From Streptomyces sp. R302 (GTDB lineage: Bacteria; Actinomycetota; Actinomycetes; Streptomycetales; Streptomycetaceae): a DNA stretch of 64,000 bases. The DNA is taken from assembly GCF_012927245.1 (NCBI RefSeq), contig NZ_JABBGE010000015.1, positions 62,001-126,000 of the forward strand, in the 5' to 3' direction. Positions 1 through 64,000 of this stretch are shown here, piece after piece (the stretch's first letter is position 1; each line of letters begins with the position of its first letter). The translations under genes and the position numbers were made by a program. The notes beneath the pieces were generated by a model that was not told the DNA's origin, ran no database searches, and was given only the letters and a program-made list of their open reading frames with translations.

Positions 1-420
1 GGTGCGGCGGGTCGGGTCGAGCCAGAGGTCGCCGGTCTCCAGGAGCGCGGGCACGCGGGCGCCGCCGCGGCGGACGAGGGCGCGGAGCCGGGCCTCCAGG
101 ACGACGTACGAGAAGGGCTTCGCGAGGTAGTCGTCGGCGCCGGTGTCGAGCCCCTCGGCCTCGTCGTACTCGCCGTTCTTCGCGGTCAGCATCAGCACCG
201 GCACCGTGTTCCCCTCGGCGCGCAGCCGGGCGCACACCTGGTAGCCGCTGAGGCCGGGCAGCATGAGGTCCAACAGGACGGCCGCATACCGGTGTTCGCG
301 GGCCATGTGGAGTCCAGTGACGCCGTCGTGGGTCACGTCGACGGTGTAGCCGACGGCGGTGAGGCCGCGCCGCAGGGACGCCGCTATCCGCTCCTCGTCC
401 TCGATCACCAAGATGCGCAT
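1..420 (-). CDS. Response regulator, OmpR/PhoB type (3' end cut by window edge)
   Basis: The first 140 residues of a two-component response regulator are visible; the rest lies off the left edge. The receiver domain shows the acidic pair in VIEDEER (residues 5-11), the phospho-acceptor Asp at residue 51 in LLDLMLPG, the Thr of MLTAK and the Lys of AKPF. A linker (RALVRRGG) follows, leading towards a winged-helix DNA-binding domain that would make it OmpR/PhoB type. The start is the ATG whose complement is at 418-420. The likely partner histidine kinase would lie outside the window. The gene is divergent from the membrane protein at 517, with about 95 bp between them. Family assignment is strong; the signal sensed is unknown. 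Confidence 0.9.
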   Translation of the reverse strand, partial: MRILVIEDEERIAASLRRGLTAVGYTVDVTHDGVTGLHMAREHRYAAVLLDLMLPGLSGYQVCARLRAEGNTVPVLMLTAKNGEYDEAEGLDTGADDYLAKPFSYVVLEARLRALVRRGGARVPALLETGDLWLDPTRRT

Positions 421-516
421 GGGCCCGAGTATCGCCCGTCCGCCCGCCGGAGCCTCCTGAGGAAATCCTCAGGAGGCTTCAGGGGCCTCTCAGGTGCCTC
501 CGCCGAGGCTGCCCCC

Positions 517-1917
517 ATGATCACGACCCTCGCCACCGCGGCTCCGCGCGTACCCGCGGTCGCCCCGCGCCCCCGCACCGGCCCCGCGCTCGTCGCCGCC
601 ACGCTGTTCGTCCTGCACTGCGCCTTCGCGCTGCGCAACCACGCGCGGTTCCGGACGACCGGGTACGACCTGGGGATCTTCGGGCAGGCGGTCCGCTCGT
701 ACGCGGAGGGGCGGCTGCCGGCGTCGGAGATCCGGACGGCGACCGCACCGGCCGGGTTCGAGGGGGAGGCGCTGCCGCTGCTCGGGGACCACTTCCACCC
801 GGTGCTCGCGCTCCTCGGGCCGGTGTACCGGCTGGTGCCGCACGTGGAGGTGCTGCTCGTGGCGCAGGCGGCGCTCGTCTCGGCGGCGGTGTACGTGACG
901 GGGCGGACGGCGCAGCGGCACCTGCCGGGGCGGCCGTACGCCGGAGTGGTGATCGGTGCCGCGTGCGGGCTCGCGTGGGGTGTCCAGACGCTGGTCGGCT
1001 TCGACTTCCACGAGGTGGCGTTCGCGCTGCCGCCGCTCGCGCTGGCCTGCCGGGCGTATCTCGACGGGCGGCTGCGGGCGGCGGTCTGGTGGGCGGCGGG
1101 GCTGCTGCTCGTGAAGGAGGACCTGGGGGCGACGGCGGCCGTCCTCGGGCTGCTCGTCGCCCACCGGGCGCGGGACCGGCGGGACCGGCGGGCGGGGCTG
1201 CTGCTCGCCGGTGGATCGGTGCTCGCCGCCCTGCTCGTGCTGAAGGTGGTGGTCCCGGGGTTCGCGCCGGACGGGCGGTACCTGTACGCGGAGGGGGTCG
1301 GGGGCGCGTACGGGATCCTCGACGGCTGGTCCGTGAAGGTCCTCACGGTGCTCGCGCTGCCGGCCGTCACGGGCGGGCTCGTGGTGCGCAGCCCGCTGGC
1401 GTGGCTGCTGGTGCCCACGCTGGGGTGGAGGTTCGTGTCGTCGGTGCCGTCGCACTGGGAGCCGGGCCTGCACTATTCGGCGGTCCTCGTGCCGGTGGCG
1501 TTCGCGGCGCTGGTGGACGCCCTGCGGCGCGGGGCGCGGCTGCCGCTCGCCGTGCCGCTCGGGGTCGTCCTGCTGCTCCTGCCCCTCCAGCCGACGGCTC
1601 AGCTGGCGACCCCCGGTTTCTGGCGGGAGGGGGAGCGGGAGGCGGCGGCGCGGGCGGCGGTGGGGCTGGTGCCGGACGGGGTGCGGGTGGCGGCGAGCAA
1701 CACGCTCGCGCCGCACCTGACGGACCGGACGGTGGTACGCCTCGCGGTGCCGGGGCTGCTCGACCGGGCGCCGGTCGTGGAGTGGCTGGTCCTCGACCGG
1801 GCCGACGGGTTTCCGGCGGGCGCGACGGAGGGCGTGCTGCGGGAGGCGGCCGGGGAGCCGTCGTGGCGGGTGGTGCGGGAGGAGGCCGGGATCGTCCTCC
1901 TCCGCCGCGAGCGGTGA
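517..1917 (+). CDS. DUF2079-type polytopic membrane protein
   Basis: A 466-residue integral membrane protein with about ten hydrophobic segments, beginning with FVLHCAFALRNHARF and followed by the TTGYDLGIFGQ stretch typical of DUF2079 proteins (remembered family signature). These proteins resemble glycosyltransferase-C-type membrane enzymes, but no reaction has been established. I chose ATG 517 because coding bias and the hydrophobic N-terminus begin there, although the frame stays open upstream to 292. It is divergent from the response regulator at 1-420 and ends 7 bp before the convergent lipoprotein-like gene. Function is unknown beyond the family name. Confidence 0.8.
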   Translation: MITTLATAAPRVPAVAPRPRTGPALVAATLFVLHCAFALRNHARFRTTGYDLGIFGQAVRSYAEGRLPASEIRTATAPAGFEGEALPLLGDHFHPVLALLGPVYRLVPHVEVLLVAQAALVSAAVYVTGRTAQRHLPGRPYAGVVIGAACGLAWGVQTLVGFDFHEVAFALPPLALACRAYLDGRLRAAVWWAAGLLLVKEDLGATAAVLGLLVAHRARDRRDRRAGLLLAGGSVLAALLVLKVVVPGFAPDGRYLYAEGVGGAYGILDGWSVKVLTVLALPAVTGGLVVRSPLAWLLVPTLGWRFVSSVPSHWEPGLHYSAVLVPVAFAALVDALRRGARLPLAVPLGVVLLLLPLQPTAQLATPGFWREGEREAAARAAVGLVPDGVRVAASNTLAPHLTDRTVVRLAVPGLLDRAPVVEWLVLDRADGFPAGATEGVLREAAGEPSWRVVREEAGIVLLRRER

Positions 1918-1923
1918 CCGACC

Positions 1924-2601
1924 CTAGCCACGGGCGTAGGAGCCGAGGCCGACGAGGCAGTAGACGTACTCGCTGATGGTGGCGCCGTTCAGGGTGTAGC
2001 GGTGGGAGAAGGCGTACTCCGTCTTGGGGTTGGCGTTGCACCTGTCCATGTCGGAGGTCATGGGGAAGGTCTGGATGACCTTGTAGTGGGCGTCCGAGGC
2101 CGAGCAGGAGACCTCTTCGACGCCGCTGACGGACTGGGCGGTCTCCGAGTTCGGGAGGGAGCCGTTGAGGCAGGTGCCCTTCTCGTACGGGTCGGGCTCC
2201 TCCTCGGTGGGGGTGGCCTCGGCGGTGGGGGTCGGGTCCGGGTCCAGGTCCAGGGTGGGGAAGGGGGAGAACGAGAAGGTGGGGATGGTGGGGCGGGAGT
2301 CGGCCGGTTCCTTCTCGTCGTTGCTGCCGAGGAGGTACGAGCCGCCGATGATCGCGCCGATGACGAGGAGCGGGACGAGGCAGCCGGCGACGCCGGACCT
2401 GCGCTGCCGCGGGGCCTGGCCGCCGGCGACGGTGATGCGGAGGAGGACGGTGCCGCCGGCCAGCTGGACCGGGACGAGGTCGCCGCGGCGGCAGGGCGGG
2501 ACACGGAGCTCGGTGGGGCCGGTCGGCAGGGTGACCGGGATGACGACTCCGGTGGCGGCCTGCGCAGGGGTGAGGGTGAGGGGGATCTCCTGGGTGGACA
2601 C
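1924..2601 (-). CDS. LppU/SCO3897-like single-pass membrane protein
   Basis: A 225-residue protein. Residues 1-65 are a cytoplasmic domain rich in beta-strand, beginning STQEIPLTLTPAQA and containing the CRRGDLVPVQL stretch seen in DnaJ-C-like N-termini. One transmembrane helix lies near residues 73-90 (CLVPLLVIGAIIGGSYLLG). A Pro/Thr/Glu-rich linker and an extracytoplasmic domain with four Cys (CLNG, CSAS, CNAN, YCLVG), probably in two disulfides, follow. This layout matches the actinobacterial LppU/SCO3897 family, of unknown role. The GTG start is supported by GAGGAG about 6 nt upstream. It is the last gene before the fadD3 locus, with 132 bp between that shows only an AT-richer stretch. 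Confidence 0.75.
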   Translation of the reverse strand: MSTQEIPLTLTPAQAATGVVIPVTLPTGPTELRVPPCRRGDLVPVQLAGGTVLLRITVAGGQAPRQRRSGVAGCLVPLLVIGAIIGGSYLLGSNDEKEPADSRPTIPTFSFSPFPTLDLDPDPTPTAEATPTEEEPDPYEKGTCLNGSLPNSETAQSVSGVEEVSCSASDAHYKVIQTFPMTSDMDRCNANPKTEYAFSHRYTLNGATISEYVYCLVGLGSYARG

Positions 2602-2733
2602 CTGCTGCTCCTCGGATCGGAGGGGGACGGGGAGTGCGCGCTTCTATGACGTGGACACGCGACGGACTGGTTGCGCCCGCAGAGGGTTTTCTATAAACGG
2701 ATTCCAATTCTCCGGAAGACGCCCCCCTCCGCC

Positions 2734-4290
2734 TCAACCCCGCTTCCGCAGCTCCCCCTTGACCACCTTCCCGCTCGCGTTCCTCGGCAGTTCCGCCACG
2801 AACTCGACCTGCCTGGGCACCTTGTAGTTGGCCATCTCGCGCCGCGACCAGGCGATCAGGTCGTCGGCGGTGACCCGCGCGCCCGGGCGCCGTACCGCGA
2901 AGGCCTTGCCGACCTCGCCCAGGCGGGCGTCGGGGACGCCGATGACGGCGACGTCGGCGATGTCCGGGTGCAGGCCCAGGAGTTGCTCGATCTCGGCGGG
3001 GTAGGCGTTGAAGCCGCCGACGATGAACATGTCCTTGAGCCGGTCGGTGATCCGGAGGTTGCCCGCCTCGTCGAGGACGCCGATGTCGCCGGTGCGGAGC
3101 CAGCCGTCGGGGTCGATCGCGGCGGCCGTCGCCTCCTCGTCCTCGAAGTAGCCGCGCATCACGTTGTGCCCCCTGACCAGGACCTCACCCGCGTCGGAGA
3201 GGCGGACCTCGGTGCCGGGGACGGGACGGCCTGAGGTGGTGGCGACGGTCTCGTCCGGGTCGTCGCGGTGGCACATCGTGACGAGGCCGCTCGCCTCGGA
3301 GAGGCCGTACGCGGTGAGGACGGTAGCGACGCCCAGGTCGGCACGGAGGCGTTCGACGAGCCGCAGCGGGACGACGGCGGCGCCGGTGACGACCAGGCGG
3401 AGGCTGGACAGGTCGTGGGCGGCGCGGGCCGGGTGGTCGAGGAGCGACTGGTGGAGGGTGGGCGGTCCGGGCAGCACGCTGATCCGCTCGGCGGCGATGT
3501 TGGCGAGGACGGTGTCGACGGTGAAGACGGGCTGCGGCACGATCACCGCCCCGCGCATCAGACAGGCGAGGACGCCCGCCTTGTAGCCGAAGGTGTGGAA
3601 GAAGGGGTTCACGACCAGGTACCGGTCCCCCTCCGCCAGGCCCGCGAGGTCGGCCCACTGCGCGTAGCAGCGCAGGGTCTGGGCGTGGCTGATGACGGCG
3701 CCCTTGGGGCGGCCGGTGGTGCCGGAGGTGTAGACGATGTCGGAGGGGTCGTCGGGGTCGACGGCGTCGGCGCGGGCCCGGACGCGCTCGGCGGAGATCC
3801 GGTCGCCCTCGGCGAGGAAGGCCTTCCAGGTGGTCCACTCGGCCTCGTCGGGCGCGGTGTCGCCGAGGACGACGACCCGCTCCAGGTGCGGCAGCGGCAC
3901 CCCGGCGCGGCGCAGCGAGGCGACGTACGAGGTGCCGAGGAAGGTGCCGGTGACGAAGAGGAGCCGGGCGCGGGAGCGGGCGAGGACGTCGGCGGCCTCG
4001 GTGCCCTTGAAGCGGGTGTTGAGGGGGACGAGGACGGCGCCGGCGGTGACCGCGCCGAGGGCGGCGACGATCCAGTCGAGGCTGTTGGGCGCCCAGACCG
4101 CGACCCGGTCGCCGGCGCGTATCCCGGTGGCCAGGCAGGCGGCGGCGGACCGCTCGACGCGGGCGGCGAGTTCGGCGTACGTGATCCGGACGCGGCCGTC
4201 GGCGACGGCCTCCCGTCCGCCGTACCGCTCCCCCGCCGACCGGACGAGTGCCGGGATCGTGCCCCATTCCAGGTCGCCGCGCACGTCCAT
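2734..4290 (-). CDS. fadD3: Acyl-CoA ligase, FadD3-like (HIP-CoA ligase family)
   Basis: A 518-residue ANL-superfamily adenylate-forming enzyme that would load a carboxylic acid onto CoA through an acyl-AMP. The P-loop-like YTSGTTGRPKG, the AYGLSEASG core, GWLRTGDIG, the hinge DRLKDMFIVGGFNAYP and the catalytic Lys in NASGKVVKGELRKRG are all present. The overall pattern is closest, from memory, to actinobacterial FadD3, which activates the bicyclic steroid intermediate HIP. I start at ATG 4290 because GGGAGG lies 6 nt upstream; a TTG two codons earlier is less likely. It is divergent from an Ltp/DUF35/crotonase operon, with two palindromic sites in the shared promoter. A medium-chain or aromatic acid ligase remains possible; the rest of a ring-degradation set is not visible here. 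Confidence 0.75.
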   Translation of the reverse strand: MDVRGDLEWGTIPALVRSAGERYGGREAVADGRVRITYAELAARVERSAAACLATGIRAGDRVAVWAPNSLDWIVAALGAVTAGAVLVPLNTRFKGTEAADVLARSRARLLFVTGTFLGTSYVASLRRAGVPLPHLERVVVLGDTAPDEAEWTTWKAFLAEGDRISAERVRARADAVDPDDPSDIVYTSGTTGRPKGAVISHAQTLRCYAQWADLAGLAEGDRYLVVNPFFHTFGYKAGVLACLMRGAVIVPQPVFTVDTVLANIAAERISVLPGPPTLHQSLLDHPARAAHDLSSLRLVVTGAAVVPLRLVERLRADLGVATVLTAYGLSEASGLVTMCHRDDPDETVATTSGRPVPGTEVRLSDAGEVLVRGHNVMRGYFEDEEATAAAIDPDGWLRTGDIGVLDEAGNLRITDRLKDMFIVGGFNAYPAEIEQLLGLHPDIADVAVIGVPDARLGEVGKAFAVRRPGARVTADDLIAWSRREMANYKVPRQVEFVAELPRNASGKVVKGELRKRG

Positions 4291-4330
4291 ACCCAACCTC
4301 CCGGTAGCCGATCCGTAGTCCGACCCATAG

Positions 4331-4345
4331 CTGACTATCCGTCAG
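4331..4345. promoter_or_regulatory. Palindromic operator-like site A (CTGAC-N5-GTCAG)
   Basis: A perfect 5-5-5 inverted repeat, CTGACtatccGTCAG, lies in the 107 bp shared promoter between fadD3 (-) and the Ltp operon (+). The same palindrome recurs 27 bp away (4358), in the divergent promoter at 14.1 kb, and at 56.44 kb. The size and symmetry suit a dimeric TetR-family repressor; which regulator binds is not shown. Confidence 0.65.
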
Positions 4346-4357
4346 ATTAGTTGTAGC

Positions 4358-4372
4358 CTGACGCGCTGTCAG
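4358..4372. promoter_or_regulatory. Palindromic operator-like site B (CTGAC-N5-GTCAG)
   Basis: A second perfect copy, CTGACgcgctGTCAG, is 27 bp centre-to-centre from site A and 25 bp upstream of the GTG of the Ltp-type gene. It is placed where a bound repressor would block the rightward promoter. Confidence 0.65.
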
Positions 4373-4397
4373 CAGTGCTGCCCCAGAAGGAGGTCCG

Positions 4398-5540
4398 GTG
4401 CTCAAGGACGCCACAGCCATCGTCGGGATCGGCCAGACGGCCTTCGCGAAACACCTCCCCGAGTCCGAGAAGGCCCTCGCCTGCCGGGCGGTCCTCGCCG
4501 CCCTCGACGACGCCGGCATCGCCCCGTCCGAGGTCGACGCCTTCGCCTCCTACACCATGGAGGAGACCGACGAGGTCGAGGTCGCCAAGGCCATCGGCGC
4601 CGGCGACGTCACCTTCTTCTCCAAGGTCGGCTACGGCGGCGGCGGCTCCTGCGCCACCGTCGGCCACCTCGCCGCCGCCGTCGCCACCGGCCAGGCGAGC
4701 GTCGGCGTCGCCTGGCGGTCCCGCAAGCGCGGCTCCGGCCCCCGCCCCTGGAAGAACACCGCCGTCCAGCTCCCCACCCCCGGCCAGTGGACCCGCCCCT
4801 ACGGGCTGCTCCGCCCCGCCGACGAGATCGGCATGCTCGCCCGCCGCTACATGCACGAGTACGGCGCCACCCGCGACCACCTCTTCAACGTCGCCCTCGC
4901 CTGCCGCAACCGCGCCAACCAGAACCCGGACGCGATCATGTACGAGCGCCCGCTGACCCGCGAGATGTACATGACCTCCCGCTGGATCAGCGAACCCCTC
5001 TGCCTCTTCGACAACTGCCTGGAGACCGACGGCGCGCTCGCCTGCGTCGTCGTCTCCGCCGAACGCGCCCGCGACTGCCGCCGGAAGCCCGTCTACGTCC
5101 ACGCCGCCGCCCAGGGCCTGCCCGCCCAGCACCACGGCATGGTCAACTACTGGAACGACGACCCGCTCACCGGCCCCGCCTGGACCGCCGCCCGCCACCT
5201 GTGGAAGCGCGCCGACTTCGGCCCCGACGACGTGGACGTCGCCCAGATCTACGACGCCTTCACCCCGCTCGTCCCGCTCTCCCTGGAGGGCTACGGCTTC
5301 TGCGGCCGCGGCGAGGGCGCCGCCTTCACCGAGGGCGGCGCCCTCGAAGTCGGCGGCCGGCTCCCCCTCAACACCGGCGGCGGCGGCCTCTCCGAGGCGT
5401 ACGTCCACGGCTTCAACCTCATCACCGAGGGCGTGAAACAGCTCCGCGGCACCTCCACCGCCCAGGTCCCGTCCGCCGCCACCTGCCTCGTCACCGCCGG
5501 CGAGGGCGTCCCCACGTCCGCCCTACTCCTCAGGAGCTGA
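4398..5540 (+). CDS. Ltp/SCP-x-type thiolase-fold protein
   Basis: A 380-residue thiolase-superfamily protein usually annotated as a lipid-transfer protein. It begins ATAIVGIGQTAF, has GGGGSCATVGHLAAAVATG with a Cys at the thiolase nucleophile position, and contains MHEYGATRDHL, QIYDAFTPL, GFCGRGEG and the C-terminal NTGGGGLSEAYVHG. In steroid side-chain degradation, Ltp-type proteins pair with a DUF35 protein to cleave the aldol intermediate, and a DUF35 gene follows 4 bp downstream here. A perfect AAGGAGGT lies just upstream of the GTG start. It heads an operon with 5545 and 5967. Whether it acts as a thiolase (Cys present) or an aldolase (DUF35 partner) is open. Confidence 0.8.
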   Translation: MLKDATAIVGIGQTAFAKHLPESEKALACRAVLAALDDAGIAPSEVDAFASYTMEETDEVEVAKAIGAGDVTFFSKVGYGGGGSCATVGHLAAAVATGQASVGVAWRSRKRGSGPRPWKNTAVQLPTPGQWTRPYGLLRPADEIGMLARRYMHEYGATRDHLFNVALACRNRANQNPDAIMYERPLTREMYMTSRWISEPLCLFDNCLETDGALACVVVSAERARDCRRKPVYVHAAAQGLPAQHHGMVNYWNDDPLTGPAWTAARHLWKRADFGPDDVDVAQIYDAFTPLVPLSLEGYGFCGRGEGAAFTEGGALEVGGRLPLNTGGGGLSEAYVHGFNLITEGVKQLRGTSTAQVPSAATCLVTAGEGVPTSALLLRS

Positions 5541-5544
5541 ACCG

Positions 5545-5970
5545 ATGCTGACCCCTGTCGTCGACGAGGACGGCGCGCCCTTCTGGGAGTACGCCGCCCG
5601 CGGCGAACTCCGCGTCCAGAGCTGCGCGACCTGCGGCGAGCTCCGCTTCCCGCCCCGCCCCTGCTGCCCGCACTGCCAGTCCTTCGCCACCGAGTGGCGG
5701 CTGATGTCCGGCCGCGGCCGGATCTGGTCGTACGTGCTCCCCCACCCGCCGCTCCTCCCCGACTACGCCGAGCAGGCCCCGTACAACGCGGTCCTCGTCG
5801 AACTCGCCGACGCCCCCCGCATCCGCCTCGCCGGCAACGTCGTCACCGCCCCCGACGCGCCCCTGAACTCGCTCGACCCGGCCCGGCTGCGGATCGGCGC
5901 CCCCGTCCGCGTCGCCTTCACCGAGAGCGACGGCATCGCCATCCCCCGCTGGCTCCTGGAGCGCGGATGA
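5545..5970 (+). CDS. DUF35 OB-fold zinc-ribbon protein (Ltp partner)
   Basis: A 141-residue protein with an N-terminal rubredoxin-like zinc ribbon (Cys27, Cys30, Cys41, Cys44 in CATCG and CPHC) and a DUF35 OB-fold (GRIWSYVLPHPPL, YNAVLVELAD, IRLAGNVV). DUF35 proteins form a complex with thiolase-fold Ltp proteins and are needed for their activity (known for the Ltp2-ChsH2 steroid aldolase). Its position immediately after the Ltp gene supports that pairing. The stop codon overlaps the next start (ATGA). Here DUF35 is a free-standing protein, not fused to a MaoC hydratase as in ChsH2. Confidence 0.85.
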   Translation: MLTPVVDEDGAPFWEYAARGELRVQSCATCGELRFPPRPCCPHCQSFATEWRLMSGRGRIWSYVLPHPPLLPDYAEQAPYNAVLVELADAPRIRLAGNVVTAPDAPLNSLDPARLRIGAPVRVAFTESDGIAIPRWLLERG

Positions 5971-6758
5971 GCACCCCCGGCGCCGGGATCTCGGTGGAAC
6001 GCGACAAGGAGACCGGCGTCGCCGTCGTCACCCTCGACCGGCCCGAGCGGCTCAACGCGCTCACCCTCGCCATGGCCCGCGAACTCGCCTCCGTCTGGCG
6101 GGGGTTCCGGTACGAGGACGAGATCCGGGCGATCGTCCTCACCGGCGCCGGCGGGCGGGCCTTCTGCACCGGCATCGACCGCGACGACGCCGGCCGGGTG
6201 CCGCAGCCCTCCTCCCCGTACGCGATCGACGACCCGCTGCTCACGATCGGCCCCAAGGCCAACGACCTGTGGAAACCGGTGGTCGCCGCGGTGGAGGGGA
6301 TGGCCTGCGGCGGCGCGTTCTACCTGCTCGGCGAGGCCGAGTTCCTGATCGCCGGCGAGACCGCCGCCTTCTTCGACCCGCACACCACCTACGGCATGGT
6401 CAGCGCCTTCGAGACCGTCCACATGGCACAGCGGATGCCCTTCGGGGAGGTCGCCCGGATGGCCCTCATGGGCTCCGCCGAACGCGTCTCCGCCCGCCGC
6501 GGGTACGAGCTCGGACTTGTCAGCGAGGTGACGGAACCCGGCGGGGCGCTCGCCGCGGCCCGCGAGGCGGCGGCCGTCATCGCCTCGTACCCGACCGAAG
6601 CCGTGCAGGGCACCGTCCGCGCCCTCTGGTCCGCCAAGGAGGCCGACAGGTCCCAGGCCCTCGCCCAGGCCCCGCACCTCGTCTCCCTCGGCAACCTGCC
6701 GGCGGAGCGGCAGGCGGAGCTGTTCAGGAGGAGGGGGACGGGGTACCGGACGCGGTAG
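5967..6758 (+). CDS. Enoyl-CoA hydratase/isomerase-family (crotonase fold) protein
   Basis: A 263-residue crotonase-fold protein. VTLDRPERLNALT, RAFCTGIDRDD and the oxyanion-hole segment AAVEGMACGGAF (residues 107-118) are clear. The usual catalytic Glu pair is not: the segment after ACGG reads AFYLLGEAEF, and the second position falls in FFDPHTTYGM (136-145) with no Glu. The protein may therefore be an isomerase, a hydrolase or a non-canonical hydratase acting on a CoA thioester made by the upstream genes. Translation is probably coupled to the DUF35 gene through ATGA. Its last 35 bp overlap the convergent gene ending at 6724. Confidence 0.8.
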   Translation: MSTPGAGISVERDKETGVAVVTLDRPERLNALTLAMARELASVWRGFRYEDEIRAIVLTGAGGRAFCTGIDRDDAGRVPQPSSPYAIDDPLLTIGPKANDLWKPVVAAVEGMACGGAFYLLGEAEFLIAGETAAFFDPHTTYGMVSAFETVHMAQRMPFGEVARMALMGSAERVSARRGYELGLVSEVTEPGGALAAAREAAAVIASYPTEAVQGTVRALWSAKEADRSQALAQAPHLVSLGNLPAERQAELFRRRGTGYRTR

Positions 6759-7344
6759 GCGTCGCGCCGGTCTCGACCGCCTCGCGGATCACGCACTTCC
6801 TCACCTTGTCGACGAGGCGGGGCTTCGTCATCTTCACCTCGAAGTCCTTCCGCTGCCCGCCCTCCACCGTCACGACCGTCTTCGCCGTGTCCACGACCCC
6901 GCCGGTGCCGTTCCTGAACTCCAGGGTCACCCGGTAGGTCTCGGTGGTGCTGTACAGCCCTTCGTCGACGATCCGCAGCGTCGCCGTGGTGTCCGCCTTG
7001 CGGGCTGGCTTGCCCTTGCGCTTCTTCTGCTCGGGCTTCACGCAGTCGACGACGCGCACGTCGACTGCGGGGCCGTACGTGGCGGTGGCGGTGGCCGTCG
7101 GCTCGGCGGTGTACTCGCTGCCGCCGCCGGACCCGGAACCGGAGCCGGAGCCCTCGTAGTCGTCGTTGTCCTTCTTGTCGCTGGAGCAGCCGCCCCCGCC
7201 GCCGCTCTTACTGCTCTTGCTCTTGCTCTTGCCGCTGCCGCCCTTGCCGCCGCCGCTGCCGCCGCTACTGCTCGTCTGGAAGCCGGTCAGCGCCAGCACC
7301 ACCACCGTCAGCGTGGCCGCCATCTTCAGCCGGGTCCGTAGCAC
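6724..7344 (-). CDS. Secreted Gly/Ser-rich protein of unknown function
   Basis: About 206 residues. A signal-peptide-like N-terminus (VLRTRLKMAATLTVVVLALTGF) is followed by a long low-complexity Gly/Ser/Lys linker (residues 25-80) containing one Cys, then a C-terminal beta-rich domain with VDCVKPEQKKRK, ATLRIVDEG, YRVTLEFRNGTG and CVIREAV. The last part resembles a secreted Ig-like or CARDB-like fold. I prefer GTG 7344, with GGAG 9 nt upstream; the frame is open to a GTG at 7383. The 3' end overlaps the crotonase gene by 35 bp, tail to tail. The protein family is not recognised. Confidence 0.6.
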   Translation of the reverse strand: MLRTRLKMAATLTVVVLALTGFQTSSSGGSGGGKGGSGKSKSKSSKSGGGGGCSSDKKDNDDYEGSGSGSGSGGGSEYTAEPTATATATYGPAVDVRVVDCVKPEQKKRKGKPARKADTTATLRIVDEGLYSTTETYRVTLEFRNGTGGVVDTAKTVVTVEGGQRKDFEVKMTKPRLVDKVRKCVIREAVETGATPTASGTPSPSS

Positions 7345-7485
7345 CGTCACCGTCTCCCCGTCCGTCGGTCGCCTGCGCGCCACACCCTAGCGGGGGCCGG
7401 GATCCCCGCATGGCGGGCCCTCGGGACCGGGCGTAGCGTCGGGAGCGAGAGAGCCGGACCGCGCAGCCCCCGAGGAGGCCGATCG

Positions 7486-8118
7486 ATGATCCGCAACATC
7501 GCCGGCTCGGTCCTGGCCCTCGCCGGAGCGACGGCCGCCGTCTGGAGCCCCTTCCGTGCCTGGTACGACGGCCGTCACGGCAGCGACTACGCGATCGGGG
7601 ACCTCTTCACCGGCATCACCGGCTCCGACCCCGCGGTCATCGGCTCGATCCTGCTGCCGTTCGCCTTCGCCGCGCTCGTCACCCTGCTCGGGGTGGTGCT
7701 GCGCTCGCGGCTGCTCGTCGCGGTCGCCGGGGTGATCGTCCTCGGCTTCACGGTCCTGTGGATGGTGCGGGTCGGGCAGGCCGAGGACGGCCTGGTGGTC
7801 TCCGGGGACGGCCGCGGCCTCGGCGACGGCGTCGCGAACGCCCTCGGCGGCGGGCTGCTGCTCCTGCTCGGCGCGCTCGTCATGTCGGGCCGCCCGAAGC
7901 GCCACCGCCTGGAGCCGGCCGCGGCACGGCCGCGCACCCACCCGACGCTCGACGAGGGCCCGCCACCGGAGCCGTACGGGACCGGGGACGGGACGACGGA
8001 CCAGGGGACCGGGGACCCGTACGACACCGGGACCCGGTCCATGCCCTACGCCGCCCCCGACCGCTTCGACGTCCCCGCCGAGCCGCCGCGCGACCCGAAC
8101 GGAAACCCGAAGACCTAG
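7486..8118 (+). CDS. Small polytopic membrane protein, unknown
   Basis: A 210-residue protein with an N-terminal membrane part. Hydrophobic segments lie near residues 5-25 ([13 protein letters not shown]), 50-70 ([21 protein letters not shown]), 72-90 ([19 protein letters not shown]) and 112-130 ([15 protein letters not shown]). A Pro/Thr/Gly-rich cytoplasmic tail follows (from about 135). The ATG start has GAGGAGG upstream (positions about 7471-7477). It ends against the afsK-like gene, overlapping by 4 bp tail to tail. I know no function for it. Confidence 0.75.
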
Positions 8119-10487
8119 GGCCGGGCCGCCGCGCCCCGGCCCGCCGTCGCCGTGCCCTTCGCCGCGTCGAGCGCGTACACGCACCGGTCCTTGCTGCACG
8201 CGTACACGACCCCGCCCTTCGCCACCGGCGAGCCGGTGATCTCGCCGCCCGTGGCGAGCTTCCAGCGGAGCTGGCCGCCGGTCGCGTCCAGGGTGTAGAG
8301 GACGTGGTCGGCGGAGCCGAAGTGGACCCGGCCGTCGGCGACGACGGGCGTGCCGACCAGCTCGGCGCCGGCCGCGAACCGCCACCGGGGGGTGCCGGTG
8401 ACCGCGTCCAGGGTGTAGAGCGCGCTGCCGCTGCCCACGTGCACGTTGCCGTCCGCGACGAGCACCGGTTCGGACGACTGGCGCTGCTCGGTCGCGATCC
8501 GCCAGCGGTCCTGGCCGGTCGTGGCGTCGAGGGCGTACACCGTGCCGAGGTGGTCGGCGAGGTAGACGCCGCCGCCGGTGACGGCCGGGCCGGGCGCGAA
8601 GGCCGGCGGGGAGAGGAAGACGGCGGGCGCCTCGAAGTGCCAGCGGACGTGCCCGGCGGCGATGTCGATCGACAGGACGCGGGTGCCGGCGGAGACGTAC
8701 ACGCAGCCGTCCTCGGCCGGGGCGACCCGGACCGGCACGTGCCCGCAGGAGGCGGCGTCGCCGATCGGGTACGACCAGCGCTCGACTCCGGTCCGGGCGT
8801 CGAGCGCCTTCAGCCGGGCGTCCTGCCACACGTACACGGTGTCGCCGTGGACCGCCGGGCCGGCCTCCGGGGTCTCGAAGTCCGTCTGGCAGCCGGTGAT
8901 CTCCCACAGCTTGGCGCCGTTGGACGCCTCCCAGCCCTGCGCGCCGCCCCCGCGGGTGCCGGTGACGACGGTGCCCCGGTCGACCTTGAGGGAGTACACC
9001 CAGGCGTCGGTGCGCAGCCGCCAGCGCTCGCCGCCGTCGGTGGCGTCGAGCGCGTACAGGGTCGGCCCGTCGGAGGCGTGGATACGGCCCTGGGCCACCG
9101 CCATCGACCAGGCGACGTCCCGCGTCTTGAACTGGCGCCGGCCGGTGCCGGTGTCCAGGGCGTGCACCTCGAAGGAGGTCACGTAGAGCAGGTCGCCGTC
9201 GACGACCGGCGTCCCCCACACGTCGTTCGACATGCGGAAGCGCCACGGCCGCCAGGGCCCGGGCTCGGGCGGCGCGGGCTGCTGCGGTACGGGGGCGGGC
9301 GCGGGCGGCGGGGCCGCCTCGCCGCCCGGCGGGCGGACCCAGCCGGTGGCGTGCGGGTCGACGGCCTGGCCGAGGCGGAGCGCCGCCCGGGTGTCGGCGA
9401 CCCGGGGGCCGGGACCGATCGGCACGGTGGCGCCGCCGAGCCGTACCGGACCGCCGGACTCCGCCGCGGGCCCGGCGTGCCGGCCACCGCCGCCCGCGTG
9501 GGCGGGCTCGGGCGAGCGCGGGTCGCCGCCCTCGTACGGGACGGGCGGGTTCGGCGGCATCGGCGGCGGGGCGACCGGGGGCTGCGGGGTCGTGCGGCCG
9601 CCGCGCCGGGTCTCGATCATGGTGACGGCGGACTCGGGCAGCCACGCGGAGGCGGTGCCGCTGTCGTCGCTGCCCGGGCCGAAAAGGTGCGGCGCGAGCA
9701 TGGCCTGGAGGTCGGCGGGCGTGGGCCGCTGGGCCACGTCCATCTGCATGCACGCGTCGATGAGCGGCCGCAGCTCGTCCGGCAGGCCCTCCAGGTCCGG
9801 CCCGTCCCTGAGCAGCATGAAGACGGTCTCGACCGGGTTGGCGCCGTGGAAGGGCGCGTGTCCGGTCGCGGCGAAGACGAGCATGGAGCCGAGCGAGAAG
9901 ACGTCGCTGGCGCCGGTGACGCTGCGCGAGTCGCGGGCCTGCTCGGGCGACATGTAGGCGGGGGTGCCCACGGCGACGTTGGTCATCGTCAGCCGTGTGT
10001 TGGAGACGCCGGACGCGATGCCGAAGTCGATCACCCGGGGCCCGTCCTCGACGACGAGCACGTTGGACGGCTTGAGGTCGCGGTGGACGAGCCCGGCGCC
10101 GTGGATGGACTGCAGCGCCTCGGCGACGCCGGCGGCGAGCCACCGGACGGCCTGGGCCGGGAGCGGCCCGCACTCGTTCACTATCTCTTCCAGCGAGGGC
10201 GCCGGGACGTACGCGGTCGCCAGCCACGGCACGGCGGCCCGCGGGTCGGCGTCGACCACGGCGGCCGTGTAGAAGCCGGACACCGCCCGGGCGGCCTCCA
10301 CCTCACGGGTGAACCGCACCCGGAACAGCTGGTCCTCCGCGAGCTCGGTGCGCACGGTCTTGATCGCCACGCGCCGGCCGGACGCCGACCGCGCGAGATA
10401 GACCAGACCCATACCGCCCGCGCCGAGCCGGCCCAGCACCTCGAAGGGCCCGATGCGTCTCGGGTCGTGCTGCGTCAGCTGTTCCAC
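8115..10487 (-). CDS. afsK: Serine/threonine kinase with PQQ beta-propeller, AfsK
   Basis: A 790-residue kinase closely resembling Streptomyces AfsK, the global regulator of secondary metabolism and hyphal tip branching that phosphorylates AfsR (known from S. coelicolor). The kinase domain (about 11-275) has [12 protein letters not shown], invariant Lys43 in [12 protein letters not shown] (Asp137), DFG (Asp154) and the activation loop [12 protein letters not shown]. Thr167 aligns with the AfsK autophosphorylation site Thr168, allowing for one extra N-terminal residue there. A Pro-rich linker (300-420) leads to a C-terminal seven- or eight-bladed PQQ-binding-like propeller with repeated YALDATTG-like motifs. 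No transmembrane helix is evident. GTG 10487 begins [11 protein letters not shown], matching the AfsK start. Confidence 0.88.
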
Positions 10488-10612
10488 TTGCCTGCCACCT
10501 CCCCGTACGGGCCACGACGATACGGCCCCGGGCCCTGATTCTTCCTGTCCGGAGCCCCAGTTGCGAACCCGGGGGCGGATCGGGGTGTCACAGGTCATAC
10601 GGAGCGGATCGC

Positions 10613-11503
10613 TCACGGCGCGGCGGGGGGCTCCGAGAGGGTGGACGGCGTGGGGGCGGGGGTGCCGAGCGGGGCGGTGTCGGTGGAGAGGGCGGCGGTT
10701 TCGCCGGGGGCGAGGAGGGGGTCGGCGGGGATGGGTTCGGCGAGGACGGCGAAGCGGGCGCCCTGGTTGTCGTGGAGGACGGCGATGCGGCCGTAGGGGG
10801 TGTCGACGGGGGGTTCGGCGATCCGGCCGCCGAGGCGGACGGTGGTGGCGCAGGCCTCGTCGCAGTCGCGGACGGCGAAGTAGACGAGGACGTGGCCCGG
10901 CATCTCGGCGGGGAAGGCGTCGGTGATGACGGCCCGGCCGCCGAAGGCGGTGTCGTCGCCGGCGCGGGAGCCGGGCGGGGACCAGACGCGGTAGTCGAAG
11001 CCGGGCTCCTTGCCCTCCTCGGCGGGGTCGGCCTGGCGGCCGAGCCAGCCGAAGACGGAGGCGTAGAAGGTGTCCACGGGCCCGGGGCGGCGGGTGTACA
11101 CCTCCATCCAGCAGAAGGAGCCGGGTTCGTTGGTGACCTCGAAGCCGTCGTCGTCGCCGGACTGGCGCAGGCCGAGGACGGCGCCGCCGGGGTCGGCGGC
11201 GAGGGCGAGGACGCCGAAGGGGCCGACGGGGTACGGCTCCATGACCATCTGCCCGCCGGCGGCCTTCACCCGGGCGGCGACGGTGCCGGCGTCCTCGGTG
11301 GCGAGGTAGACGGTCCAGGTGGTGGGCATGCGGCCGTCCCGCTTGGGGAGGAGCCCGGCGACCCGGCGGCCGTCGAGGAGGGCCTCGTCGCGGTCGTCGT
11401 CGAAGGTCCAGCCGAACAGCTCGCCGTAGAAGCGCTTGCCCGCCTCCAGGTCGGGGAGCTGCGCGTCCACCCAGCACGGGGTGCCCTCTGTGTATACGGC
11501 CAT
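10613..11503 (-). CDS. Two-domain VOC (glyoxalase-fold) protein upstream of afsK
   Basis: A 296-residue protein made of two vicinal-oxygen-chelate repeats: residues 5-120 ([20 protein letters not shown] ... DPGGAVLGL) and 130-255 ([20 protein letters not shown] ... [10 protein letters not shown]). A Pro/Thr-rich tail of about 40 residues follows. Such proteins bind metals or small molecules; the substrate is unknown. It lies just upstream of afsK on the same strand, 125 bp away. In S. coelicolor a gene for the AfsK-inhibiting protein KbpA lies close upstream of afsK (from memory); I cannot confirm that this is KbpA because the lengths differ. Confidence 0.75.
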
Positions 11504-11690
11504 GGCCCCACGCTAGGGCGGCGGGGCCGGGGGCGCGCTCCGGTGTGCGCCGTCCGGGGCGGGGCGGGCGTCTGGCGCGATCCCGTCGCACGACGCGCCG
11601 AGGAGACCCCCGCCGACCTCGGAGAACGGTGTGCACCCCATTTGCAGTCGGCCGAATCGCGCGCTGATCCCCCCTCGGTAAGCTGACGGC

Positions 11691-12338
11691 ATGACAGGAC
11701 AAGTACGCACCGTCGACGGCCGCGTGGCCGGACGACGCGGCCAGGCGACGCGGCAGAAGCTGCTCGACTGCCTCGGTGAGATGCTCAGCTCCTCGCCGTA
11801 CCGGGACGTCAAGGTCATCGACGTGGCCCGGAAGGCGGGTACTTCACCCGCGACGTTCTATCAGTACTTCCCGGACGTCGAAGGCGCCGTCCTGGAGATC
11901 GCGGAGGAAATGGCGAAGGAGGGCGCCGGGTTGACCGAGCTGGTCTCCGGCCGCTCCTGGGTCGGCAAGGCCGCCTGGCAGACCTCCGAGGAACTCGTCG
12001 ACGGCTTCCTCGACTTCTGGCGGAAGCACGACGCGATCCTGCGGGTCGTGGACCTCGGCGCCGCGGAGGGAGACAAGCGGTTCTACAAGATCCGCATGAA
12101 GATCCTGAACTCGGTCACCAACTCCCTGACGGACGCGGTGAAGGAGCTCCAGGCCAAGGGCAAGGTCGACAAGGAGGTCAGCGCGGCCGCGATGGCCGGC
12201 TCGCTGGTGGCGATGCTGGCCTCGGTCGCCGGCCACCAGAAGGGCTTCACCACCTGGGGTGTGAAGCAGGCCGAACTCAGGCCGAACCTCGCCCTGTTGG
12301 TGCATCTGGGCATCACCGGCAAGAAGCCGGTCCGATAG
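11691..12338 (+). CDS. TetR-family transcriptional regulator
   Basis: A 215-residue TetR repressor. The N-terminal helix-turn-helix covers residues 18-65 ([17 protein letters not shown] and [19 protein letters not shown]). The C-terminal all-helical ligand-binding domain covers 75-205. It is divergent from the VOC gene and about 190 bp from it. A nested hairpin follows its stop (12394-12447). It lies between the two loci that share the CTGAC-N5-GTCAG palindrome, so it is a candidate regulator of them, but its own promoter lacks the full palindrome (only CTGACGGCATGACAG at the start codon). The effector is unknown. Confidence 0.9.
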
Positions 12339-12393
12339 CCGGTCGGACAGCCCCGGGGCCGTATCGGGCCCTCTCCTTCCCCCGTCCTGTCGT

Positions 12394-12447
12394 CGACGCC
12401 GACGCCGGCCGCCGCCCCCACGCGGGGCGGGACCGCCGTCGGCGTCG
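12394..12447. terminator. Nested hairpin, bidirectional terminator
   Basis: Between the convergent TetR and reductase genes, an 11-bp perfect stem (CGACGCCGACG / CGTCGGCGTCG) encloses a second 7-bp stem (CCGCCCC / GGGGCGG). There is no U-tract, as is common in Streptomyces terminators. Confidence 0.65.
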
Positions 12448-12452
12448 TCGTG

Positions 12453-12491
12453 TGTACGGGCCGGGTGTACGGGCCGGGTGTGCGGGCCGGG
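12453..12491. repeat. Three tandem copies of a 13-bp repeat
   Basis: The unit TGTACGGGCCGGG occurs twice exactly and once with one change (TGTGCGGGCCGGG), head to tail, in the short intergenic space after the terminator hairpin. Confidence 0.8.
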
Positions 12492-12496
12492 CGGGA

Positions 12497-12982
12497 TCAC
12501 CTCCGGGTGAGGCGGAAGAGCCGGATCTCGCGCTCGACCCGGGCCTGGTAGGAGGCGTACGGGGGCCAGAAGGCGAGGGCCGCCTCCCAGGCCGCCGCCC
12601 GCTCCTCCCCCGTCAGCCGTTCGGCCCGTACGGGGATCGTCTCGCCCTTCCAGCTGATCTCGGCGTCCGGGTGGGCGAGCAGGTTGGCCGTCCAGGCGGG
12701 GTGGCCGGGCCGGCCGAAGTTGGAGCCGACGAGCAGCCAGGTCCCCCGCTCGGGCTCCGGCATGCAGGCGAGCGGGGTGGTCCGCCGCCGCCCGCTCCTC
12801 GCTCCCGTGGCGGTGAGCACGACGCCGGGCAGCATCTGGGTGCTGAGCAGCGCCTTTCCCCCGCTGAGCCGGTGCACGGCCTTGTCGAGCGCGGGGATGA
12901 CGCGGGGGGCGATCCTCGCGAAGGTCCGGGTCGAGGACACCTTCTGGACGAGCCTCACTGCCGGTTTCCGTCCTGCGGACAT
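12497..12982 (-). CDS. F420/deazaflavin-dependent nitroreductase-family oxidoreductase
   Basis: A 161-residue protein of the DDN (deazaflavin-dependent nitroreductase) family with a split beta-barrel fold. Recognisable parts are VLTATGARSGRRRTTPLAC, GTWLLVGSNFGRPGHPAW and NLLAHPDAEISWKGETIPV. Members use reduced cofactor F420 for hydride transfer to quinones or other acceptors. It starts at ATG 12982, overlapping the stop of the acyl-CoA dehydrogenase gene (ATGA), so the two are probably co-translated and may act on the same CoA-thioester or steroid-like pathway. Confidence 0.85.
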   Translation of the reverse strand: MSAGRKPAVRLVQKVSSTRTFARIAPRVIPALDKAVHRLSGGKALLSTQMLPGVVLTATGARSGRRRTTPLACMPEPERGTWLLVGSNFGRPGHPAWTANLLAHPDAEISWKGETIPVRAERLTGEERAAAWEAALAFWPPYASYQARVEREIRLFRLTRR

Positions 12983-14064
12983 CAGGCGGCCGCCTCTCCG
13001 GCGCGTTCCGCCGCGCGGGCGCGGAGGCGTCCGGCGGGCCCGAAGAGGAGCGCGTCGGCGGCGGCGCGGCGCCCGTAGCGGTCGGCGGCGTGCGGCGGTA
13101 CGGCTTCCCCGGCGGCGTCGCGGAGGACGTCGAGGGCCTGGGCGAGGGCAACGGGCCCGCCCTCGGGCCCCGGCCCTGGCTCGCGGGCGGCGCAGTGGGT
13201 CAGCGTGCGGGCGGTCTCGACCCGGACGTGGAGGTCGGCGAGGCGGTACCGCTCCCGGGCACCGGCCCGGCCGAGGGCGTGTTCCAGGGCGCCCCGGGCG
13301 GCTCCGGTGGCCTCGGCGGCGAGGAGGACGGCGGCGGTGCGGCCCGCGGCGGCGAGGGCGCGGGTGATGTCGGCGGGGTCGGCGGGGTCCTCGCCGAGGA
13401 GCTCGGCCGGGACGTCGCGGAGCTGAACGGTGGCCGGGGAGCGGGTGGGGTCGAGTCCGGCGTGCGGGGTGCGGACGAGTCCGGGGCCGGCGTCCTCCGT
13501 ACGGACCAGGTAGAGGAGCGTACGGCTGCGGGCGAAGCCTCCGGTGTGGGCGGCGACGAGGAGCAGTCCGGCGCTGTGGCCGTCGAGGACCTGGGCGGCC
13601 TCGCCGTAGAGCAGCCGGCCGCCGGGGGACCCCTCGGGCGACGGCCGGGCCTGGATGCCGCCGGCCCGGCCGTCGCCGGACCAGGCGCCGGTGGTGTTGT
13701 CGCCGGTGAGGCCGAGGGCGTGGGCGAGGGAGCCGCCGGGCGCGGCGAGCGCGCAGGTGAGCTCGCCGGCGGCGATCCGGGGCAGCAGTTCGGCGCGCTG
13801 GGCGGGGGTGCCGAGGGCGGCGACGAGGGGGGCGGTGAGGACGGTGGTGGCGAGCAGCGGGGAGGGGGCGAGGGCGCGGCCGGTCTCCTCGCAGGCGAGG
13901 GCGAGTTCGGGGAGGGCGAGGCGGGCGAGCCCGAGTTCGCCGGACATGCGGGCCCAGAGGGCGGGGTCGTACCCCTCGGGTCCTGGGGTGGGGCGGGCGT
14001 ACCGGTCGAGCAGGTCCCGCAGGGTGCGGCGGATCTCCCGCTGTTCCTCGGTGGCGGTCTCCAT
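12982..14064 (-). CDS. Acyl-CoA dehydrogenase-family protein, shortened
   Basis: A 360-residue protein with the acyl-CoA dehydrogenase layout: an N-terminal helical domain (EEQREIRRTLRDLLDRY, CEETGRALAPSPL), a beta domain (ELTCALAAPGG, VLDGHSAGLLLVAAH) and a C-terminal helical domain (AAEATGAARGALEHAL). Two usual segments are missing without loss of frame. One is the E-Y-G-G-x-G loop expected after LALPE (about residue 53); the other is the R-x-Q-F-G FAD-contact stretch expected after ALEHAL. It may be a non-FAD-binding subunit or a degenerate enzyme; no partner subunit lies beside it. The start has GGAGGGAG upstream. A palindromic site sits 17 bp upstream of the start. Confidence 0.75.
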   Translation of the reverse strand: METATEEQREIRRTLRDLLDRYARPTPGPEGYDPALWARMSGELGLARLALPELALACEETGRALAPSPLLATTVLTAPLVAALGTPAQRAELLPRIAAGELTCALAAPGGSLAHALGLTGDNTTGAWSGDGRAGGIQARPSPEGSPGGRLLYGEAAQVLDGHSAGLLLVAAHTGGFARSRTLLYLVRTEDAGPGLVRTPHAGLDPTRSPATVQLRDVPAELLGEDPADPADITRALAAAGRTAAVLLAAEATGAARGALEHALGRAGARERYRLADLHVRVETARTLTHCAAREPGPGPEGGPVALAQALDVLRDAAGEAVPPHAADRYGRRAAADALLFGPAGRLRARAAERAGEAAA

Positions 14065-14080
14065 GGGACTCCCTCCGTAT

Positions 14081-14095
14081 CTGACGGCCCGTCAT
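14081..14095. promoter_or_regulatory. Palindromic operator-like site C (one mismatch)
   Basis: CTGACggcccGTCAT matches the CTGAC-N5-GTCAG palindrome except for its last base. It lies between the divergent acyl-CoA dehydrogenase and Ltp-type genes, on the dehydrogenase side. Confidence 0.55.
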
Positions 14096-14150
14096 GCTAG
14101 GGCGGGCGAAGCCCGATTGCCCATACCGACGAGGCCTCCGATCGGGATAT

Positions 14151-14165
14151 CTGATGTACCGTCAG
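14151..14165. promoter_or_regulatory. Palindromic operator-like site D (one mismatch) abutting the start codon
   Basis: CTGATgtaccGTCAG matches the shared palindrome except at one base. The flanks extend the symmetry (ATCTGA ... TCAGAT). It ends only 4 bp before the ATG of the downstream gene, which has no Shine-Dalgarno sequence, so binding would cover the transcription or translation start. Confidence 0.6.
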
Positions 14166-14169
14166 ATCC

Positions 14170-15357
14170 ATGAGGACCGCTACCGCCGCCACCCCGCGCA
14201 CCTCCCCGCCCGGCCGGCGCCGGGTCGCCGTCGCCGGCGTCGCGCTCGCCGACTGCGGCCGGGTCGACGAGGCCACCCCCTACGCGCTCCACGCCCAGGC
14301 CGCCCGGCGCGCCCTCGCCGACAGCGGCCTCGACCGCTCCCTCGTCGACGGCCTCGCCTCCGCCGGGCTCGGGACGCTCGCCCCCGTGGAGGTCGCCGAA
14401 TACCTGGGCCTGCGCCCCACCTGGGTCGACTCCACCTCGGTCGGCGGCGCCACCTGGGAGGTCATGGCCGCCCACGCGGCCGACGCGATCGCCGCGGGCC
14501 ACGCGAAGGCGGTCCTGCTCGTGTACGGCTCCACCGCGCGCGCCGACATCAGGGCCGGGCGCCGCACCTCGAACCTCTCCTTCGGCGCCCGCGGGCCGCT
14601 CCAGTTCGAGGCGCCGTACGGCCACACCCTCGTCGCCAAGTACGCGATGGCCGCGCGCCGCCACATGCACGAGTACGGCACCACCCTGGAGCAGCTCGCC
14701 GAGGTCGCGGTCCGGGCGCGGGCGCACGCGGCGCTCAACCCCGAGGCCATGTTCCGCACCCCGATCACCGTCGACGAGGTCCTCGACGGCCCGATGATCG
14801 CCGACCCCTTCACCAAGCTCCACTGCTGCATCCGCAGCGACGGAGGCTGCGCGGTGCTCCTCGTCGCCGAGGAGTACGCGAAGGACCTGGCGAAGCCCCC
14901 CGTCTGGATCCTCGGAACCGGGGAACACGTCTCGCACACGACGATGTCCGCATGGCAGGACTTCACCGTCTCCCCGGCGGCGGTCAGCGGCCGCCTGGCC
15001 TTCGAACGGGCCGGGGTGACGCCCGCGGACATCGACGTGGCGGAGATCTACGACGCCTTCACCTACATGACCCTGGTGACGCTGGAGGACCTCGGCTTCT
15101 GCGCCAAGGGCGAAGGCGGCGCGTACGTCACGGACAAGTCCGCCGTCCCCTTCAACACCGACGGAGGCGGCCTCTCCGCCTGCCACCCCGGCATGCGAGG
15201 CCTCTTCCTCCTCGTCGAGGCCGTCCGCCAGCTCCGGGGCGAGGCCCCCGGCCTCCAGATCCGCCGCCCCGACGGCACCCTCCCCGAACTGGCCCTCGCC
15301 TCCGCCACAGGCGGCTGGTTCTGCTCCTCGGCCACGGTGATCCTGTCCAGAAGCTGA
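14170..15357 (+). CDS. Ltp/SCP-x-type thiolase-fold protein, second copy
   Basis: A 395-residue thiolase-superfamily protein related to the one at 4398. It has RHMHEYGTTLEQLAEVA, DVAEIYDAFTYM, GFCAKGEGGAY and FNTDGGGLSACHPGM. Where the first copy has Cys in GGSCATVG, this one reads GGATWEVM, so the thiolase nucleophile is absent; this favours an aldolase or other non-thiolytic role. No DUF35 gene adjoins it, and it may borrow the one at 5545. ATG 14170 has no ribosome-binding site and site D abuts it, so the mRNA may be leaderless. It is divergent from the acyl-CoA dehydrogenase gene. Confidence 0.8.
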   Translation: MRTATAATPRTSPPGRRRVAVAGVALADCGRVDEATPYALHAQAARRALADSGLDRSLVDGLASAGLGTLAPVEVAEYLGLRPTWVDSTSVGGATWEVMAAHAADAIAAGHAKAVLLVYGSTARADIRAGRRTSNLSFGARGPLQFEAPYGHTLVAKYAMAARRHMHEYGTTLEQLAEVAVRARAHAALNPEAMFRTPITVDEVLDGPMIADPFTKLHCCIRSDGGCAVLLVAEEYAKDLAKPPVWILGTGEHVSHTTMSAWQDFTVSPAAVSGRLAFERAGVTPADIDVAEIYDAFTYMTLVTLEDLGFCAKGEGGAYVTDKSAVPFNTDGGGLSACHPGMRGLFLLVEAVRQLRGEAPGLQIRRPDGTLPELALASATGGWFCSSATVILSRS

Positions 15358-15381
15358 CGGCGCGGCGCCTACGCTCGCCCC

Positions 15382-16044
15382 ATGAACGACTTCCACGAGG
15401 CACTGCGTTCGCTGCGCGTCTGGGACACCGAGCTGCCCGCCTTCGACCCGGCGACCGCCCCCACCGACCCCCTCGCGCTCTTCCACACCTGGTTCCTGGA
15501 CGCCGTCGCCGCCGGCCAGAGCGAACCGCACACGCCCTCCCTCGCGACGGCCGGCGCGGACGGCCGCCCCGACGTCCGCACCGTGATGCTGCACGACGCC
15601 GACGACCGCGGCTGGCACTTCGCCTCGCACGCCACCAGCGCGAAGGGCCGCCAGCTGGCCGCCAACCCGGAGGCCGCGCTGGGCTTCTACTGGCCGGTCC
15701 GAGGACGCCAGGTCCGCGTCCGCGGCCGCGTCACGACCGCGAGCCGCGAGGAGGCGTACGCGGACCTGCACGCCCGCACCACCGGCGCCCTCGCCGCCGC
15801 CCTCACCGGCCGCCAGAGCGAACCCCTCGACTCCCCCGAGACCCTCGCCGCCGCGAGCGACGCGGCCTGGCACCGCGCCGAGGCCGAACCGGACGCCGAC
15901 GCCCCCACCTGGACCCTGTACGTCGTCGAACCCACCGAGGTCGAGTTCTTCCAGGGCGACACCCGCCGCCGCCACCTCCGCCTCCGCTACCGCCGCACCC
16001 CCGACGCCCCCGCCGGCTGGACCAGGGAACTGCTCTGGCCCTGA
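15382..16044 (+). CDS. Pyridoxine/pyridoxamine 5'-phosphate oxidase-like flavoprotein
   Basis: A 220-residue PNPOx-fold protein. It has the FMN-binding core (TPSLATAGADGRPDVRTVML, GWHFASHATSAKGRQLAANP, ALGFYWPVRGRQVRVRGRV) and the PdxH-type C-terminal signature EVEFFQGDTRRRHLRLRY. The middle helix region is compact. It would oxidise a pyridoxal-type vitamer or a related substrate using FMN; it may not be the cell's main PdxH. It begins 25 bp after the Ltp-type gene and ends 20 bp before the convergent acyl-CoA ligase gene. Confidence 0.82.
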   Translation: MNDFHEALRSLRVWDTELPAFDPATAPTDPLALFHTWFLDAVAAGQSEPHTPSLATAGADGRPDVRTVMLHDADDRGWHFASHATSAKGRQLAANPEAALGFYWPVRGRQVRVRGRVTTASREEAYADLHARTTGALAAALTGRQSEPLDSPETLAAASDAAWHRAEAEPDADAPTWTLYVVEPTEVEFFQGDTRRRHLRLRYRRTPDAPAGWTRELLWP

Positions 16045-16063
16045 GGGCGCCGCCCCGTACGCG

Positions 16064-17917
16064 TCACTCGTACTCGGGCCCGTACATCTCCTCGACCTCC
16101 CGCGCGAAGTCCCGCAGCACCGCCCCCCGGCGGAGTTTCAGTGAGGGGGTGAGGTGGCCGGAGGTCTCGGAGAACTCGGTGGTCAGGACGCGGAAGGCGC
16201 GGATGGACTCGGCGCGGGAGACGAGCCGGTTGGCGTCGTCGACGGCCTTCTGGACGACCGCGAGCAGCTCCGGGTCCCGCGTCAGCTCCCACAGCGCCAG
16301 GTGGTCCTTCCGCCGCATCCGCCGCCAGTGGGCGAGCCCCTCGTGGTCGAGGGTGATCAGCGCGGAGACGTACGGGCGGTTGTCGCCGACGACCATGCAC
16401 TGGGCGACGAGCGGGTGCGCGCGCAGCCAGTCCTCCAGGGGCGCCGGGGCGACGTTCTTGCCGGCGGAGGTGATGAGGAGGTCCTTCTTGCGGCCGGTGA
16501 TGGTGAGGTAGCCGTCCTCGTCGAGCGCGCCGAGGTCGCCGGTCGGGAACCAGCCGCCGTCGGTGTACGGGACGGCGGTGCCGCGCTGCGCGTCCCAGTA
16601 CCCGGCGAAGACGTGCGGGCCGCGCAGCCACACCTCCCCGTCGTCGGCGATCCGCACCCCCGTGCCGGGCAGCGGCAGCCCGACCGTGCCGGTGCGCGGC
16701 GCGAGCGGCGGGGTGACCGTCGTCGCGGCCGTCGTCTCCGTCAGGCCGTACCCCTCGAAGACCTCGACGCCCGCGCCCCGGAAGAACTCCGCGAGCCGGA
16801 CGCCCAGCGGCGAGCCGCCGCAGATCACGTACCGTACGCGCCCGCCGAGCGCCGCCCGGATCCGGCGGTAGACCAGCGGGTCGTACAGGGCGCGCGCCGC
16901 CCGCACCGAGAGCGAGGGCGCCTCGGTCCGCCCGAAGCGGCGGGCGGCCCGCGCGGCCCGGTCGAAGGCGGCGCCCTTCCCGGAGCGTTCGGCGGTGGCC
17001 CGGGCCCGGTTGTAGACCTTCTCCATCACGTACGGGATCGCGAGGAGGAACGTCGGCCGGAAGCCCGCCAGGTCGTCGAGGAGGTCCTCGCCCTCCACCG
17101 ACGGCGCGTGCCCGACGCGTACCCGCGCCCGGACGCACCCCACCGCCACCATCCGCCCGAAGACGTGCGACAGCGGCAGGAAGAGCAGGGTGGACGGCGG
17201 CTCGCCGCCCTCGGGGGCGAAGACCGGGTGGAGGAGCCTGACCGCGTTGTCGACCTCGGCGAAGAAGTTGGCGTGGGTGAGGGCGCAGCCCTTGGGCCGG
17301 CCGGTGGTGCCGGAGGTGTAGACGAGGGTGGCGAGGGTGTCCGGGGTGAGCAGCCCCCGCCGGGCCGTCACCGTCTCGTCCGGGACCCGCGCCCCGGCCT
17401 GCCGCAGCTGCTCGACGGCGCCCGCGTCGAGGACCCAGAGGTGGCGGAGGTCGGGCAGCCGGCCGCGCTCGGCGGAGACGAGCCGCGCCTGCCCGGCGTC
17501 CTCGACGACACAGGCGACGGCGCCGGAGTCCTGGAGGATCCAGCGGGTCTGGAAGGCGGAGGAGGTCGGATAGACGGGGACGGTGACGAGCCCGGCGGCC
17601 CAGGCGGCGAAGTCGAGCAGTGTCCACTCGTAGGTGGTGCGGGCCATCAGCGCGAGCCGGTCGCCGGGGCGCAGCCCGTGGGCGATGAGCCCCTTGGCGA
17701 CGGAGTGCACGTCGGCGGCGAAGCGCCCGGCGGTGACGTCCCGCCAGCTCCCGTCGGCCGGGTCCTTCCGGGAGAAGACGACGGCGTCGGGTTCCTGCCG
17801 GGCGTTGTCGTACGGCAGGTCGGCGAGCGAACCGCGCTCGACCCGGGGCACGAGCGCGGGCGCGGAGACCTCCCGTACCCGTCCGTCGACGCGGATGAAG
17901 GCGAGCTCGGTCGACAC
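16064..17917 (-). CDS. Long-chain fatty acyl-CoA synthetase, FadD15-like
   Basis: A 617-residue AMP-forming ligase that activates fatty acids for beta-oxidation or lipid synthesis. Visible motifs: VYTSGTTGRPKGCALTHANF, LFLPLSHVFGRM, GGSPLGVRLAEFF, FEGYGLTETTAATT, GWFPTGDLGALDEDGYL and GRKKDLLITSAGKNVAP. The length and these motifs suit the long-chain (FadD15/FAA) branch. GTG 17917 has GAGGAG 6 nt upstream. A 15-bp tandem repeat and a TetR-type palindrome occupy the 174 bp between it and the upstream TetR gene on the same strand, so that TetR is its likely regulator. Confidence 0.88.
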   Translation of the reverse strand: MSTELAFIRVDGRVREVSAPALVPRVERGSLADLPYDNARQEPDAVVFSRKDPADGSWRDVTAGRFAADVHSVAKGLIAHGLRPGDRLALMARTTYEWTLLDFAAWAAGLVTVPVYPTSSAFQTRWILQDSGAVACVVEDAGQARLVSAERGRLPDLRHLWVLDAGAVEQLRQAGARVPDETVTARRGLLTPDTLATLVYTSGTTGRPKGCALTHANFFAEVDNAVRLLHPVFAPEGGEPPSTLLFLPLSHVFGRMVAVGCVRARVRVGHAPSVEGEDLLDDLAGFRPTFLLAIPYVMEKVYNRARATAERSGKGAAFDRAARAARRFGRTEAPSLSVRAARALYDPLVYRRIRAALGGRVRYVICGGSPLGVRLAEFFRGAGVEVFEGYGLTETTAATTVTPPLAPRTGTVGLPLPGTGVRIADDGEVWLRGPHVFAGYWDAQRGTAVPYTDGGWFPTGDLGALDEDGYLTITGRKKDLLITSAGKNVAPAPLEDWLRAHPLVAQCMVVGDNRPYVSALITLDHEGLAHWRRMRRKDHLALWELTRDPELLAVVQKAVDDANRLVSRAESIRAFRVLTTEFSETSGHLTPSLKLRRGAVLRDFAREVEEMYGPEYE

Positions 17918-17970
17918 GGGCGGCTCCTCGGTCTGCGCGATGAACGAAGGTCGTACGTCGTGGAGCAGAA

Positions 17971-18045
17971 GTGCGTGGAGCGGAGGTGCGTCGAGCGGAG
18001 GTGCGTCGAGCGGAGGTGCGTCGAGCGGAGGTGCGTCGAGCAGCA
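17971..18045. repeat. Five tandem 15-bp units upstream of the acyl-CoA ligase
   Basis: The unit GTGCGTCGAGCGGAG is repeated head to tail: the first copy has one change, three are exact, and the last diverges at its end. It lies between the predicted operator (18073) and the ligase start (17917), in the probable 5' untranslated region. Confidence 0.85.
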
Positions 18046-18072
18046 GGGGGACAGTCCCTGACTAGCCGGTAA

Positions 18073-18090
18073 CCTTACTGCGCGGTAAGG
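18073..18090. promoter_or_regulatory. Inverted repeat CCTTAC-N6-GTAAGG, probable TetR operator
   Basis: A perfect 6-6-6 inverted repeat (CCTTACtgcgcgGTAAGG) lies 2 bp beyond the stop of the TetR gene and upstream of the acyl-CoA ligase. The TTAC...GTAA core is typical of TetR operators. The stem is too weak to be a convincing terminator. Confidence 0.6.
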
Positions 18091-18091
18091 C

Positions 18092-18727
18092 TCAACGGGG
18101 AGACCAGCGCTCGTTTTTCATGAGGTTTCCGAGCCCGGACCAGGCGAAGTTCATCAGGGTGGCCGCCGCCTCCCGCGCCGTCGCCCCCGGCGTCTCGTTG
18201 ACCCAGGTCGCCAGCGACTCGGCGGACCCCACGAGCGCCTGCGCCAGCGCCGCCACGTCGCGCTCGCCGATCGCGACCGGCCCGTGCGCGGCCCGCGCGG
18301 CCTCGCCGATCAGCCCGGTCACGAAGGCCGCGATCTCCTCCCGCATCCGCGCCGCCTCGGTCGCGAACGGCTCGCCCTGGGTGCGCGCGTGCCGGCTGAG
18401 CACGGCCCACGCGTCGGGGTGGTCGGCGGCGTGCCCGAAGAAGGCGAGGAGCCCCGCCCACAGCCGCTCGTCCGGCGGCGCGGACCCGTCGGCCACGGCC
18501 TCGGCGACGGCCGCGAGCAGCGCTTGGGCCTCCCGCCGGATGCAGGCGGTGAAGAGCTCCTCCTTGGAGTTCAGGTACAGGTAGACGAGCGGCTTGGACA
18601 CACCGGCCAGTTCGGCGATCTCGTCCATCGAGGCCGCCTGGTACCCGTGCCGCGCGAAGCACGCCACGGCGGCGTCCATCATCTGCCGCTCGCGCACGGC
18701 CCGAGGCAGCCTCCTGGTCCCCGCCAC
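18092..18727 (-). CDS. TetR-family regulator of the adjacent acyl-CoA ligase
   Basis: A 211-residue TetR protein. The helix-turn-helix lies at residues 12-58 (RERQMMDAAVACFARHGY and EIAELAGVSKPLVYLYLNSKE), followed by an all-helical effector domain. It precedes the fatty acyl-CoA synthetase on the same strand, with a perfect palindrome between them. By analogy with FadR/FasR-type TetR regulators, an acyl-CoA is a plausible effector, but this is inference from context. Confidence 0.9.
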   Translation of the reverse strand: MAGTRRLPRAVRERQMMDAAVACFARHGYQAASMDEIAELAGVSKPLVYLYLNSKEELFTACIRREAQALLAAVAEAVADGSAPPDERLWAGLLAFFGHAADHPDAWAVLSRHARTQGEPFATEAARMREEIAAFVTGLIGEAARAAHGPVAIGERDVAALAQALVGSAESLATWVNETPGATAREAAATLMNFAWSGLGNLMKNERWSPR

Positions 18728-18772
18728 GCGTCTCTCCGCCCTGCTTCCAAGATCGATTGCTTCGCCCGCGAA

Positions 18773-18816
18773 GCCTACGTGCCCCCCGCCCGGACGGGGG
18801 CGAGGGGCACGTAGGC
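18773..18816. terminator. Strong hairpin after the symporter gene
   Basis: A perfect 13-bp stem (GCCTACGTGCCCC / GGGGCACGTAGGC) with a further GC-rich inner stem lies 24 bp past the symporter stop codon. It is placed to end the symporter transcript. Confidence 0.75.
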
Positions 18817-18839
18817 GTACCGGGGTACGGGGGACGGGG

Positions 18840-20165
18840 TCAGGCCGCGACCGCGACCTTCTCCGGGGCGGCCTCCGGGGCGTCGATCGGGGACGCCGAG
18901 GCGTTCTCGTACGCGGTGAGGTCGAGGATCTTCTCGCGGGCGGAGACGATCACCGGGACGAGCGCCTGGCCGGCGACGTTGGTGGCGGTCCGGATCATGT
19001 CGAGGATCGGGTCGATCGCCAGGAGCAGGCCGACGCCCTCCAGCGGGAGGCCCAGGGTGGAGAGGGTCAGCGTCAGCATGACCGTGGCGCCGGTGAGGCC
19101 GGCGGTGGCGGCGGAGCCGATCACCGAGACGAAGGCGATGAGCAGGTACTCCTTGACGCCGAGCTGGACGTCGAAGATCTGCGCGATGAAGATTGCGGCG
19201 AGCGCCGGGTAGATCGCGGCGCAGCCGTCCATCTTGGTGGTGGCGCCGAACGGGACGGCGAAGGAGGCGTACTCCTTCGGGACGCCGAGGCGCTCGGTGA
19301 CCCTCTGGGTGACCGGCATGGTGCCGACCGAGGAGCGGGAGACGAAGGCCAGCTGGATGGCGGGCCAGGCGCCCTTGAAGAACTGGAGCGGGTTCACCTT
19401 GGCGACGGTCGCGAGGAGCAGCGGGTAGACGCCGAAGAGGACCAGGGCGCAGCCGATGTAGACGTCGGCGGTGAAGGTCGCGTACTTGCCGAGGAGGTCC
19501 CAGCCGTAGTTGACGATCGCCTTGCCGATGAGGCCGGCGGTGCCGATCGGGGCGAGGCGGATGACCCACCACAGGGCCTTCTGGAGCAGCTCCAGGATCG
19601 ACTCGGAGAGGTTGAGGATCGGCTGGGCCTTCTCGCCGAGCTGGAGGGCGGCGATGCCGGCGACGGCGGCCATGAAGACGATCTGGAGGACGTTCAGCTC
19701 GGTGAAGGGCGTGATGACGTCCGTCGGGATGATGCCGGTGAGGAAGTCGATCCAGCTGCCCTGGCCCTCGGGGGCCTTGCCGTCGGCCGGGGTGAGGCCG
19801 GTGCCGGCGCCGGGGTTGGTGACCAGGCCGATCGTGATGCCGATGGCGACCGCGACGAGCGAGGTGATCATGAACCAGAGGAGGGTCTGGGCGGCGAGGC
19901 GGGCCGCGTTGTTGACCTTCCGGAGGTTGGTGATCGAGACGAGGATCGCGAAGAACACGAGCGGGGCGACGGCCAGCTTCAGCAGCTGGACGAAGATGCC
20001 GCCGACCTGGATCAGGGTCTCCTTCAGCCAGGCGACGTCCTGGCTCCGGGCGATCCAGCCGAGCAGGACGCCGAGGACGAGACCGGCGACGATCTGGGCC
20101 CAGAAGGGGACCTTGGGTATCCGGGACGAGGGCTTGGCCTCGGTGGCGGACGCGGATGCGGACAC
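18840..20165 (-). CDS. DAACS-family cation symporter (dicarboxylate/amino acid or cystine)
   Basis: A 441-residue multi-pass symporter of the dicarboxylate/amino acid:cation (DAACS) family. Family features: the re-entrant loop SRSSVGTMPVTQRV, the substrate-site segment FGATTKMDGCAAIYPAL, and LAIDPILDMIRTATNVAGQ. The GCAAIYP stretch resembles cystine carriers of the TcyP branch more than glutamate carriers, where NMDGTA is usual (from memory). GTG 20165 is preceded by GGAG at 5 nt. Upstream lie a hairpin and a Cys-rich leader peptide, suggesting control by cysteine supply. The substrate is not proven; glutamate, aspartate or C4-dicarboxylates remain possible. Confidence 0.85.
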   Translation of the reverse strand: MSASASATEAKPSSRIPKVPFWAQIVAGLVLGVLLGWIARSQDVAWLKETLIQVGGIFVQLLKLAVAPLVFFAILVSITNLRKVNNAARLAAQTLLWFMITSLVAVAIGITIGLVTNPGAGTGLTPADGKAPEGQGSWIDFLTGIIPTDVITPFTELNVLQIVFMAAVAGIAALQLGEKAQPILNLSESILELLQKALWWVIRLAPIGTAGLIGKAIVNYGWDLLGKYATFTADVYIGCALVLFGVYPLLLATVAKVNPLQFFKGAWPAIQLAFVSRSSVGTMPVTQRVTERLGVPKEYASFAVPFGATTKMDGCAAIYPALAAIFIAQIFDVQLGVKEYLLIAFVSVIGSAATAGLTGATVMLTLTLSTLGLPLEGVGLLLAIDPILDMIRTATNVAGQALVPVIVSAREKILDLTAYENASASPIDAPEAAPEKVAVAA

Positions 20166-20209
20166 GGGCACTCCACAGGTACGTATCGGGGTAATACGGG
20201 GACGGGGGT

Positions 20210-20239
20210 GCGGCACACACGCGTTTTCACGCGGGCCGC
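20210..20239 (-). promoter_or_regulatory. Leader hairpin between leader peptide and symporter
   Basis: On the transcribed strand GCGGC and GCCGC enclose a CGCGT-GAAA-ACGCG stem-loop. It starts 15 nt beyond the leader peptide stop and ends about 45 nt before the symporter start, where an attenuator or translation-blocking hairpin would sit. Confidence 0.5.
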
Positions 20240-20253
20240 TGCATGATGCCGGA

Positions 20254-20361
20254 TCAGAGCACGCGACAACAGGCCGCGGACATACAGCGGCAGAGATCGA
20301 CGTGCAGGCGCGCCACGAGCGGACTGCCCGGGGCGTGAGAGAGGCGCACTGCTGTCGTCAT
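20254..20361 (-). CDS. Cys-rich leader peptide (putative attenuator) of the symporter
   Basis: A 35-codon reading frame reads MTTAVRLSHAPGSP, then LVARLHVDLCRCMSAACCRV and a final Leu. Four of the last twelve residues are Cys (24, 26, 31, 32), three of them encoded by TGT, which is rare in this genome. The HVDLCR ... C pattern resembles the short leader peptides annotated upstream of sulfur-related transporters in Streptomyces (from memory). No Shine-Dalgarno is visible, so it may be leaderless. Ribosome stalling at the Cys codons could change folding of the hairpin at 20210. Too short for routine gene calling. Confidence 0.65.
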   Translation of the reverse strand: MTTAVRLSHAPGSPLVARLHVDLCRCMSAACCRVL

Positions 20362-20383
20362 GGCCGACACGTTAACACTTGAA

Positions 20384-20400
20384 CTTTGAGAACCTCAAAG
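20384..20400. promoter_or_regulatory. Inverted repeat CTTTGAG-N3-CTCAAAG with third half-site
   Basis: A perfect 7-3-7 palindrome lies 22 bp upstream of the leader peptide ATG, and a third copy of CTTTGAG is at 20406-20412. The region is AT-rich compared with its surroundings, so this is likely the symporter promoter with an operator. Confidence 0.55.
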
Positions 20401-20441
20401 CCCTTCTTTGAGACAAGAAACCGGCCACCCCCGACCGAAAC

Positions 20442-20489
20442 ACAAGCACCCCTGGTGAGAGCCATCCAGCTCACACCAGGGGTGCTTGT
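20442..20489. terminator. 16-bp perfect stem terminator after the UTRA gene
   Basis: ACAAGCACCCCTGGTG and CACCAGGGGTGCTTGT form a perfect stem around a 16-nt loop. The hairpin is 24 bp past the stop of the UTRA gene (20514), reading on the minus strand, and insulates it from the symporter promoter. Confidence 0.85.
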
Positions 20490-20513
20490 CCTGTGAGGAA
20501 CCTTACGCAGTCC

Positions 20514-21053
20514 CTACATCCCCGCGAGCCGGTACGTGAGGTGCCTGCCGGCCGGCATGACCATCAGGGACGCCTCCACGGGCGCCCCGTCGGCGGTCCG
20601 CGTGAGCCGCAGCAGCCGGAGTACGGCACTCCCCTCGGCGAGACCGAGGTGTACGCGTTCCTCCTCGGCGGCCAGGCCCGCACTCACGTCCTCGACCACG
20701 TCGGCACCGACGTACCCCAGCTCCTTGAGGAGCGTGACGGCCCCGCCGGGCACCTTGCGCGGCTCGGCCAGGGGCGTGCCGGCGGCGACGGAGAGCGGGT
20801 AGTAGGAGTCCGCCAGCTCGACGGGGAGGTCGTCCAGCAGGATCAGCCGGCGCCTGACGATCACCTGGGCGCCGGCGGGGAGTCCGAGCGCGGCACGGAC
20901 GGCGTCGGGTGCCGTCACCTCACCGGCCTGGAGCAGCCGCTGCCCGCCCCGCCGCCCACGGCGAGCGGCCTCGCCGGTCCACGCGTCGCCCTGCCCCGGC
21001 TCGCGTGGGGCCAGGTACGGCGCGGTCTCACTGATCCAGGCGTCGCCCGCCAC
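20514..21053 (-). CDS. UTRA-domain protein lacking a helix-turn-helix
   Basis: A 179-residue protein whose residues 40-175 form a UTRA ligand-binding domain, the effector half of HutC-type GntR regulators (RRRLILLDDLPVELADSYYP, VEDVSAGLAAEEE, LLRLTRTADGAPVEAS, ML/MVMPAGRHLTYRL). No winged-helix DNA-binding domain precedes it: residues 1-39 are short and polar. It may sequester a ligand, pair with another regulator, or be a remnant. The start is GTG 21053 with no good ribosome-binding site. A strong terminator follows it. Confidence 0.75.
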   Translation of the reverse strand: MAGDAWISETAPYLAPREPGQGDAWTGEAARRGRRGGQRLLQAGEVTAPDAVRAALGLPAGAQVIVRRRLILLDDLPVELADSYYPLSVAAGTPLAEPRKVPGGAVTLLKELGYVGADVVEDVSAGLAAEEERVHLGLAEGSAVLRLLRLTRTADGAPVEASLMVMPAGRHLTYRLAGM

Positions 21054-21065
21054 GACCGGTCCGGC

Positions 21066-21332
21066 TCAGACCGCGTCCTCGCGGGTGCGGTTCTCGTGGA
21101 GGCGGCCCTTGGCGCGGTCGACCTTCTCGACGATCTCGGCGCTCAGGGCGTCGCGCTGCTTGCGGAGCAGGACGAAGCTCAGGGGGGCCGAGACGACGAT
21201 GGAGAGGAGCAGGACCCACAGGAGGTTGGAGTCGCCGAGGCCGCGCGGGAGCGCGCCGACGTAGACGAGGCCCCACAGGGCGAAGAAGCAGCCGGCGAAG
21301 ATGCCGAGCCGCATCAGCGAGTAGCGGAGCAT
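21066..21332 (-). CDS. DUF4229 small membrane protein
   Basis: An 88-residue protein with two transmembrane helices (residues 8-28, LGIFAGCFFALWGLVYVGAL; 37-56, NLLWVLLLSIVVSAPLSFVLL), then a basic amphipathic tail (LRKQRDALSAEIVEKVDRAK). This fits DUF4229, widespread in actinobacteria next to menaquinone genes, with unknown function. It ends 13 bp before the UTRA gene on the same strand. Confidence 0.8.
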   Translation of the reverse strand: MLRYSLMRLGIFAGCFFALWGLVYVGALPRGLGDSNLLWVLLLSIVVSAPLSFVLLRKQRDALSAEIVEKVDRAKGRLHENRTREDAV

Positions 21333-21521
21333 GACCCACTCTTTCGTTCCGAGGTGCCGAGAGTGCCGAACCTTCCCAATACGGGACGAGCGCCCCCCAG
21401 TGAAGCACGAGGAGGGGTGCCCGCCGAAGGCGGGGGGCCGGTACGCACCCCGCCGCGGAGGCCGCGCCCGAGGGGCGGAATCCTCTTGAGGGTCAGGGGG
21501 CGTAATAGATACAGTCCAGCT

Positions 21522-22055
21522 ATGACCCTTACTTTTGAGGTTGATCCGGCTGTCGACCAGTCCCTGACCGACGGTGTGCTCGCCCTCTGGGCCGATGTCT
21601 CCAACGCGGGCGGCGCCGTCGGCTTCGTCCCGCCCGTCACCGCCGACGAGATCCGCCCCTCCCTCCTCAAGCACCTCGCCGCCGTGGTCCAGGGCACCAC
21701 CCGGCTCCTCGTCGGGCGGGACGAGGACGGGGAGGTCGCCGCCACCGCCTTCTTCGCCTTCAACACCCACCGGCTGATGACCCACTGGGTGTGGCTGTAC
21801 ACCGTGATGGTCCACCCGAAGCACCAGGGCAAGGGGTACGGTCTCGACCTCATGGCGGCCGTCGAGCGCGCCGCCCGCACCGCCCCCGGCTTCGAGGGCG
21901 TCGAGGCGATCCGGCTCGGCGTCCGGGGCGGGACCGGCGTCGACTCGTTCTACGCCCGGGCCGGGTACAAGGAGGTCGGGCGCGTCCCCGGCGCCATCCG
22001 GGTCGCCCCGGGCGACGACCGCGACGACATCACGATGCTGCTGCGCCTGACCTGA
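21522..22055 (+). CDS. GNAT-family N-acetyltransferase
   Basis: A 177-residue GNAT protein. It has the acetyl-CoA-binding motif A in VMVHPKHQGKGYGLDLMAAVERAA, preceded by strands ATAFFAFN and WVWLYTVM, and a C-terminal YARAGYKEVGRVPGAI. It would transfer an acetyl group to an unknown small molecule or protein. A good -10-like TAATAGAT at 21503-21510 is only 11 bp before the ATG and no ribosome-binding site is present, so the mRNA is probably leaderless. Confidence 0.85.
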   Translation: MTLTFEVDPAVDQSLTDGVLALWADVSNAGGAVGFVPPVTADEIRPSLLKHLAAVVQGTTRLLVGRDEDGEVAATAFFAFNTHRLMTHWVWLYTVMVHPKHQGKGYGLDLMAAVERAARTAPGFEGVEAIRLGVRGGTGVDSFYARAGYKEVGRVPGAIRVAPGDDRDDITMLLRLT

Positions 22056-22172
22056 CCGGGCCCCGGACCACGCGGGCGGCGAGCCGACCCGACCGCACCG
22101 GGCAGAGGATGTCGGGTCCGGCACAGTGGGACCTCCCTAGCGTGGAGATCAGTGAGGGAAGGACGGCCAGGA

Positions 22173-23036
22173 GTGCTGGAGCGGCTGAATCAGGCCATGG
22201 ACCACATCGAGGACCACCTCGACGAGCCCCTCGACGCGGCCGAGCTGGCCCGAGTCGCCATGACGTCGGAGTACCACTTCCGGCGGATGTTCTCCGCGCT
22301 GGCGGGCATGCCGCTCTCCGCGTACGTCCGCCGTCGCCGGCTGACGCTCGCCGGGGCCGAAGTGCTCGCCGGGGAGCGGACTCTGCTCGATGTCGCGGTG
22401 CGGTACGGGTACGGCTCGGGCGAGGCGTTCGCACGTGCCTTCCGCGCCATGCACGGGGTCGGTCCCGGCGAGGCGCGGCGGACAGGCGCGGCGCTGCACT
22501 CCCAGCCACGGATGTCCTTCCGGCTGATCGTCGAAGGGAGCAGCAGCATGCGGTACCGGGTGGTGGAGAAGGACGGGTTCAGGCTCATGGGCAGGGGGAC
22601 ACAGGTCCCGCTGGTCTACGAGGGGATGAACCCGGCCATCGTGGAGTTCGTCAAGAGCATCGGCAAGGAGGCGCTGGGGCGCTGGGAGGAGTACGCGGAC
22701 GGGGAGCCCGGCGGTGTCGTGGCCGCCGTCAGCAACCACTCCGCGGACGACGCGGAGGGCACCGAGATCGACTACTTCCACGGGGTGGTGAGCGACGCGG
22801 AGGTGCCCGGGGCTTCGGACAGCCTCGACGTCGCGCCGGGGACGTGGGCGGTGTTCGAGTCCTCGGGCCCGTTCCCGCAGGCGGTGCAGTACCTCTGGCG
22901 GGACGTGTACACGCAGTGGTTCCCGTCGAACCCGTACCGGAGCCGGCCCGGACCGTCGCTCTCGCGCACGCGGGTGTCCGAGGACGGCACCCACGCGGAC
23001 GCGGAGGTGTGGATTCCGGTGGAGCGGGTCAGCTGA
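22173..23036 (+). CDS. AraC-family regulator with GyrI-like effector domain
   Basis: A 287-residue regulator. The N-terminal AraC double helix-turn-helix (about residues 5-100) includes LDAAELARVAMTSEYHFRRMF and LLDVAVRYGYGSGEAFARAF. The C-terminal GyrI/Rob-like domain (about 120-287) begins YRVVEKDGFRLMGRG and ends EVWIPVERVS. This layout is that of Rob/BmrR-type multidrug- or stress-responsive regulators. GTG 22173 is preferred, with GGAAGGA about 10 nt upstream; a GTG at 22152 is the alternative. No regulated efflux gene lies adjacent. A strong terminator follows. Confidence 0.85.
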   Translation: MLERLNQAMDHIEDHLDEPLDAAELARVAMTSEYHFRRMFSALAGMPLSAYVRRRRLTLAGAEVLAGERTLLDVAVRYGYGSGEAFARAFRAMHGVGPGEARRTGAALHSQPRMSFRLIVEGSSSMRYRVVEKDGFRLMGRGTQVPLVYEGMNPAIVEFVKSIGKEALGRWEEYADGEPGGVVAAVSNHSADDAEGTEIDYFHGVVSDAEVPGASDSLDVAPGTWAVFESSGPFPQAVQYLWRDVYTQWFPSNPYRSRPGPSLSRTRVSEDGTHADAEVWIPVERVS

Positions 23037-23097
23037 CCGAGGAGTGCCTCTCCGCCGTCGTCCGCCTCGCCGACACGGGGGGTGCGGGAGAGGCGGT

Positions 23098-23139
23098 ACG
23101 GGGGAAGGGCCGGTGGATCCCCACCGGCCCTTCCCCCGT
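23098..23139. terminator. 19-bp perfect hairpin between convergent AraC and mqnE genes
   Basis: The arms at 23098-23116 and 23121-23139 are fully complementary around a 4-nt loop (GGGGGAAGGGCCGGTGG core). It serves both strands as a terminator. Confidence 0.9.
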
Positions 23140-23148
23140 GCGCGAACG

Positions 23149-24312
23149 TCAGACCCGCATCGGCTGCGGCGACTCCCGCCGCCCCGCGTCCGGGCCCGGG
23201 TACTCGCGGATGATCTCGTACCGGGTGTTCCGCTCGACCGGCCGGAAGCCGGCGTCGCGGATCAGTTCGAGCAGGTCGTCGCGGGTGAGCTTGTTCGGCG
23301 TGCCGTAGTTGTCGGCGTCGTGCGTGATCTTGTACTCGACCACCGAGCCGTCCATGTCGTCGGCGCCGTGCTGGAGCGCGAGCTGGGCGGTCTGCACGCC
23401 GTGCATGACCCAGAAGACCTTGACGTGCGGCACGTTGTCGAAGAGGAGCCGGGAGACCGCGAAGGTCTTCAGGGCCTCCGCGCCGGTCGCCATCGTCGTG
23501 CGCGCCTGCAGCTTGTTGCGGACCTTGCCGTCCTGCATGTCCACGAAGTCGTGCTGGTAGCGCAGCGGGATGAAGACCTGGAAGCCGCCGGTCTCGTCCT
23601 GGAGCTCCCGCAGCCGCAGCACGTGGTCGACGCGGTGGCGCGGCTCCTCGATGTGCCCGTACAGCATCGTCGAGGGGGTCTTCAGACCCTTCTCGTGGGC
23701 GAGGCGGTGGATCCGGGACCAGTCCTCCCAGTGGGTGCGGTGGTCCACGATGTGCTGCCGGACCTCCCAGTCGAAGATCTCGGCGCCGCCGCCGGTCAGC
23801 GACTCCAGGCCCGCCTCGATGAGTTCGTCGAGGATGTCGGAGGCCGACATGCCGGAGATCGTCTCGAAGTGGTGGATCTCGGTGGCGGTGAAGGCCTTGA
23901 GGGAGACGTTCGGCAGGGCCTTCTTCAGCTCGCTCAGCGAGCGGGGGTAGTACCGCCAGGGCAGGTTGGGGTGGAGCCCGTTGACGATGTGGAGCTCGGT
24001 GAGGTTCTCGTTCTCCATCGCCTTGGCGAGGCGGACGGCCTCCTCGATGCGCATCGTGTACGCGTCCTTCTCGCCCGGCTTGCGCTGGAAGGAGCAGTAG
24101 GCGCAGGAGGCGGTGCAGACGTTGGTCATGTTCAGATGCCGGTTGACATTGAAGTGGACCACGTCGCCGTTCTTGCGGGTCCTGACCTCGTGGGCCAGTC
24201 CGCCGAGCCAGGCGAGGTCGTCGGAGTCGTAGAGGGCGATGCCGTCCTCACGGCTCAGCCGCTCACCGGCGAGCACCTTCTGCTCCAGCTCACGCTTGAG
24301 CCCCGCGTCCAT
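23149..24312 (-). CDS. mqnE: Aminodeoxyfutalosine synthase MqnE (radical SAM)
   Basis: A 387-residue radical SAM enzyme of the futalosine route to menaquinone; MqnE joins SAM and 3-[(1-carboxyvinyl)oxy]benzoate to give aminodeoxyfutalosine. The [4Fe-4S] motif CTASCAYC (Cys66, Cys70, Cys73) follows HFNVNRHLNMTNV. Further family sequence is KPGEKDAYTMR, ELHIVNGLHPNLPW and TGGGAEIFDWEVRQHI. ATG 24312 has GGGAGG 7 nt upstream. It belongs with the ubiX-, mqnP- and ubiD-like genes at 25-29 kb. MqnC is the nearest alternative, but the N-terminus (LKRELEQKVLAGERL) points to MqnE. Confidence 0.92.
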   Translation of the reverse strand: MDAGLKRELEQKVLAGERLSREDGIALYDSDDLAWLGGLAHEVRTRKNGDVVHFNVNRHLNMTNVCTASCAYCSFQRKPGEKDAYTMRIEEAVRLAKAMENENLTELHIVNGLHPNLPWRYYPRSLSELKKALPNVSLKAFTATEIHHFETISGMSASDILDELIEAGLESLTGGGAEIFDWEVRQHIVDHRTHWEDWSRIHRLAHEKGLKTPSTMLYGHIEEPRHRVDHVLRLRELQDETGGFQVFIPLRYQHDFVDMQDGKVRNKLQARTTMATGAEALKTFAVSRLLFDNVPHVKVFWVMHGVQTAQLALQHGADDMDGSVVEYKITHDADNYGTPNKLTRDDLLELIRDAGFRPVERNTRYEIIREYPGPDAGRRESPQPMRV

Positions 24313-24362
24313 GCGGCCGCCTCCCATGTATCCGACGAAATCAGGCTTCACCCACCGTACTC

Positions 24363-24818
24363 TCAGGCCTCTTCGGGCAGGTCCCCGACCCGGTTCTCCC
24401 ACTTGGTGGAGAGCACGATCGTCGTCCGGGTGCGGGACACGCCCTTGGTGCCGGAGAGGCGGCGGATGGTCTTCTCCAGGCCGTCGACGTCGCTGGCGCG
24501 GACCTTGAGCATGAAGGAGTCGTCGCCGGCGATGAACCAGCAGTCCTCGATCTCGGCGAGGTCCTTCAGGCGGCGGGCCACGTCCTCGTGGTCGGCGGCG
24601 TCGGAGAGGGAGATGCCGATGAGGGCGGTGACGCCGAGGCCGAGCGAGGCGGCGTCGACGGTGGCGCGGTAGCCGGTGATGACCCCGGCCGCCTCCAGGC
24701 GGTTGATCCGGTCGGTGACGGAGGGGCCGGAGAGCCCGACGAGCCGGCCCAGCTCGGCGTACGAGGCGCGGCCGTTCTCGCGCAGGGCCTGGATGAGCTG
24801 CCTGTCCACGGCGTCCAT
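24363..24818 (-). CDS. Lrp/AsnC-family transcriptional regulator
   Basis: A 151-residue regulator. The winged helix-turn-helix begins MDAVDRQLIQALRENGRASY and continues ELGRLVGLSGPSVTDRINRL; the RAM effector domain covers about 65-145 (IGISLSDAADHEDV, DCWFIAGDDSFML). ATG 24818 has GGAAGG about 10 nt upstream; ATG 24836 is an alternative. It sits within the menaquinone cluster, 50 bp upstream of mqnE on the same strand, and may control it, perhaps in response to an amino acid. The target is inference. Confidence 0.88.
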   Translation of the reverse strand: MDAVDRQLIQALRENGRASYAELGRLVGLSGPSVTDRINRLEAAGVITGYRATVDAASLGLGVTALIGISLSDAADHEDVARRLKDLAEIEDCWFIAGDDSFMLKVRASDVDGLEKTIRRLSGTKGVSRTRTTIVLSTKWENRVGDLPEEA

Positions 24819-24876
24819 AGGTATACGACCTTCCATTGTCCAGCGATACCGCAAGTTTATGTGTAGAATCTAAGGC

Positions 24877-24966
24877 ATGCAGGGCCAACACCCTGCGAAT
24901 CTTTCAGTGGATCTGCGATTTTTTCAGTGGATCAAAGACGGATCAACGACGATCTTTCAGGAGTGA
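24877..24966 (+). other. Possible 29-codon upstream reading frame
   Basis: An ATG frame (MQGQHPANLSVDLRFFQ...) with a stop inside the ribosome-binding site of the next small gene (AGGAGTGA). It does not show the third-position GC bias of real genes here and has two copies of TTTCAGTGGATC. It could be a leader peptide coupled to the 41-residue protein, or mere leader RNA. Confidence 0.25.
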
Positions 24967-24973
24967 GAACACC

Positions 24974-25099
24974 GTGTACACGATCGAGATGGCCTACGCC
25001 CGAATGCGCGAGCTGCAGGACCTGGCCAACCGCTCGCGTGCCCACAAGCCCACCGCCGCTTCGAAGCGGGCCGCGAAGAAGGCCGCGAAGAAGCGCTAA
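24974..25099 (+). CDS. 41-residue Lys/Ala-rich small protein
   Basis: A 41-residue basic protein: an N-terminal helix (VYTIEMAYARMRELQDLANR) and a tail of Ala-Lys repeats (KRAAKKAAKKR) like those of histone-type or nucleic-acid-binding tails. The GTG start has AGGAG 10 nt upstream, and codon bias is strong. It lies between the divergent Lrp gene and the convergent ubiX-like gene, whose stop overlaps its own by a few bases. Function unknown; RNA or DNA binding is a guess from composition. Confidence 0.7.
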   Translation: MYTIEMAYARMRELQDLANRSRAHKPTAASKRAAKKAAKKR

Positions 25100-25794
25100 C
25101 CGGCACGGGGAACCCCCGGAGCTCCGCTTCCGAGTTCCCCCCGCCACCGGCGGTACAGCCCGTGCGGCACCCCTGCCGCGTCGAGCACCCGCCCGGCGAC
25201 GAAGTCCACCAGGTCCTGGATGTGCGTCGCCCCCGCGTAGAACGCCGGAGAGGCGGGCAGCACCACGGCGCCCGCCTCGTCCAGCGCCACCATCTGCTTC
25301 AGCGTCTGCCCGCTCAGCGGGGTCTCCCGCACCGCGACGACCAGCGGACGCCGCTCCTTGAGCGTCACGCTCGCCCCCCGCTGCAAGAGGTCCTTCGACA
25401 GACCGAGCGCCACTCCCGCCACCGCGGCGGTCGAGGCCGGCACGATCAGCATCCCCTTCGCCGGGTACGACCCCGAGGACGGCCCCGCCGCCAGGTCGCC
25501 GGCCGCCCAGTACCGCACGTCGTCCAGCGACTCCACCGGCACCTCGAACGCGTCCGGCTTCCCGTCCGCGCCCCGCGCCAGCCACGCCGCCAGGTCCTCG
25601 CGCCAGTGCGCGTCCCGGAAGCCGATCCCCGTCTCGTCGAGCAGCGTCAGCCGCGAGGCCCGCGAGACGATCAGGTCGACGCTCTCCCCCGCCGCGAGCA
25701 GCCCCCGCAGCACGGAGGCCGCGTACGGCGTCCCCGACGCCCCGGACACCCCGACCACCCAGGGACGACGCTGCTTGCTGTTGTTCGGCTCCAC
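25096..25794 (-). CDS. UbiX-family flavin prenyltransferase (menaquinone cluster)
   Basis: A 232-residue UbiX-type enzyme that prenylates FMN to make the prFMN cofactor needed by UbiD-type decarboxylases. Characteristic parts are VGVSGASGTPYAASVLRGLL (FMN and phosphate binding), VPASTAAVAGVALGLSKDLL and KERRPLVVAVRETPLSGQTL. GTG 25794 (VEPNNSKQRRPW) is the likely start. It would supply the UbiD-like protein at 27431. It is convergent with the 41-residue gene and divergent from the rhomboid gene. Confidence 0.88.
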   Translation of the reverse strand: MEPNNSKQRRPWVVGVSGASGTPYAASVLRGLLAAGESVDLIVSRASRLTLLDETGIGFRDAHWREDLAAWLARGADGKPDAFEVPVESLDDVRYWAAGDLAAGPSSGSYPAKGMLIVPASTAAVAGVALGLSKDLLQRGASVTLKERRPLVVAVRETPLSGQTLKQMVALDEAGAVVLPASPAFYAGATHIQDLVDFVAGRVLDAAGVPHGLYRRWRGELGSGAPGVPRAG

Positions 25795-25889
25795 GCCGAC
25801 GAGCCTATCCGGCGGGGCGTGCCGGGCCGTCGGTAAGGTGCCCCCGACGTTCACCGCGCGGGGGACGCGCACGACGCAGGGGGGCTGCG

Positions 25890-26516
25890 ATGAGCTGGAA
25901 CGGAACCGCCGCAGGGGGCGGCACGGGGATCCCGGAGTGGAGTCGGGCCGACCGGGCGAAGGCCGCGGCGAAACTGATGGCCGGCTGGGTCGCGCTGCTG
26001 TGGGCCCTGGAGGGCCTCGACCTCGCGACCGGGCACGCCCTGGACGCGTACGGCATCGTCCCGCGCGAGACCTCGGAGCTCCCGCACCTCGTGTCCGCCG
26101 CCTTCCTCCACTTCGGCTTCGGTCACGTCGCCTCGAACAGCGTCCCGCTCCTCGTCCTCGGCTTCCTCGCCGCGCTCGGCGGGATCCGGCGGTTCCTCGG
26201 CGTCGTCGCGGTCATCGTGGTCGCCGACGGGCTCGGGGTCTGGCTGTTCTCCCCGTCGGGCACCAACACCGCCGGCGCCTCCGGCGTCGTCTTCGGCCTC
26301 TTCGGGTACCTGGTGGTCCGCGGCTTCGTGAACCGGCGCCCGCTGGAGGTGCTCGTCGGCCTGGCGGTCGCCGCGCTCTGGGGCGGCAGCATGATCGCCG
26401 GCGTCGTCCCCCAGGCCGGCATCAGCTGGCAGGGCCACTTCTTCGGGCTCCTCGCGGGCGCGGGTGCGGCCTTCCTGCTGCGCCGCCGGCCGGGACCGGC
26501 GGCGCTCGAGGCGTGA
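25890..26516 (+). CDS. Rhomboid-family intramembrane serine protease
   Basis: A 208-residue polytopic membrane protein with the rhomboid signature: HFGFGHVASN (His74, His79, Asn83) on the second helix, GASG with nucleophile Ser131, and the catalytic His183 in SWQGHFFG. It should cleave single-pass proteins within the membrane; substrates are unknown. The ATG has GGGGG upstream. It is inserted in the menaquinone gene group on the opposite strand and converges on mqnP. Confidence 0.9.
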   Translation: MSWNGTAAGGGTGIPEWSRADRAKAAAKLMAGWVALLWALEGLDLATGHALDAYGIVPRETSELPHLVSAAFLHFGFGHVASNSVPLLVLGFLAALGGIRRFLGVVAVIVVADGLGVWLFSPSGTNTAGASGVVFGLFGYLVVRGFVNRRPLEVLVGLAVAALWGGSMIAGVVPQAGISWQGHFFGLLAGAGAAFLLRRRPGPAALEA

Positions 26517-26528
26517 CGAACGGTCGGA

Positions 26529-27431
26529 TCAGACCGTCAGACCCCGGACCAGCAGGTCGAGGAGGGCGCAGACGAAGAGGGAGATCCCGATGAAGCCGTT
26601 CGTCGTGAAGAAGGCCCGGTTGAGCCGGGACAGGTCGTGCGGCTTCACGATGGAGTGCTCGTAGCAGAAGGCCGCGGCGACGATCACCAGGCCGGCCCAG
26701 AAGAAGATCCCCGCGTCCGTGGCGAGCGCGTACCAGACCAGCAGGCCGGTGGTGACGACGGCGGAGGCGCGGGCGCCCCACAGCGCCGCCGGGATCCCGA
26801 AGCGGGCCGGCACCGACATCACGCCGTGCGCCCGGTCCGCCTGCACGTCCTGGCAGGCGAAGATCAGGTCGAAGCCGCCGATCCAGATGCCGACCGCGAG
26901 GCCCAGGATGACGGCGTCCCACGACCACTCGCCGGTCACCGCGAGCCAGGCGCCGATCGGGCCGATCGCCTGCGCGAGGCCGAGGATCGCGTGCGGGAAG
27001 TTCGTGAACCGCTTGCCGTACGGGTAGACGACCATCGGGATCACGGCCAGCGGCGCGAGCGCCAGACAGAGCGGGTTGAGCAGCGCGGCCGCGCCGAGGA
27101 AGACGACGACCGCGATCCCGGCCCCGGTCCACGCGGACCGCACCGACACGGCGCCGGTGACGAGCTCGCGGTTGGCGGTGCGCGGATTACGGGCGTCGAT
27201 CTCGCGGTCGATGATCCGGTTGCAGGCCATGGCGAAGGTCCGGAGCCCCACCATGCACACCGTCACCAGGAACAGCGTCCACCAGTGGACCTTCCTGTCC
27301 AGCTGGAACATCGCCGTGAGGGAGGCGATGTAGGCGAAGGGCAGCGCGAAGACCGAGTGCTCGATCATGACGAGCCGGAGGAACGCCTTGGTACGCCCCG
27401 GCTGCGCGCCCGGGACGGCGGCCGTCGCCAT
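26529..27431 (-). CDS. mqnP: Menaquinone prenyltransferase MqnP (UbiA family)
   Basis: A 300-residue integral membrane prenyltransferase of the UbiA family. The two Asp-rich motifs that bind the Mg-diphosphate are NRIIDREIDARN (about 71-82) and DVQADRAHG, with at least seven hydrophobic segments. In the futalosine pathway MqnP attaches the polyprenyl tail. Its start overlaps the stop of the UbiD-like gene (TGATG), indicating co-translation; a GTG just upstream is an alternative start. Context with mqnE, ubiX and ubiD makes MqnP more likely than a ubiquinone UbiA. Confidence 0.88.
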   Translation of the reverse strand: MATAAVPGAQPGRTKAFLRLVMIEHSVFALPFAYIASLTAMFQLDRKVHWWTLFLVTVCMVGLRTFAMACNRIIDREIDARNPRTANRELVTGAVSVRSAWTGAGIAVVVFLGAAALLNPLCLALAPLAVIPMVVYPYGKRFTNFPHAILGLAQAIGPIGAWLAVTGEWSWDAVILGLAVGIWIGGFDLIFACQDVQADRAHGVMSVPARFGIPAALWGARASAVVTTGLLVWYALATDAGIFFWAGLVIVAAAFCYEHSIVKPHDLSRLNRAFFTTNGFIGISLFVCALLDLLVRGLTV

Positions 27432-28888
27432 CACAGGCCGTACTCCTTCCAGCGGCGGTCCACCAGGGCGGCCGTCGCCGGGTCCGACTCCACCATGTCC
27501 GGCCAGCCGCCGTCCCGGGTGTAGCCCTCCTCGGGCAGCTTCTTCGTGGCGTCGATACCGGCCTTGCCGCCCCAGAACTGCTGGTAGGAGGCGTGGTCCA
27601 GGTGGTCCACCGGGCCCTCGACGACGGTCAGGTCGCGGGCGTAGTCCGTGTTGCCGAGGGCCCGCCAGGACACCTCGTGCAGGTCGTGCACGTCGCAGTC
27701 CTTGTCGACCACGATGATCAGCTTGGTCAGCGACATCATGTGGGCGCCCCAGATGGCGTGCATGACCTTCTGCGCGTGCTTCGGGTACTTCTTGTCGATC
27801 GAGACGATCGCGCAGTTGTGGAAGCCGCCCGACTCCGGCAGGTGGTAGTCGACGATGTCCGGCACGATGATCTTGAGGAGCGGGAGGAAGAAGCGCTCCG
27901 TCGCCCGGCCGAGCGGCCCGTCCTCGGTCGGCGGCCGGCCGACGACGATCGACTGGAGCAGCGGACGCTTCCGCATCGTGACGCAGTCGATCTTCAGCGC
28001 GGGGAACGGTTCCTGCGGGGTGTAGAAGCCGGTGTGGTCGCCGAAGGGCCCCTCCGGCAGCATCTCGCCGGGCTCCAGCCAGCCCTCGACGACGACCTCG
28101 GCGTTCGCCGGGACCTGGAGCGGGACGGTCTTGCAGTCGACCATCTCGATCCGCTTGCCCTGTACGAAGCCGGCGAAGAGGTACTCGTCGATGTCGCCGG
28201 GGAGCGGCGCGGTGGAGGCGTACGTGACGGCCGGCGGGCAGCCGAAGGCGATCGCGACCGGCAGCCGCTCGCCGCGCTCGGCGGCGACCGCGTAGTGGTT
28301 CCGGCTGTCCTTGTGGATCTGCCAGTGCATGCCGATGGTGCGCTTGTCGTGCCGCTGGAGCCGGTAGAGGCCCAGGTTCCGCACACCGGTCTCGGGGTGC
28401 TTGGTGTGGGTGAGGCCCAGGTTGAAGAAGGAGCCGCCGTCCTTGGGCCAGGTGAAGAGCGCGGGCAGCTGGTCGAGGTCGACGTCGTCGCCGGTCAGGA
28501 CCACCTCCTGCACGGGCGCGTCCACGGACTTCACCTTCTTCGGCGGCACGTGGACCATCGAGCCCAGCTTGCCGAAGGCCTCCCGGACGCCGACGAAGCC
28601 GTGCGGCAGCTCCGGCTTGAGCAGCCCGCCGATCTTCTCGCTGATCTCCCCGTACGACGTGAGGCCGAGCGCCTTGAGGAGCCGCCGGTCCGTGCCGAAC
28701 ACGTTCATCGCGAGCGGCATGGCGGAGCCCTTCACGTTCTCGAAGAGAAGCGCGGGCCCTCCGGCCTTGTTCACCCGGTCGACGATCTCCCCGACCTCCA
28801 GGTACGGGTCGACTTCGGCCTTGATGCGCTTGAGGTCGCCTTCACGCTCCAGGGCCCTGAGCAGCGAGCGGAGATCGTCGTAAGCCAT
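27431..28888 (-). CDS. mqnL: UbiD-family prFMN-dependent decarboxylase (menaquinone cluster)
   Basis: A 485-residue UbiD-type decarboxylase. Family features include KRIKAEVDPYLEVGEIVDRV, ALLFENVKGS, VAIAFGCPPAVTYA, the prFMN/metal site EGPFGDHTGFY and KDCDVHDLHEVSWRALGN. In the futalosine pathway such an enzyme (MqnL) is proposed to decarboxylate a prenylated naphthoate intermediate; it needs prFMN from the UbiX-like protein encoded 1.6 kb away. It heads the operon with mqnP. The ATG start at 28888 gives the usual MAYDDLRSLLRALE N-terminus. Confidence 0.88.
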   Translation of the reverse strand: MAYDDLRSLLRALEREGDLKRIKAEVDPYLEVGEIVDRVNKAGGPALLFENVKGSAMPLAMNVFGTDRRLLKALGLTSYGEISEKIGGLLKPELPHGFVGVREAFGKLGSMVHVPPKKVKSVDAPVQEVVLTGDDVDLDQLPALFTWPKDGGSFFNLGLTHTKHPETGVRNLGLYRLQRHDKRTIGMHWQIHKDSRNHYAVAAERGERLPVAIAFGCPPAVTYASTAPLPGDIDEYLFAGFVQGKRIEMVDCKTVPLQVPANAEVVVEGWLEPGEMLPEGPFGDHTGFYTPQEPFPALKIDCVTMRKRPLLQSIVVGRPPTEDGPLGRATERFFLPLLKIIVPDIVDYHLPESGGFHNCAIVSIDKKYPKHAQKVMHAIWGAHMMSLTKLIIVVDKDCDVHDLHEVSWRALGNTDYARDLTVVEGPVDHLDHASYQQFWGGKAGIDATKKLPEEGYTRDGGWPDMVESDPATAALVDRRWKEYGL

Positions 28889-28978
28889 ACGGGCAAGTAT
28901 CGGTCACCGGCTACGCTGGACTTGTCACCGGGGCCGATTCGACGCGCCCCCGCCACCGCTTCCAGGGGGCCGCACCAC

Positions 28979-29389
28979 ATGCTCAGGGCCTTGATGTTCA
29001 TCCTGCCGCTGGCGCTGACGATCTATGCCTTCATCGACTGTCTGAACACCCCCGAGGACGAGGTCAAGCACCTGCCCAAGGTGGTCTGGGTGATCATCAT
29101 CCTGCTGTTCTGGATCGTCGGCCCGATCGTGTGGATCGTCGCGGGCAAGGCCCGGCGGGCGGCGGCCGGCGGCGCCCGCGGAAGCGGCCGGGGCGGTCGG
29201 GGCGGTCGCGGCGCCTGGGTGGCGCCGGACGACAACCCCGAATTCCTGAAGTCCCTCTCCGAGGACTCGGAGGAGAAGAAGCGGCAGGACGACGCCCTGT
29301 TCAAGGACTGGGAGGCGGACCTGCGCCGCCGCGAGGACGAGCTGAAGCGCCAGGAGGGTCGCGAAGAGGGCGACGACAAGGAGAGCTGA
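28979..29389 (+). CDS. PLDc_N-type small membrane protein
   Basis: A 136-residue protein. Two transmembrane helices (LMFILPLALTIYAFIDCL and VVWVIIILLFWIVGPIVWIV) frame the NTPEDEVKHLPK loop typical of the PLDc_N (phospholipase-D nuclease N-terminal) domain, followed by a Gly/Arg stretch and a charged coiled tail (SEDSEEKKRQDD ... REDELKRQEG). No nuclease domain is present. ATG 28979 is preceded by AGGGGG. The stop overlaps the LysR start (TGATG), so the two may be co-expressed. Confidence 0.8.
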   Translation: MLRALMFILPLALTIYAFIDCLNTPEDEVKHLPKVVWVIIILLFWIVGPIVWIVAGKARRAAAGGARGSGRGGRGGRGAWVAPDDNPEFLKSLSEDSEEKKRQDDALFKDWEADLRRREDELKRQEGREEGDDKES

Positions 29390-30276
29390 TGGAACTGCGC
29401 CTCCTCGCCACCTTCGAGAAGGTCGCGGAAGTCCTCTCCTTCACCCGCGCCGCCGCCGAGCTCGGCTACGCCCAGTCCAGCGTGACCTCGCAGGTCAAGG
29501 CGCTGGAGACGGCCCTCGGCACCGAACTCTTCGAGCGGCTCGGCGGCCGCATCCGGCTGACCGGGGCCGGCGAGCGGCTGCTGCCGTACGCGCGCCGCAT
29601 GGCCGAGCTCGCCGAGGAGGCGCGGGCCGCGGTCGCCGCCGGGGAGGCGGCGGGGACGATCACCATCGGCACCATGGAGTCCCTCACCACGTACCGGCTC
29701 CCGCCGCTCCTGGAGTACGTCCACCACCGGCACCCGGCCGTCCGCCTCTCCCTGCGCCCCACGCTCGGCGACGCGACACGGCGGGCGCTGCGGCAGGGCA
29801 CGTACGACCTGGGCTTCCTCATGGAGGCGGAGACCGCGCACGAGGGCCTGGAGACGGAGGTCCTGGCCCCGGAGCCGCTGACCCTGGTGGCCGCCCCGGG
29901 CCACGCCCTCGCATCCCGTACGGAACTGGCCACGGCGGACCTCGCGGCCACCGCCCTGGTGGGCACCGAGCCGGGCTGCGCGTACCGCGACCTCTTCGAG
30001 GCGGAGCTGGCGGGGGCGGCGACGGGCCCGTCGGGGCCGGAGTTCCTGGAGTTCGGCACGATCGAGGCGAGCAAGCGGGCGGTGGCGTCCGGGCTCGGGA
30101 TCGCCCTGCTGCCCCGGATCACCGTCCAGGAGGAACTGGCGTCCGGGGCGCTGGTGGCGCTCGGCTGGGACCCGCCGTTCACGCTCTTCACGCAGCTCGC
30201 GTGGCGGCGGGGGAAGCGGCTTCCGGCCCACGTGCGACTGTTCGTGGAGCAGGCGCGGCGGCTCGCGCGAGAGTGA
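29389..30276 (+). CDS. LysR-family transcriptional regulator
   Basis: A 295-residue LysR regulator: helix-turn-helix in residues 1-60 (MELRLLATFEKVAEVLSFTR and AELGYAQSSVTSQVKALE), then a periplasmic-binding-like effector domain (GTITIGTMESLTTYRLPPLL). Its last 89 bp overlap the convergent EamA transporter gene, which may be its target although it is not divergent. Co-translation with the upstream PLDc_N gene is likely. The inducer is unknown. Confidence 0.9.
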   Translation: MELRLLATFEKVAEVLSFTRAAAELGYAQSSVTSQVKALETALGTELFERLGGRIRLTGAGERLLPYARRMAELAEEARAAVAAGEAAGTITIGTMESLTTYRLPPLLEYVHHRHPAVRLSLRPTLGDATRRALRQGTYDLGFLMEAETAHEGLETEVLAPEPLTLVAAPGHALASRTELATADLAATALVGTEPGCAYRDLFEAELAGAATGPSGPEFLEFGTIEASKRAVASGLGIALLPRITVQEELASGALVALGWDPPFTLFTQLAWRRGKRLPAHVRLFVEQARRLARE

Positions 30277-31108
30277 CCTTCAGGCTGGCGAGGACGATGA
30301 GCGGGACGCCGAGCGCCTGGACGAGCCCGATGTGGTGCCCGTACACCGCCCAGTCGACGACCATCGCGACGGCCGGGTAGGTGAAGGCGAGCACCGCGAT
30401 CTTCGCGGTGGGCAGCTTGGCGTAGGCGGCGTACATCAGCACGTACATCAGCCCCGTGTGGACGATCCCCAGCCCGACCAGCCACCCCCACCCGCCGCCG
30501 AGCCCGGCGACGGCCCCGAAGTCGGCGAACGGCAGCAGCAGCGGCACGCCGGCCACCACCTGCACGAGGGCGATGAGATGCGGCCGCACGCCGCCGATCC
30601 GCTTGGTGACGAAGGTGGCGAGCGCGTACAGCACGGCGGCGGCGAGCGCGTACCCGAGCCCCTTGAGGGAGGCGGTGTCCCCCGGCCGCACCCCGGAGAC
30701 GAGGATCAGCCCGACGAAGGCGACGGCGAGCCACCCCACCTTCCCGGCGGGAATCCGCTCCCGCAGGAAGAACGAGCTGAGCAGCACGAGGAAGAACGGC
30801 TGCGTGTGGTAGACGACGGTGGCGAGCGAAATGGAAGAGGCGGCATAGGCCTCGAAGAGGAAAACCCAGTTGAAGACGATGAACACCCCGCCGAGCAGCG
30901 CGAGCCCGAAGGACCGCGCGGTGAAGCCGTGCCCGGTGAAGTAGCCCCGCGCCAGGCTGTAGAGCCCGAGCGCGACCGCCCCGAAGAGGCACCGGAAGAA
31001 CACGACCTCGAAGGGCGAGGCGCCCGACTCCACGACGAAGACGCCGAGCGTGCCCGACAGCACCATGGCGAGGGTCAGTTCGAGGGTTCCCCTGGTCTCG
31101 TTTCTCAT
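30188..31108 (-). CDS. EamA/DMT-family transporter
   Basis: A 306-residue protein with ten hydrophobic segments in two EamA repeats (LTLAMVLSGTLGVFVVESGA and GLGYALAAAVLYALATFVTK) and the SSISLATVVYHTQPFF motif. DMT proteins export or import metabolites such as amino acids. It overlaps the LysR gene tail to tail by 89 bp. A 12-bp-stem hairpin lies beyond its start side (31171) and belongs to the next gene. Substrate unknown. Confidence 0.88.
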   Translation of the reverse strand: MRNETRGTLELTLAMVLSGTLGVFVVESGASPFEVVFFRCLFGAVALGLYSLARGYFTGHGFTARSFGLALLGGVFIVFNWVFLFEAYAASSISLATVVYHTQPFFLVLLSSFFLRERIPAGKVGWLAVAFVGLILVSGVRPGDTASLKGLGYALAAAVLYALATFVTKRIGGVRPHLIALVQVVAGVPLLLPFADFGAVAGLGGGWGWLVGLGIVHTGLMYVLMYAAYAKLPTAKIAVLAFTYPAVAMVVDWAVYGHHIGLVQALGVPLIVLASLKVTLARAAAPAPRTVARGPEAASPAATRAA

Positions 31109-31170
31109 ACGACAGACGCTACGGACAGGGTCCGGGAGCGGTCCACGAGCCAGTGGGGCGTCCTTCCGAT

Positions 31171-31199
31171 GGGGCCCATCGGCAGAACCGATGGGCCCC
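31171..31199. terminator. 12-bp perfect hairpin terminator
   Basis: GGGGCCCATCGG and CCGATGGGCCCC pair around CAGAA. It is 41 bp beyond the stop of the exoprotein gene ending at 31240 (minus strand). Confidence 0.85.
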
Positions 31200-31239
31200 G
31201 GCTCAGCGGGGCGCCGGCACCGTCACTTCGCCGCCGCCG

Positions 31240-32409
31240 TCACTTCGCCGCCACCGTCACGTCGCCGCACCCGATCCGCTTGGCCTCGGACTTCACGTAG
31301 GCGGGGAGGAGCCGGCGCGACCAGTCGACCGCGCGCGAGTCGAACGCGCGGACCACGAAGACGACGTCACCTGTCTGGCACCGGGTCGTGTAGACGGAGA
31401 GGTCGCCGCCCACCCGGCCGTAGCCGTCGCCCTTGAGCGGCTCGCCGCCGCCCTTGAACGCACGGGTCATGAAGATCTGCGCCAGATCCGGGTCCTCGAT
31501 CGTCATGAACCGGATGTCGGGGCGTTCGGTGCGCATACCTATGTCGCAGGCACGCACGCCTTCACCCGACCCCGGGGTGACGCGTTCGCGGTACGAGTAC
31601 TCGCTCTTCTTCCCCGGCCGGTCCGCCGCGGGCAGACGCATCCCCTTCACGCCGCACAGCTCGTCCAGTCCCGCGTCCCGCGTCTCGGCGAGCGGCGCCA
31701 GGTCCCCGGGTTCGGCGTACCGTCCCGAGCAACCGTACTTCTCCATCAGCCCGTTGACCATGTGGACGACGGTGCGCGCCAGGGCGGCCCGGCGGCTCTC
31801 GTCGTCGTCGCGCTCGATCCACTCGACGCCCGCGGACACGTCCACCACCCTCGGCGCGTGGGCGTTGCCGGACGAGCTCAGGCAGCCCTTGGGCAGCGCG
31901 GCCCAGGCGCGGTTCGGCGAGACCATGCCGGTGATCTCGCCGCCCAGCGGGGCCATCCGGGGGGAGAGGAACGCGTCCGGCCACTCCCTCATGTCGAGCC
32001 CGTGCAGCTCGTCGAGATCGCGTACGGTCGCGGTCACCTCCCAGCGCCGCTCGTCGTCCTCGATGCGTGTGATCCGGCACTCGCCGCGGACCCGGGCGTC
32101 GTTCCCCCGGGCGTGTTCGAGGGGGAGTTCCCGCGCCTCCAGGCGCCCTTCCCGGCTGAACATGCCGAACGCGACGTCCTCCGACAGCGTCCCCCAGCAC
32201 AGCTCCCTCGGCACGAGCGGCAGCGTGTCCGTCCGCCAGGCCACGGTGCCCGCGCCGAGCAGCGCACCGACGAGCAGACCGGCGAGCGCCGCTCCCCGCT
32301 TGCCGCGCAGCAGCCGCGGCCCACGGCCCCCGGTCGTCGTCCCACTGTCCTCGGTCATCGCACCGCTCCCGTTCTCCCTCTCCGTCTCCCTCTCCAGGTG
32401 CGGGCTCAT
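31240..32409 (-). CDS. Membrane-anchored exoprotein, paralogue of the upstream gene
   Basis: A 389-residue protein with a short cytoplasmic tail, one transmembrane helix near residues 42-60 (ALAGLLVGALLGAGTVAW) and a large extracytoplasmic part with conserved Cys (ELCWGTL, GECRIT, KGCLSSS, YGCSG, ELCGVKG, RACDIG, TRCQTG, IGCGDV). The Cys pattern and CWG ... CGxxG ... IGC landmarks recur in the upstream protein (32406-33593), so the two are paralogues. ATG 32409 overlaps the upstream stop (ATGA), showing translational coupling. No known family recognised. Confidence 0.7.
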   Translation of the reverse strand: MSPHLERETERENGSGAMTEDSGTTTGGRGPRLLRGKRGAALAGLLVGALLGAGTVAWRTDTLPLVPRELCWGTLSEDVAFGMFSREGRLEARELPLEHARGNDARVRGECRITRIEDDERRWEVTATVRDLDELHGLDMREWPDAFLSPRMAPLGGEITGMVSPNRAWAALPKGCLSSSGNAHAPRVVDVSAGVEWIERDDDESRRAALARTVVHMVNGLMEKYGCSGRYAEPGDLAPLAETRDAGLDELCGVKGMRLPAADRPGKKSEYSYRERVTPGSGEGVRACDIGMRTERPDIRFMTIEDPDLAQIFMTRAFKGGGEPLKGDGYGRVGGDLSVYTTRCQTGDVVFVVRAFDSRAVDWSRRLLPAYVKSEAKRIGCGDVTVAAK

Positions 32410-33593
32410 CGCCGCGGCGCCACGTCGGAGCAGCCGATACGGTCGCCCACGGCGTTCACGGCCCGGGCGAACGCGCCGTCCACGTCCGGGACGGCGACCT
32501 TCTGGAGGTGGCCGGAACCGAGGACGAGCATGAAGACCGCCGGCTCCTTGCCGCAGTCCGCCTGGACGATGTTGTACGAGCCGGACAGCCGTCCCTTGCC
32601 GCGCCAGCCGGGACCGGGCGACCGGTCACCGGCGAGGCCCTGGAACAGCGCGACCAGGCGCGGCTGCGCCACCATCGTGAACTGCCCCGCGAAGACGGGG
32701 TTCCTGACGTTGTCCGTGTTGGTCAGCGTGCACAGCTGGACGTCGTCCGCCACGGCACCGGGCCGCGCCTCGTAGTGGTCGCCCTTGCCCGTGGCGAAGC
32801 CGAGTCCCCGGATGCCGCAGGTGTCCTTCGCGTCGACGCCGCCGATCTCCCGCTCGCGGGCGGGCCGCACCGGAGAGGTGACCCGCAGCGGACCGGCGCC
32901 CTCGGCACAGCCGGTCCGCCGCATGCCCTCGTCGGCCACGTCGAGCAGCAGCCGGGCCACGTCTCCCGGGCTGCCGATCGACACCGGCATGCGCACCAGC
33001 CCCAGATGGCCGTCCCCGGTCTCGCCGCCGGTGACGGTCACCACGGTCGGCCGCCCGTCGACGTCGCAGCTCTCGGGCAGCACGACCATGCCCTTGGAGC
33101 TGCCGACCAGTCCGGGAACGCCGTCGGGCAGCGGCGCCACGGAACCGTCGAGGAACTCCCGCAGCCAGCCCAGCCGTTCCTCCTCCGCGGCGGGAACGGC
33201 CCCGTACCGAACGTTGACCGTCTTCTTGAACTCGATGGTCCCGCCGCCACCCGAGGACCCGTGGCTGTCCGGCACGCTGGACGTCACCCGCAGCGTGCAG
33301 GTGCCCTCCGGGCGGTCGGCCGACGGCGCGGCGGACTCCTCGGCACGCCGCTCACTCCCGGACCGCCCGAGTTCCTCGTCCCCGAGCAGCCGGGGCCCGC
33401 TGTCCTGCTCCCAAGCGCCCCAGCAGTACCGGTCCTTGGCGAACGGTCCGACTTCCGCCGCCCATCCACCGACCCCGGCGAGGGCGAGCGCCCCCACGGT
33501 CACCGCGACGACGGTCCCGCGCCTGCGCCGCAGCCACGACCCGCGTATGCCGTCGCCGCCGCCCGCGCCCTGCGGCGCCACCTGTGCTTCCAT
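32406..33593 (-). CDS. Membrane-anchored exoprotein, paralogue of the downstream gene
   Basis: A 395-residue protein with an Arg-rich start, one transmembrane helix near residues 28-46 (VVAVTVGALALAGVGGWAA) and an extracytoplasmic domain with RYCWGAW, GTCTLRV, ESCDVDG, RTGCAEG, DTCGIRG, QLCTLTN, ADCGKEP and IGCSDV. It shares these landmarks with the gene immediately downstream. ATG 33593 has GGGGGA 7 nt upstream. The pair may act as a heteromeric cell-surface complex; this is inferred from coupling and similarity only. Confidence 0.7.
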   Translation of the reverse strand: MEAQVAPQGAGGGDGIRGSWLRRRRGTVVAVTVGALALAGVGGWAAEVGPFAKDRYCWGAWEQDSGPRLLGDEELGRSGSERRAEESAAPSADRPEGTCTLRVTSSVPDSHGSSGGGGTIEFKKTVNVRYGAVPAAEEERLGWLREFLDGSVAPLPDGVPGLVGSSKGMVVLPESCDVDGRPTVVTVTGGETGDGHLGLVRMPVSIGSPGDVARLLLDVADEGMRRTGCAEGAGPLRVTSPVRPAREREIGGVDAKDTCGIRGLGFATGKGDHYEARPGAVADDVQLCTLTNTDNVRNPVFAGQFTMVAQPRLVALFQGLAGDRSPGPGWRGKGRLSGSYNIVQADCGKEPAVFMLVLGSGHLQKVAVPDVDGAFARAVNAVGDRIGCSDVAPRR

Positions 33594-33736
33594 GCCCGAT
33601 CCCCCGTACCTCACGACCGCCCGATCCTAACCAGGGCCGTGCCCGCCCTCGGAGGAGGACCGGGGGAGAACCGGAGGAGGAATAGTTCCAGGTGAGCCCG
33701 AGTTCACGACGACGACCCCACGAGACCGGAGCAGAC

Positions 33737-34360
33737 ATGACCCTCGCCGCCGAACCCGGAGCCGGCCGCTCGTTCCTCTTCGTCCTCGGCAGCTCCCGCG
33801 CCGACGGCAACTCGGAGATCCTGGCCCGCGAAGCCGCCGCCCACCTGCCCGCCGGAATCCCGCAGCGCTGGGTGGACCTGAACCGCCTCGACCTCCCGGA
33901 CTTCCAGGACGGCCGCCACGAGACCACCGCCCACCAGATGGGCGACGTCGAGGCGGACCTCCTGAAGGCCACCCGGGAGGCCACGGACATCGTCATCGTC
34001 TCCCCGCTGTACTGGTACACCCTCTCCGCCCAGACCAAGCGCTACCTGGACTACTGGTCCGGCTGGCTGAACCTCCCGGACTCCGACTTCAAGCAGCGCA
34101 TGGCGGGCGGCACCCTGTGGGGCGTCACGGCCCTGTCCCACGAGCACCACGTCGTCGCGGACGGCCTCACCACCGCCCTCCACAACTCCGCCGCCTACCT
34201 CCGCATGCGCTTCGGCGGCGTCCTCCTGGGCACCGCCTCCCGCCCCGGCCGCATCCGCGCCGACGAACAGGCCCTCATCCGCGCGAAGACCTTCTTCGAG
34301 AACGAGCCCCGCCCGGCCCTGTTCGCGTACGAGGAGGCGAACGCGAACACGACGGCGTGA
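33737..34360 (+). CDS. NADPH-dependent FMN reductase / flavodoxin-fold NAD(P)H oxidoreductase
   Basis: A 207-residue flavodoxin-like protein. The phosphate-binding loop for FMN is VLGSSRADGNSEIL, and IVIVSPLYWYTLSAQTKRYLDYW is the isoalloxazine-side segment typical of NAD(P)H:quinone or FMN reductases. ATG 33737 has GGAG 5 nt upstream. Possible roles are quinone reduction or flavin supply. It stands alone, divergent from the exoprotein pair and convergent with the small protein at 34420. Confidence 0.85.
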   Translation: MTLAAEPGAGRSFLFVLGSSRADGNSEILAREAAAHLPAGIPQRWVDLNRLDLPDFQDGRHETTAHQMGDVEADLLKATREATDIVIVSPLYWYTLSAQTKRYLDYWSGWLNLPDSDFKQRMAGGTLWGVTALSHEHHVVADGLTTALHNSAAYLRMRFGGVLLGTASRPGRIRADEQALIRAKTFFENEPRPALFAYEEANANTTA

Positions 34361-34419
34361 GCAGCCGACCGGAGGACAGCCGGCGGCCGGGGTCTGCTCG
34401 GGCCGGAGGGAGTCGCCGC

Positions 34420-34764
34420 TCATGCCTGGCCGCCGGAATGGCAGGCGCACCCGCACACGAGGTACCTCACCCCCGGCACTCCGCTGTCGCGGCGCGCGTG
34501 GTCGCGGCAGCGGTCGTGGCGGCCGACGATGCAGCGCGGGGAGCGGAACTCCGGCTCCGGTTCCGGCTCCGCGGCCAGGGCGCGGGCCAGGAGGGACACG
34601 CTCACCGCGTCGGCGACCTCCGGCGTCACCCACCAGCCGTCGCCCGCGCGGTCGCGGTGCAGGCCGTCGTGGCCCGCGTCGAGGACGCAGACGGACCCGC
34701 CCCACACGGGCCGGACCACCTCCGCGACGGCGTACACGGACCGCCGCGCCCCGCAGCGGGTCAT
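34420..34764 (-). CDS. Small Cys-containing protein, unknown
   Basis: A 114-residue protein with TRCGARRSVYAVAEVVRP, CVLDAGHDGLHRDRAGDGWW, a Glu-Pro run, and a C-terminal His/Cys-rich part (PRCIVGRHDRCRDHARR, YLVCGCACHSGG) that could bind metal. The His-containing 'DAGHDGLHRD ... W' stretch is seen in small actinobacterial proteins linked to GntR genes (from memory, uncertain). ATG 34764 overlaps the stop of the upstream small gene. The operon is divergent from the GntR-deaminase gene. Confidence 0.6.
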   Translation of the reverse strand: MTRCGARRSVYAVAEVVRPVWGGSVCVLDAGHDGLHRDRAGDGWWVTPEVADAVSVSLLARALAAEPEPEPEFRSPRCIVGRHDRCRDHARRDSGVPGVRYLVCGCACHSGGQA

Positions 34765-34919
34765 CGGGTGGCCCCGGCGTGGATGTTCCGGCGGTCGACG
34801 TCGACGCCGACCGTGGCCAGCCACAACGTCCACCGGCGCCGCCGTTGCGCCGCCGGCGTGAGCGTCCAGAGGAGGAGCGGGAGGAAGGGGATCAGGGTGT
34901 GCGCGATAAGGTTCCGCAC
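34761..34919 (-). CDS. 52-residue single-helix membrane protein, unknown
   Basis: A short protein starting with GTG 34919 (VRNLIAHTLIPFLPLLLWTL), a single hydrophobic helix followed by a basic segment (QRRRRW) and DVDRRNIHAGATR. GGAG lies 8 nt upstream of the start. The stop overlaps the next start (ATGA), so both small genes are coupled. They face the GntR-deaminase gene across a 163-bp AT-rich promoter region and are likely under its control. Confidence 0.6.
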   Translation of the reverse strand: MRNLIAHTLIPFLPLLLWTLTPAAQRRRRWTLWLATVGVDVDRRNIHAGATR

Positions 34920-35003
34920 GTCATCAACTCCGTTGGCAGTTGGTGGCCATGCCCCGGGGCCGGTAGGACGGTCGCCGGGGTCTTGCACGTGCCCACACGA
35001 TAG

Positions 35004-35076
35004 TCCGCGCTACACATTGCTACATAGTGACGTAGCTAGATCCATCCGAACGTGGCTTTGTATGACTATCTAGTGT
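35004..35076. promoter_or_regulatory. AT-rich divergent promoter with short inverted repeats
   Basis: Unusually AT-rich for this sequence. GCTAC-N8-GTAGC lies near 35020-35037, and ACTATCTAGT near 35064-35073 just before the GntR-fusion start. These are candidates for autoregulation by the fused winged helix. Exact boundaries are uncertain. Confidence 0.4.
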
Positions 35077-35082
35077 TGACGT

Positions 35083-35823
35083 ATGAGTCTTGACCCGCAG
35101 TCGGGACGCCCGCTGTACATGCAGCTGGCTGACGTGATCGCAGCGAAGATCGCGGCCGGGGAGTACGCGCCCGACCGTATGGTTCCCGCACCGACTCGCC
35201 TCGCGGAGGAGTACGGCATCGCCGTACTGACCGCCCGTCGTGCCGTGCGTCAGCTCGCCGAGCACGGGCTGGTCTACACCGTGCCCGGTAAGGGCTCCTA
35301 CGTCACGCCCGCCGTCGGGGTGACCGCCACCCCAGGTGATCCGGGCACCGCTCCGGGGAAAGCTCCCCGCATGGACCAGGAGCAGGCGCGCCGGTGGCTC
35401 GTCGCCGCTCTCGACGAGGCGCGGGCCGGGCGGGACGAGGGCGGGGTGCCGATCGGTGCCGCGCTCTACGGGGCCGACGGCGCGCTGCTCGGGCGGGGGC
35501 GGAATCGGCGGGTGCAGGACGGGGATCCTTCCGCGCACGCGGAGACCGCCGCGTTCCGGGACGCCGGGCGGCAGCGCTCGTACCGGGGGACGACGATGGT
35601 GACGACGCTGTCGCCGTGCTGGTACTGCTCCGGGCTCGTGCGGCAGTTCGGGATCTCGCGGGTGGTCGTCGGGGAGGACCGGACCTTCCGCGGCGGGCAG
35701 GAGTGGCTCGCCGCGCACGGGGTCGAGGTCCTCGTGCTCGACGATCCCGAGTGCGTCGAGCTGATGCGCACCTTCGTCGCCGCCCACCCCGCCCTGTGGA
35801 ACGAGGACATCGGTCATGGGTGA
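35083..35823 (+). CDS. GntR winged helix fused to Fcy1-type cytosine deaminase
   Basis: A 246-residue fusion. Residues 1-75 are a GntR-type winged helix (GRPLYMQLADVIAAKIAAGE; TRLAEEYGIAVLTARRAVRQ; GLVYTVPGKGSYV). After a Pro/Gly linker (76-96), residues 97-246 are a zinc-dependent CDA-fold deaminase with HAE (His152, Glu154) and PCxxC (Cys179, Cys182). It closely follows yeast cytosine deaminase Fcy1: EGGVPIGA, LGRGRNRRVQ, TTLSPCWYC, RVVVGEDRTF, LDDPEC and the C-terminal WNEDIG. An in-frame ATG at 35371, 97 codons in, could also give free deaminase. It overlaps the next gene by 8 nt. The substrate could be cytosine or a related base; the fusion suggests a base-sensing repressor. Confidence 0.88.
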   Translation: MSLDPQSGRPLYMQLADVIAAKIAAGEYAPDRMVPAPTRLAEEYGIAVLTARRAVRQLAEHGLVYTVPGKGSYVTPAVGVTATPGDPGTAPGKAPRMDQEQARRWLVAALDEARAGRDEGGVPIGAALYGADGALLGRGRNRRVQDGDPSAHAETAAFRDAGRQRSYRGTTMVTTLSPCWYCSGLVRQFGISRVVVGEDRTFRGGQEWLAAHGVEVLVLDDPECVELMRTFVAAHPALWNEDIGHG

Positions 35824-36724
35824 AGCCCGGCTCCCCACCATCGATCTCGCCCGCGACCCCGGCCCGCAGCTCCCCGCCGTCGACCGGGCGCTGCGCGAGG
35901 CCGGTTTCCTGCTGGTCAGCGGGCATGGGGTCGATCCGGGGATCCGGAACGACATCCGGGAGAGCGCTCGGGCCTTCTTCCACCTCCCCGCCGCCGTCAA
36001 GGAGCCGTACGCCGTGCGGGTCGGGGGGCGGGGGTGGCTCGGGCCGGGGGCGGAGGCGAACGGGTACGCGGAGGGGACCGCGACCCCGCCCGACCTGAAG
36101 GAGTCGCTGTCCTTCGCCGCCGAGGAGCCGACCGGGGATCCCGCCGTGGACGCCGAGTGGTTCCTGCCGAACCTCTGGCCCGCCGAGGTGCCGGAGCTGA
36201 AACCGCTGGTGGAGGCGTATCTCGGGCAGATGAAGGCGCTGTCGGACCGGGTGCTCGACCTGCTCGGGGTGGCGCTCGGCGAGGAGCGGGACTTCTTCAC
36301 GCGGCACACCGGGCACCCCACCTTCGGGTTCAACATCAACTGGTATCCGGGGCAGGAACGGACCGGACCGCCCGAGCCGGGGCAGTTCCGGATCGGGCCG
36401 CACACCGACTTCGGGACCGTGACCGTCCTCGACCGGCAGGCCGGCAAGGGCGGGCTGCAGGTCTTCACCGACGCCGACGGCTGGCAGGACGCGCCGTACG
36501 ACCCCGCCTCCTTCACCGTCAACATCGGGGATCTGATGGCGAGTTGGACGGATGGGCGGTGGCGGTCCGGTCGGCATCGGGTGCTGCCGCCGCCGGGCGA
36601 CGCGCCCGCGGAGGAGCTGATGTCACTGGTGTACTTCTACGAGTGCACCCCCGGCACCACGATCCACGGCATCGAGTCCCACCGGTATCTGCGGGCGCAG
36701 CTCGACGCGATCGCCACGGACTGA
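35816..36724 (+). CDS. Isopenicillin-N-synthase-like Fe(II) oxygenase
   Basis: A 302-residue non-haem iron oxygenase. The N-terminal DIOX_N part (IDLARDPGPQLPAVDRALRE, GFLLVSGHGVDP) precedes the double-stranded beta-helix with the facial triad His196/Asp198 (GPHTDFG) and His254 (SGRHRVLPP). The RxS motif that usually holds 2-oxoglutarate reads LMS (268-270), lacking the Arg. The start codon lies inside the end of the deaminase gene, so the products are probably made together. Thymine 7-hydroxylase, a fungal pyrimidine-salvage enzyme, belongs to the same superfamily, making a nucleobase substrate plausible but unproven. Confidence 0.82.
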   Translation: MGEARLPTIDLARDPGPQLPAVDRALREAGFLLVSGHGVDPGIRNDIRESARAFFHLPAAVKEPYAVRVGGRGWLGPGAEANGYAEGTATPPDLKESLSFAAEEPTGDPAVDAEWFLPNLWPAEVPELKPLVEAYLGQMKALSDRVLDLLGVALGEERDFFTRHTGHPTFGFNINWYPGQERTGPPEPGQFRIGPHTDFGTVTVLDRQAGKGGLQVFTDADGWQDAPYDPASFTVNIGDLMASWTDGRWRSGRHRVLPPPGDAPAEELMSLVYFYECTPGTTIHGIESHRYLRAQLDAIATD

Positions 36725-36829
36725 CGACACTTCAGCAACAGTCCCGAAAAGGCTTTCCGGCCCTCTCCTGTTCCCAACACGCCGTCGTTATCCTGGAGTT
36801 CACGGAGTTCACTGCGACGGGGGTGGCGG

Positions 36830-38890
36830 GTGGACAGAGAGCTGTACGGCCGCGAGGCGGTCCTGGATCCTCGCGGACTGGCGGCGCGGCTCATCGGGCT
36901 CGGGCCGTACGGCCAGGGGCGGGTGCCCTTCGAGCACGGCGACGATCCGCCGGTCACGGTCTTCACCGGCGGGCGCGGCATGGGCAAGACCGTGCTGCTC
37001 AAGGAGGTCCGCAACCGCTACCGCGACTTCACCCCGCTCGCCCTGCTCGACTGCGCCCGGATCGAGGAGCCGGCCGATCACGGGGCCGGCTGGTCCCCGG
37101 TCACCGGCGCGCTCGCGGAGCTGTCCGTGCAGCTCGGGCGGAAGACCGACGCCGTCAGAGCCGTACCGTTTCCGCGGCTTGCGCTCGGGCTCGTCGCCGT
37201 CACCTCGGTGGGCTGGACCCGGGAGGACGACGAGCGGGCCCGCCGCGACCTGTTACGCCTCGGGCCGCTGCTCGCCACCGTCGACGCCGGGCGCGCGGCC
37301 GCCGCCGCCTGGGTCGGCCGGGTGCTCGCCAAGCTCGCCGGCACCGCCGCCGAGGCCGGCGCCCCCTTCGCCGGGCTCGTCGCCGAGGCCACCGTCGAGA
37401 CGGTCGTCGAGGAGTTCTTCAGCCGCTTCAAGAAGGCGCCCGAGGAGTGGTTCGGCGGCTACCGCAACGCCGGCGGGCGCGGGCGCGCCGGACTCCAGCA
37501 GCTCGCCGTCGACTTCGCGCAGGGCGGGCCGCGCCGCGAGGAGGCCGAGGCCTTCCTCGTCCTCACCCTCACCGAGGACCTGCTCCGCGCCTACACCGGG
37601 CTGCGCCGCGGCAGCCGCGTCGGCAGGCCCCTGATCCTCCTCGACAACGCCCAGGAGGCCGTGGGCCGCGCCCTGGTCGAACCGATTCTGCGGGCCCGCT
37701 CGGACGGCCGCCGCGACCACACCGTCGTCCTCGCCGCCTCCCGGCTGCGCGAGCACGAGGTACTGCGCCACGCCACCCGCACCCGGCTGCCCGAGACCGC
37801 CCACCAGGCGCCCTGCCCGCGCACCGGCCGCGTCGGCTCCGGCCTCCTCGCCGTCGAGCTGACCCCGCTCACCCCCACCCAGACCCGCGCCGCCTTCGAC
37901 CGCCACGACCCGGCCGGCAGCGCCCCCGCCACCCTCTCCCGGGCCGTCCACCGGCTCACCGGCGGCCGGCCGCTCGGCGTCGACCTGCTCGCCCGCGCCG
38001 CCGGCGAGACCCCGCCCGCCGCCCGCCGCGCCCTCACCCCGGCCCGGCTCCTCGACCTCACCGTGGAGCTCCGCGAGGACTCCGCGCCGGTGCCCGTCGC
38101 CGCCGCCCTCCTCGCCGCCCTGCTGCCGGTGCCCAGACCGGGGCCGTACGCGGTCCTCGCCGCCGCCCACGACGAGGACTCGGCCCGCCGCCTCGCCCAG
38201 GCCCGGCTCGCCGCCGAGTCCCTCGACGGCGACGTCGCCCTCCGCGTCCGCGACCGGCTCCGCGCCGAGCACTGGACCGACCACCCCGGCCACTTCGTCG
38301 GCGACCCGCTGCTGCGCTCCCTGCTCCTGCACCGGCTCCGCTTCGAGGACGCCGACCCCCCGCAGTACTCCGCCTGGCGGGCCGTCCACGAGACCCTCCG
38401 CCGCCACTACGGGCCCCAGCCGGGCCCGCACCGGCTCCACCACGACCTGGCGCTCGGCGACACCGCCGAGGCCGTCGCCCACCTCCGGCTCACCTTCCCG
38501 GGACCCGACGTCCTCGGCTGGCTCGGCGTGCTCCGGTTCGTCGCCGCCGCCCCCTACCCGCGCGAGCGGGGCCGCACCGGGCCCGACCCGCGGCGGGCCG
38601 TCGCCCTCGGCCAGGAGCCCGACCCGGCGCTGCCCGACGGCCTCGGCCCCGACGCCGCCGAACTGCACCTCTCCGTACGGCGGCTGCTGCACGCCGTATG
38701 GCTGCTCACCGATCCGCTCGCGCTGCCCGACGAGGAGGTCGCCCACCGGCTCGCGTACGAGCTGCGCCGGCTCTCCGGCCGTCACCTCACCGGCAGCGGT
38801 CCACTGTGGGACGCGGCCGGGCACTGGCCGCGGGACATCCGCGCCTGGCGGGAGCTGTCGCTGCCGCCGGGGCGCGAGGACGGAGTCTGA
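36830..38890 (+). CDS. P-loop NTPase paired with a receptor-like protein
   Basis: A 686-residue soluble protein. An AAA/STAND-like ATPase core has Walker A GGRGMGKT (residues 47-54), a Walker-B-like LILLDNAQEA near 268, and a sensor-like VVLAASRLRE. A helical region (MTAAH-like AAAWVGRVLAKLAGTAAEAG) is inserted between them, and a long winged/helical C-terminal half follows (GGRPLGVDLLARA; LDLTVELRED; LRRLSGRHLTGSGPLWDAAG). The GTG start follows a GGGGG stretch. The receptor-like gene begins 4 bp after its stop. The protein has no known name; a signal-transducing ATPase is inferred from STAND-type architecture. Confidence 0.75.
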   Translation: MDRELYGREAVLDPRGLAARLIGLGPYGQGRVPFEHGDDPPVTVFTGGRGMGKTVLLKEVRNRYRDFTPLALLDCARIEEPADHGAGWSPVTGALAELSVQLGRKTDAVRAVPFPRLALGLVAVTSVGWTREDDERARRDLLRLGPLLATVDAGRAAAAAWVGRVLAKLAGTAAEAGAPFAGLVAEATVETVVEEFFSRFKKAPEEWFGGYRNAGGRGRAGLQQLAVDFAQGGPRREEAEAFLVLTLTEDLLRAYTGLRRGSRVGRPLILLDNAQEAVGRALVEPILRARSDGRRDHTVVLAASRLREHEVLRHATRTRLPETAHQAPCPRTGRVGSGLLAVELTPLTPTQTRAAFDRHDPAGSAPATLSRAVHRLTGGRPLGVDLLARAAGETPPAARRALTPARLLDLTVELREDSAPVPVAAALLAALLPVPRPGPYAVLAAAHDEDSARRLAQARLAAESLDGDVALRVRDRLRAEHWTDHPGHFVGDPLLRSLLLHRLRFEDADPPQYSAWRAVHETLRRHYGPQPGPHRLHHDLALGDTAEAVAHLRLTFPGPDVLGWLGVLRFVAAAPYPRERGRTGPDPRRAVALGQEPDPALPDGLGPDAAELHLSVRRLLHAVWLLTDPLALPDEEVAHRLAYELRRLSGRHLTGSGPLWDAAGHWPRDIRAWRELSLPPGREDGV

Positions 38891-38894
38891 CGCG

Positions 38895-40427
38895 ATGTTC
38901 GACCGGCTGCGCCGCCGCTTCTTCTGGACGCCCCGGCAGAAGCTCCTCACCGTGCTCCTCGCGACCGCCCTCGTCGCCGGCCTCGGCGGCTGGGGCCTGG
39001 TGAGGCTCCTCCAACCGGAGGACCGTTCCTGCGCCGCGGGCGTGGAACGGCCCGCCGACAGCGCGGAGTGCGTCGGCGTCAACGGGGACGGCCACGCCTT
39101 CGGCGTCCCCGCCCTCGCCGCCATCACCGGCGCCATCGGGCGCGAGAACGCCACCCTCAAGGCCGGCGAGTACGCCACCGTCGCCGTCCTGCTCCCGATC
39201 ACCGCCACCGACCCCGGCACCCAGGAGAAGATCCTCCGCGAACTCCAGGGCGCGTACGCCTATCAGTACCGGGCCAACCACGAGTCCAACAGCGAGACCC
39301 CGAAGATCCGGCTCGTCCTCGCCAACACCGGCAACAAGAACGCCCACTGGCGCACGGTCGTCGACCGGCTCACCGCCATGACCGGCGCCCCCGACCGGCT
39401 CCGCGCCGTCTCCGGCGTCGCCACCTCCTCCGCCGAGGTACGGGAGGCGGTCACCACCCTCACCGGCGCGGGGATCGCCGTCGTCGGCACCACCATCACC
39501 GCCGACGACCTCGCCAACGGCCCCGGCCGCGACCGCTTCCCCGGCCTCGCCCGGGTCTCCCCCACCAACAGCGACGAGGCCCGGGCCCTCGCCGACTTCG
39601 GCCGGGTCGACGCGGCCCGCGCGATCCTCGTCCAGGACTCCCGCACCGGCGACCACTACGTCGACACCCTGCGGACCGCCTTCGCCGAGTCCCTCAAGGG
39701 CGCCCCCTACGAGCCGCAGCTCTACACCTCGCCGAAGGACAACACCGAGGAGGGCACCACCGCCAACACCTTCCGCCAGATCACCCACCTGATCTGCGAC
39801 ACCCGCGCCGAGACCGTCTTCTTCGCCGGCCGCCACACCCAGCTGCGCCAGTTCATCAACGCGCTCGGCTCCCGCGGCTGCGCCGACCGCGCCTTCACCG
39901 TCCTGACCGGCGACGAGGGCTCGTACCTCGGCGCCGACAAGAAGCTGAACCGCGCCGCCCTCGGCAAGAAGCTGACCGTCCGGTACGCGGCGCTCGCCCA
40001 CCCCGATGCCTGGAAGCCCGCACCGGGGCGGCCGGTGCCGACGACCGGCGGCTCGGTCGTCGCCTTCGACACCTTCCTCACCGACATCGCCCGCGCCGAC
40101 CCCAAGCCGATACCGCTCCGCGACGGGCAGGCGATCATCGCGTACGACGCGATGGCGACGGCCGTCCACGCCATCCGCCAGGCCACCCCGGCGAACGCCC
40201 CCTACCCGGAGCTCGCCGACGTCGGCACCCAGTGGCCGCAGGTCAAGGGCTCGCTGCGGGTCCAGGGCGCGAGCGGCTGGATCTGCCTCGACAACCACGG
40301 CAACCCGTACAACAAGGCCGTCCCCATCGTGGAGCTCGCCGCCGACGGCACCCAGCGCTTCGTCCAGACCGCCTGGCCGGAGGGCGAACCCCCGACGACG
40401 AGCTGCCTGCCGCCGAAGAAGGGGTGA
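38895..40427 (+). CDS. Membrane-tethered type-I periplasmic-binding-fold protein
   Basis: A 510-residue protein with a basic N-terminus (FDRLRRRFFWTPRQK), one transmembrane helix near residues 18-36 (LTVLLATALVAGLGGWGLV), and a large extracytoplasmic domain resembling LivJ/ANP-receptor type-I binding proteins: VAVLLPITATDPGTQEKIL, IRLVLANTGNKN, VSGVATSSAEVREAV, VVGTTITADDL, LARVSPTNSDEA, TVFFAGRHTQLRQF and GQAIIAYDAMATAVHAI. There are Cys at SCAAG, ECVG, ICDTR, GCADR, ICLD and SCLPP. No permease or ABC ATPase gene adjoins it. It probably senses an external ligand and signals through the upstream NTPase (inference). Confidence 0.78.
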   Translation: MFDRLRRRFFWTPRQKLLTVLLATALVAGLGGWGLVRLLQPEDRSCAAGVERPADSAECVGVNGDGHAFGVPALAAITGAIGRENATLKAGEYATVAVLLPITATDPGTQEKILRELQGAYAYQYRANHESNSETPKIRLVLANTGNKNAHWRTVVDRLTAMTGAPDRLRAVSGVATSSAEVREAVTTLTGAGIAVVGTTITADDLANGPGRDRFPGLARVSPTNSDEARALADFGRVDAARAILVQDSRTGDHYVDTLRTAFAESLKGAPYEPQLYTSPKDNTEEGTTANTFRQITHLICDTRAETVFFAGRHTQLRQFINALGSRGCADRAFTVLTGDEGSYLGADKKLNRAALGKKLTVRYAALAHPDAWKPAPGRPVPTTGGSVVAFDTFLTDIARADPKPIPLRDGQAIIAYDAMATAVHAIRQATPANAPYPELADVGTQWPQVKGSLRVQGASGWICLDNHGNPYNKAVPIVELAADGTQRFVQTAWPEGEPPTTSCLPPKKG

Positions 40428-40439
40428 GTCCCGCGGTCC

Positions 40440-40967
40440 CTACGGCACCCACTTGGGCCAGGGCGCCGCGTCCCGCGCGTACAGCTCCCGCAGCTCGCTC
40501 CAGCGCCCGGTCGTCCACTGCCGCCAGTCCGTCGGACGGCCGTCCAGCGCGTCCCGCAGCCGCTCGAAGTGGTCGTGCCAGCCGGCCAGGCAGTCGAGCA
40601 GCAGGTCCCGGTCGCCGCGGAACTCGTTGGTGAAACGCAGCACGGTCGACGCCCCGCCGGCGTCCGGTTCCAGATGGAACCGGATCCGTCCGTGCGGGGC
40701 GCCGACCGTGTACTCGGCCACGTGGTCCGGGTCCCAGGCGGTCACCCGCCCGGAGACCTCGGTGTCGCCGTTCAGCCAGCGGAGGACGACCTTCCCGCCC
40801 AGCCTCGGCTCCAGCGGGTCCGCCGCGCAGAGCCAGGAGGGCAGCCCCTCCGGCGAGGCGACCTTCTCCCACACCGCCGCCTGCGGGTGCGGCAGCTCGA
40901 TCACGTACCGCAGCAGGTGCGTGTCGCCGTCGTGGGTCTCGCTCCTGCCCCGGGGTATCTCGCTCAT
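40440..40967 (-). CDS. SRPBCC (AHSA1/START-like) domain protein
   Basis: A 175-residue START/SRPBCC-fold protein: LRYVIELPHPQAAVWEKVAS, DPLEPRLGGKVVLRW, VTAWDPDHVAEYTV, STVLRFTNEFRGDRD and LAGWHDHFERLRDALDG. Such domains bind hydrophobic ligands or act as Hsp90 co-chaperone-like proteins. The ATG sits only 1 nt after GGAGGT, too close for a normal ribosome-binding site, so the mRNA may be leaderless. It is convergent with the receptor-like gene and 53 bp from ccsB. Confidence 0.85.
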   Translation of the reverse strand: MSEIPRGRSETHDGDTHLLRYVIELPHPQAAVWEKVASPEGLPSWLCAADPLEPRLGGKVVLRWLNGDTEVSGRVTAWDPDHVAEYTVGAPHGRIRFHLEPDAGGASTVLRFTNEFRGDRDLLLDCLAGWHDHFERLRDALDGRPTDWRQWTTGRWSELRELYARDAAPWPKWVP

Positions 40968-41020
40968 ACCTCCAGCGTGGCCCCGGGAAGGGACGCGTGC
41001 CAGCTCAGACGCCGGCGTGC

Positions 41021-42097
41021 TCAGACTCCGGCGTAGGAGTGCTTGCTGCTGACGAAGATGTTCACGCCGTAGTAGTTGAAGAGGAAGCAGCCGAAGGCGA
41101 CGAGCGCGATGTACGCGGCCTTGCGCCCCTTCCAGCCAGCCGTGGCCCGCGCGTGCAGGTAGGCGGCGTAACCGACCCACGTGATGAAGGACCAGACCTC
41201 CTTGGCGTCCCAGCCCCAGTAGCGGCCCCACGCGTCGCCGGCCCAGATGGCGCCCGCGATGATCGTGAAGGTCCAGAGCGGGAAGACGGCGGCGTTGACC
41301 CGGTAGGAGAACTTGTCGAGGGAGGCCGCGGAGGGCAGCCGCTCCAGGACGGAGCGGGCGAAGCCGCTCGGCGTGCCGCCGTTCGCGAGCTTGTTCTCGT
41401 ACGAGTCGCGGACGAGGTACATCAGGGTGGCGACGGCGCCGAGGTAGAAGACGGCGCCGCAGAAGATCGCGGTGGAGACGTGGATCCACAGCCAGTACGA
41501 GTCGAGCGCCGGCACCAGCTGGTCGCTCTCGGTGTACAGCCAGGTGGTGGCGACGCCCAGGTCGAGCAGGACCGTGGTCACCAGCGGCAGGCCGATCCAG
41601 CGGACGTTCTTCCCGGCGAGCAGGAAGGCCAGGTAGGTGCCGACCGCCACCGTGGAGAAGGTGGTGGAGAACTCGTACATGTTGCCCCAGGGGGCGCGCT
41701 GCACGGCGATCGCGCGGGAGACCACGCCCGCCGCCTCGATCAGGAAGGCGAGGGTGGTGAGCGAGACGGCGATGCGGCCGTACAGGTCGCCCTTGACGGT
41801 GCCGCCGGCCGCGCCGGGGCCGTCGGGGACGTCGCGGGCGCCGGCGGCGGCCCGGGTGACGACCTTGGGCCGGTCCAGGACGGTGGTGCCCCCGGCCGCC
41901 TTGACCTGCACGGACACGGTGGCCTTGGTCTCCGGCTGGGTGAGCGCGGCGGCGGTGCGGCCGACCTTGCTGCGGCTGCCGAACACCCACTCGGCGATGT
42001 GGGCGAGGAAGGCCAGGGTGTAGACGGCCATCGAGGAGTAGACGAGCGTGTTGCTCATCTGCGCCAGGCTCTCGTTGGTCTCGGCGGCGAGGATCAC
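41021..42097 (-). CDS. ccsB: Cytochrome c biogenesis protein CcsB/ResC
   Basis: A 358-residue polytopic protein of the System II cytochrome c maturation complex. The haem-handling WWD segment appears as WAGDAWGRYWGWDAKEVWSF, followed by WVGYAAYLHARAT. The N-terminus adds a Thr/Ala-rich loop (TKATVSVQVKAAGG). With ResB it forms the haem-delivery synthase that ligates haem to apocytochrome c outside the membrane. It overlaps the resB stop by 4 nt (ATGA). It is the last gene of the resA-ccdA-resB-ccsB series. Confidence 0.93.
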   Translation of the reverse strand: MILAAETNESLAQMSNTLVYSSMAVYTLAFLAHIAEWVFGSRSKVGRTAAALTQPETKATVSVQVKAAGGTTVLDRPKVVTRAAAGARDVPDGPGAAGGTVKGDLYGRIAVSLTTLAFLIEAAGVVSRAIAVQRAPWGNMYEFSTTFSTVAVGTYLAFLLAGKNVRWIGLPLVTTVLLDLGVATTWLYTESDQLVPALDSYWLWIHVSTAIFCGAVFYLGAVATLMYLVRDSYENKLANGGTPSGFARSVLERLPSAASLDKFSYRVNAAVFPLWTFTIIAGAIWAGDAWGRYWGWDAKEVWSFITWVGYAAYLHARATAGWKGRKAAYIALVAFGCFLFNYYGVNIFVSSKHSYAGV

Positions 42098-43815
42098 TTC
42101 TCAGCCCCTTCGGACTTCGCAGCAGGGTCTTGTGTGGATTCGGGTTCCGGTGCGGCGGGTTCGGGCGCCGGGGGCGCCGTGGCGGTGAGCGCGACCGCGA
42201 GGTCGGCGAGCTCCTCGGGCAGCTTGGCGGACTCGCTGCGGCCGAGGCCCGCCATCTCGACGACGGTCGTGCCGTCCTCGCCGCGGACGGCGCGGACCCA
42301 GATCCGGCGCCGCTGGATGAAGAGCGAGCCGGTGAGTCCGGCGATCGCGGCGATCGCGCCGGCGAGGGCGAGGCCGTTACCGGGCTGCTGGGAGACCTGG
42401 AAGCTCGCCCACTCCTTGATCTCCTTCTCGAAGGTGATCGAGCCGGCGCCGTCGGGCAGCGTCATGGTCTCGCCGGGCAGCATCCGCTTGGCGACCCCGG
42501 TGCCCTCGTCGATCTTGTACTGGGTCATCTTGGAGAGGTCCAGCTGGTACACGTTCTGCGGCAGGCCGGAGTTGACGCGCAGGTCGCCGTGGTAGCCGGA
42601 GAGGGCCATGGCGGGGAAGTCGAGCGCGGGGAACTGGGAGAACATGTCGCCCTTCCCGTCTCCGGCGAAGGTCGGCACGAAGAACGCGTTGAAGCCCAGC
42701 TGCTCCGGCTCGCCGTTCTTGTCGCGGTAGCCGTCCATCACCTTGATCGCGCCGCGGGAGGTGAGGTTGTTGTCGAGGGGCAGCAGCGGGACCGCACCGC
42801 GGAAGACGGTCTTCCCCCGGCCGTCCTTGACGGTGACGACCGGCGCGTAGCCGTGGGCGATCAGATAGACCTTGGAGTCGCCGACCTTCAGCGGCTCGTT
42901 GACCCGGATGACCGCCTTCTCGTCCTTGCCGTCGCCCCGCGTGTAGGTGACGGCCGCCTCGAAGGTGCGGGGGGTGCCGCGCTGCGGGCCGCTCTTCTCG
43001 TACGTACCGGTGAAGCTGTCCAGGGTGAAGCTGAACGGTTCCAGCTCGTCGACGCCGAACCAGGAGCCGGCCTTGAAGTCGTCGTACTGGGTGAGCGTGT
43101 TGGAGAAGCCGTCGCCCTCGACGACCAGCTTGCCGCCCTCGGACTTGAGGAGCTGGCCCCAGGCGAAGGCCACCAGCATCACGATCAGCGCGAGGTGGAA
43201 GAGGAGGTTGCCGACCTCCCGGAGGTAGCCCTTCTCGGCGGCGACCGCGTCACCGGCCTCACGGGCCCGGAAGCGGCGGCCCTTGAGGACGGCGAGGGCC
43301 GCCTCGCGGACCTCCTCGGGGTCCGCCTCGGTGCGCCAGGTGGTGTACGCGGGGAGGCGGGTGAGCCGCTTGGGGGCGCCCGGCGGCAGGCCGCGGAGCT
43401 GGCCGACGAACTGCCAGGTGCGCGGGACGATGCAGCCGATGAGGGAGACGAAGAGCAGGATGTAGATCGCGGAGAACCACACCGAGCTGTAGACGTCGAA
43501 GAGCTGGAGCTTCTCGTACAGCGGCGTGAGGGTCTCGTGCGCCTTCTTGAAGTCGGCGACCTTCATCTCGTCCGCGCTGGTCTGCGGGATGAGGGAGCCG
43601 GGGACGGCGCCGAGGGAGAGCAGGAAGAGCAGGATCAGCGCCACCCGCATGGAGGTGAGCTGGCGCCAGAACCAGCGGATCCAGCCGACGACCCCGAGGG
43701 TGGGGCCGCCGATCGCCTCCTCCCGGGGGGCGGTGGAGAGGTCGGCGCCCGCGGTGTCAGCCGTATCCGCCGTATCCGCCGTATCCGCCGTGTCGGTCAT
43801 GTCGCTCTTGCTCAT
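42094..43815 (-). CDS. resB: Cytochrome c biogenesis protein ResB
   Basis: A 573-residue membrane protein of System II cytochrome c maturation. Features are SMRVALILLFLLSLGAVPGS, IYILLFVSLIGCIVPRTWQF, LFHLALIVMLVAFAWGQLL, VEGDGFSNTLTQYDDF, and a large periplasmic domain before a last helix (LALAGAIAAIAGLTGSLF). It works with CcsB. The N-terminus contains a short Thr-Ala-Asp repeat (TADTADTADTAD) from 9-bp tandem repeats. It lies 3 bp downstream of ccdA and overlaps ccsB. Confidence 0.93.
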   Translation of the reverse strand: MSKSDMTDTADTADTADTADTAGADLSTAPREEAIGGPTLGVVGWIRWFWRQLTSMRVALILLFLLSLGAVPGSLIPQTSADEMKVADFKKAHETLTPLYEKLQLFDVYSSVWFSAIYILLFVSLIGCIVPRTWQFVGQLRGLPPGAPKRLTRLPAYTTWRTEADPEEVREAALAVLKGRRFRAREAGDAVAAEKGYLREVGNLLFHLALIVMLVAFAWGQLLKSEGGKLVVEGDGFSNTLTQYDDFKAGSWFGVDELEPFSFTLDSFTGTYEKSGPQRGTPRTFEAAVTYTRGDGKDEKAVIRVNEPLKVGDSKVYLIAHGYAPVVTVKDGRGKTVFRGAVPLLPLDNNLTSRGAIKVMDGYRDKNGEPEQLGFNAFFVPTFAGDGKGDMFSQFPALDFPAMALSGYHGDLRVNSGLPQNVYQLDLSKMTQYKIDEGTGVAKRMLPGETMTLPDGAGSITFEKEIKEWASFQVSQQPGNGLALAGAIAAIAGLTGSLFIQRRRIWVRAVRGEDGTTVVEMAGLGRSESAKLPEELADLAVALTATAPPAPEPAAPEPESTQDPAAKSEGAEK

Positions 43816-43818
43816 GGA

Positions 43819-44556
43819 TCAGATTCCCACCGTGAAACCGCTGGACCAGCCCTGCATCGTGGAGACCATGCTGTCCCAGACGCCTGTGAGGAGGAGGACA
43901 CCGGTGACGATCATCATGCCGCCGCCGACCCTCATGACCCACACGTAGTGCTTCTTGACCCAGCCGAACGCGCCGAGCGCCTTGCGGAAGGCGATGGCGG
44001 CGAGGACGAAGGGGACGCCGAGGCCGAGGCAGTACGCGAGGGCCAGTATGGCCCCGCGTCCGGCGCTGGCCTGTTCGAGGGCGAGCGCGTTGACCGAGGC
44101 GAGCGTCGGGCCGATGCACGGGGTCCAGCCGATGCCGAAGAGCGCGCCGAGGACCGGGGCTCCGACGAGGCCGGCGACGGGCTTCCGGTGGAAGCGGAAC
44201 TCGCGCTGGGTGAACCAGGGCATCAGGCCGGCGAAGAAGAGCCCCATGACGATCATGAAGATGCCGAGGATCGTGCTCAGCGCGGAGCTGTACTCCTGGA
44301 GCGTGGCGCCGAAGTAGCCGAAGAGGGCGCCGCCGGAGACGAAGACGGCGGTGAAGCCGAGGACGAAGAGGAGGGCGCCGGCGGTCATCCGGCCGCGGCG
44401 GCTCTCGGCGAGGTCGGTGCCGGAGACGCCGGTGACGTACGAGAGGTAGCCGGGGACGAGCGGGAGCACGCACGGCGAGAAGAAGGAGACCAGGCCGGCC
44501 AGGAGGGCGACGGGCACGGCGAGCAGGAGGGCTCCGCTGGTGACGGTCTCGTTCAC
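43819..44556 (-). CDS. ccdA: Thiol-disulfide transporter CcdA
   Basis: A 245-residue protein with six hydrophobic segments of the DsbD/CcdA family. The electron-relaying Cys are in SFFSPCVLPLVPGYLSYV and FGIGWTPCIGPTLASV. CcdA carries reducing equivalents across the membrane to ResA, keeping apocytochrome c reduced. It lies 4 bp downstream of resA on the same strand and precedes resB. Confidence 0.93.
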   Translation of the reverse strand: MNETVTSGALLLAVPVALLAGLVSFFSPCVLPLVPGYLSYVTGVSGTDLAESRRGRMTAGALLFVLGFTAVFVSGGALFGYFGATLQEYSSALSTILGIFMIVMGLFFAGLMPWFTQREFRFHRKPVAGLVGAPVLGALFGIGWTPCIGPTLASVNALALEQASAGRGAILALAYCLGLGVPFVLAAIAFRKALGAFGWVKKHYVWVMRVGGGMMIVTGVLLLTGVWDSMVSTMQGWSSGFTVGI

Positions 44557-44560
44557 CGGC

Positions 44561-45175
44561 TCACTTCTCCTTGAGAAGCGGGTCGATCATGGACCGCAGC
44601 TTGGCCTCGTCGACGGCCATGAGCGCGCGGGCGGCGATCTTGCCCTCCTTGTCGAGCACGACGGTGGAGGGGATGCCCTTGGGGCTGAGGGTGCCCTTGG
44701 GGAAGCCGAAGAGGATCAGCTTGCCGTCCCGGTCGTAGAGGCTCGGGTAGGGGATCTTGTACTCGTCCTCGAAGGCGAGCGCCTGCTGCTTGTTGGCGTC
44801 GCGGGTGTTGAGGCCGACGAAGGCGACGTCCTCGCCCTTCAGGTCGGTGGCGGCCTTGGCGAAGTGCGGGGCCTCGGCGCGGCAGGGGCCGCACCAGGAG
44901 CCCCACACGTTGAGGACGACGACCTTGCCCTTGAGCTCGGCGACGTCGAGCTTCTCGCCCTCCAGGGTCTCGCCGGCGATCTGGTTGATCCCGGTGCGCT
45001 CGCCCCTGGGGACGGTGGAGATGCCGCCCTTGCTGGTGACGAAGTTGGTGTTGCCGCCACCGGAGGTGCCGTTGTCGTCGCCACCGCAGGCGGAGAGCGC
45101 GAGGGCGGCGGACAGCGCGCCGACGGCGGCGAGGGCGCGTCGGGAGGCAGGACGGAGGCCACGGCTAAGGCTCAT
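44561..45175 (-). CDS. resA: Thioredoxin-like lipoprotein ResA/TlpA
   Basis: A 204-residue lipoprotein with a signal peptide and lipobox (ALALSAC, Cys30), followed by a TlpA/AhpC-type thioredoxin fold with active site WGSWCGPC (Cys95, Cys98), VAFVGLNTRDAN and the cis-Pro region KGIPSTVVLDKEG. It reduces the CXXCH disulfide of apocytochrome c before haem attachment, taking electrons from CcdA. It is the first gene of the four-gene cluster; the ATG is at 45175. Confidence 0.92.
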   Translation of the reverse strand: MSLSRGLRPASRRALAAVGALSAALALSACGGDDNGTSGGGNTNFVTSKGGISTVPRGERTGINQIAGETLEGEKLDVAELKGKVVVLNVWGSWCGPCRAEAPHFAKAATDLKGEDVAFVGLNTRDANKQQALAFEDEYKIPYPSLYDRDGKLILFGFPKGTLSPKGIPSTVVLDKEGKIAARALMAVDEAKLRSMIDPLLKEK

Positions 45176-45252
45176 GTGAAAAGTTTCGCATGGGCGTTTG
45201 GGGGATCTTGGGCACCCCCCTACGTGCCCGTAACGCCCCTTGTCAAGATCGC

Positions 45253-46509
45253 CTAAGCGGCTTTGAGATAGCCGGCCCATCCGCCGGCCGGCTTCTGGCC
45301 CACGTCGAGGGTACGCAGCCGGGCCAGGATCGCCGGGTCCTGGACGTCCATCCAGTCGGTGAACTGGCGGAACGACACCAGCCGCACGTCCTTCTTGCCG
45401 GCCATCGTCTTGAGCGCCTCCTCGACGGCGTCCATGTAGATGCCGCCGTTCCACTGCTCGAAGTGGTTGCCGACGAAGAAGGGGGCGCGGTTGGACTCGT
45501 ACGCGCGCGTGAAGCCGGCGATCAGCGCGTCGGTGGCCTGCTTGCGCCAGCCGGGATAGCGGGAGGGCATGCCCTTGGTCGAGTTCTTCGACTGGTTGGC
45601 GAGGATGTTGTAGTCCATGGAGAGGACCTCGAAGGAGTGCCCGGGGAAGGGCACGGCCTGGAGCGGGAAGTCCCAGATGCCCTTGCGCTTGACGGGCCAG
45701 GTCTGGCGGCCGCCGGGGGAGCTGGCGTCGTAGCGCCAGCCGAGGCGCTTGGCGGTGGGCAGCAGGTTGTCCTGGCCGAGGAGGCAGGGGGTGCGGCCGC
45801 CGACGAGCTCCTTGGAGTAGTCGAAGGGCAGCGGGTCGAGGTCGGTCCAGCCGCTGTTGGTCTTCCACTCGGTGACGAACTTCATGGCCTGGTCGATCTC
45901 GCTCTGCCACTGGGCCGGGGTCCAGTTGCCGACGGAGCCGGAGCCGCCGCAGAAGTGGCCGTTGAAGTGGGTGCCGATCTCGTGTCCGTCGAGCCAGGCC
46001 TGGCGGACGTTCTTGAGGGTGTCCTTGATGTGCTCGTCGGTGAGGTAGCCGATGTCGGAGGCGCCGACGCGGTTGTTCGGCGGGCGGTAGAGGTTCTTCT
46101 TGGACTCGGGCAGCAGGTAGATGCCGGAGAGGAAGAAGGTCATGGCCGCGTCGTGGTTGCGGGCCAGTTCGAGGAAGCGGGGGAAGAGGCCGTTGCCGAC
46201 CTCGCCGGCGCCGTCCCAGGAGAAGACCACGAACTGCGGCGGGGTCTGGCCGGGTTCGAGCGGGACGGGGGCGTCGGGCTGGTGGGGCTGCTTGCCGGTG
46301 TCGGCGGTGGAACCGTCGCCGATGAGCCGGGCGTCGTCCTTGGTCGGGGCGGGGGTGGTGGCGTCGCCGCCGGTCGCGGGGGCGCCGCCCTTGTCCGGTC
46401 CGGAACTTCCCTTGCCGCCCTGCCCCTTGTCATTGCACCCGGCGATCCCGACCGCGGCCGCCGCTCCGACACCCGCCCCGAGAAGGCCCCTTCGACTGAT
46501 CCCGCGCAT
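45253..46509 (-). CDS. Tat-type lipoprotein, polysaccharide-deacetylase-like
   Basis: A 418-residue protein. The N-terminus has a twin-arginine segment (SRRGLLGAGVGAA) and lipobox (VGIAGC), then a Thr/Pro-rich linker. The catalytic-like part reads FVVFSWDGAG, with MTFFLSGIYLL and the deacetylase-type HEIGTHFNGHF (His-x4-His metal motif), then FDYSKELVGGRTPCLL, GWRYDASSPG and FFVGNHFEQW. The fold matches NodB-type carbohydrate esterases, though Asp-Asp is replaced by Ser-Trp-Asp. It would act on cell-surface polysaccharide. ATG 46509 follows GGGGA at 3 nt; the operator-less upstream region holds the terminator of the next operon. Confidence 0.78.
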   Translation of the reverse strand: MRGISRRGLLGAGVGAAAAVGIAGCNDKGQGGKGSSGPDKGGAPATGGDATTPAPTKDDARLIGDGSTADTGKQPHQPDAPVPLEPGQTPPQFVVFSWDGAGEVGNGLFPRFLELARNHDAAMTFFLSGIYLLPESKKNLYRPPNNRVGASDIGYLTDEHIKDTLKNVRQAWLDGHEIGTHFNGHFCGGSGSVGNWTPAQWQSEIDQAMKFVTEWKTNSGWTDLDPLPFDYSKELVGGRTPCLLGQDNLLPTAKRLGWRYDASSPGGRQTWPVKRKGIWDFPLQAVPFPGHSFEVLSMDYNILANQSKNSTKGMPSRYPGWRKQATDALIAGFTRAYESNRAPFFVGNHFEQWNGGIYMDAVEEALKTMAGKKDVRLVSFRQFTDWMDVQDPAILARLRTLDVGQKPAGGWAGYLKAA

Positions 46510-46612
46510 GTCATCCCCATTCGCGCTGTTGCGTGACCGAAACATCATCCAAACCGACAATGAGTGAGATGCAGGGAGGAACACGGAGGTTCCGGTCAAT
46601 CGCACAAAAATT

Positions 46613-46652
46613 TCAGGGCGGCCGGAGAGAAACCTCTCTCCGGCCGCCCTGA
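46613..46652 (-). terminator. 17-bp hairpin with U-tract after the hemL operon
   Basis: A perfect 17-bp stem (TCAGGGCGGCCGGAGAG and its complement) with a 6-nt loop. On the minus strand it is followed by AATTTTTG, a true intrinsic-terminator U-tract. It ends the hemL-phosphatase transcript. Confidence 0.92.
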
Positions 46653-46692
46653 CGATGTCACCTCGACGATGTCGCTTTGACGATGTCTCGTC
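46651..46692. repeat. Three direct repeats GACGATGTC at 14-bp spacing
   Basis: GACGATGTC occurs at 46651, 46665 and 46679, each followed by five variable bases, between the terminator hairpin and the phosphatase stop. Confidence 0.75.
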
Positions 46693-46715
46693 AAGAAGGT
46701 GGGGGTGGGTGCGGG

Positions 46716-47417
46716 CTACGCCCCGAAGGCCTTCTGCTTGCCCTTCACCGGCTTGGCGCCGGCCCGCAGGTGCACCGGGACCAGGTCGATCGCCGGCTCG
46801 CTGTACCCGACCGAGACGATCCGGTCGCCCTTGTACGTGAACGAGGTCAGCGAGGCCAGCGTGCACTGCCGGCGCCGCGGGTCGTGCCACAGCCGGCGCC
46901 GCTCCACGAAGGACCGCACGATCCAGATCGGCAGCTGGTGACTGACCAGCACCGCCTCGTGCCCGCGCGCCGCGTCCTTCGCCGCGTCCAGCGCGCCCAT
47001 CATCCGCACGACCTGCTCGATGTACGGCTCGCCCCAGGACGGCTGGAACGGGTTCGTGAGGTGCTTCCAGTTCGCCGGGCGGCGCAGCGCCCCGTCACCG
47101 ACGCCGAAGGTCTTGCCCTCGAAGACGTTCGCCGCCTCGATGAGCCGCTCGTCGGTCGCCAGGTCCAGGCCGTGCGACGCGGCGATCGGGGCGGCCGTCT
47201 CCTGCGCCCGCTCCAGCGGGGAGGCGACGACATGGGTGATGTCCCGCTCGGCCAGCGACTCGGCCACCCGGTCGGCCATCCGCCGGCCCAGCTCGGACAG
47301 GTGGTAGCCGGCCCGGCGCCCGTACAGCACGCCGTCCGGGTTGTGCACCTCGCCGTGGCGCATGAGATGGACGACGGTGATGTCCTCCGCGCCCTTCACG
47401 TCCTCGCTCGCGCTCAT
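46716..47417 (-). CDS. Histidine phosphatase family protein
   Basis: A 233-residue phosphoglycerate-mutase-like phosphatase. The catalytic RHGE follows [15 protein letters not shown]; the second His is in [25 protein letters not shown] supplies the conserved Arg. The substrate is unknown. It overlaps the end of hemL by 4 nt and is transcribed with it, a pairing seen throughout Streptomyces. A strong terminator follows. Confidence 0.9.
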
Positions 47418-48721
47418 GCCGTGGCCTCCGCGGCGGCGCGGGCGGCGGCGGGCAGCGCCGCCGCGATCCGCTCGATCGCGCGCTCGTCGTGCGCGGCGGA
47501 GACGAACCAGGACTCGAAGGCCGACGGCGGCAGGTAGACGCCGTCCGCGAGCATCGAGTGGAAGAAGGCGTTGAAGCGGAACGCCTCCTGCTTCTTCGCC
47601 TCGTCGTAGTTCCGCACCTCGTCGGCGGTGAAGAAGACCGAGAACATGTTGGACGCGGTCTGCAGCCGGTGCGCCACGCCCTCCTTGGCGAGCGCGCCGG
47701 TGACCAGGCCCTGGATCTCCTTCGAGACCGCGTTCACCTTCTCGTACGCGGCCTCGTCGAGCAGCCGCAGCTGCGCGAGCCCGGCGGCGGTGGCGATCGG
47801 GTTACCGGAGAGCGTGCCCGCCTGGTAGACCGGGCCGGCCGGGGCGAGGTGCGCCATGACGTCGGCGCGGCCGCCGAAGGCCGCGGCCGGGAAGCCGCCG
47901 CCCATGACCTTGCCGAAGGTCAGCAGGTCGGCCTTGACGCCGTCCACGCCGTACCAGCCGGCGCGGCTGGTACGGAAGCCGGTCATGACCTCGTCGGAGA
48001 TGTACAGCGCGCCGTTCTCCCGGCACAGGTCCGCGAGCCCCTGGTTAAAGCCGGGCAGCGGCGGGACGACGCCCATGTTGCCCGGCGACGCCTCGGTGAT
48101 CACACAGGCGATCTCGCCCGGGTGCGCGGCGAACGCGGCCCGCACGGCCTCCAGGTCGTTGTACGGCAGCACGATCGTGTCGCCGGCCTGGGCGCCGGTC
48201 ACGCCGGGCGTGTCGGGCAGGCCGAGGGTGGCGACGCCGGAGCCGGCGGCGGCGAGCAGCGCGTCCACGTGCCCGTGGTAGCAGCCCGCGAACTTGACGA
48301 CCTTCGCGCGTCCGGTGAACCCGCGGGCGAGCCGGATCGCGGACATCGTCGCCTCGGTGCCGGAGGAGACCAGGCGCACCTGCTCGACCGGCTCGACGCG
48401 GGCCACGATCTCCTCGGCGAGCGCCACCTCGCCCTCGCCGGGCGTGCCGAAGGAGGTGCCGCGGGCCACCGCGGCCTGCACGGCGGCGGTCACCTCGGGG
48501 TGCGCGTGGCCGAGAATCATCGGCCCCCAGGAGCAGACGAGGTCGACGTACTCGCGACCGTCCGCATCCGTGAGGTACGGACCGGTACCGGACACCATGA
48601 ACCGGGGCGTACCGCCCACAGCCCGGAAGGCCCGCACCGGTGAGTTCACGCCGCCGGGCGTCACAAGGGACGCGCGGTCGAAAAGCGTCTGTGAGACTGG
48701 GGCTTCGTATGAATACGACAC
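47414..48721 (-). CDS. hemL: Glutamate-1-semialdehyde 2,1-aminomutase HemL
   Basis: A 435-residue PLP-dependent class III aminotransferase-fold enzyme that converts glutamate-1-semialdehyde to 5-aminolevulinate for haem synthesis. It has [59 protein letters not shown] and the PLP-Lys motif [21 protein letters not shown] 48721 ([14 protein letters not shown]) has AGGA 5 nt upstream. It overlaps the phosphatase gene; haem supply fits the adjacent cytochrome c maturation genes. Confidence 0.94.
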
Positions 48722-48987
48722 AACGATCCTGACCTGCGAGTACGACGTCTGGTACGGAGGGACGGTGTGGGCACCCTGTGCGTCACGCCGGGGCGGCCTG
48801 CCGCCGCGTCTGCGAAACTGTGGCGGCAGGGACCTCATGGGGTTGGCTCACGGAACCATGGTGTCAGAGGCGGCGGCGTTTCTTGCGGACAGGTGTTTCA
48901 CCGCAGTGACGCGGGGGAGGTCACTGACACGATGATCGGGTTGCGCGGCGGGGTCGTGTTGCCGAGAAAAAGCAGTCGGGTGGAGAT

Positions 48988-49587
48988 ATGCATCGCGGTG
49001 GCGGACCGGGCGAGGGGACGGACGACCTGGGTCCGGAGCCTGTCCGGCGGGGGAGGCACCGGCGCCGGCGGGCGGAGGACCCCGCCGCGCCGGACGATCG
49101 CGCGTCCCCCGAGCAGCCCGCGGCGGACCCGCCCCTCGGGAGCCGCAGCTTGGCGGTGACCTACAAGTACTTCGGCGCGCCCGACGGCGCCACGGCGGCC
49201 CGCGTCCCGATCTCGATGCGCCCGGAGGAGCTCGGCGGCGACGAGCTGGGCATGGGCGGCATGTTCTCCAAGATCAAGCCCGAGACGATAGCGGCGATGG
49301 TCCTCACCGGTATCCAGGGCCTGCCGCTGCACAAGGTCCCCCCGCTGGAACTGGTCGTCCTGCACCCCGACTACGCGGTGGTGAAGCTCCCGACGACCGT
49401 GGTCGACCCGCTGCGCGCGATCGGCGAGGAGTCGGTCGGCGCCGCCGCCTTCATCTGGTCCACCGTCCCCGACCGCGGCGGCCCGCGCGACGCCTTCGAC
49501 GTCTACCAGCTCCTCCACGAGTGGCAGGACTTCTCCGTCCGCCTCCACGACGCCGGCCACCAGCCGTACTGCCTGGTCTGGCCCTGA
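48988..49587 (+). CDS. Conserved hypothetical protein
   Basis: A 199-residue protein. The first 50 residues are a charged low-complexity stretch (HRRRRAEDPAAPDDRA); the rest is an ordered domain: SLAVTYKYFGAPDGATAARV, PEELGGDELGMGGMFSKIKP, LELVVLHPDYAVVKLPTTVV and a C-terminal DAGHQPYCLVWP. No family name comes to mind; the domain is probably conserved beside hemL in actinobacteria (position only). ATG 48988 follows GGAG closely; a later start near residue 48 is possible. It is divergent from hemL across a 266-bp region where I see only a short GTGAC-N9-GTCAC repeat (48907-48925). Confidence 0.65.
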   Translation: MHRGGGPGEGTDDLGPEPVRRGRHRRRRAEDPAAPDDRASPEQPAADPPLGSRSLAVTYKYFGAPDGATAARVPISMRPEELGGDELGMGGMFSKIKPETIAAMVLTGIQGLPLHKVPPLELVVLHPDYAVVKLPTTVVDPLRAIGEESVGAAAFIWSTVPDRGGPRDAFDVYQLLHEWQDFSVRLHDAGHQPYCLVWP

Positions 49588-49695
49588 CGGCTGGCTCTCT
49601 CCGCGTTTCCGACCGCCATAGCGCCCGAAATTAGGACGAATCGGATCTAATGCATGGAGGTTGGTTCCCAGGCGCCGTACGAGGAGGACCCTGTC

Positions 49696-50214
49696 GTGAC
49701 CCGAGTGACCGGCTTCAGCGGAATGACCGGAGCGATTGGAGCGACGGGAGCGACCGGAGCGACGGGAGTGCGTCCGGCCGCGGCCCGCATGCCCGGGGCG
49801 CGGACCGCCGCGGGCGAGCCCCTGCAGATCTCCGAGGTCGCCGCCCGCACCGAGCTCCCCCTGCGCACCATCCGGCAGTACGAGGACAAGGGCCTGGTCG
49901 TCCCCTCGACCGCCTCCCCGGGCGGCTTCCCCCTCTACACGGACGCCGACGTGGCCCGGCTGATGGTGATCCGCCGCATGCAGTCGCTCGGCTTCGGCCT
50001 CGACGAGACCAGTGAGCTCCTCACCTCGGTCGACCGCCTCGCCGCCGACCTCCCCGGCACGGACGGCGAACTCGAACCGGCCGAACGCGAGCTCCTGCTC
50101 GCCCGCGTCCGCCGCTACGAGGAGGCCGCCGCCGCCCGCGTCGCCGACCTCCGCCTCCAGCTGACCCGCGCCGAGGAATTCGCCGCCTCCCTCCGCTCCC
50201 GCCTCACCTCCTGA
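49696..50214 (+). CDS. MerR-family regulator with collagen-like N-terminus
   Basis: A 172-residue MerR-type regulator. The winged helix-turn-helix reads LQISEVAARTELPLRTIRQY and EDKGLVVPSTAS, followed by MVIRRMQSLGFGLDETSELL and a dimerisation coiled coil (RRYEEAAAARVADLRLQL). No Cys ligand site is present, so it is not a classic metal sensor. The N-terminus carries five 9-bp repeats (49726-49770) giving Gly-Ala-Thr triplets (TGAIGATGATGATG). GTG 49696 with GGAGGA upstream is preferred over 49654. Targets unknown. Confidence 0.85.
   Translation: MTRVTGFSGMTGAIGATGATGATGVRPAAARMPGARTAAGEPLQISEVAARTELPLRTIRQYEDKGLVVPSTASPGGFPLYTDADVARLMVIRRMQSLGFGLDETSELLTSVDRLAADLPGTDGELEPAERELLLARVRRYEEAAAARVADLRLQLTRAEEFAASLRSRLTS
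49726..49770. repeat. Five tandem 9-bp units inside the MerR gene
   Basis: Units of the form ACSGGAGCG (ACCGGAGCG, ATTGGAGCG, ACGGGAGCG, ACCGGAGCG, ACGGGAGTG) encode Gly-X-Y triplets. Confidence 0.85.
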
Positions 50215-50266
50215 CACCTCCCGGTCTCCTGGGGCGGACACCGACGCCGGGAAGCGGGGGCAGGGC

Positions 50267-51136
50267 TCAGGTGCGCGGCGTCTCCGCGAGGGCCTGGGCC
50301 ACGGCGTGGAAGAAACGGGCGTAGGCGGCCGGGCTCGGCGGGGTCTCGGGGTTCCACGGCAGCAGCCGCGCGCCGGCCGGCAACCGCCCCGGCCCCTCGG
50401 GCCGGCTCGCGTGCGCCCGACTGTCGTACAGGACCAGCGCCGGGGCGAGGTCGAGGGCCCGCTCCCAGCCGGTGGTCAGCCAGTTTGCGCCCGGCCCCGG
50501 CCCCGGGTCGAGCAGCCGGACCCCGAGCCCGGCAAGCCGCGCCAGCTCCGGCCACGCCTCCGGACGCGCCAGGTGCACCTGCTCGGCGCCGCCCCCGGAG
50601 AGCGCCAGCACCCCGCACCCGGTCCCGGCCGCCGCGGCCGCCTCCCGCACCGCCTCCTCCGCCTCCGCGGGCACCCCCGCCCCGTCGGCCCCGTGGTCCG
50701 GCGCCCCGAGCGCCGCCCCCAGCTCCCCGAACCGCCCGATGATCGCCGGCAGACCCGGGTCGTCGCCGACGGACAGCGCCACCAGCGGCACCCCCAGCCG
50801 CCCCAGGAGCTCCTCGTCCACGGCGTACGGGCTCTTCCCGTCGTACGTGACGTCCACCACCAGCTCCGGCCGCAGCTCCCGCAGCCGCTCCTCGGCCAGC
50901 GCCCGCCCCGGCCCCAGGTACGGCACCCCGGCCGCCGCGAGCCCGCCGTCCTTCGCCGGGTCCGGCGCCGTCCCGTCGTGCCCGGAGCCGTACACCGCGA
51001 CCGGCGTCACCCCCAGGTCCAGGAGGGCCGCCCCGGCCCGTACGTAGGCGAGCACCCGCGTCGGCCTCGCCGCCGCCCCCGCCTCGACTCCCCGGTCGTC
51101 CGTGAAACCCCATCCGCGCACACCAGTTCCGGACAT
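50267..51136 (-). CDS. FecB/TroA-like substrate-binding fold protein without signal peptide
   Basis: A 289-residue protein like ferric-siderophore binding proteins: RPTRVLAYVRAGAALLDLGV, VAVYGSG, LAEERLRELRPELVVDVTYD, VPLVALSVGDD, LARLAGLGVRLLDPGPG, and LDLAPALVLYDSR. The N-terminus (SGTGVRGWGFTDDRG) has no signal peptide, lipobox or transmembrane helix, so it appears cytoplasmic. ATG 51136 has GGGAGGGAG at about 9 nt. No transport genes adjoin it. It may be an intracellular binding or dehydratase-like derivative of the fold. Confidence 0.72.
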   Translation of the reverse strand: MSGTGVRGWGFTDDRGVEAGAAARPTRVLAYVRAGAALLDLGVTPVAVYGSGHDGTAPDPAKDGGLAAAGVPYLGPGRALAEERLRELRPELVVDVTYDGKSPYAVDEELLGRLGVPLVALSVGDDPGLPAIIGRFGELGAALGAPDHGADGAGVPAEAEEAVREAAAAAGTGCGVLALSGGGAEQVHLARPEAWPELARLAGLGVRLLDPGPGPGANWLTTGWERALDLAPALVLYDSRAHASRPEGPGRLPAGARLLPWNPETPPSPAAYARFFHAVAQALAETPRT

Positions 51137-51303
51137 GCGGCTGCTCCCTCCCGGCCGGAATCTGCCTCCGCCGCCACCTTCGAACGGTTCCCCGTCCGGC
51201 ACAAGAGGGCCTCCCTGAGCGCGCCGCCACCCTGTCGAAAGTCCCCCACTGTGGTGCTGACTGAACAGATCGGGAGAAAGCAGGAGGAATCGTCTGTGCC
51301 GCC

Positions 51304-51546
51304 GTGCCCGGCCAGTTCTCCGACCCCCGTGGCCACCCCCTCACCCTCTTCGCCGTGCTCGCGGTCGCGTCGGGCGTGTGGCTGGTGACGGGCCTGCGCG
51401 CCCGCGCGCGCCGGACCCGCTCACTGACGCCGATGGACCGCGTCCGGCACCCGCAGGAGACCGTGCCGCTGACCCCGGCGGAGGAGCTCGCCTTCGGCCG
51501 GGTCGTCTCCCGCCTCTCCCTCGCCTCCTCCGGCCGCCTGCGCTGA
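51304..51546 (+). CDS. 80-residue membrane protein, unknown
   Basis: A small protein with one hydrophobic helix (TLFAVLAVASGVWLVTGL, about residues 14-31), a basic segment (RARARRTRS) and a polar tail (MDRVRHPQETVPLTPAEELA). The start GTG 51304 lies about 15 nt beyond AGGAGGA, slightly far. It stands 45 bp before the GNAT gene on the same strand. Confidence 0.55.
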   Translation: MPGQFSDPRGHPLTLFAVLAVASGVWLVTGLRARARRTRSLTPMDRVRHPQETVPLTPAEELAFGRVVSRLSLASSGRLR

Positions 51547-51590
51547 CGGCGTACGGCCCGCCTGTCGGTGCCGTGCCGTACGGTGCGCCC

Positions 51591-52163
51591 ATGACCGAAC
51601 CCTCCGCGCTCCCCGGCCCGTCCGCGACGACCGGGACCGGCGCCGCGTCCGTACGCCTCGAAGCCTGGTCCGAGGAGGACGCCGGGCTGTTGCGGGCGCT
51701 GAACGCGCCGGAGCTGATGGAGCACCTCGGCGGGCCGGAGACCGAGGAGCAGCTGGTCCGCCGCCACCGTCGGTACGTGGACCTGAGCGCGGACACCACG
51801 GGCGCGGGCCGGATGTTCCGGATCGTGCTGCTGCCGGAGGAGCGGGTCGCCGGCAGCATCGGCTTCTGGACGTCGGAGTGGCGGGGCGAGCCGGTGTACG
51901 AGACGGGCTGGACGGTCCTGCCGGGCCTCCAGGGCCGCGGCGTCGCGACCCTGGCCACGCGCGCGGTCGCGGAGCGGGCCCGGGCCGCGGGGCTCCACCG
52001 GTACCTCCTCGCCTTCCCGTCGGTGGCGAACGCCGCGTCGAACGCGGTGTGCCGCAAGGCCGGGTTCGAGCTGCTCGGCGAGGAGGACTTCGAGTACCCG
52101 CCGGGCCGCCCGATGCGCTGCCAGGCCTGGCGGCTCGACCTGGCGGCTACCGCGGGTCGGTGA
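51591..52163 (+). CDS. GNAT-family N-acetyltransferase (RimJ/RimL-like)
   Basis: A 190-residue acetyltransferase: VRLEAWSEEDAGLLRALNAP, RIVLLPEERVAGSIGFW, the acetyl-CoA motif YETGWTVLPGLQGRGVATLA, and SVANAASNAVCRKAGFELLG typical of the RimJ/RimL subfamily. The end overlaps the convergent GNAT gene by 17 bp. The substrate is unknown. Confidence 0.85.
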   Translation: MTEPSALPGPSATTGTGAASVRLEAWSEEDAGLLRALNAPELMEHLGGPETEEQLVRRHRRYVDLSADTTGAGRMFRIVLLPEERVAGSIGFWTSEWRGEPVYETGWTVLPGLQGRGVATLATRAVAERARAAGLHRYLLAFPSVANAASNAVCRKAGFELLGEEDFEYPPGRPMRCQAWRLDLAATAGR

Positions 52164-52587
52164 GCGGCCGGACGAAGTGGAAGGCCACGATGTCGAAGCG
52201 CTCGCGCAGGTAGAAGCGGTGGGCGTCGGTGCGCTGGGTGCCGGAGTCGAGGTTGAGCTCGTGGCAGCCGGCGGCGCGGGCGTGGCCGTCCAGGTGGGCG
52301 ATGAGGGCGTGGCCGACGCCGGTGGAGCGGACGTCGGAGGCGGTCACCAGGTCGTCGACGTACAGCTGGCTGATCGAGCTGGTGTTGAAGACGAGGCGCC
52401 AGCCGGCGGCGCCGACGCACCGGCCGTCGTCGTCGTAGGCGGCCGTGAAGCGCAGTCCCTGCGCGTGGCCGCGCGCGTAGACGTCCCGGAAGAGGGCGGG
52501 CGTGAGGTGCGGGCGCAGTTCGAGGAGGACCGGCAGGAGGTCGCTCTCCAGACGCGGGTCGCCGGGCTCAAGGTCGATGATCTTCAT
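52147..52587 (-). CDS. GNAT-family N-acetyltransferase
   Basis: A 146-residue acetyltransferase: FTAAYDDDGRCVGAAGWRLV, SQLYVDDLVTASDVRSTGVG (acetyl-CoA binding), ALIAHLDGHARAAGC, LNLDSGTQRTDAHRFYLRER and FDIVAFHF. It is convergent with the neighbouring GNAT gene, overlapping by 17 bp. A minisatellite lies upstream of its start. Confidence 0.87.
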   Translation of the reverse strand: MKIIDLEPGDPRLESDLLPVLLELRPHLTPALFRDVYARGHAQGLRFTAAYDDDGRCVGAAGWRLVFNTSSISQLYVDDLVTASDVRSTGVGHALIAHLDGHARAAGCHELNLDSGTQRTDAHRFYLRERFDIVAFHFVRPLTDPR

Positions 52588-53009
52588 GCGGGGACGGTAA
52601 CCCAGCCCCCGACACCCTGTCGTGGCCCTGGCCGCCCCGCCCTCGGGGCCGGGCCCGCTCCGGCCGGGGCTCCGCCCGGGGCTCCGCTCGGGGCGGCTCT
52701 GCTCGGGAGTCTGCTCGGGGCGCCGGACACGGCACCGGACACGACTCCGGTCGCAGCACCGGACACGACTCCGGCCACGGCACCGGCCACGGCACCAGTC
52801 ACGGCACCAGTCACGACTCCGGTCACGGCACCGGCCACGACACCAGTCACGGCACCGGCCACGACTCCGGCCACGGCACCAGTCACGGCACCGGCCACGA
52901 CTCCAGCCACGGCACCAGTCGCCGCTCCGGTCACGGCACCGGTCGCCGCACGGCGCCGCGGCCCGGAAATCCCTGGCCCGTCGTCCGCGCCCGGTGCGAT
53001 CCTGTCCCC
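52588..53009. other. Gene-free stretch of 422 bp holding a minisatellite
   Basis: Between the divergent GNAT and Mut7-C genes. The first part (52630-52722) repeats CTCCGCYCGGGG-like blocks; 52723-52950 is the 12-bp array listed separately. The remaining 59 bp before 53010 would hold the rightward promoter; I see no clear -10 box. Both long open frames crossing it follow from the 12-bp periodicity. Confidence 0.7.
52723..52950. repeat. Minisatellite of 19 tandem 12-bp units
   Basis: Nineteen consecutive 12-bp units with consensus CCRGYCACGRCW (for example CCGGCCACGGCA, CCAGTCACGGCA, CCGGACACGACT). The period keeps every frame open, so it produces Thr-Ala-Pro or Gly-Ala-Val repeat peptides that are probably not translated. 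Units vary at positions 3-5 and 10-12. Confidence 0.92.
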
Positions 53010-53744
53010 GTGAACGGACCGGAGATCCAGATCAGTTTCGCGCCCGGCCTCGCCGTCTTCGTCGCCCCCGAACGGCGCTCGGGGCGCACGGCCGTGGTGA
53101 CCGACGGCGTCTCCTCGCTGGGCCACGTCGTCGAGTCCCTCGGCGTCCCGCTCACCGAGGCGGGCCGACTCCTGGTCGACGGCCGTCCGGTGGCCCCCGC
53201 GCACGTGCCCTCGGCCGGCGAGACCGTCGAGGTCGAGGACGTCGCCCGCCCCCAGCCGGTGCCCGGCGCGCCCCTCCGGTTCCTGCTCGACGTGCACCTG
53301 GGCACCCTGGCCCGGCGGCTGCGGCTGCTCGGCGTCGACGCCGCGTACGAGAACGAGGACATCGGCGACCCGGCGCTCGCCGCGCTCTCCGCGCAGGAGC
53401 GGCGGGTCATGCTCTCCCGCGACCGCGGGCTGCTGCGCCGCCGCGAGCTGTGGGCCGGCGCGTACGTGTACAGCGACCGGCCCGACGACCAGCTCCGTGA
53501 CGTCCTGGAGCGGTTCGCGCCCGCGCTGGCGCCGTGGACCCGCTGCACCGCCTGCAACGGGCTGCTCACCGACACCGGCAAGGACGAGGTGCGCGAGCGG
53601 CTGGAGCGCGGCACCGAGAAGACGTACGACGTCTTCGCGCGGTGCGAGGAGTGCGACCGGGTGTACTGGCGGGGCGCGCACCACGCCCGCCTGGAGGCGA
53701 TCGTCGACGAGGCGGTACGCGAGTTCGGCGCCGCCGCCTCGTAG
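53010..53744 (+). CDS. Mut7-C domain RNase-like protein with ubiquitin-fold N-terminus
   Basis: A 244-residue protein. Residues 1-80 are a Mut7-C ubiquitin-like (beta-grasp) domain (FAPGLAVFVAPERRSG ... GETVEVEDVA). Residues 88-230 are a Mut7-C PIN-fold RNase domain with acidic residues in RFLLDVHLGTLARRLRLLG (Asp94), YENEDIGDPAL and VMLSRDRGLLRR (Asp138), and a zinc ribbon (Cys179, Cys182, Cys212, Cys215). It may be a toxin-like or RNA-processing nuclease; no antitoxin-like gene adjoins it. GTG 53010 is the start. Confidence 0.87.
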   Translation: MNGPEIQISFAPGLAVFVAPERRSGRTAVVTDGVSSLGHVVESLGVPLTEAGRLLVDGRPVAPAHVPSAGETVEVEDVARPQPVPGAPLRFLLDVHLGTLARRLRLLGVDAAYENEDIGDPALAALSAQERRVMLSRDRGLLRRRELWAGAYVYSDRPDDQLRDVLERFAPALAPWTRCTACNGLLTDTGKDEVRERLERGTEKTYDVFARCEECDRVYWRGAHHARLEAIVDEAVREFGAAAS

Positions 53745-53777
53745 GCACCGCCGCGGTTCAGGAGTCCCTCGGCGGCC

Positions 53778-54344
53778 TCAGGGCGTCTCGGCCGTGAGGT
53801 AGCGCTGCACGGTCGGCGCCAGCCAGGCCACCACCTCGTCCCGGCTCATCGCGACGGCCGGCGGGAAGCGGAGCACGTAGCGGGCGAGCGCCATGCCGAG
53901 GATCTGGGAGGCGACGAGCGCCGCCCGGGCCGGGGCCTCCTCGGGCTCCGGGCAGACGCCGAGGGTGACGGGGCCGAGCTGCGCCTCGAAGATCGCCTGC
54001 ATGCGGGCGGCCCCGGCCTCGTTGGTGACGCAGACCCTGAGCAGTCCGGTGAGGACGTCGTCGCGCTCCCAGCGGTCGAGGAAGTGGTTCACGAGGACGG
54101 CCCCGATGTGCCGGGAGGGCAGTGCGCCCAGGGCGGGCAGGGCCAGGTCGATCTCGGAGGCGGCGGCGAAGAGCCCCTCCTTGTTCCCGAAGTAGCGCAT
54201 CACCATCGAGGGGTCGATCCCCGCGTCGCGGGCGATGGCCCGGATCGTGGCGCGCTCGTACCCGTCGGCGGCGAAGCGCTCGCGGGCGGCCTCCAGGATC
54301 GCGGCCCGCGTGGTGTCGGAGCGGCGTGCGGTCGTCATGCCCAC
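53778..54344 (-). CDS. TetR-family regulator of the divergent monooxygenase
   Basis: A 188-residue TetR regulator: helix-turn-helix in SDTTRAAILEAARERFAADG and TIRAIARDAGIDPSMVMRYF (residues 8-55), then a helical C-terminal domain of the TetR_C type (VLTGLLRVCVTNEAGAARMQ). It starts at GTG 54344 or ATG 54338. It is divergent from the FAD monooxygenase gene with two to three palindromic sites between, so it is that gene's likely repressor and autoregulator. Confidence 0.92.
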   Translation of the reverse strand: MGMTTARRSDTTRAAILEAARERFAADGYERATIRAIARDAGIDPSMVMRYFGNKEGLFAAASEIDLALPALGALPSRHIGAVLVNHFLDRWERDDVLTGLLRVCVTNEAGAARMQAIFEAQLGPVTLGVCPEPEEAPARAALVASQILGMALARYVLRFPPAVAMSRDEVVAWLAPTVQRYLTAETP

Positions 54345-54352
54345 AACTGTAG

Positions 54353-54368
54353 GCCAACAGGTGTTGAC
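54353..54368. promoter_or_regulatory. TetR operator 1 (GCCAAC-N4-GTTGAC)
   Basis: GCCAACaggtGTTGAC is a near-perfect inverted repeat immediately upstream of the TetR gene. It is preceded by GTAG exactly as operator 2 is, 56 bp away. Confidence 0.7.
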
Positions 54369-54408
54369 ACGTCACACGGGGTGGCCGTACCGTTGCCAAC
54401 AAGCGTAG

Positions 54409-54424
54409 GCCAACAAGCGTTGAC
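54409..54424. promoter_or_regulatory. TetR operator 2 (GCCAAC-N4-GTTGAC) with degenerate copy
   Basis: GCCAACaagcGTTGAC lies 16 bp before the monooxygenase start. A degenerate third copy, GCCAACaagcGTAGGC, overlaps it at 54395-54410, so CCAACAAGCGT occurs twice in direct orientation 14 bp apart. Confidence 0.7.
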
Positions 54425-54440
54425 CCCCTCGGAGGCAGCC

Positions 54441-55892
54441 ATGCGCACCACCGAAACCCACCCGGCCGACACCACCACCGAGCCCCTCGGCGCCGACGTC
54501 GTCGTCATCGGCGCCGGCCCCACCGGGCTGCTGCTCGCCGGCGACCTCGCCGCCGCCGGCCTCGACGTCACCCTCGTCGAGCGCCGCCCCGCCGGCCGCT
54601 CCAACCTCACCCGCGCCTTCGGCGTCCACGCCCGCACCCTGGAACTGCTCGACACCCGCGGCCTCGCCGACGCCCTGGAGGCCACCGGCACCCCGCTGAA
54701 CCGCATGCGGCTCTTCGGCCACCTCTCCCTCGACCTCAGCGACCTTCCCTCCCGCTTCGACCACATCCTCATCACCCCCCAGTACGAGGTCGAGCGCCTC
54801 CTCGAACAGCGCGCGGTCGACGCCGGCGTCACCTTCCGCCACGACACCGCCCTCACCGCCCTCCACCAGGACGCCGACGGCGTCACCGCCGAACTCACCG
54901 GCCCCGACGGCACCCCCCGCACGCTCCGCACCCGCCACCTCGTCGGCACCGACGGCCACCGCAGCACCGTCCGCACCGCCCTCGGACTGCCCTTCCCCGG
55001 CACCAGCGTCATCCGCTCGATCGTCCTCGCCGACGTCCGCCTCACCGAGGAACCCGCCGCCTCCCTGACCGTCAACGGCACCGGGGACGCCTTCGTCTTC
55101 ATCGCCCCCTTCGGCGACGGCTGGTACCGCGTCATGGGCTGGGACCGCACGCGCCAGGTCCCCGACAGCGAACCCGTCGACCTCGACGAGGTCCGCGACC
55201 TCGCCCGCCGCGCCCTCGGCACCGACCACGGCATGCACGACGCCCGCTGGATCTCCCGCTTCCACAGCGACGAGCGCCAGGTCCCCGCCTACCGCGTCGG
55301 CCGCGTCCTCCTCGCCGGGGACGCCGCCCACGTCCACTCCCCCGCAGGCGGCCAGGGCATGAACACCGGCCTCCAGGACGCCGCCAACCTCTCCTGGAAG
55401 CTCATCGCCGTCCACCGCGGCGAAGCCCCCGACCCCGAGGCCCTCCTCGACAGCTACCAGGCCGAGCGCCACCCCGTCGGCACCATGGTCCTGCGCAGCA
55501 GCGGCGCCATCGTCCGCCTCGCCATGGCCCACACCCCCGCCACCCGCGCGCTGCGCGCCGTCGCCACCACCGCCCTCAGCGTCGTGCGCCCCGCCTCCGC
55601 CAAGCTCCTCGGCATGATCAGCGGCCTCGGCATCGCCTACGCCCCCGCCCCCGGCGGCGGCCGCGCCTCCGGCCGGCGCGCCCCCGACGTCCGGCTCCGC
55701 GAGGGCCGGCTCCACGAGCTGCTCCGCGCGGGCGAGTTCGTCCTCGTCGCCCCCGAAGGCACCACCCCGGCCCTGCCGCCCTCCGCCCCGACCGGCGCGA
55801 ACCGCGTCGTACGGGCCACCTGGACGGACCCCGCCCGCCGCACCGCGGTCCTCGTCCGCCCCGACGGATACGTGCACTGGAGCAGCCGATGA
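54441..55892 (+). CDS. FAD-dependent aromatic monooxygenase
   Basis: A 483-residue flavoprotein hydroxylase of the PheA/UbiH/TetX type. The dinucleotide-binding GxGxxG is in VVVIGAGPTGLLLAGDLAAA, the DG motif in RHLVGTDGHRSTVRTALG, and the FAD-ribityl GD motif in GRVLLAGDAAHVHSPAGGQG with MNTGLQDAANLSWKL. The C-terminal part (RLHELLRAGEFVLVAPEG) is thioredoxin-like, as in related hydroxylases. It would hydroxylate an aromatic compound or antibiotic using NAD(P)H. GGAGG lies 5 nt upstream of the ATG. Expression is probably relieved when the divergent TetR binds a ligand. Confidence 0.9.
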   Translation: MRTTETHPADTTTEPLGADVVVIGAGPTGLLLAGDLAAAGLDVTLVERRPAGRSNLTRAFGVHARTLELLDTRGLADALEATGTPLNRMRLFGHLSLDLSDLPSRFDHILITPQYEVERLLEQRAVDAGVTFRHDTALTALHQDADGVTAELTGPDGTPRTLRTRHLVGTDGHRSTVRTALGLPFPGTSVIRSIVLADVRLTEEPAASLTVNGTGDAFVFIAPFGDGWYRVMGWDRTRQVPDSEPVDLDEVRDLARRALGTDHGMHDARWISRFHSDERQVPAYRVGRVLLAGDAAHVHSPAGGQGMNTGLQDAANLSWKLIAVHRGEAPDPEALLDSYQAERHPVGTMVLRSSGAIVRLAMAHTPATRALRAVATTALSVVRPASAKLLGMISGLGIAYAPAPGGGRASGRRAPDVRLREGRLHELLRAGEFVLVAPEGTTPALPPSAPTGANRVVRATWTDPARRTAVLVRPDGYVHWSSR

Positions 55893-55918
55893 GCACCCCG
55901 GCACCCTCGACGGGCACC

Positions 55919-56410
55919 TCAGAAGACGTACGGGTCCCCGGTGGCGAGGACCAGCACCCGGTGCCGGTCGTTGAAGGAGTTCCGGTCGACCCCGCCGGCC
56001 CGCCAGGCCGTGCTCACGTCCACCGTCAGCTCCTGCGGCCGACCGGCGGCCCTCAGGTCCAGCGCCAGCTCACCCGCCGCCCCGCCGCCGGACAGCGCAC
56101 CCGTCCGGCAGGACACCACCCGGGCGCTGCTCCACAGACACCCCGGCGGCAGCTCCTGACCGCCCGCCATGGGCGCGGAGAAGGCCAACCGGACGGTGGC
56201 GTCCGCGACGTCGGACGGCCCGTGGTTCTCCGTCACCAGCCACACCCCGACCCGCCCATCCCACAGCGAGACATGACCGTGGTGGGCGAGATCCGCCTCA
56301 CCGGCCGCCTCACCGACCACGTCACCGGTCGCCCCGGCGGCCGTCCCGGCAGCCAGCACCACGAACGCCGCCAGCGCGGCCCCGAGCACACCCTTCGACA
56401 TCACACGCAT
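55919..56410 (-). CDS. Secreted protein with DUF11/CARDB-like domain
   Basis: A 163-residue exported protein: signal peptide (GVLGAALAAFVVLAAGTAAG), then an Ig-like domain with VSLWDGRVGVWLVTENHGPS, VADATVRLAFSAPM, LPPGCLWSS, VVSCRTGAL and the ELALDLRAAG strand; the Gly-Pro-Ser-Asp-Val-Ala turn is typical of DUF11/CARDB adhesion-like repeats. Two Cys probably form a disulfide. It ends 26 bp beyond the convergent monooxygenase. ATG 56410 is preferred; the start is uncertain. A perfect CTGAC palindrome lies upstream. Confidence 0.7.
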   Translation of the reverse strand: MRVMSKGVLGAALAAFVVLAAGTAAGATGDVVGEAAGEADLAHHGHVSLWDGRVGVWLVTENHGPSDVADATVRLAFSAPMAGGQELPPGCLWSSARVVSCRTGALSGGGAAGELALDLRAAGRPQELTVDVSTAWRAGGVDRNSFNDRHRVLVLATGDPYVF

Positions 56411-56442
56411 GACCCAAAAATACCCATAGATCATCCCATCTT

Positions 56443-56457
56443 CTGACAATCCGTCAG
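56443..56457. promoter_or_regulatory. Palindromic operator-like site E (CTGAC-N5-GTCAG)
   Basis: CTGACaatccGTCAG, a perfect copy nearly identical in its spacer to site A (tatcc), lies between the secreted-protein gene and ynfA, 30 bp before the ynfA start. Confidence 0.55.
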
Positions 56458-56487
56458 CCCGCGTGTCCCCCGTGACAACCTGAAGCC

Positions 56488-56823
56488 ATGCAGATCGCCC
56501 GCTCCGTCGCCCTCTTCGCCGTCGCCGCCCTCTTCGAGATCGGCGGAGCCTGGCTCGTCTGGCAGGGAGTCCGCGAGCACCGCGGCTGGATCTGGATCGG
56601 CGGCGGAGTCCTCGCCCTCGGCCTCTACGGCTTCGTCGCCACCCTCCAGCCCGACGCCGACTTCGGCCGCATCCTCGCCGCCTACGGAGGCGTCTTCGTC
56701 GCCGGCTCCCTCGCCTGGGGCATGGTCGCCGACGGCTACCGCCCCGACCGCTGGGACGTCATCGGCGCCCTCGTCTGCCTCGCCGGCATGGCCGTGATCA
56801 TGTACGCCCCCCGAGGCCGCTGA
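56488..56823 (+). CDS. YnfA/UPF0060-family membrane protein
   Basis: A 111-residue protein with four hydrophobic helices: [60 protein letters not shown] and [19 protein letters not shown]. This matches UPF0060 (YnfA) over its full usual length of about 108. A small-multidrug-resistance-like export role has been suggested for the family. It precedes an SDR gene by 55 bp. Confidence 0.92.
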
Positions 56824-56878
56824 CCCGCCGCCTATCCTGACCACACCGACCCGACCGCCTGTACGAGGAGCCTCCGCC

Positions 56879-57634
56879 ATGTCCGCCCCCATCGCCGTCA
56901 TCACCGGAGCGAGCAGCGGCATCGGCGCCGCCACGGCCCGGCAGCTGGCCGCCGCCGGCTACCGCGTGGTCCTCACCGCCCGCCGCAAGGACCGCATCGA
57001 GGCCCTCGCCGCCGAGATCAACGAGGCCGGCCACCAGGCCACCGCGTACGCCCTCGACGTCACCGACCGCGCCGCCGTCGACGAGTTCGCCACCGCCTTC
57101 CGCGCCCTCGCCGTCCTCGTCAACAACGCCGGCGGCGCCCTCGGCCTCGACCCCGTCGCCACCGGCGACCCCGAGGACTGGCGCCGCATGTACGACGTCA
57201 ACGTCCTCGGCACCCTCCACATGACCCAGGCCCTGCTGCCCGCGCTCACCGCGAGCGGCGACGGCACCGTCGTCGTCCTCTCCTCCACCGCCGGCCACGG
57301 CACCTACGAGGGCGGCGCCGGCTACGTCGCCGCCAAGAACGGCGCCCGCGTCCTCGCCGAGACCCTCCGCCTGGAGATCGTCGGCACCCCCGTCCGCGTC
57401 ATCGAGATCGCCCCCGGCCTGGTCAAGACCGAGGAGTTCGCCACCACCCGCTTCCGCGGCGACACCGACCGCGCCGCCAAGGTCTACGCCGGCGTGGCCG
57501 AGCCCCTCACCGCCGACGACGTCGCCGACACCATCACCTGGGCCTGCACCCGCCCCCCGCACGTCAACATCGACCTCCTGGTCGTCCGCCCCCGCGCCCA
57601 GGCCTCCAACACCAAGCTCCACCGCGAGCCGTAG
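56879..57634 (+). CDS. Short-chain dehydrogenase/reductase
   Basis: A 251-residue SDR. It has the NAD(P)-binding TGASSGIG (residues 9-16), NNAG (82-85), catalytic Ser in VVLSSTAGH and the YxxxK pair Tyr149/Lys153 in GYVAAKNGARV. The Arg in TARRKDR suggests NADP(H) preference, and ITWACTRPPHVNIDLLVVRP is typical of the YdfG-type serine/3-hydroxy acid dehydrogenase group. The substrate is open. An ACGAGGAG stretch precedes the ATG. A terminator follows. Confidence 0.9.
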   Translation: MSAPIAVITGASSGIGAATARQLAAAGYRVVLTARRKDRIEALAAEINEAGHQATAYALDVTDRAAVDEFATAFRALAVLVNNAGGALGLDPVATGDPEDWRRMYDVNVLGTLHMTQALLPALTASGDGTVVVLSSTAGHGTYEGGAGYVAAKNGARVLAETLRLEIVGTPVRVIEIAPGLVKTEEFATTRFRGDTDRAAKVYAGVAEPLTADDVADTITWACTRPPHVNIDLLVVRPRAQASNTKLHREP

Positions 57635-57695
57635 ACACGCACGGGTGATCTCCCCGCAAACCCGACCTGCCGTCGAAGACAACTCCATACAGAAC

Positions 57696-57731
57696 GGCCC
57701 TCGACCGGGATTGCAGTCCCGGCCGAGGGCC
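57696..57731. terminator. 15-bp stem terminator after the SDR gene
   Basis: GGCCCTCGACCGGGA and TCCCGGCCGAGGGCC pair with a single A-C mismatch around TTGCAG, 62 bp after the SDR stop. Confidence 0.82.
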
Positions 57732-57812
57732 TCGGTCGAACTCAACGCCCGAGACGCACACATCCTCCGCGCCGAACAGCACCACTCGGCCACCTGGACC
57801 CGGCCCACGGAC

Positions 57813-57980
57813 ATGAGGTTCGCGCCGCCCCGCCGCCGTTGGACCAGCCCGGAAGACCGTGAGCTGCTCCGGCTCGGTGATCCCGCAGCTGCGGCCATCG
57901 CCCTCGACCGCACCGAGCAGAGTTGCGCCATGCGCCTGTGGCGCCTGCGCTCCGGCCAGGTCGCGATGCCCGTCGGCTGA
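57813..57980 (+). CDS. Possible 55-residue Myb/SANT-like protein
   Basis: A short frame: MRFAPPRRRWTSPEDRELLR followed by LGDPAAAAIALDRTEQSCAM, RLWRLRSGQ. The W-x7-L-x-R-L-G ... A-x-x-L-x-R-T-x-x-x-C-x-x-R-L-W-R-L spacing resembles a single Myb/SANT or HTH repeat. It lies between two hairpins (57696 and 57986). No clear ribosome-binding site. Coding status is plausible, not certain. Confidence 0.45.
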   Translation: MRFAPPRRRWTSPEDRELLRLGDPAAAAIALDRTEQSCAMRLWRLRSGQVAMPVG

Positions 57981-57985
57981 AGTGA

Positions 57986-58019
57986 GTCGCGGGGCGCCGT
58001 CGCCACGGCGTCCCGCGAC
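57986..58019. terminator. Hairpin between the small ORF and rtcB
   Basis: GTCGCGGGGCGCCGT and ACGGCGTCCCGCGAC form a 15-bp stem (one G-T pair) around a 4-nt loop. It is placed between convergent genes. Confidence 0.82.
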
Positions 58020-58022
58020 CTT

Positions 58023-59216
58023 TCAGCCCTTCACGCAGATGACCTGCTTGAGCTTGGCGACGACCTCCACGAGGTCGGTCTGCTGCTCGATCACCTTCTC
58101 GATCGGCTTGTACGCGCCCGGGATCTCGTCCACGACGCCGGAGTCCTTGCGGCACTCCACACCCTGCGTCTGCTCCTCCAGATCCCGCGTCGTGAAGCGC
58201 TTCTTCGCCGCGTTCCGGCTCATCTTCCGGCCCGCGCCGTGCGAGGCCGAGTTGAACGAGGCCGCGTTGCCGAGGCCCTTCACGATGTACGAGCCGGTAC
58301 CCATCGAGCCCGGGATGATGCCGAACTCCCCGGAGCCGGCCCGGATCGCGCCCTTACGGGTCACGAGCAGATCCATCCCCTCGTACCGCTCCTCCGCCAC
58401 GTAGTTGTGGTGGCAGGAGATCACCGGCTCGAAGGTCACCTTCGCCTTCCGGAACTCCCTGCGGACGACCTCCTGGAAGAGCGCCATCATGATCGCACGG
58501 TTGTACTTCGCGTACTCCTGCGCCCAGAAGAGGTCGTGCCGGTAGGCCGCCATCTGCGGGGTCTCGGAGACGAAGACCGCGAGGTCCCGGTCGATCAGCC
58601 CCTGATTGTGCGGCAAGTGCTGTGCCACGCCGATGTGGTGCTCGGCGAGCTCCTTGCCGATGTTCCGCGAGCCCGAGTGCAGCATGAGCCACACCGAATC
58701 GGATGTATCGACGCAAAGCTCCACAAAGTGGTTGCCGGATCCGAGCGTCCCCATCTGCAACGCAGCCCGCTCCCTCCGGAACTTCACCGCGTCCGCCACC
58801 CCGTCGAACCGGGACCAGAAGTCGTTCCAGCCGGCCGTCGGGAACTGGTAGAGCCGCTTCGGGTCGACCTCGTCGCGGTGCATGCCCCGGCCGACCGGGA
58901 TCGCCTGCTCGATCTTCGAGCGGAGACGGGAGAGGTCGGCGGGAAGGTCGTTCGCGGTCAGGGAGGTCTTCACCGCGGACATGCCGCAGCCGATGTCCAC
59001 ACCGACCGCGGCCGGGCAGACCGCGTCCTTCATGGCGATCACCGAACCGACCGTCGCGCCCTTGCCGTAATGCACGTCCGGCATGACCGCGAGGCCCTTG
59101 ATCCACGGCAGCGTCGCCACATTGCGGAGCTGCTGCATCGCGCCGCCCTCCACCGTGGAAGGATCGGCCCACATCCGGATGGGTACCTGCGCACCCGGTA
59201 CCTCTACATACGACAT
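58023..59216 (-). CDS. rtcB: RNA-splicing ligase RtcB
   Basis: A 397-residue RtcB ligase that joins 3'-phosphate (2',3'-cyclic phosphate) and 5'-hydroxyl RNA ends using GTP and Mn. Active-site segments: MPDVHYGKGATVGSVIA, AVGVDIGCGMSAVKTSL (metal-binding Asp and Cys), GTLGSGNHFVELC, MLHSGSRNIGKELAEHH, VISCHHNYVAEE, RKGAIRAGSGE and SASHGAGRKMSRNAA (guanylylated His). ATG 59216 has GAGGAA close upstream. No archease or RtcA gene is adjacent. Confidence 0.95.
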   Translation of the reverse strand: MSYVEVPGAQVPIRMWADPSTVEGGAMQQLRNVATLPWIKGLAVMPDVHYGKGATVGSVIAMKDAVCPAAVGVDIGCGMSAVKTSLTANDLPADLSRLRSKIEQAIPVGRGMHRDEVDPKRLYQFPTAGWNDFWSRFDGVADAVKFRRERAALQMGTLGSGNHFVELCVDTSDSVWLMLHSGSRNIGKELAEHHIGVAQHLPHNQGLIDRDLAVFVSETPQMAAYRHDLFWAQEYAKYNRAIMMALFQEVVRREFRKAKVTFEPVISCHHNYVAEERYEGMDLLVTRKGAIRAGSGEFGIIPGSMGTGSYIVKGLGNAASFNSASHGAGRKMSRNAAKKRFTTRDLEEQTQGVECRKDSGVVDEIPGAYKPIEKVIEQQTDLVEVVAKLKQVICVKG

Positions 59217-59390
59217 ACTTCCTCGATTCCCCCGAAAAGCCTGATAACGCAAAAACCGGAGCCAAAGCCCGTAGAGGTGACGGCGGACCGGCATCAACGG
59301 CTGCGCGTGCGATAGACATTGTGTCCATCCGCCTTCACGGGGCGGCAAACAGTTTTCGGGAAAGACCTTGGGAGAAGGGAGCCTGGGACG

Positions 59391-60317
59391 GTGCAGCGAA
59401 AGAGGTACTCACCCGGCCGCGCCCCCGGCACCCTCCTCGGCCTCGGCGCCGGTCTCGGCGTCGTGCTCGGCGCCCTGACCGGCTGCTCGGCGGCCGGCAC
59501 CGCCGAGGACGTCACGGTCGACGCGAAGGCCGGCGCCGCCGCCACTCCCGTCGCGCCCCCCGGCCGCTACCGCACCCTCTTCGAACCGTGCGGCGCCGTC
59601 CCCCAGGCCGCCCTGCGCGAGCTGCTCCCCGGGACCGTCGCCCTGTCCGACGCCGAGCGGGCCAAGGCGCTGCGCGGCACGGCGGCCGTCACGTACGACA
59701 CCGACCGCCGCGTCGGCTGCACCTGGACCGCCGACGCCGCGGACGGCGGTTCGCACCGCCTGGTGCTCGACGTGGAGCGGGTGGTCTCGTACGACCCGAC
59801 GGTGAGCGACGCCACGCGGGCGCAGGAGGTCTACACCCGCAAGCAGCTCGCGGCCGGGATCGCCGTACCGACGACCCCGCCCCCGACGCCCACCGCGCCG
59901 ACCACCGGGCCGACCACCGCCCCGGCCACCGGGCCGACGACGGCCTCGCCCACATCGCGCACCTCGGGCGCCGCCACCACGGACCCGACCGCCACCCACG
60001 CGGCGGCGGCCGGCGCGGGCGCCACCCCCACCGGAGGAGCCACCACCGGCACCCCCTCCGCGCCGGCGACGACCGGCCTCGAGCCCCGGCTGCTCGGGGG
60101 ACTCGGCGACATCGCCTTCGTCGGCGACGCCCTCGGTTCGACCGGCGGGGCCGGTCGCCAGCGGGTCGTGAGCGTGGTGTTCCGCACATCGAACGTCGTC
60201 GTGACGGTCGAGTACCGGCAGCGCACGACGGGCACGGCGCCGGCCCCGGACAGCAAGGAACTGCAGGACAGGGCGCAGAATCTGGCCCGCCTGCTGGCGG
60301 ACCGGCTGGAGGAGTAG
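59391..60317 (+). CDS. Lipoprotein, DUF3558-like with Thr/Pro-rich insert
   Basis: A 308-residue lipoprotein: signal peptide and lipobox (LGALTGC), then a domain with YRTLFEPCGAVPQAALRELL, VTYDTDRRVGCTWTADA and HRLVLDVERVVSYDPTVSD. A Thr/Ala/Pro-rich insert of about 85 residues (158-240) follows, then VSVVFRTSNVVVTVEYRQRT. The C-terminal half resembles the DUF3558 fold. The GTG start has GGGAG about 9 nt upstream. It is followed by a second, similar lipoprotein gene. Confidence 0.75.
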   Translation: MQRKRYSPGRAPGTLLGLGAGLGVVLGALTGCSAAGTAEDVTVDAKAGAAATPVAPPGRYRTLFEPCGAVPQAALRELLPGTVALSDAERAKALRGTAAVTYDTDRRVGCTWTADAADGGSHRLVLDVERVVSYDPTVSDATRAQEVYTRKQLAAGIAVPTTPPPTPTAPTTGPTTAPATGPTTASPTSRTSGAATTDPTATHAAAAGAGATPTGGATTGTPSAPATTGLEPRLLGGLGDIAFVGDALGSTGGAGRQRVVSVVFRTSNVVVTVEYRQRTTGTAPAPDSKELQDRAQNLARLLADRLEE

Positions 60318-60459
60318 CCGGCCGGCGGGTGTCCCGCGCGCCCCCCGGGCGGCGGGGGGACCACGTAACGTGTCGGCGTACCCAGGGCCGCCAGGGCCGC
60401 CGGGGCCACCGACCGGCACCGGCCCGGCACCGGCCGTACGACAAGCGACTGAAGGAACC

Positions 60460-61197
60460 ATGCAGCGATCAGCTCCGCGACTCACCCGCATCCTCGCCGC
60501 CGCAGCCGTCCCCGTGATGCTCGTCGTCGCCGGCTGCTCCTCGGACTCGGGAAGCGACGGCGACGGAGCCGCCAAGACGGGCGGGGCGAAGGCGACCGCG
60601 AGCGCGACCGCGTCGGCGACCCCGTCCCCGACGCCGACCGTGGAGCCCGCGAAGTTCGCGAAGCTGCCCTCGGCGTGCAAGGCGATCGCGGCGAGGACCA
60701 CTTCCGCGCTGGTCCCGAAGGCGAAGAACGAGAACGGCACCGCCGCGCCCTCCACGGACCTCTCCCACCGCGCGGGCTGCTCGTGGAACGGCCTGGAGGA
60801 CCAGGGCGTCAAGGGCTCGCAGTACCGCTGGCTCGACGTGTCGTTCTACCGGTACGACTCCGAGGTCTCCCTCGGCAGCGGCCAGGCGCGCGCCCAGGAG
60901 AACTTCGCCAAGGAGCTCGGGAAGATCCAGGCCACCACCGGCGCGAAGACGCTGAGCACCGCGTCGGTGGCCGGTATCGGCGACGAGGCGAAGATGGTCA
61001 CGTACACCGTGAACAAGACCGGCGAGGACTTCCCGTACGCGTCGATCGTGGCGCGCACCGGCAACGTGCTGGTGCTGCTGTCCTACAACGGCGCCGGATA
61101 CGCGGGCGCGCCCGCGCCGCGGGCGAAGACGATCGTCGAGGGCGCGACGACGGCGGCGAAGGAGGCGGTCGCCTCGGTGACCGCCGCGAACAAGTAG
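60460..61197 (+). CDS. Lipoprotein, DUF3558-like
   Basis: A 245-residue lipoprotein: signal peptide and lipobox (VMLVVAGC), a Ser/Ala/Thr linker, then a DUF3558-type domain with KFAKLPSACKAIAARTTSAL, RAGCSWNGLEDQG, YRWLDVSFYRYDSEVSLGSG, VAGIGDEAKMVTYTVN and VLVLLSYNGAGY. A Cys pair (ACKA, GCSW) probably forms a disulfide. It is likely related to the preceding lipoprotein. GAAGGAA precedes the ATG. Confidence 0.8.
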   Translation: MQRSAPRLTRILAAAAVPVMLVVAGCSSDSGSDGDGAAKTGGAKATASATASATPSPTPTVEPAKFAKLPSACKAIAARTTSALVPKAKNENGTAAPSTDLSHRAGCSWNGLEDQGVKGSQYRWLDVSFYRYDSEVSLGSGQARAQENFAKELGKIQATTGAKTLSTASVAGIGDEAKMVTYTVNKTGEDFPYASIVARTGNVLVLLSYNGAGYAGAPAPRAKTIVEGATTAAKEAVASVTAANK

Positions 61198-61307
61198 TCG
61201 TACCAGCGGACATGAACATGTAGTCATACCCGCCGTTCGGTCGGGCCAACCCCCGTCGGCCGCCCGGGTACTGACACAAATCAACACAGACAGGCGTGTC
61301 CGAGCGG

Positions 61308-61335
61308 AGCCCGTCCCTCCCCAGAGGGTCGGGCT
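61308..61335. terminator. Hairpin between the lipoprotein and DUF2637 genes
   Basis: AGCCCGTCCCTC and GAGGGTCGGGCT form a 12-bp stem with one mismatch and a 4-nt loop, 110 bp after the lipoprotein stop. Confidence 0.55.
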
Positions 61336-61394
61336 TCGTTCATGTGTGCCACTCTGGGGCCCGCGAGACGTCGAATCACGGGAGGGGATCGCGG

Positions 61395-62729
61395 GTGGCC
61401 GCGATGGAGCTGACACGCACACACCGCATACTCATCGGGCTCGTCATCGGCGGCGCGGTGATCATCGCGGGGATCGGTTTCGCGGGTTCGTACGCGGCCG
61501 TGCGCGAGCTTGCCGTACACAAGGGCTTCGGTACGTTCTCGTACTTCTTCCCGATCGGCATCGACGCGGGCATCTGTGTGCTGCTCGCCCTGGACCTGCT
61601 GCTGACCTGGCTCCGGATCCCCTTCCCGCTGCTGCGGCAGACGGCGTGGATCCTGACGGCGGCGACGATCGCGTTCAACGGCGCGGCGGCCTGGCCGGAC
61701 CCGCTGGGCGTCGGCATGCACGCGGTCATCCCAGTGCTGTTCGTGGTCGCGGTCGAGGCGGCGCGGCACGCGGTGGGCCGGATCGCGGACATCACCGCGG
61801 ACAAGCACATGGAGGGCGTGCGGCTGACCCGCTGGCTGCTGTCGCCGGTGCCGACGTTCCGGCTGTGGCGGCGGATGAAGCTGTGGGAGCTGCGCTCGTA
61901 CGACCAGGTGATCAAGCTGGAGCAGGAGCGGCTGATCTACCAGGCCCGGCTCCAGGCCCGTTTCGGCCGCGGCTGGCGGCGCAAGGCGCCGGTGGAGGCG
62001 CTGATGCCGCTGCGGCTCGCCCGGTACGGCGTCCCGCTGGCCGAGACGGCCCCGGCGGGCCTCGCGGCGGCGGGCGTCGACCCGGTCCTCCTGCCGCCGA
62101 ACCCGACTCCGACGCAGGCCCCGACGCAGGCCCCGGCTCTGGCCCAGGCCCCGGCCCCGGTTCTGGCTCAGGCCCCGGTCGCGATCGCCCCTCAGGTCCC
62201 TCAGGTCCAGGCCCAGGTCCAGGCCCAGGAGCAGGAGCCCGCCCCGGCCCCGCAGGCCCAGGCCCCCGGCCCCCAGCAGCAGGCCCAGCCGAACCACGAG
62301 AGCCCCTGGTTCGACGCCCAGCAGGTCACCCCGGACGGGTACGGCGGCATGTACACCGCGCAGCCGGAGGAGAACCCCTCGGAGGAGAGCGCCGCGGAGG
62401 AGAACGCCGCGGCGGCCATCCCCGGGGACGCCCGCCCGGTGGAACCGGAGCAGTCGGGTCCCGAGCTGTTCGGCGAGCTCCAGCGGCCCGACCCCCGTCA
62501 GGAGCCCGACCCTCAGATGGAGGAGTTCCGGGAGATCGCCTACAAGGTGACGTACGGCTTCGTGCAGGAGTACAGGCGCTTCCCGACCCCGTTCGAGCTG
62601 GATCAGCTGGTGGCGGAGGCGTACGGCCTCCAGAAGCTCCCGGAGCCCCAGTCCGACCTGCTCCAGCTGGTCACCCCTGAGGTGCAGGAGCGCGTCCGCG
62701 AGGAGATGCAGGAGTACGACCCCTCCTGA
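61395..62729 (+). CDS. DUF2637-domain membrane protein
   Basis: A 444-residue protein. The N-terminal DUF2637 membrane domain has four helices (ILIGLVIGGAVIIAGIGFAG, FSYFFPIGIDAGICVLLALD, TAWILTAATIAFNGAAAWP, HAVIPVLFVVAVEAARHAVG). The WRRMKLWELRSYDQVIKLEQ segment follows, then a Pro/Gln/Ala low-complexity region (about 235-330) and a C-terminal helical stretch EFREIAYKVTYGFVQEYRRF. DUF2637 proteins are frequent near integrative-element and Spd-like genes, but no transfer genes are visible here. GTG 61395 has GGAGGGG upstream. Confidence 0.85.
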   Translation: MAAMELTRTHRILIGLVIGGAVIIAGIGFAGSYAAVRELAVHKGFGTFSYFFPIGIDAGICVLLALDLLLTWLRIPFPLLRQTAWILTAATIAFNGAAAWPDPLGVGMHAVIPVLFVVAVEAARHAVGRIADITADKHMEGVRLTRWLLSPVPTFRLWRRMKLWELRSYDQVIKLEQERLIYQARLQARFGRGWRRKAPVEALMPLRLARYGVPLAETAPAGLAAAGVDPVLLPPNPTPTQAPTQAPALAQAPAPVLAQAPVAIAPQVPQVQAQVQAQEQEPAPAPQAQAPGPQQQAQPNHESPWFDAQQVTPDGYGGMYTAQPEENPSEESAAEENAAAAIPGDARPVEPEQSGPELFGELQRPDPRQEPDPQMEEFREIAYKVTYGFVQEYRRFPTPFELDQLVAEAYGLQKLPEPQSDLLQLVTPEVQERVREEMQEYDPS

Positions 62730-62754
62730 CCCGTCCGCGCGCCGCGCACACGCC

Positions 62755-62790
62755 GAAGGGCCGCCCCCGATCACGGGAGCGGCCCTTCGC
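62755..62790. terminator. Bidirectional terminator between DUF2637 and lysS genes
   Basis: CGAAGGGCCGC and GCGGCCCTTCG form a perfect 11-bp outer stem with an inner CCCG/CGGG stem around ATCA. Confidence 0.88.
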
Positions 62791-62798
62791 GCGTCGGG

Positions 62799-64000
62799 TC
62801 AGGCGCCGAGCAGCTTGCGCACCCGGTCCGCGCCGACGGCGAGGAGCAGGGTGGGCAGGCGGGGGCCCGTCTCGCGGCTCACGAGGAGCTTGTAGAGGAG
62901 GGCGAAGAAGGAGCGCTGGGCGACCTTCAGCTCGGGGGTGGGCTTGGCCTCGGGGGTGAGGCCGGCCATGACCTTCGGCACGCCGTAGACGAGCGTGGTG
63001 AGCCCGTCGAGCGACCAGTGGCTGTCGAGGCCCTCCAGGAGCAGCCGGAGCGATTCGCGGCCGTCGTCGTCCAGGGAGCCGAGGAGCTCGGTGTCGGGCT
63101 CCTCGCGGACGATGGTGCGCTGGTCGGCCGGGACCTGGGTGGTGATCCAGTTCTCGGCGCGGTCGAGGCGCGGCCGGACCTCGTCGAGCGAGGTGACCGG
63201 GGACTCCGGGTCGAGGTCGGTGAGGATCCGGAGGGTCTGCTCGTCGTGGCCGGCGGTGATGTCGGCGACGGAGGCGAGCGTGCGGTACGGCAGCGGGCGC
63301 GGGGTGCGCGGCAGCTCGCCGGCCGCGGTGCGGGCGGCACGCGCGTGTGCGGCGGCGTCGGCGGGCAGCGCGGTGCCGTCGGCGACCTTGGCCTCCAGCT
63401 TGTCCCACTCGTCGTAGAGCCGCTGGATCTCCTGGTCGAAGGCGATCTTGAAGGACTGGTTGGGCCGGCGGCGGGCGTAGAGCCAGCGGAGCAGCTGCGG
63501 CTCCATGATCTCCAGGGCGTCGGCCGCGGTGGGCACGCCGCCCTTCGAGGAGGACATCTTGGCCATGCCGCTGATGCCGACGAAGGCGTACATGGGGCCG
63601 ATGGGCTGGACGCCGTCGAAGAGGGTGACGATCTGGCCGCCGACCTGGAAGGAGGAGCCGGGCGAGGAGTGGTCGACGCCGGAGGGCTCGAAGATGACGC
63701 CTTCGAAGGCCCAGCGCATGGGCCAGTCGACCTTCCACACGAGCTTGCCTCGGTTGAACTCGCTGAGCGCGACGGTCTCGGCGAAGCCGCAGGCGGAGCA
63801 GGTGTAGCTCAGCTCGGTGGTGTCGTCGTCGTAGGCGGTGACGGTGGTGAAGTCCTTGCCGCACTGCCCGCAGTAGGGCTTGTACGGGAAGTACCCGCCT
63901 CCGCCGCCGGAGCCGTCGTCCTCGCCGGCCGCGCCGGATCCCTCGGCGGCCTCCAGCTCGGCCTCGTCGACCGGCTTCTGGGACTGCTTCTTGGGGGCCT
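62799..64000 (-). CDS. lysS: Lysyl-tRNA synthetase, class I (LysRS1), 5' part outside window
   Basis: The last 400 residues of a class I lysyl-tRNA synthetase, which charges tRNA-Lys. A zinc-ribbon-like segment (YCGQCGKDF ... YTCSACGFAE) precedes KVDWPMRWAFEGVIFEPSG, the VGISGMAKMSSSKGG KMSKS loop and a helical anticodon-binding domain (LYARRRPNQSFKIAFDQEIQ; LPTLLLAVGADRVRKLLGA). Class I LysRS is used by many actinobacteria, archaea and some other bacteria. The N-terminal Rossmann half with HIGH lies beyond the right edge. A terminator follows its stop. Confidence 0.93.
   Translation of the reverse strand, partial: APKKQSQKPVDEAELEAAEGSGAAGEDDGSGGGGGYFPYKPYCGQCGKDFTTVTAYDDDTTELSYTCSACGFAETVALSEFNRGKLVWKVDWPMRWAFEGVIFEPSGVDHSSPGSSFQVGGQIVTLFDGVQPIGPMYAFVGISGMAKMSSSKGGVPTAADALEIMEPQLLRWLYARRRPNQSFKIAFDQEIQRLYDEWDKLEAKVADGTALPADAAAHARAARTAAGELPRTPRPLPYRTLASVADITAGHDEQTLRILTDLDPESPVTSLDEVRPRLDRAENWITTQVPADQRTIVREEPDTELLGSLDDDGRESLRLLLEGLDSHWSLDGLTTLVYGVPKVMAGLTPEAKPTPELKVAQRSFFALLYKLLVSRETGPRLPTLLLAVGADRVRKLLGA

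Follow-up and report, generated by a model that had tools for sequence, protein, structure and literature searches.

A rare in-frame fusion of a GntR winged helix and a yeast-type cytosine deaminase in Streptomyces, possibly a repressor of its own operon

The window, which is the whole 64,000-nucleotide stretch of Streptomyces sp. R302 analysed here, is high-GC DNA and carries on its forward strand a single open frame (35083..35823, 246 codons and a stop) encoding a 246-aa protein in which a GntR winged helix is joined to a yeast-type cytosine deaminase. The winged-helix domain occupies residues 1-76 (35083..35310, forward strand) and matches the Pfam family PF00392 at residues 11-74 (8.9e-12, 44.9 bits, above the curated cut-off of 27). 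The deaminase domain occupies residues 97-246 (35371..35820, forward strand), and residues 100-197 match dCMP_cyt_deam_1 (PF00383) at 9.6e-19, again above the curated cut-off. Residues 77-96 (35311..35370, forward strand) form the linker, which is disordered in the AlphaFold model and also contains the junction of the mosaic described below. The model, built from 21 rows, has a mean pLDDT of 87.4 with two confident domains, and its only longer low stretch is residues 78-93, where pLDDT falls below 50. Yeast cytosine deaminase was the top PDB match by sequence (1.1e-32, aligned up to the common C-terminal W..EDIG), was matched at 4.7e-51 by profile, and also came out closest in Foldseek, where the structures aligned with about 40% identical residues and a TM of 0.90 by target length. 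The whole-domain similarity is accompanied by both zinc motifs, H-A/G-E (HAE, residues 152-154) and PCxxC (PCWYC, residues 178-182), with His152, Glu154, Cys179 and Cys182 all present. Asn141, Phe202, Trp239 and Asp242 are present too, and we take them to be the equivalents of residues lining the active site of the yeast enzyme. The protein differs from yeast Fcy1 in that it is bacterial and bears an N-terminal DNA-binding domain. Identity as a TadA tRNA deaminase was rejected, the NCBIfam model PRK10860 scoring 58.1 bits against a cut-off of 150. The original prediction of a GntR domain fused to an Fcy1-type deaminase with intact HAE and PCxxC motifs was therefore confirmed on both counts, by one frame with two Pfam domains above cut-off that recurs in three further species, and by the PDB match and motifs.

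The stop of the fusion gene is overlapped by 8 bases, ATGGGTGA, by the start of a gene for a 302-aa isopenicillin-N-synthase-like non-haem Fe oxygenase (35816..36724, forward strand, 302 codons and a stop), in which Pfam DIOX_N (PF14226) and 2OG-FeII_Oxy (PF03171) were found; the coupling of such an oxygenase to the fusion had been predicted and holds in the window. The best profile matches in the PDB were to an enzyme of the ethylene-forming type (3.7e-53), to an IPNS-like protein of Pseudomonas and to thymine 7-hydroxylase (2.2e-41). The HxD...H iron triad (H196, D198, H254) is invariant in 12 aligned rows. According to an excerpt of PMC4787775, Arg190 and Arg286 of the fungal thymine 7-hydroxylase bind 2-oxoglutarate. 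The oxygenase shares with that enzyme the fold, the Fe triad and the equivalents of Tyr194, Ser288 and Phe292, but Arg190 and Arg286 are replaced by Asn173 and Leu268, neither of which varies among the 12 rows, and Tyr217 and Asn294 by Phe199 and Glu276. These equivalences were taken from the sequence alignment and not from the AlphaFold model, which for the oxygenase reaches only fair confidence (pLDDT 70.5). The oxygenase may thus bind 2-oxoglutarate differently or may not use it.

Of 53 loci from the two initial searches, 31 have an oxygenase gene no more than 1.5 kb from the deaminase, with one further locus (L030) lacking a strong deaminase, and none was found in the stretches examined around the other three fusions. 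An oxygenase match at 1e-60 was obtained in 164 of the 392 genus genomes, and the genomes of two of these fusions (G292 and G346, the latter 78% complete) gave none. Going by this distribution, the oxygenase is a partner of the deaminase and not of the fusion, since it is absent beside the other three fusions. The earlier link to thymine 7-hydroxylase therefore stands for the fold and the iron triad, whereas a thymine-7-hydroxylase pathway is now rated lower because both 2-oxoglutarate arginines are missing and the other fusions have no oxygenase next to them; that the enzyme hydroxylates nucleobases is a guess. In two fused loci, those of S. narbonensis (L085:6823-7290) and of genome G292 (L149, reverse complement, 6906-7373), the place of the oxygenase after the fusion is occupied by a gene that we take to be truncated-haemoglobin-like.

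Upstream of the fusion are a gene for an NADPH-dependent FMN reductase (33692-34360, forward strand), assigned by its Pfam family and with a relative in 7 of 15 stretches compared, and, divergent from the GntR gene, a 137-aa ORF with no Pfam match (34420-34833, reverse strand). Downstream lies a gene for a protein of 686 aa whose AAA match stays below threshold (36830-38890, forward strand). Both the 137-aa ORF and the 686-aa gene have relatives at 15 of 15 loci compared, so by gene content this is one chromosomal locus whose content changes. A weaker relative of the ORF is divergent to a type-A GntR gene without deaminase in L091, L092 and L093. One possibility is that the GntR regulator has an older target in this ORF.

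The in-frame fusion was found at the same locus in three other Streptomyces species, with 80-83% protein identity, as the original prediction had suggested looking for. Among 392 genomes of the genus, 205 matched the fusion protein at 1e-20, some of them (e.g. G238 and G415) seemingly by the GntR part only, and the whole length in one frame was matched in the window, G346 and G292. A scan with the GntR part gave 62 loci, and a deaminase adjoined it in 8 of them within the stretches examined: two fused (L085, S. narbonensis; L089, Streptomyces sp. Root431, which is genome G346) and six with separate genes (L086, L087, L088, L090, L094, L095). The added loci comprised one more fusion, L149 of genome G292, and two separate pairs, L147 (G294) and L151 (G025). 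In total, the window included, four species have the fusion and eight have the same GntR (type A) beside the deaminase as two genes. Other relatives carry a second GntR type, about 50% identical, also as a gene separate from the deaminase. A GntR profile, built from loci of this analysis, detected no in-frame GntR outside the four fused species among 86 deaminase loci (duplicates included), 47 of which have at least 40 open in-frame codons upstream. A class-level search of 345 genomes gave 57 matches at 1e-22, and only the window's own match spanned both domains; a plasmid search gave three matching records, none over 80% of the query; and the genomes around G292 or G346, whose genus part overlapped the 392-genome search almost wholly, yielded no further fusion. 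Searches with the fusion protein could miss a strongly diverged GntR joined to a deaminase, and the profile test covered the 86 deaminase loci. On this comparison of loci the fusion is a rare, derived and local state and not the basic design of the operon, because in eight species the orthologous GntR and the deaminase are still two genes and none of the other deaminase loci tested is fused. Separate genes in close relatives were what the original prediction had named as evidence against itself, and most relatives have them, so the prediction is not supported in the form in which it was put.

The junction itself retains traces of a free deaminase gene. In the separate loci GntR has its own stop and the deaminase is preceded by a ribosome-binding element, which is GGGGAA in 9 of 11 unfused loci and is often placed inside a small hairpin, as in GCGGGGAAGAGTCCCCGCATGG. 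In the window the GntR stop was lost through a frame change while GGGGAAAGCTCCCCGCATGG was kept, and what appears to be a remnant start is retained at 35354..35373 (forward strand), where a hairpin CGGGGA-AAGC-TCCCCG (35354-35369) holds the element GGGGAAAG, followed by an ATG at 35371-35373 (element and ATG together, 35355-35373). The hairpin encloses the element much as in many unfused loci, and translational control is possible. The GGGGAA element has gone in L085, L089 and L149, and L149 has also lost the deaminase ATG, with a GTG codon in its place. The distance between the start of GntR and the first deaminase codon in the alignment is 294, 279, 273 and 261 bases (98, 93, 91 and 87 codons) in the four fused loci, and in the separate loci 313, 301, 301, 319, 297, 297, 319 and 323 bases; the two at 297 bases share the fused frame, but a stop intervenes. 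Because the old ribosome-binding element and the ATG remain, the window may make both the fusion and a free deaminase. By the Nei-Gojobori method both halves of the fused set are under purifying selection, with a mean dN/dS of 0.216 for GntR and 0.224 for the deaminase (6 pairs), and constraint is slightly stronger in the separate genes (0.168 and 0.166, 28 pairs); the pairs are not independent.

The copy in the window is a mosaic. Its regulator and promoter match those of the fused S. narbonensis locus, and its deaminase, oxygenase and flanks match L155, a relative whose GntR is a different one and is not fused. Segments 30000-31201, 33715-34339, 34414-34984 and 35126-40435 aligned to L155 at 88%, 88%, 81% and 89%, respectively, and in 40-base blocks the region of about 35001-35320 was 38-70% identical to L155 and 80-95% identical to L085. 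The window was joined with L155 in the deaminase tree (support 100/100) and with L085 in the GntR tree (82/84). From these blocks and groupings we infer that a segment comprising regulator and promoter was exchanged in the lineage of the window, with one breakpoint within the linker, where donor identity switches. As for a single origin of the fusion, the four fused rows group in the GntR tree with weak support (70/80), and in the concatenated tree one clade is not rejected (p-AU 0.49), the best form needing two changes. The deaminase tree rejects one fused clade (p 0.0001), as is expected if the deaminase of the window was exchanged. A short block at 34921-34985, around CGCCGGGGTCTT, also stands ahead of many GntR relatives elsewhere, and may be a homology arm for regulator exchange.

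The region ahead of the fusion gene (35009..35082, forward strand) holds a candidate operator and the conserved GTATGACTATCTA. The candidate operator has arms GCTAC...GTAGC at 35009-35036, and its centre is some 60 bp ahead of the ATG. Eleven of 12 type-A loci share GTRTGACTATCTA in front of the GntR gene, L151 being different. In 9 of 11 loci tested, a dyad with 10-14 of its 14 positions paired is centred 60-66 bp before the GntR start, and in L088 it is a perfect 28-bp dyad. Against shuffled sequences it reached p 0.005-0.025 in six loci (L149, L086, L088, L090, L094, L147) and p 0.06-0.10 in three (L089, L087, L095). L085 showed no significant dyad (9 pairs, centre -55, p 0.28), nor did the window anywhere in the region (best 8 of 14 pairs, centre -90, shuffle p 0.82), where the outer arms GCTAC and GTAGC are kept in their usual position. 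Among 18 further GntR relatives, L091-L093 gave 11-12 pairs at -65 and most others were not significant. The candidate-operator pattern occurs once in its own 7.9-Mb genome when up to three mismatches are allowed. According to an excerpt of PMC4494728, GntR regulators usually bind palindromes, and those bound by the YtrA type are long. The dyads in relatives, the single genomic occurrence and this habit of GntR operators make an autoregulatory operator likely in the family, probably a weaker one in the window.

We propose the following course of events, whose order we infer. The ancestral locus would have had a small effector-less GntR repressor gene just ahead of an Fcy1-type deaminase gene, often with an oxygenase behind it. 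In a few species the intervening stop would have been lost and the frames joined, and in the lineage of the window the regulator-plus-promoter segment would also have been swapped by recombination with a breakpoint in the linker. The product would be a two-domain protein of winged helix, flexible linker and deaminase. Yeast cytosine deaminase is a dimer, and a deaminase dimer of this kind would hold two winged helices on the dyad region about 60 bp upstream. The fusion would then repress its own operon while remaining an active-type cytosine deaminase, and in the window free deaminase may be made as well from the retained start. We put the chance that the fusion is an autoregulatory repressor of its own operon, with the deaminase as its second domain, at about even. 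It is favoured by the four species with the frame, three of which no longer have the old start element, the constraint on both halves, the catalytic residues, intact in all four fused species, the two confident domains of the model, the upstream dyads in nine of eleven loci, the single genomic occurrence of the site pattern and the mosaic structure; the degenerate dyad and retained free-deaminase start of the window, the GTG at the former ATG of L149, a predicted 16S-tail pairing that sets apart only L085, the small number of species and the slightly lower constraint than in separate genes speak against it. A further step, in which the base in the active site sets DNA binding and the promoter thereby learns from the enzyme how much substrate there is, is speculative and we consider it rather unlikely.

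The strongest alternative, possible although somewhat improbable in our estimate, is that recombination joined the frames without regulatory meaning, that free deaminase started at 35371 is the main product, and that the GntR half acts as before. It is consistent with the retained GGGGAAAG and ATG, with the derivation of the deaminase side of the window from the unfused relative L155, and with the predicted 16S-tail pairing before the deaminase start, which at -5.7 kcal/mol in the window, -5.0 in L089 and -4.6 in L149 lies within the range of 11 unfused loci (-4.0 to -8.4 kcal/mol). This measure therefore sets apart only L085, whose pairing is merely -2.5 kcal/mol. On the other hand, three relatives hold the frame despite deletion of GGGGAA, one of them without the ATG as well, and the fused loci, at 98, 93, 91 and 87 codons, differ in length only by multiples of three. 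A constitutive tether, by which the fusion only keeps repressor and deaminase at a set ratio and supplies a dimerisation module with no ligand effect, fits the flexible linker and the unfused type-A GntR proteins, which are 83-87 aa long without a C-terminal effector domain, but we hold it to be quite unlikely. An error of sequencing or assembly that joined two genes might be suspected from the eight species with the same GntR as two genes, and is very improbable, because the in-frame fusion recurs at this locus in three further species, in assemblies with different linkers. A natural DNA-targeted base editor, with the winged helix bringing the deaminase to DNA cytosines, has in its favour a fold common to TadA and is hardly credible for a protein whose nearest match, up to the C-terminal W..EDIG, is the yeast cytosine deaminase, which acts on free bases, and which scores far below the TadA cut-off.

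To our knowledge, the only GntR regulators fused to an enzyme fold are those of the MocR group. Excerpts of PMC6677901 and PMC4944035 describe MocR, GabR and PdxR as a GntR winged helix with an aminotransferase-like domain, and the likeness to these, as far as the excerpts go, is a GntR helix joined C-terminally through a linker to a whole enzyme fold. The enzyme part of MocR is a fold-type-I PLP enzyme, whereas that of the fusion is a zinc cytosine deaminase; the fusion is also seen in four Streptomyces species only, with separate genes in close relatives. MocR-type NCBIfam models matched the fusion at the N-terminus only and far below cut-off. The fusion is not a MocR because the enzyme part differs, the C-terminal domain being a PF00383 deaminase and not of the fold-type-I aminotransferase-like kind; by analogy it may work like one. 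YtrA-type regulators, in the excerpt of PMC4494728, resemble the unfused GntR in being short, without a large effector domain, and in a suspected long palindrome. Their C-terminal part consists of two helices of about 50 aa, whereas the fusion has the deaminase there and the unfused type-A GntR, at 83-87 aa, ends at most 13 residues past the end of the winged-helix match (74). Membership of the YtrA subfamily was rejected, as the short two-helix part is missing in the fusion and in its unfused orthologues, and no ABC-transporter operon, as found with YtrA-type regulators, was seen among the neighbours searched with Pfam. The original prediction had known of no described system of this form, and among the titles and opening lines of abstracts in the open-access literature, which was the scope of the search, we found no description of a GntR-cytosine deaminase fusion or the like; the terms GntR and cytosine deaminase occur together in PMC3359211 and PMC2529317.

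The related species show the steps of the change: separate genes, a fusion with the old start kept and a fusion with the old start erased. Since one locus is available in unfused, half-fused and fully fused form, the evolution from enzyme to effector domain can be tested step by step, and the fusion, rare and recent-looking, is well placed for studying how enzyme-based regulators arise. If the deaminase does act as the sensor, the protein would represent a new class of transcription factor in which a GntR helix is combined with a working cytosine deaminase, and it would connect the supply of pyrimidine bases to an operon of Streptomyces that includes an uncharacterised Fe oxygenase.
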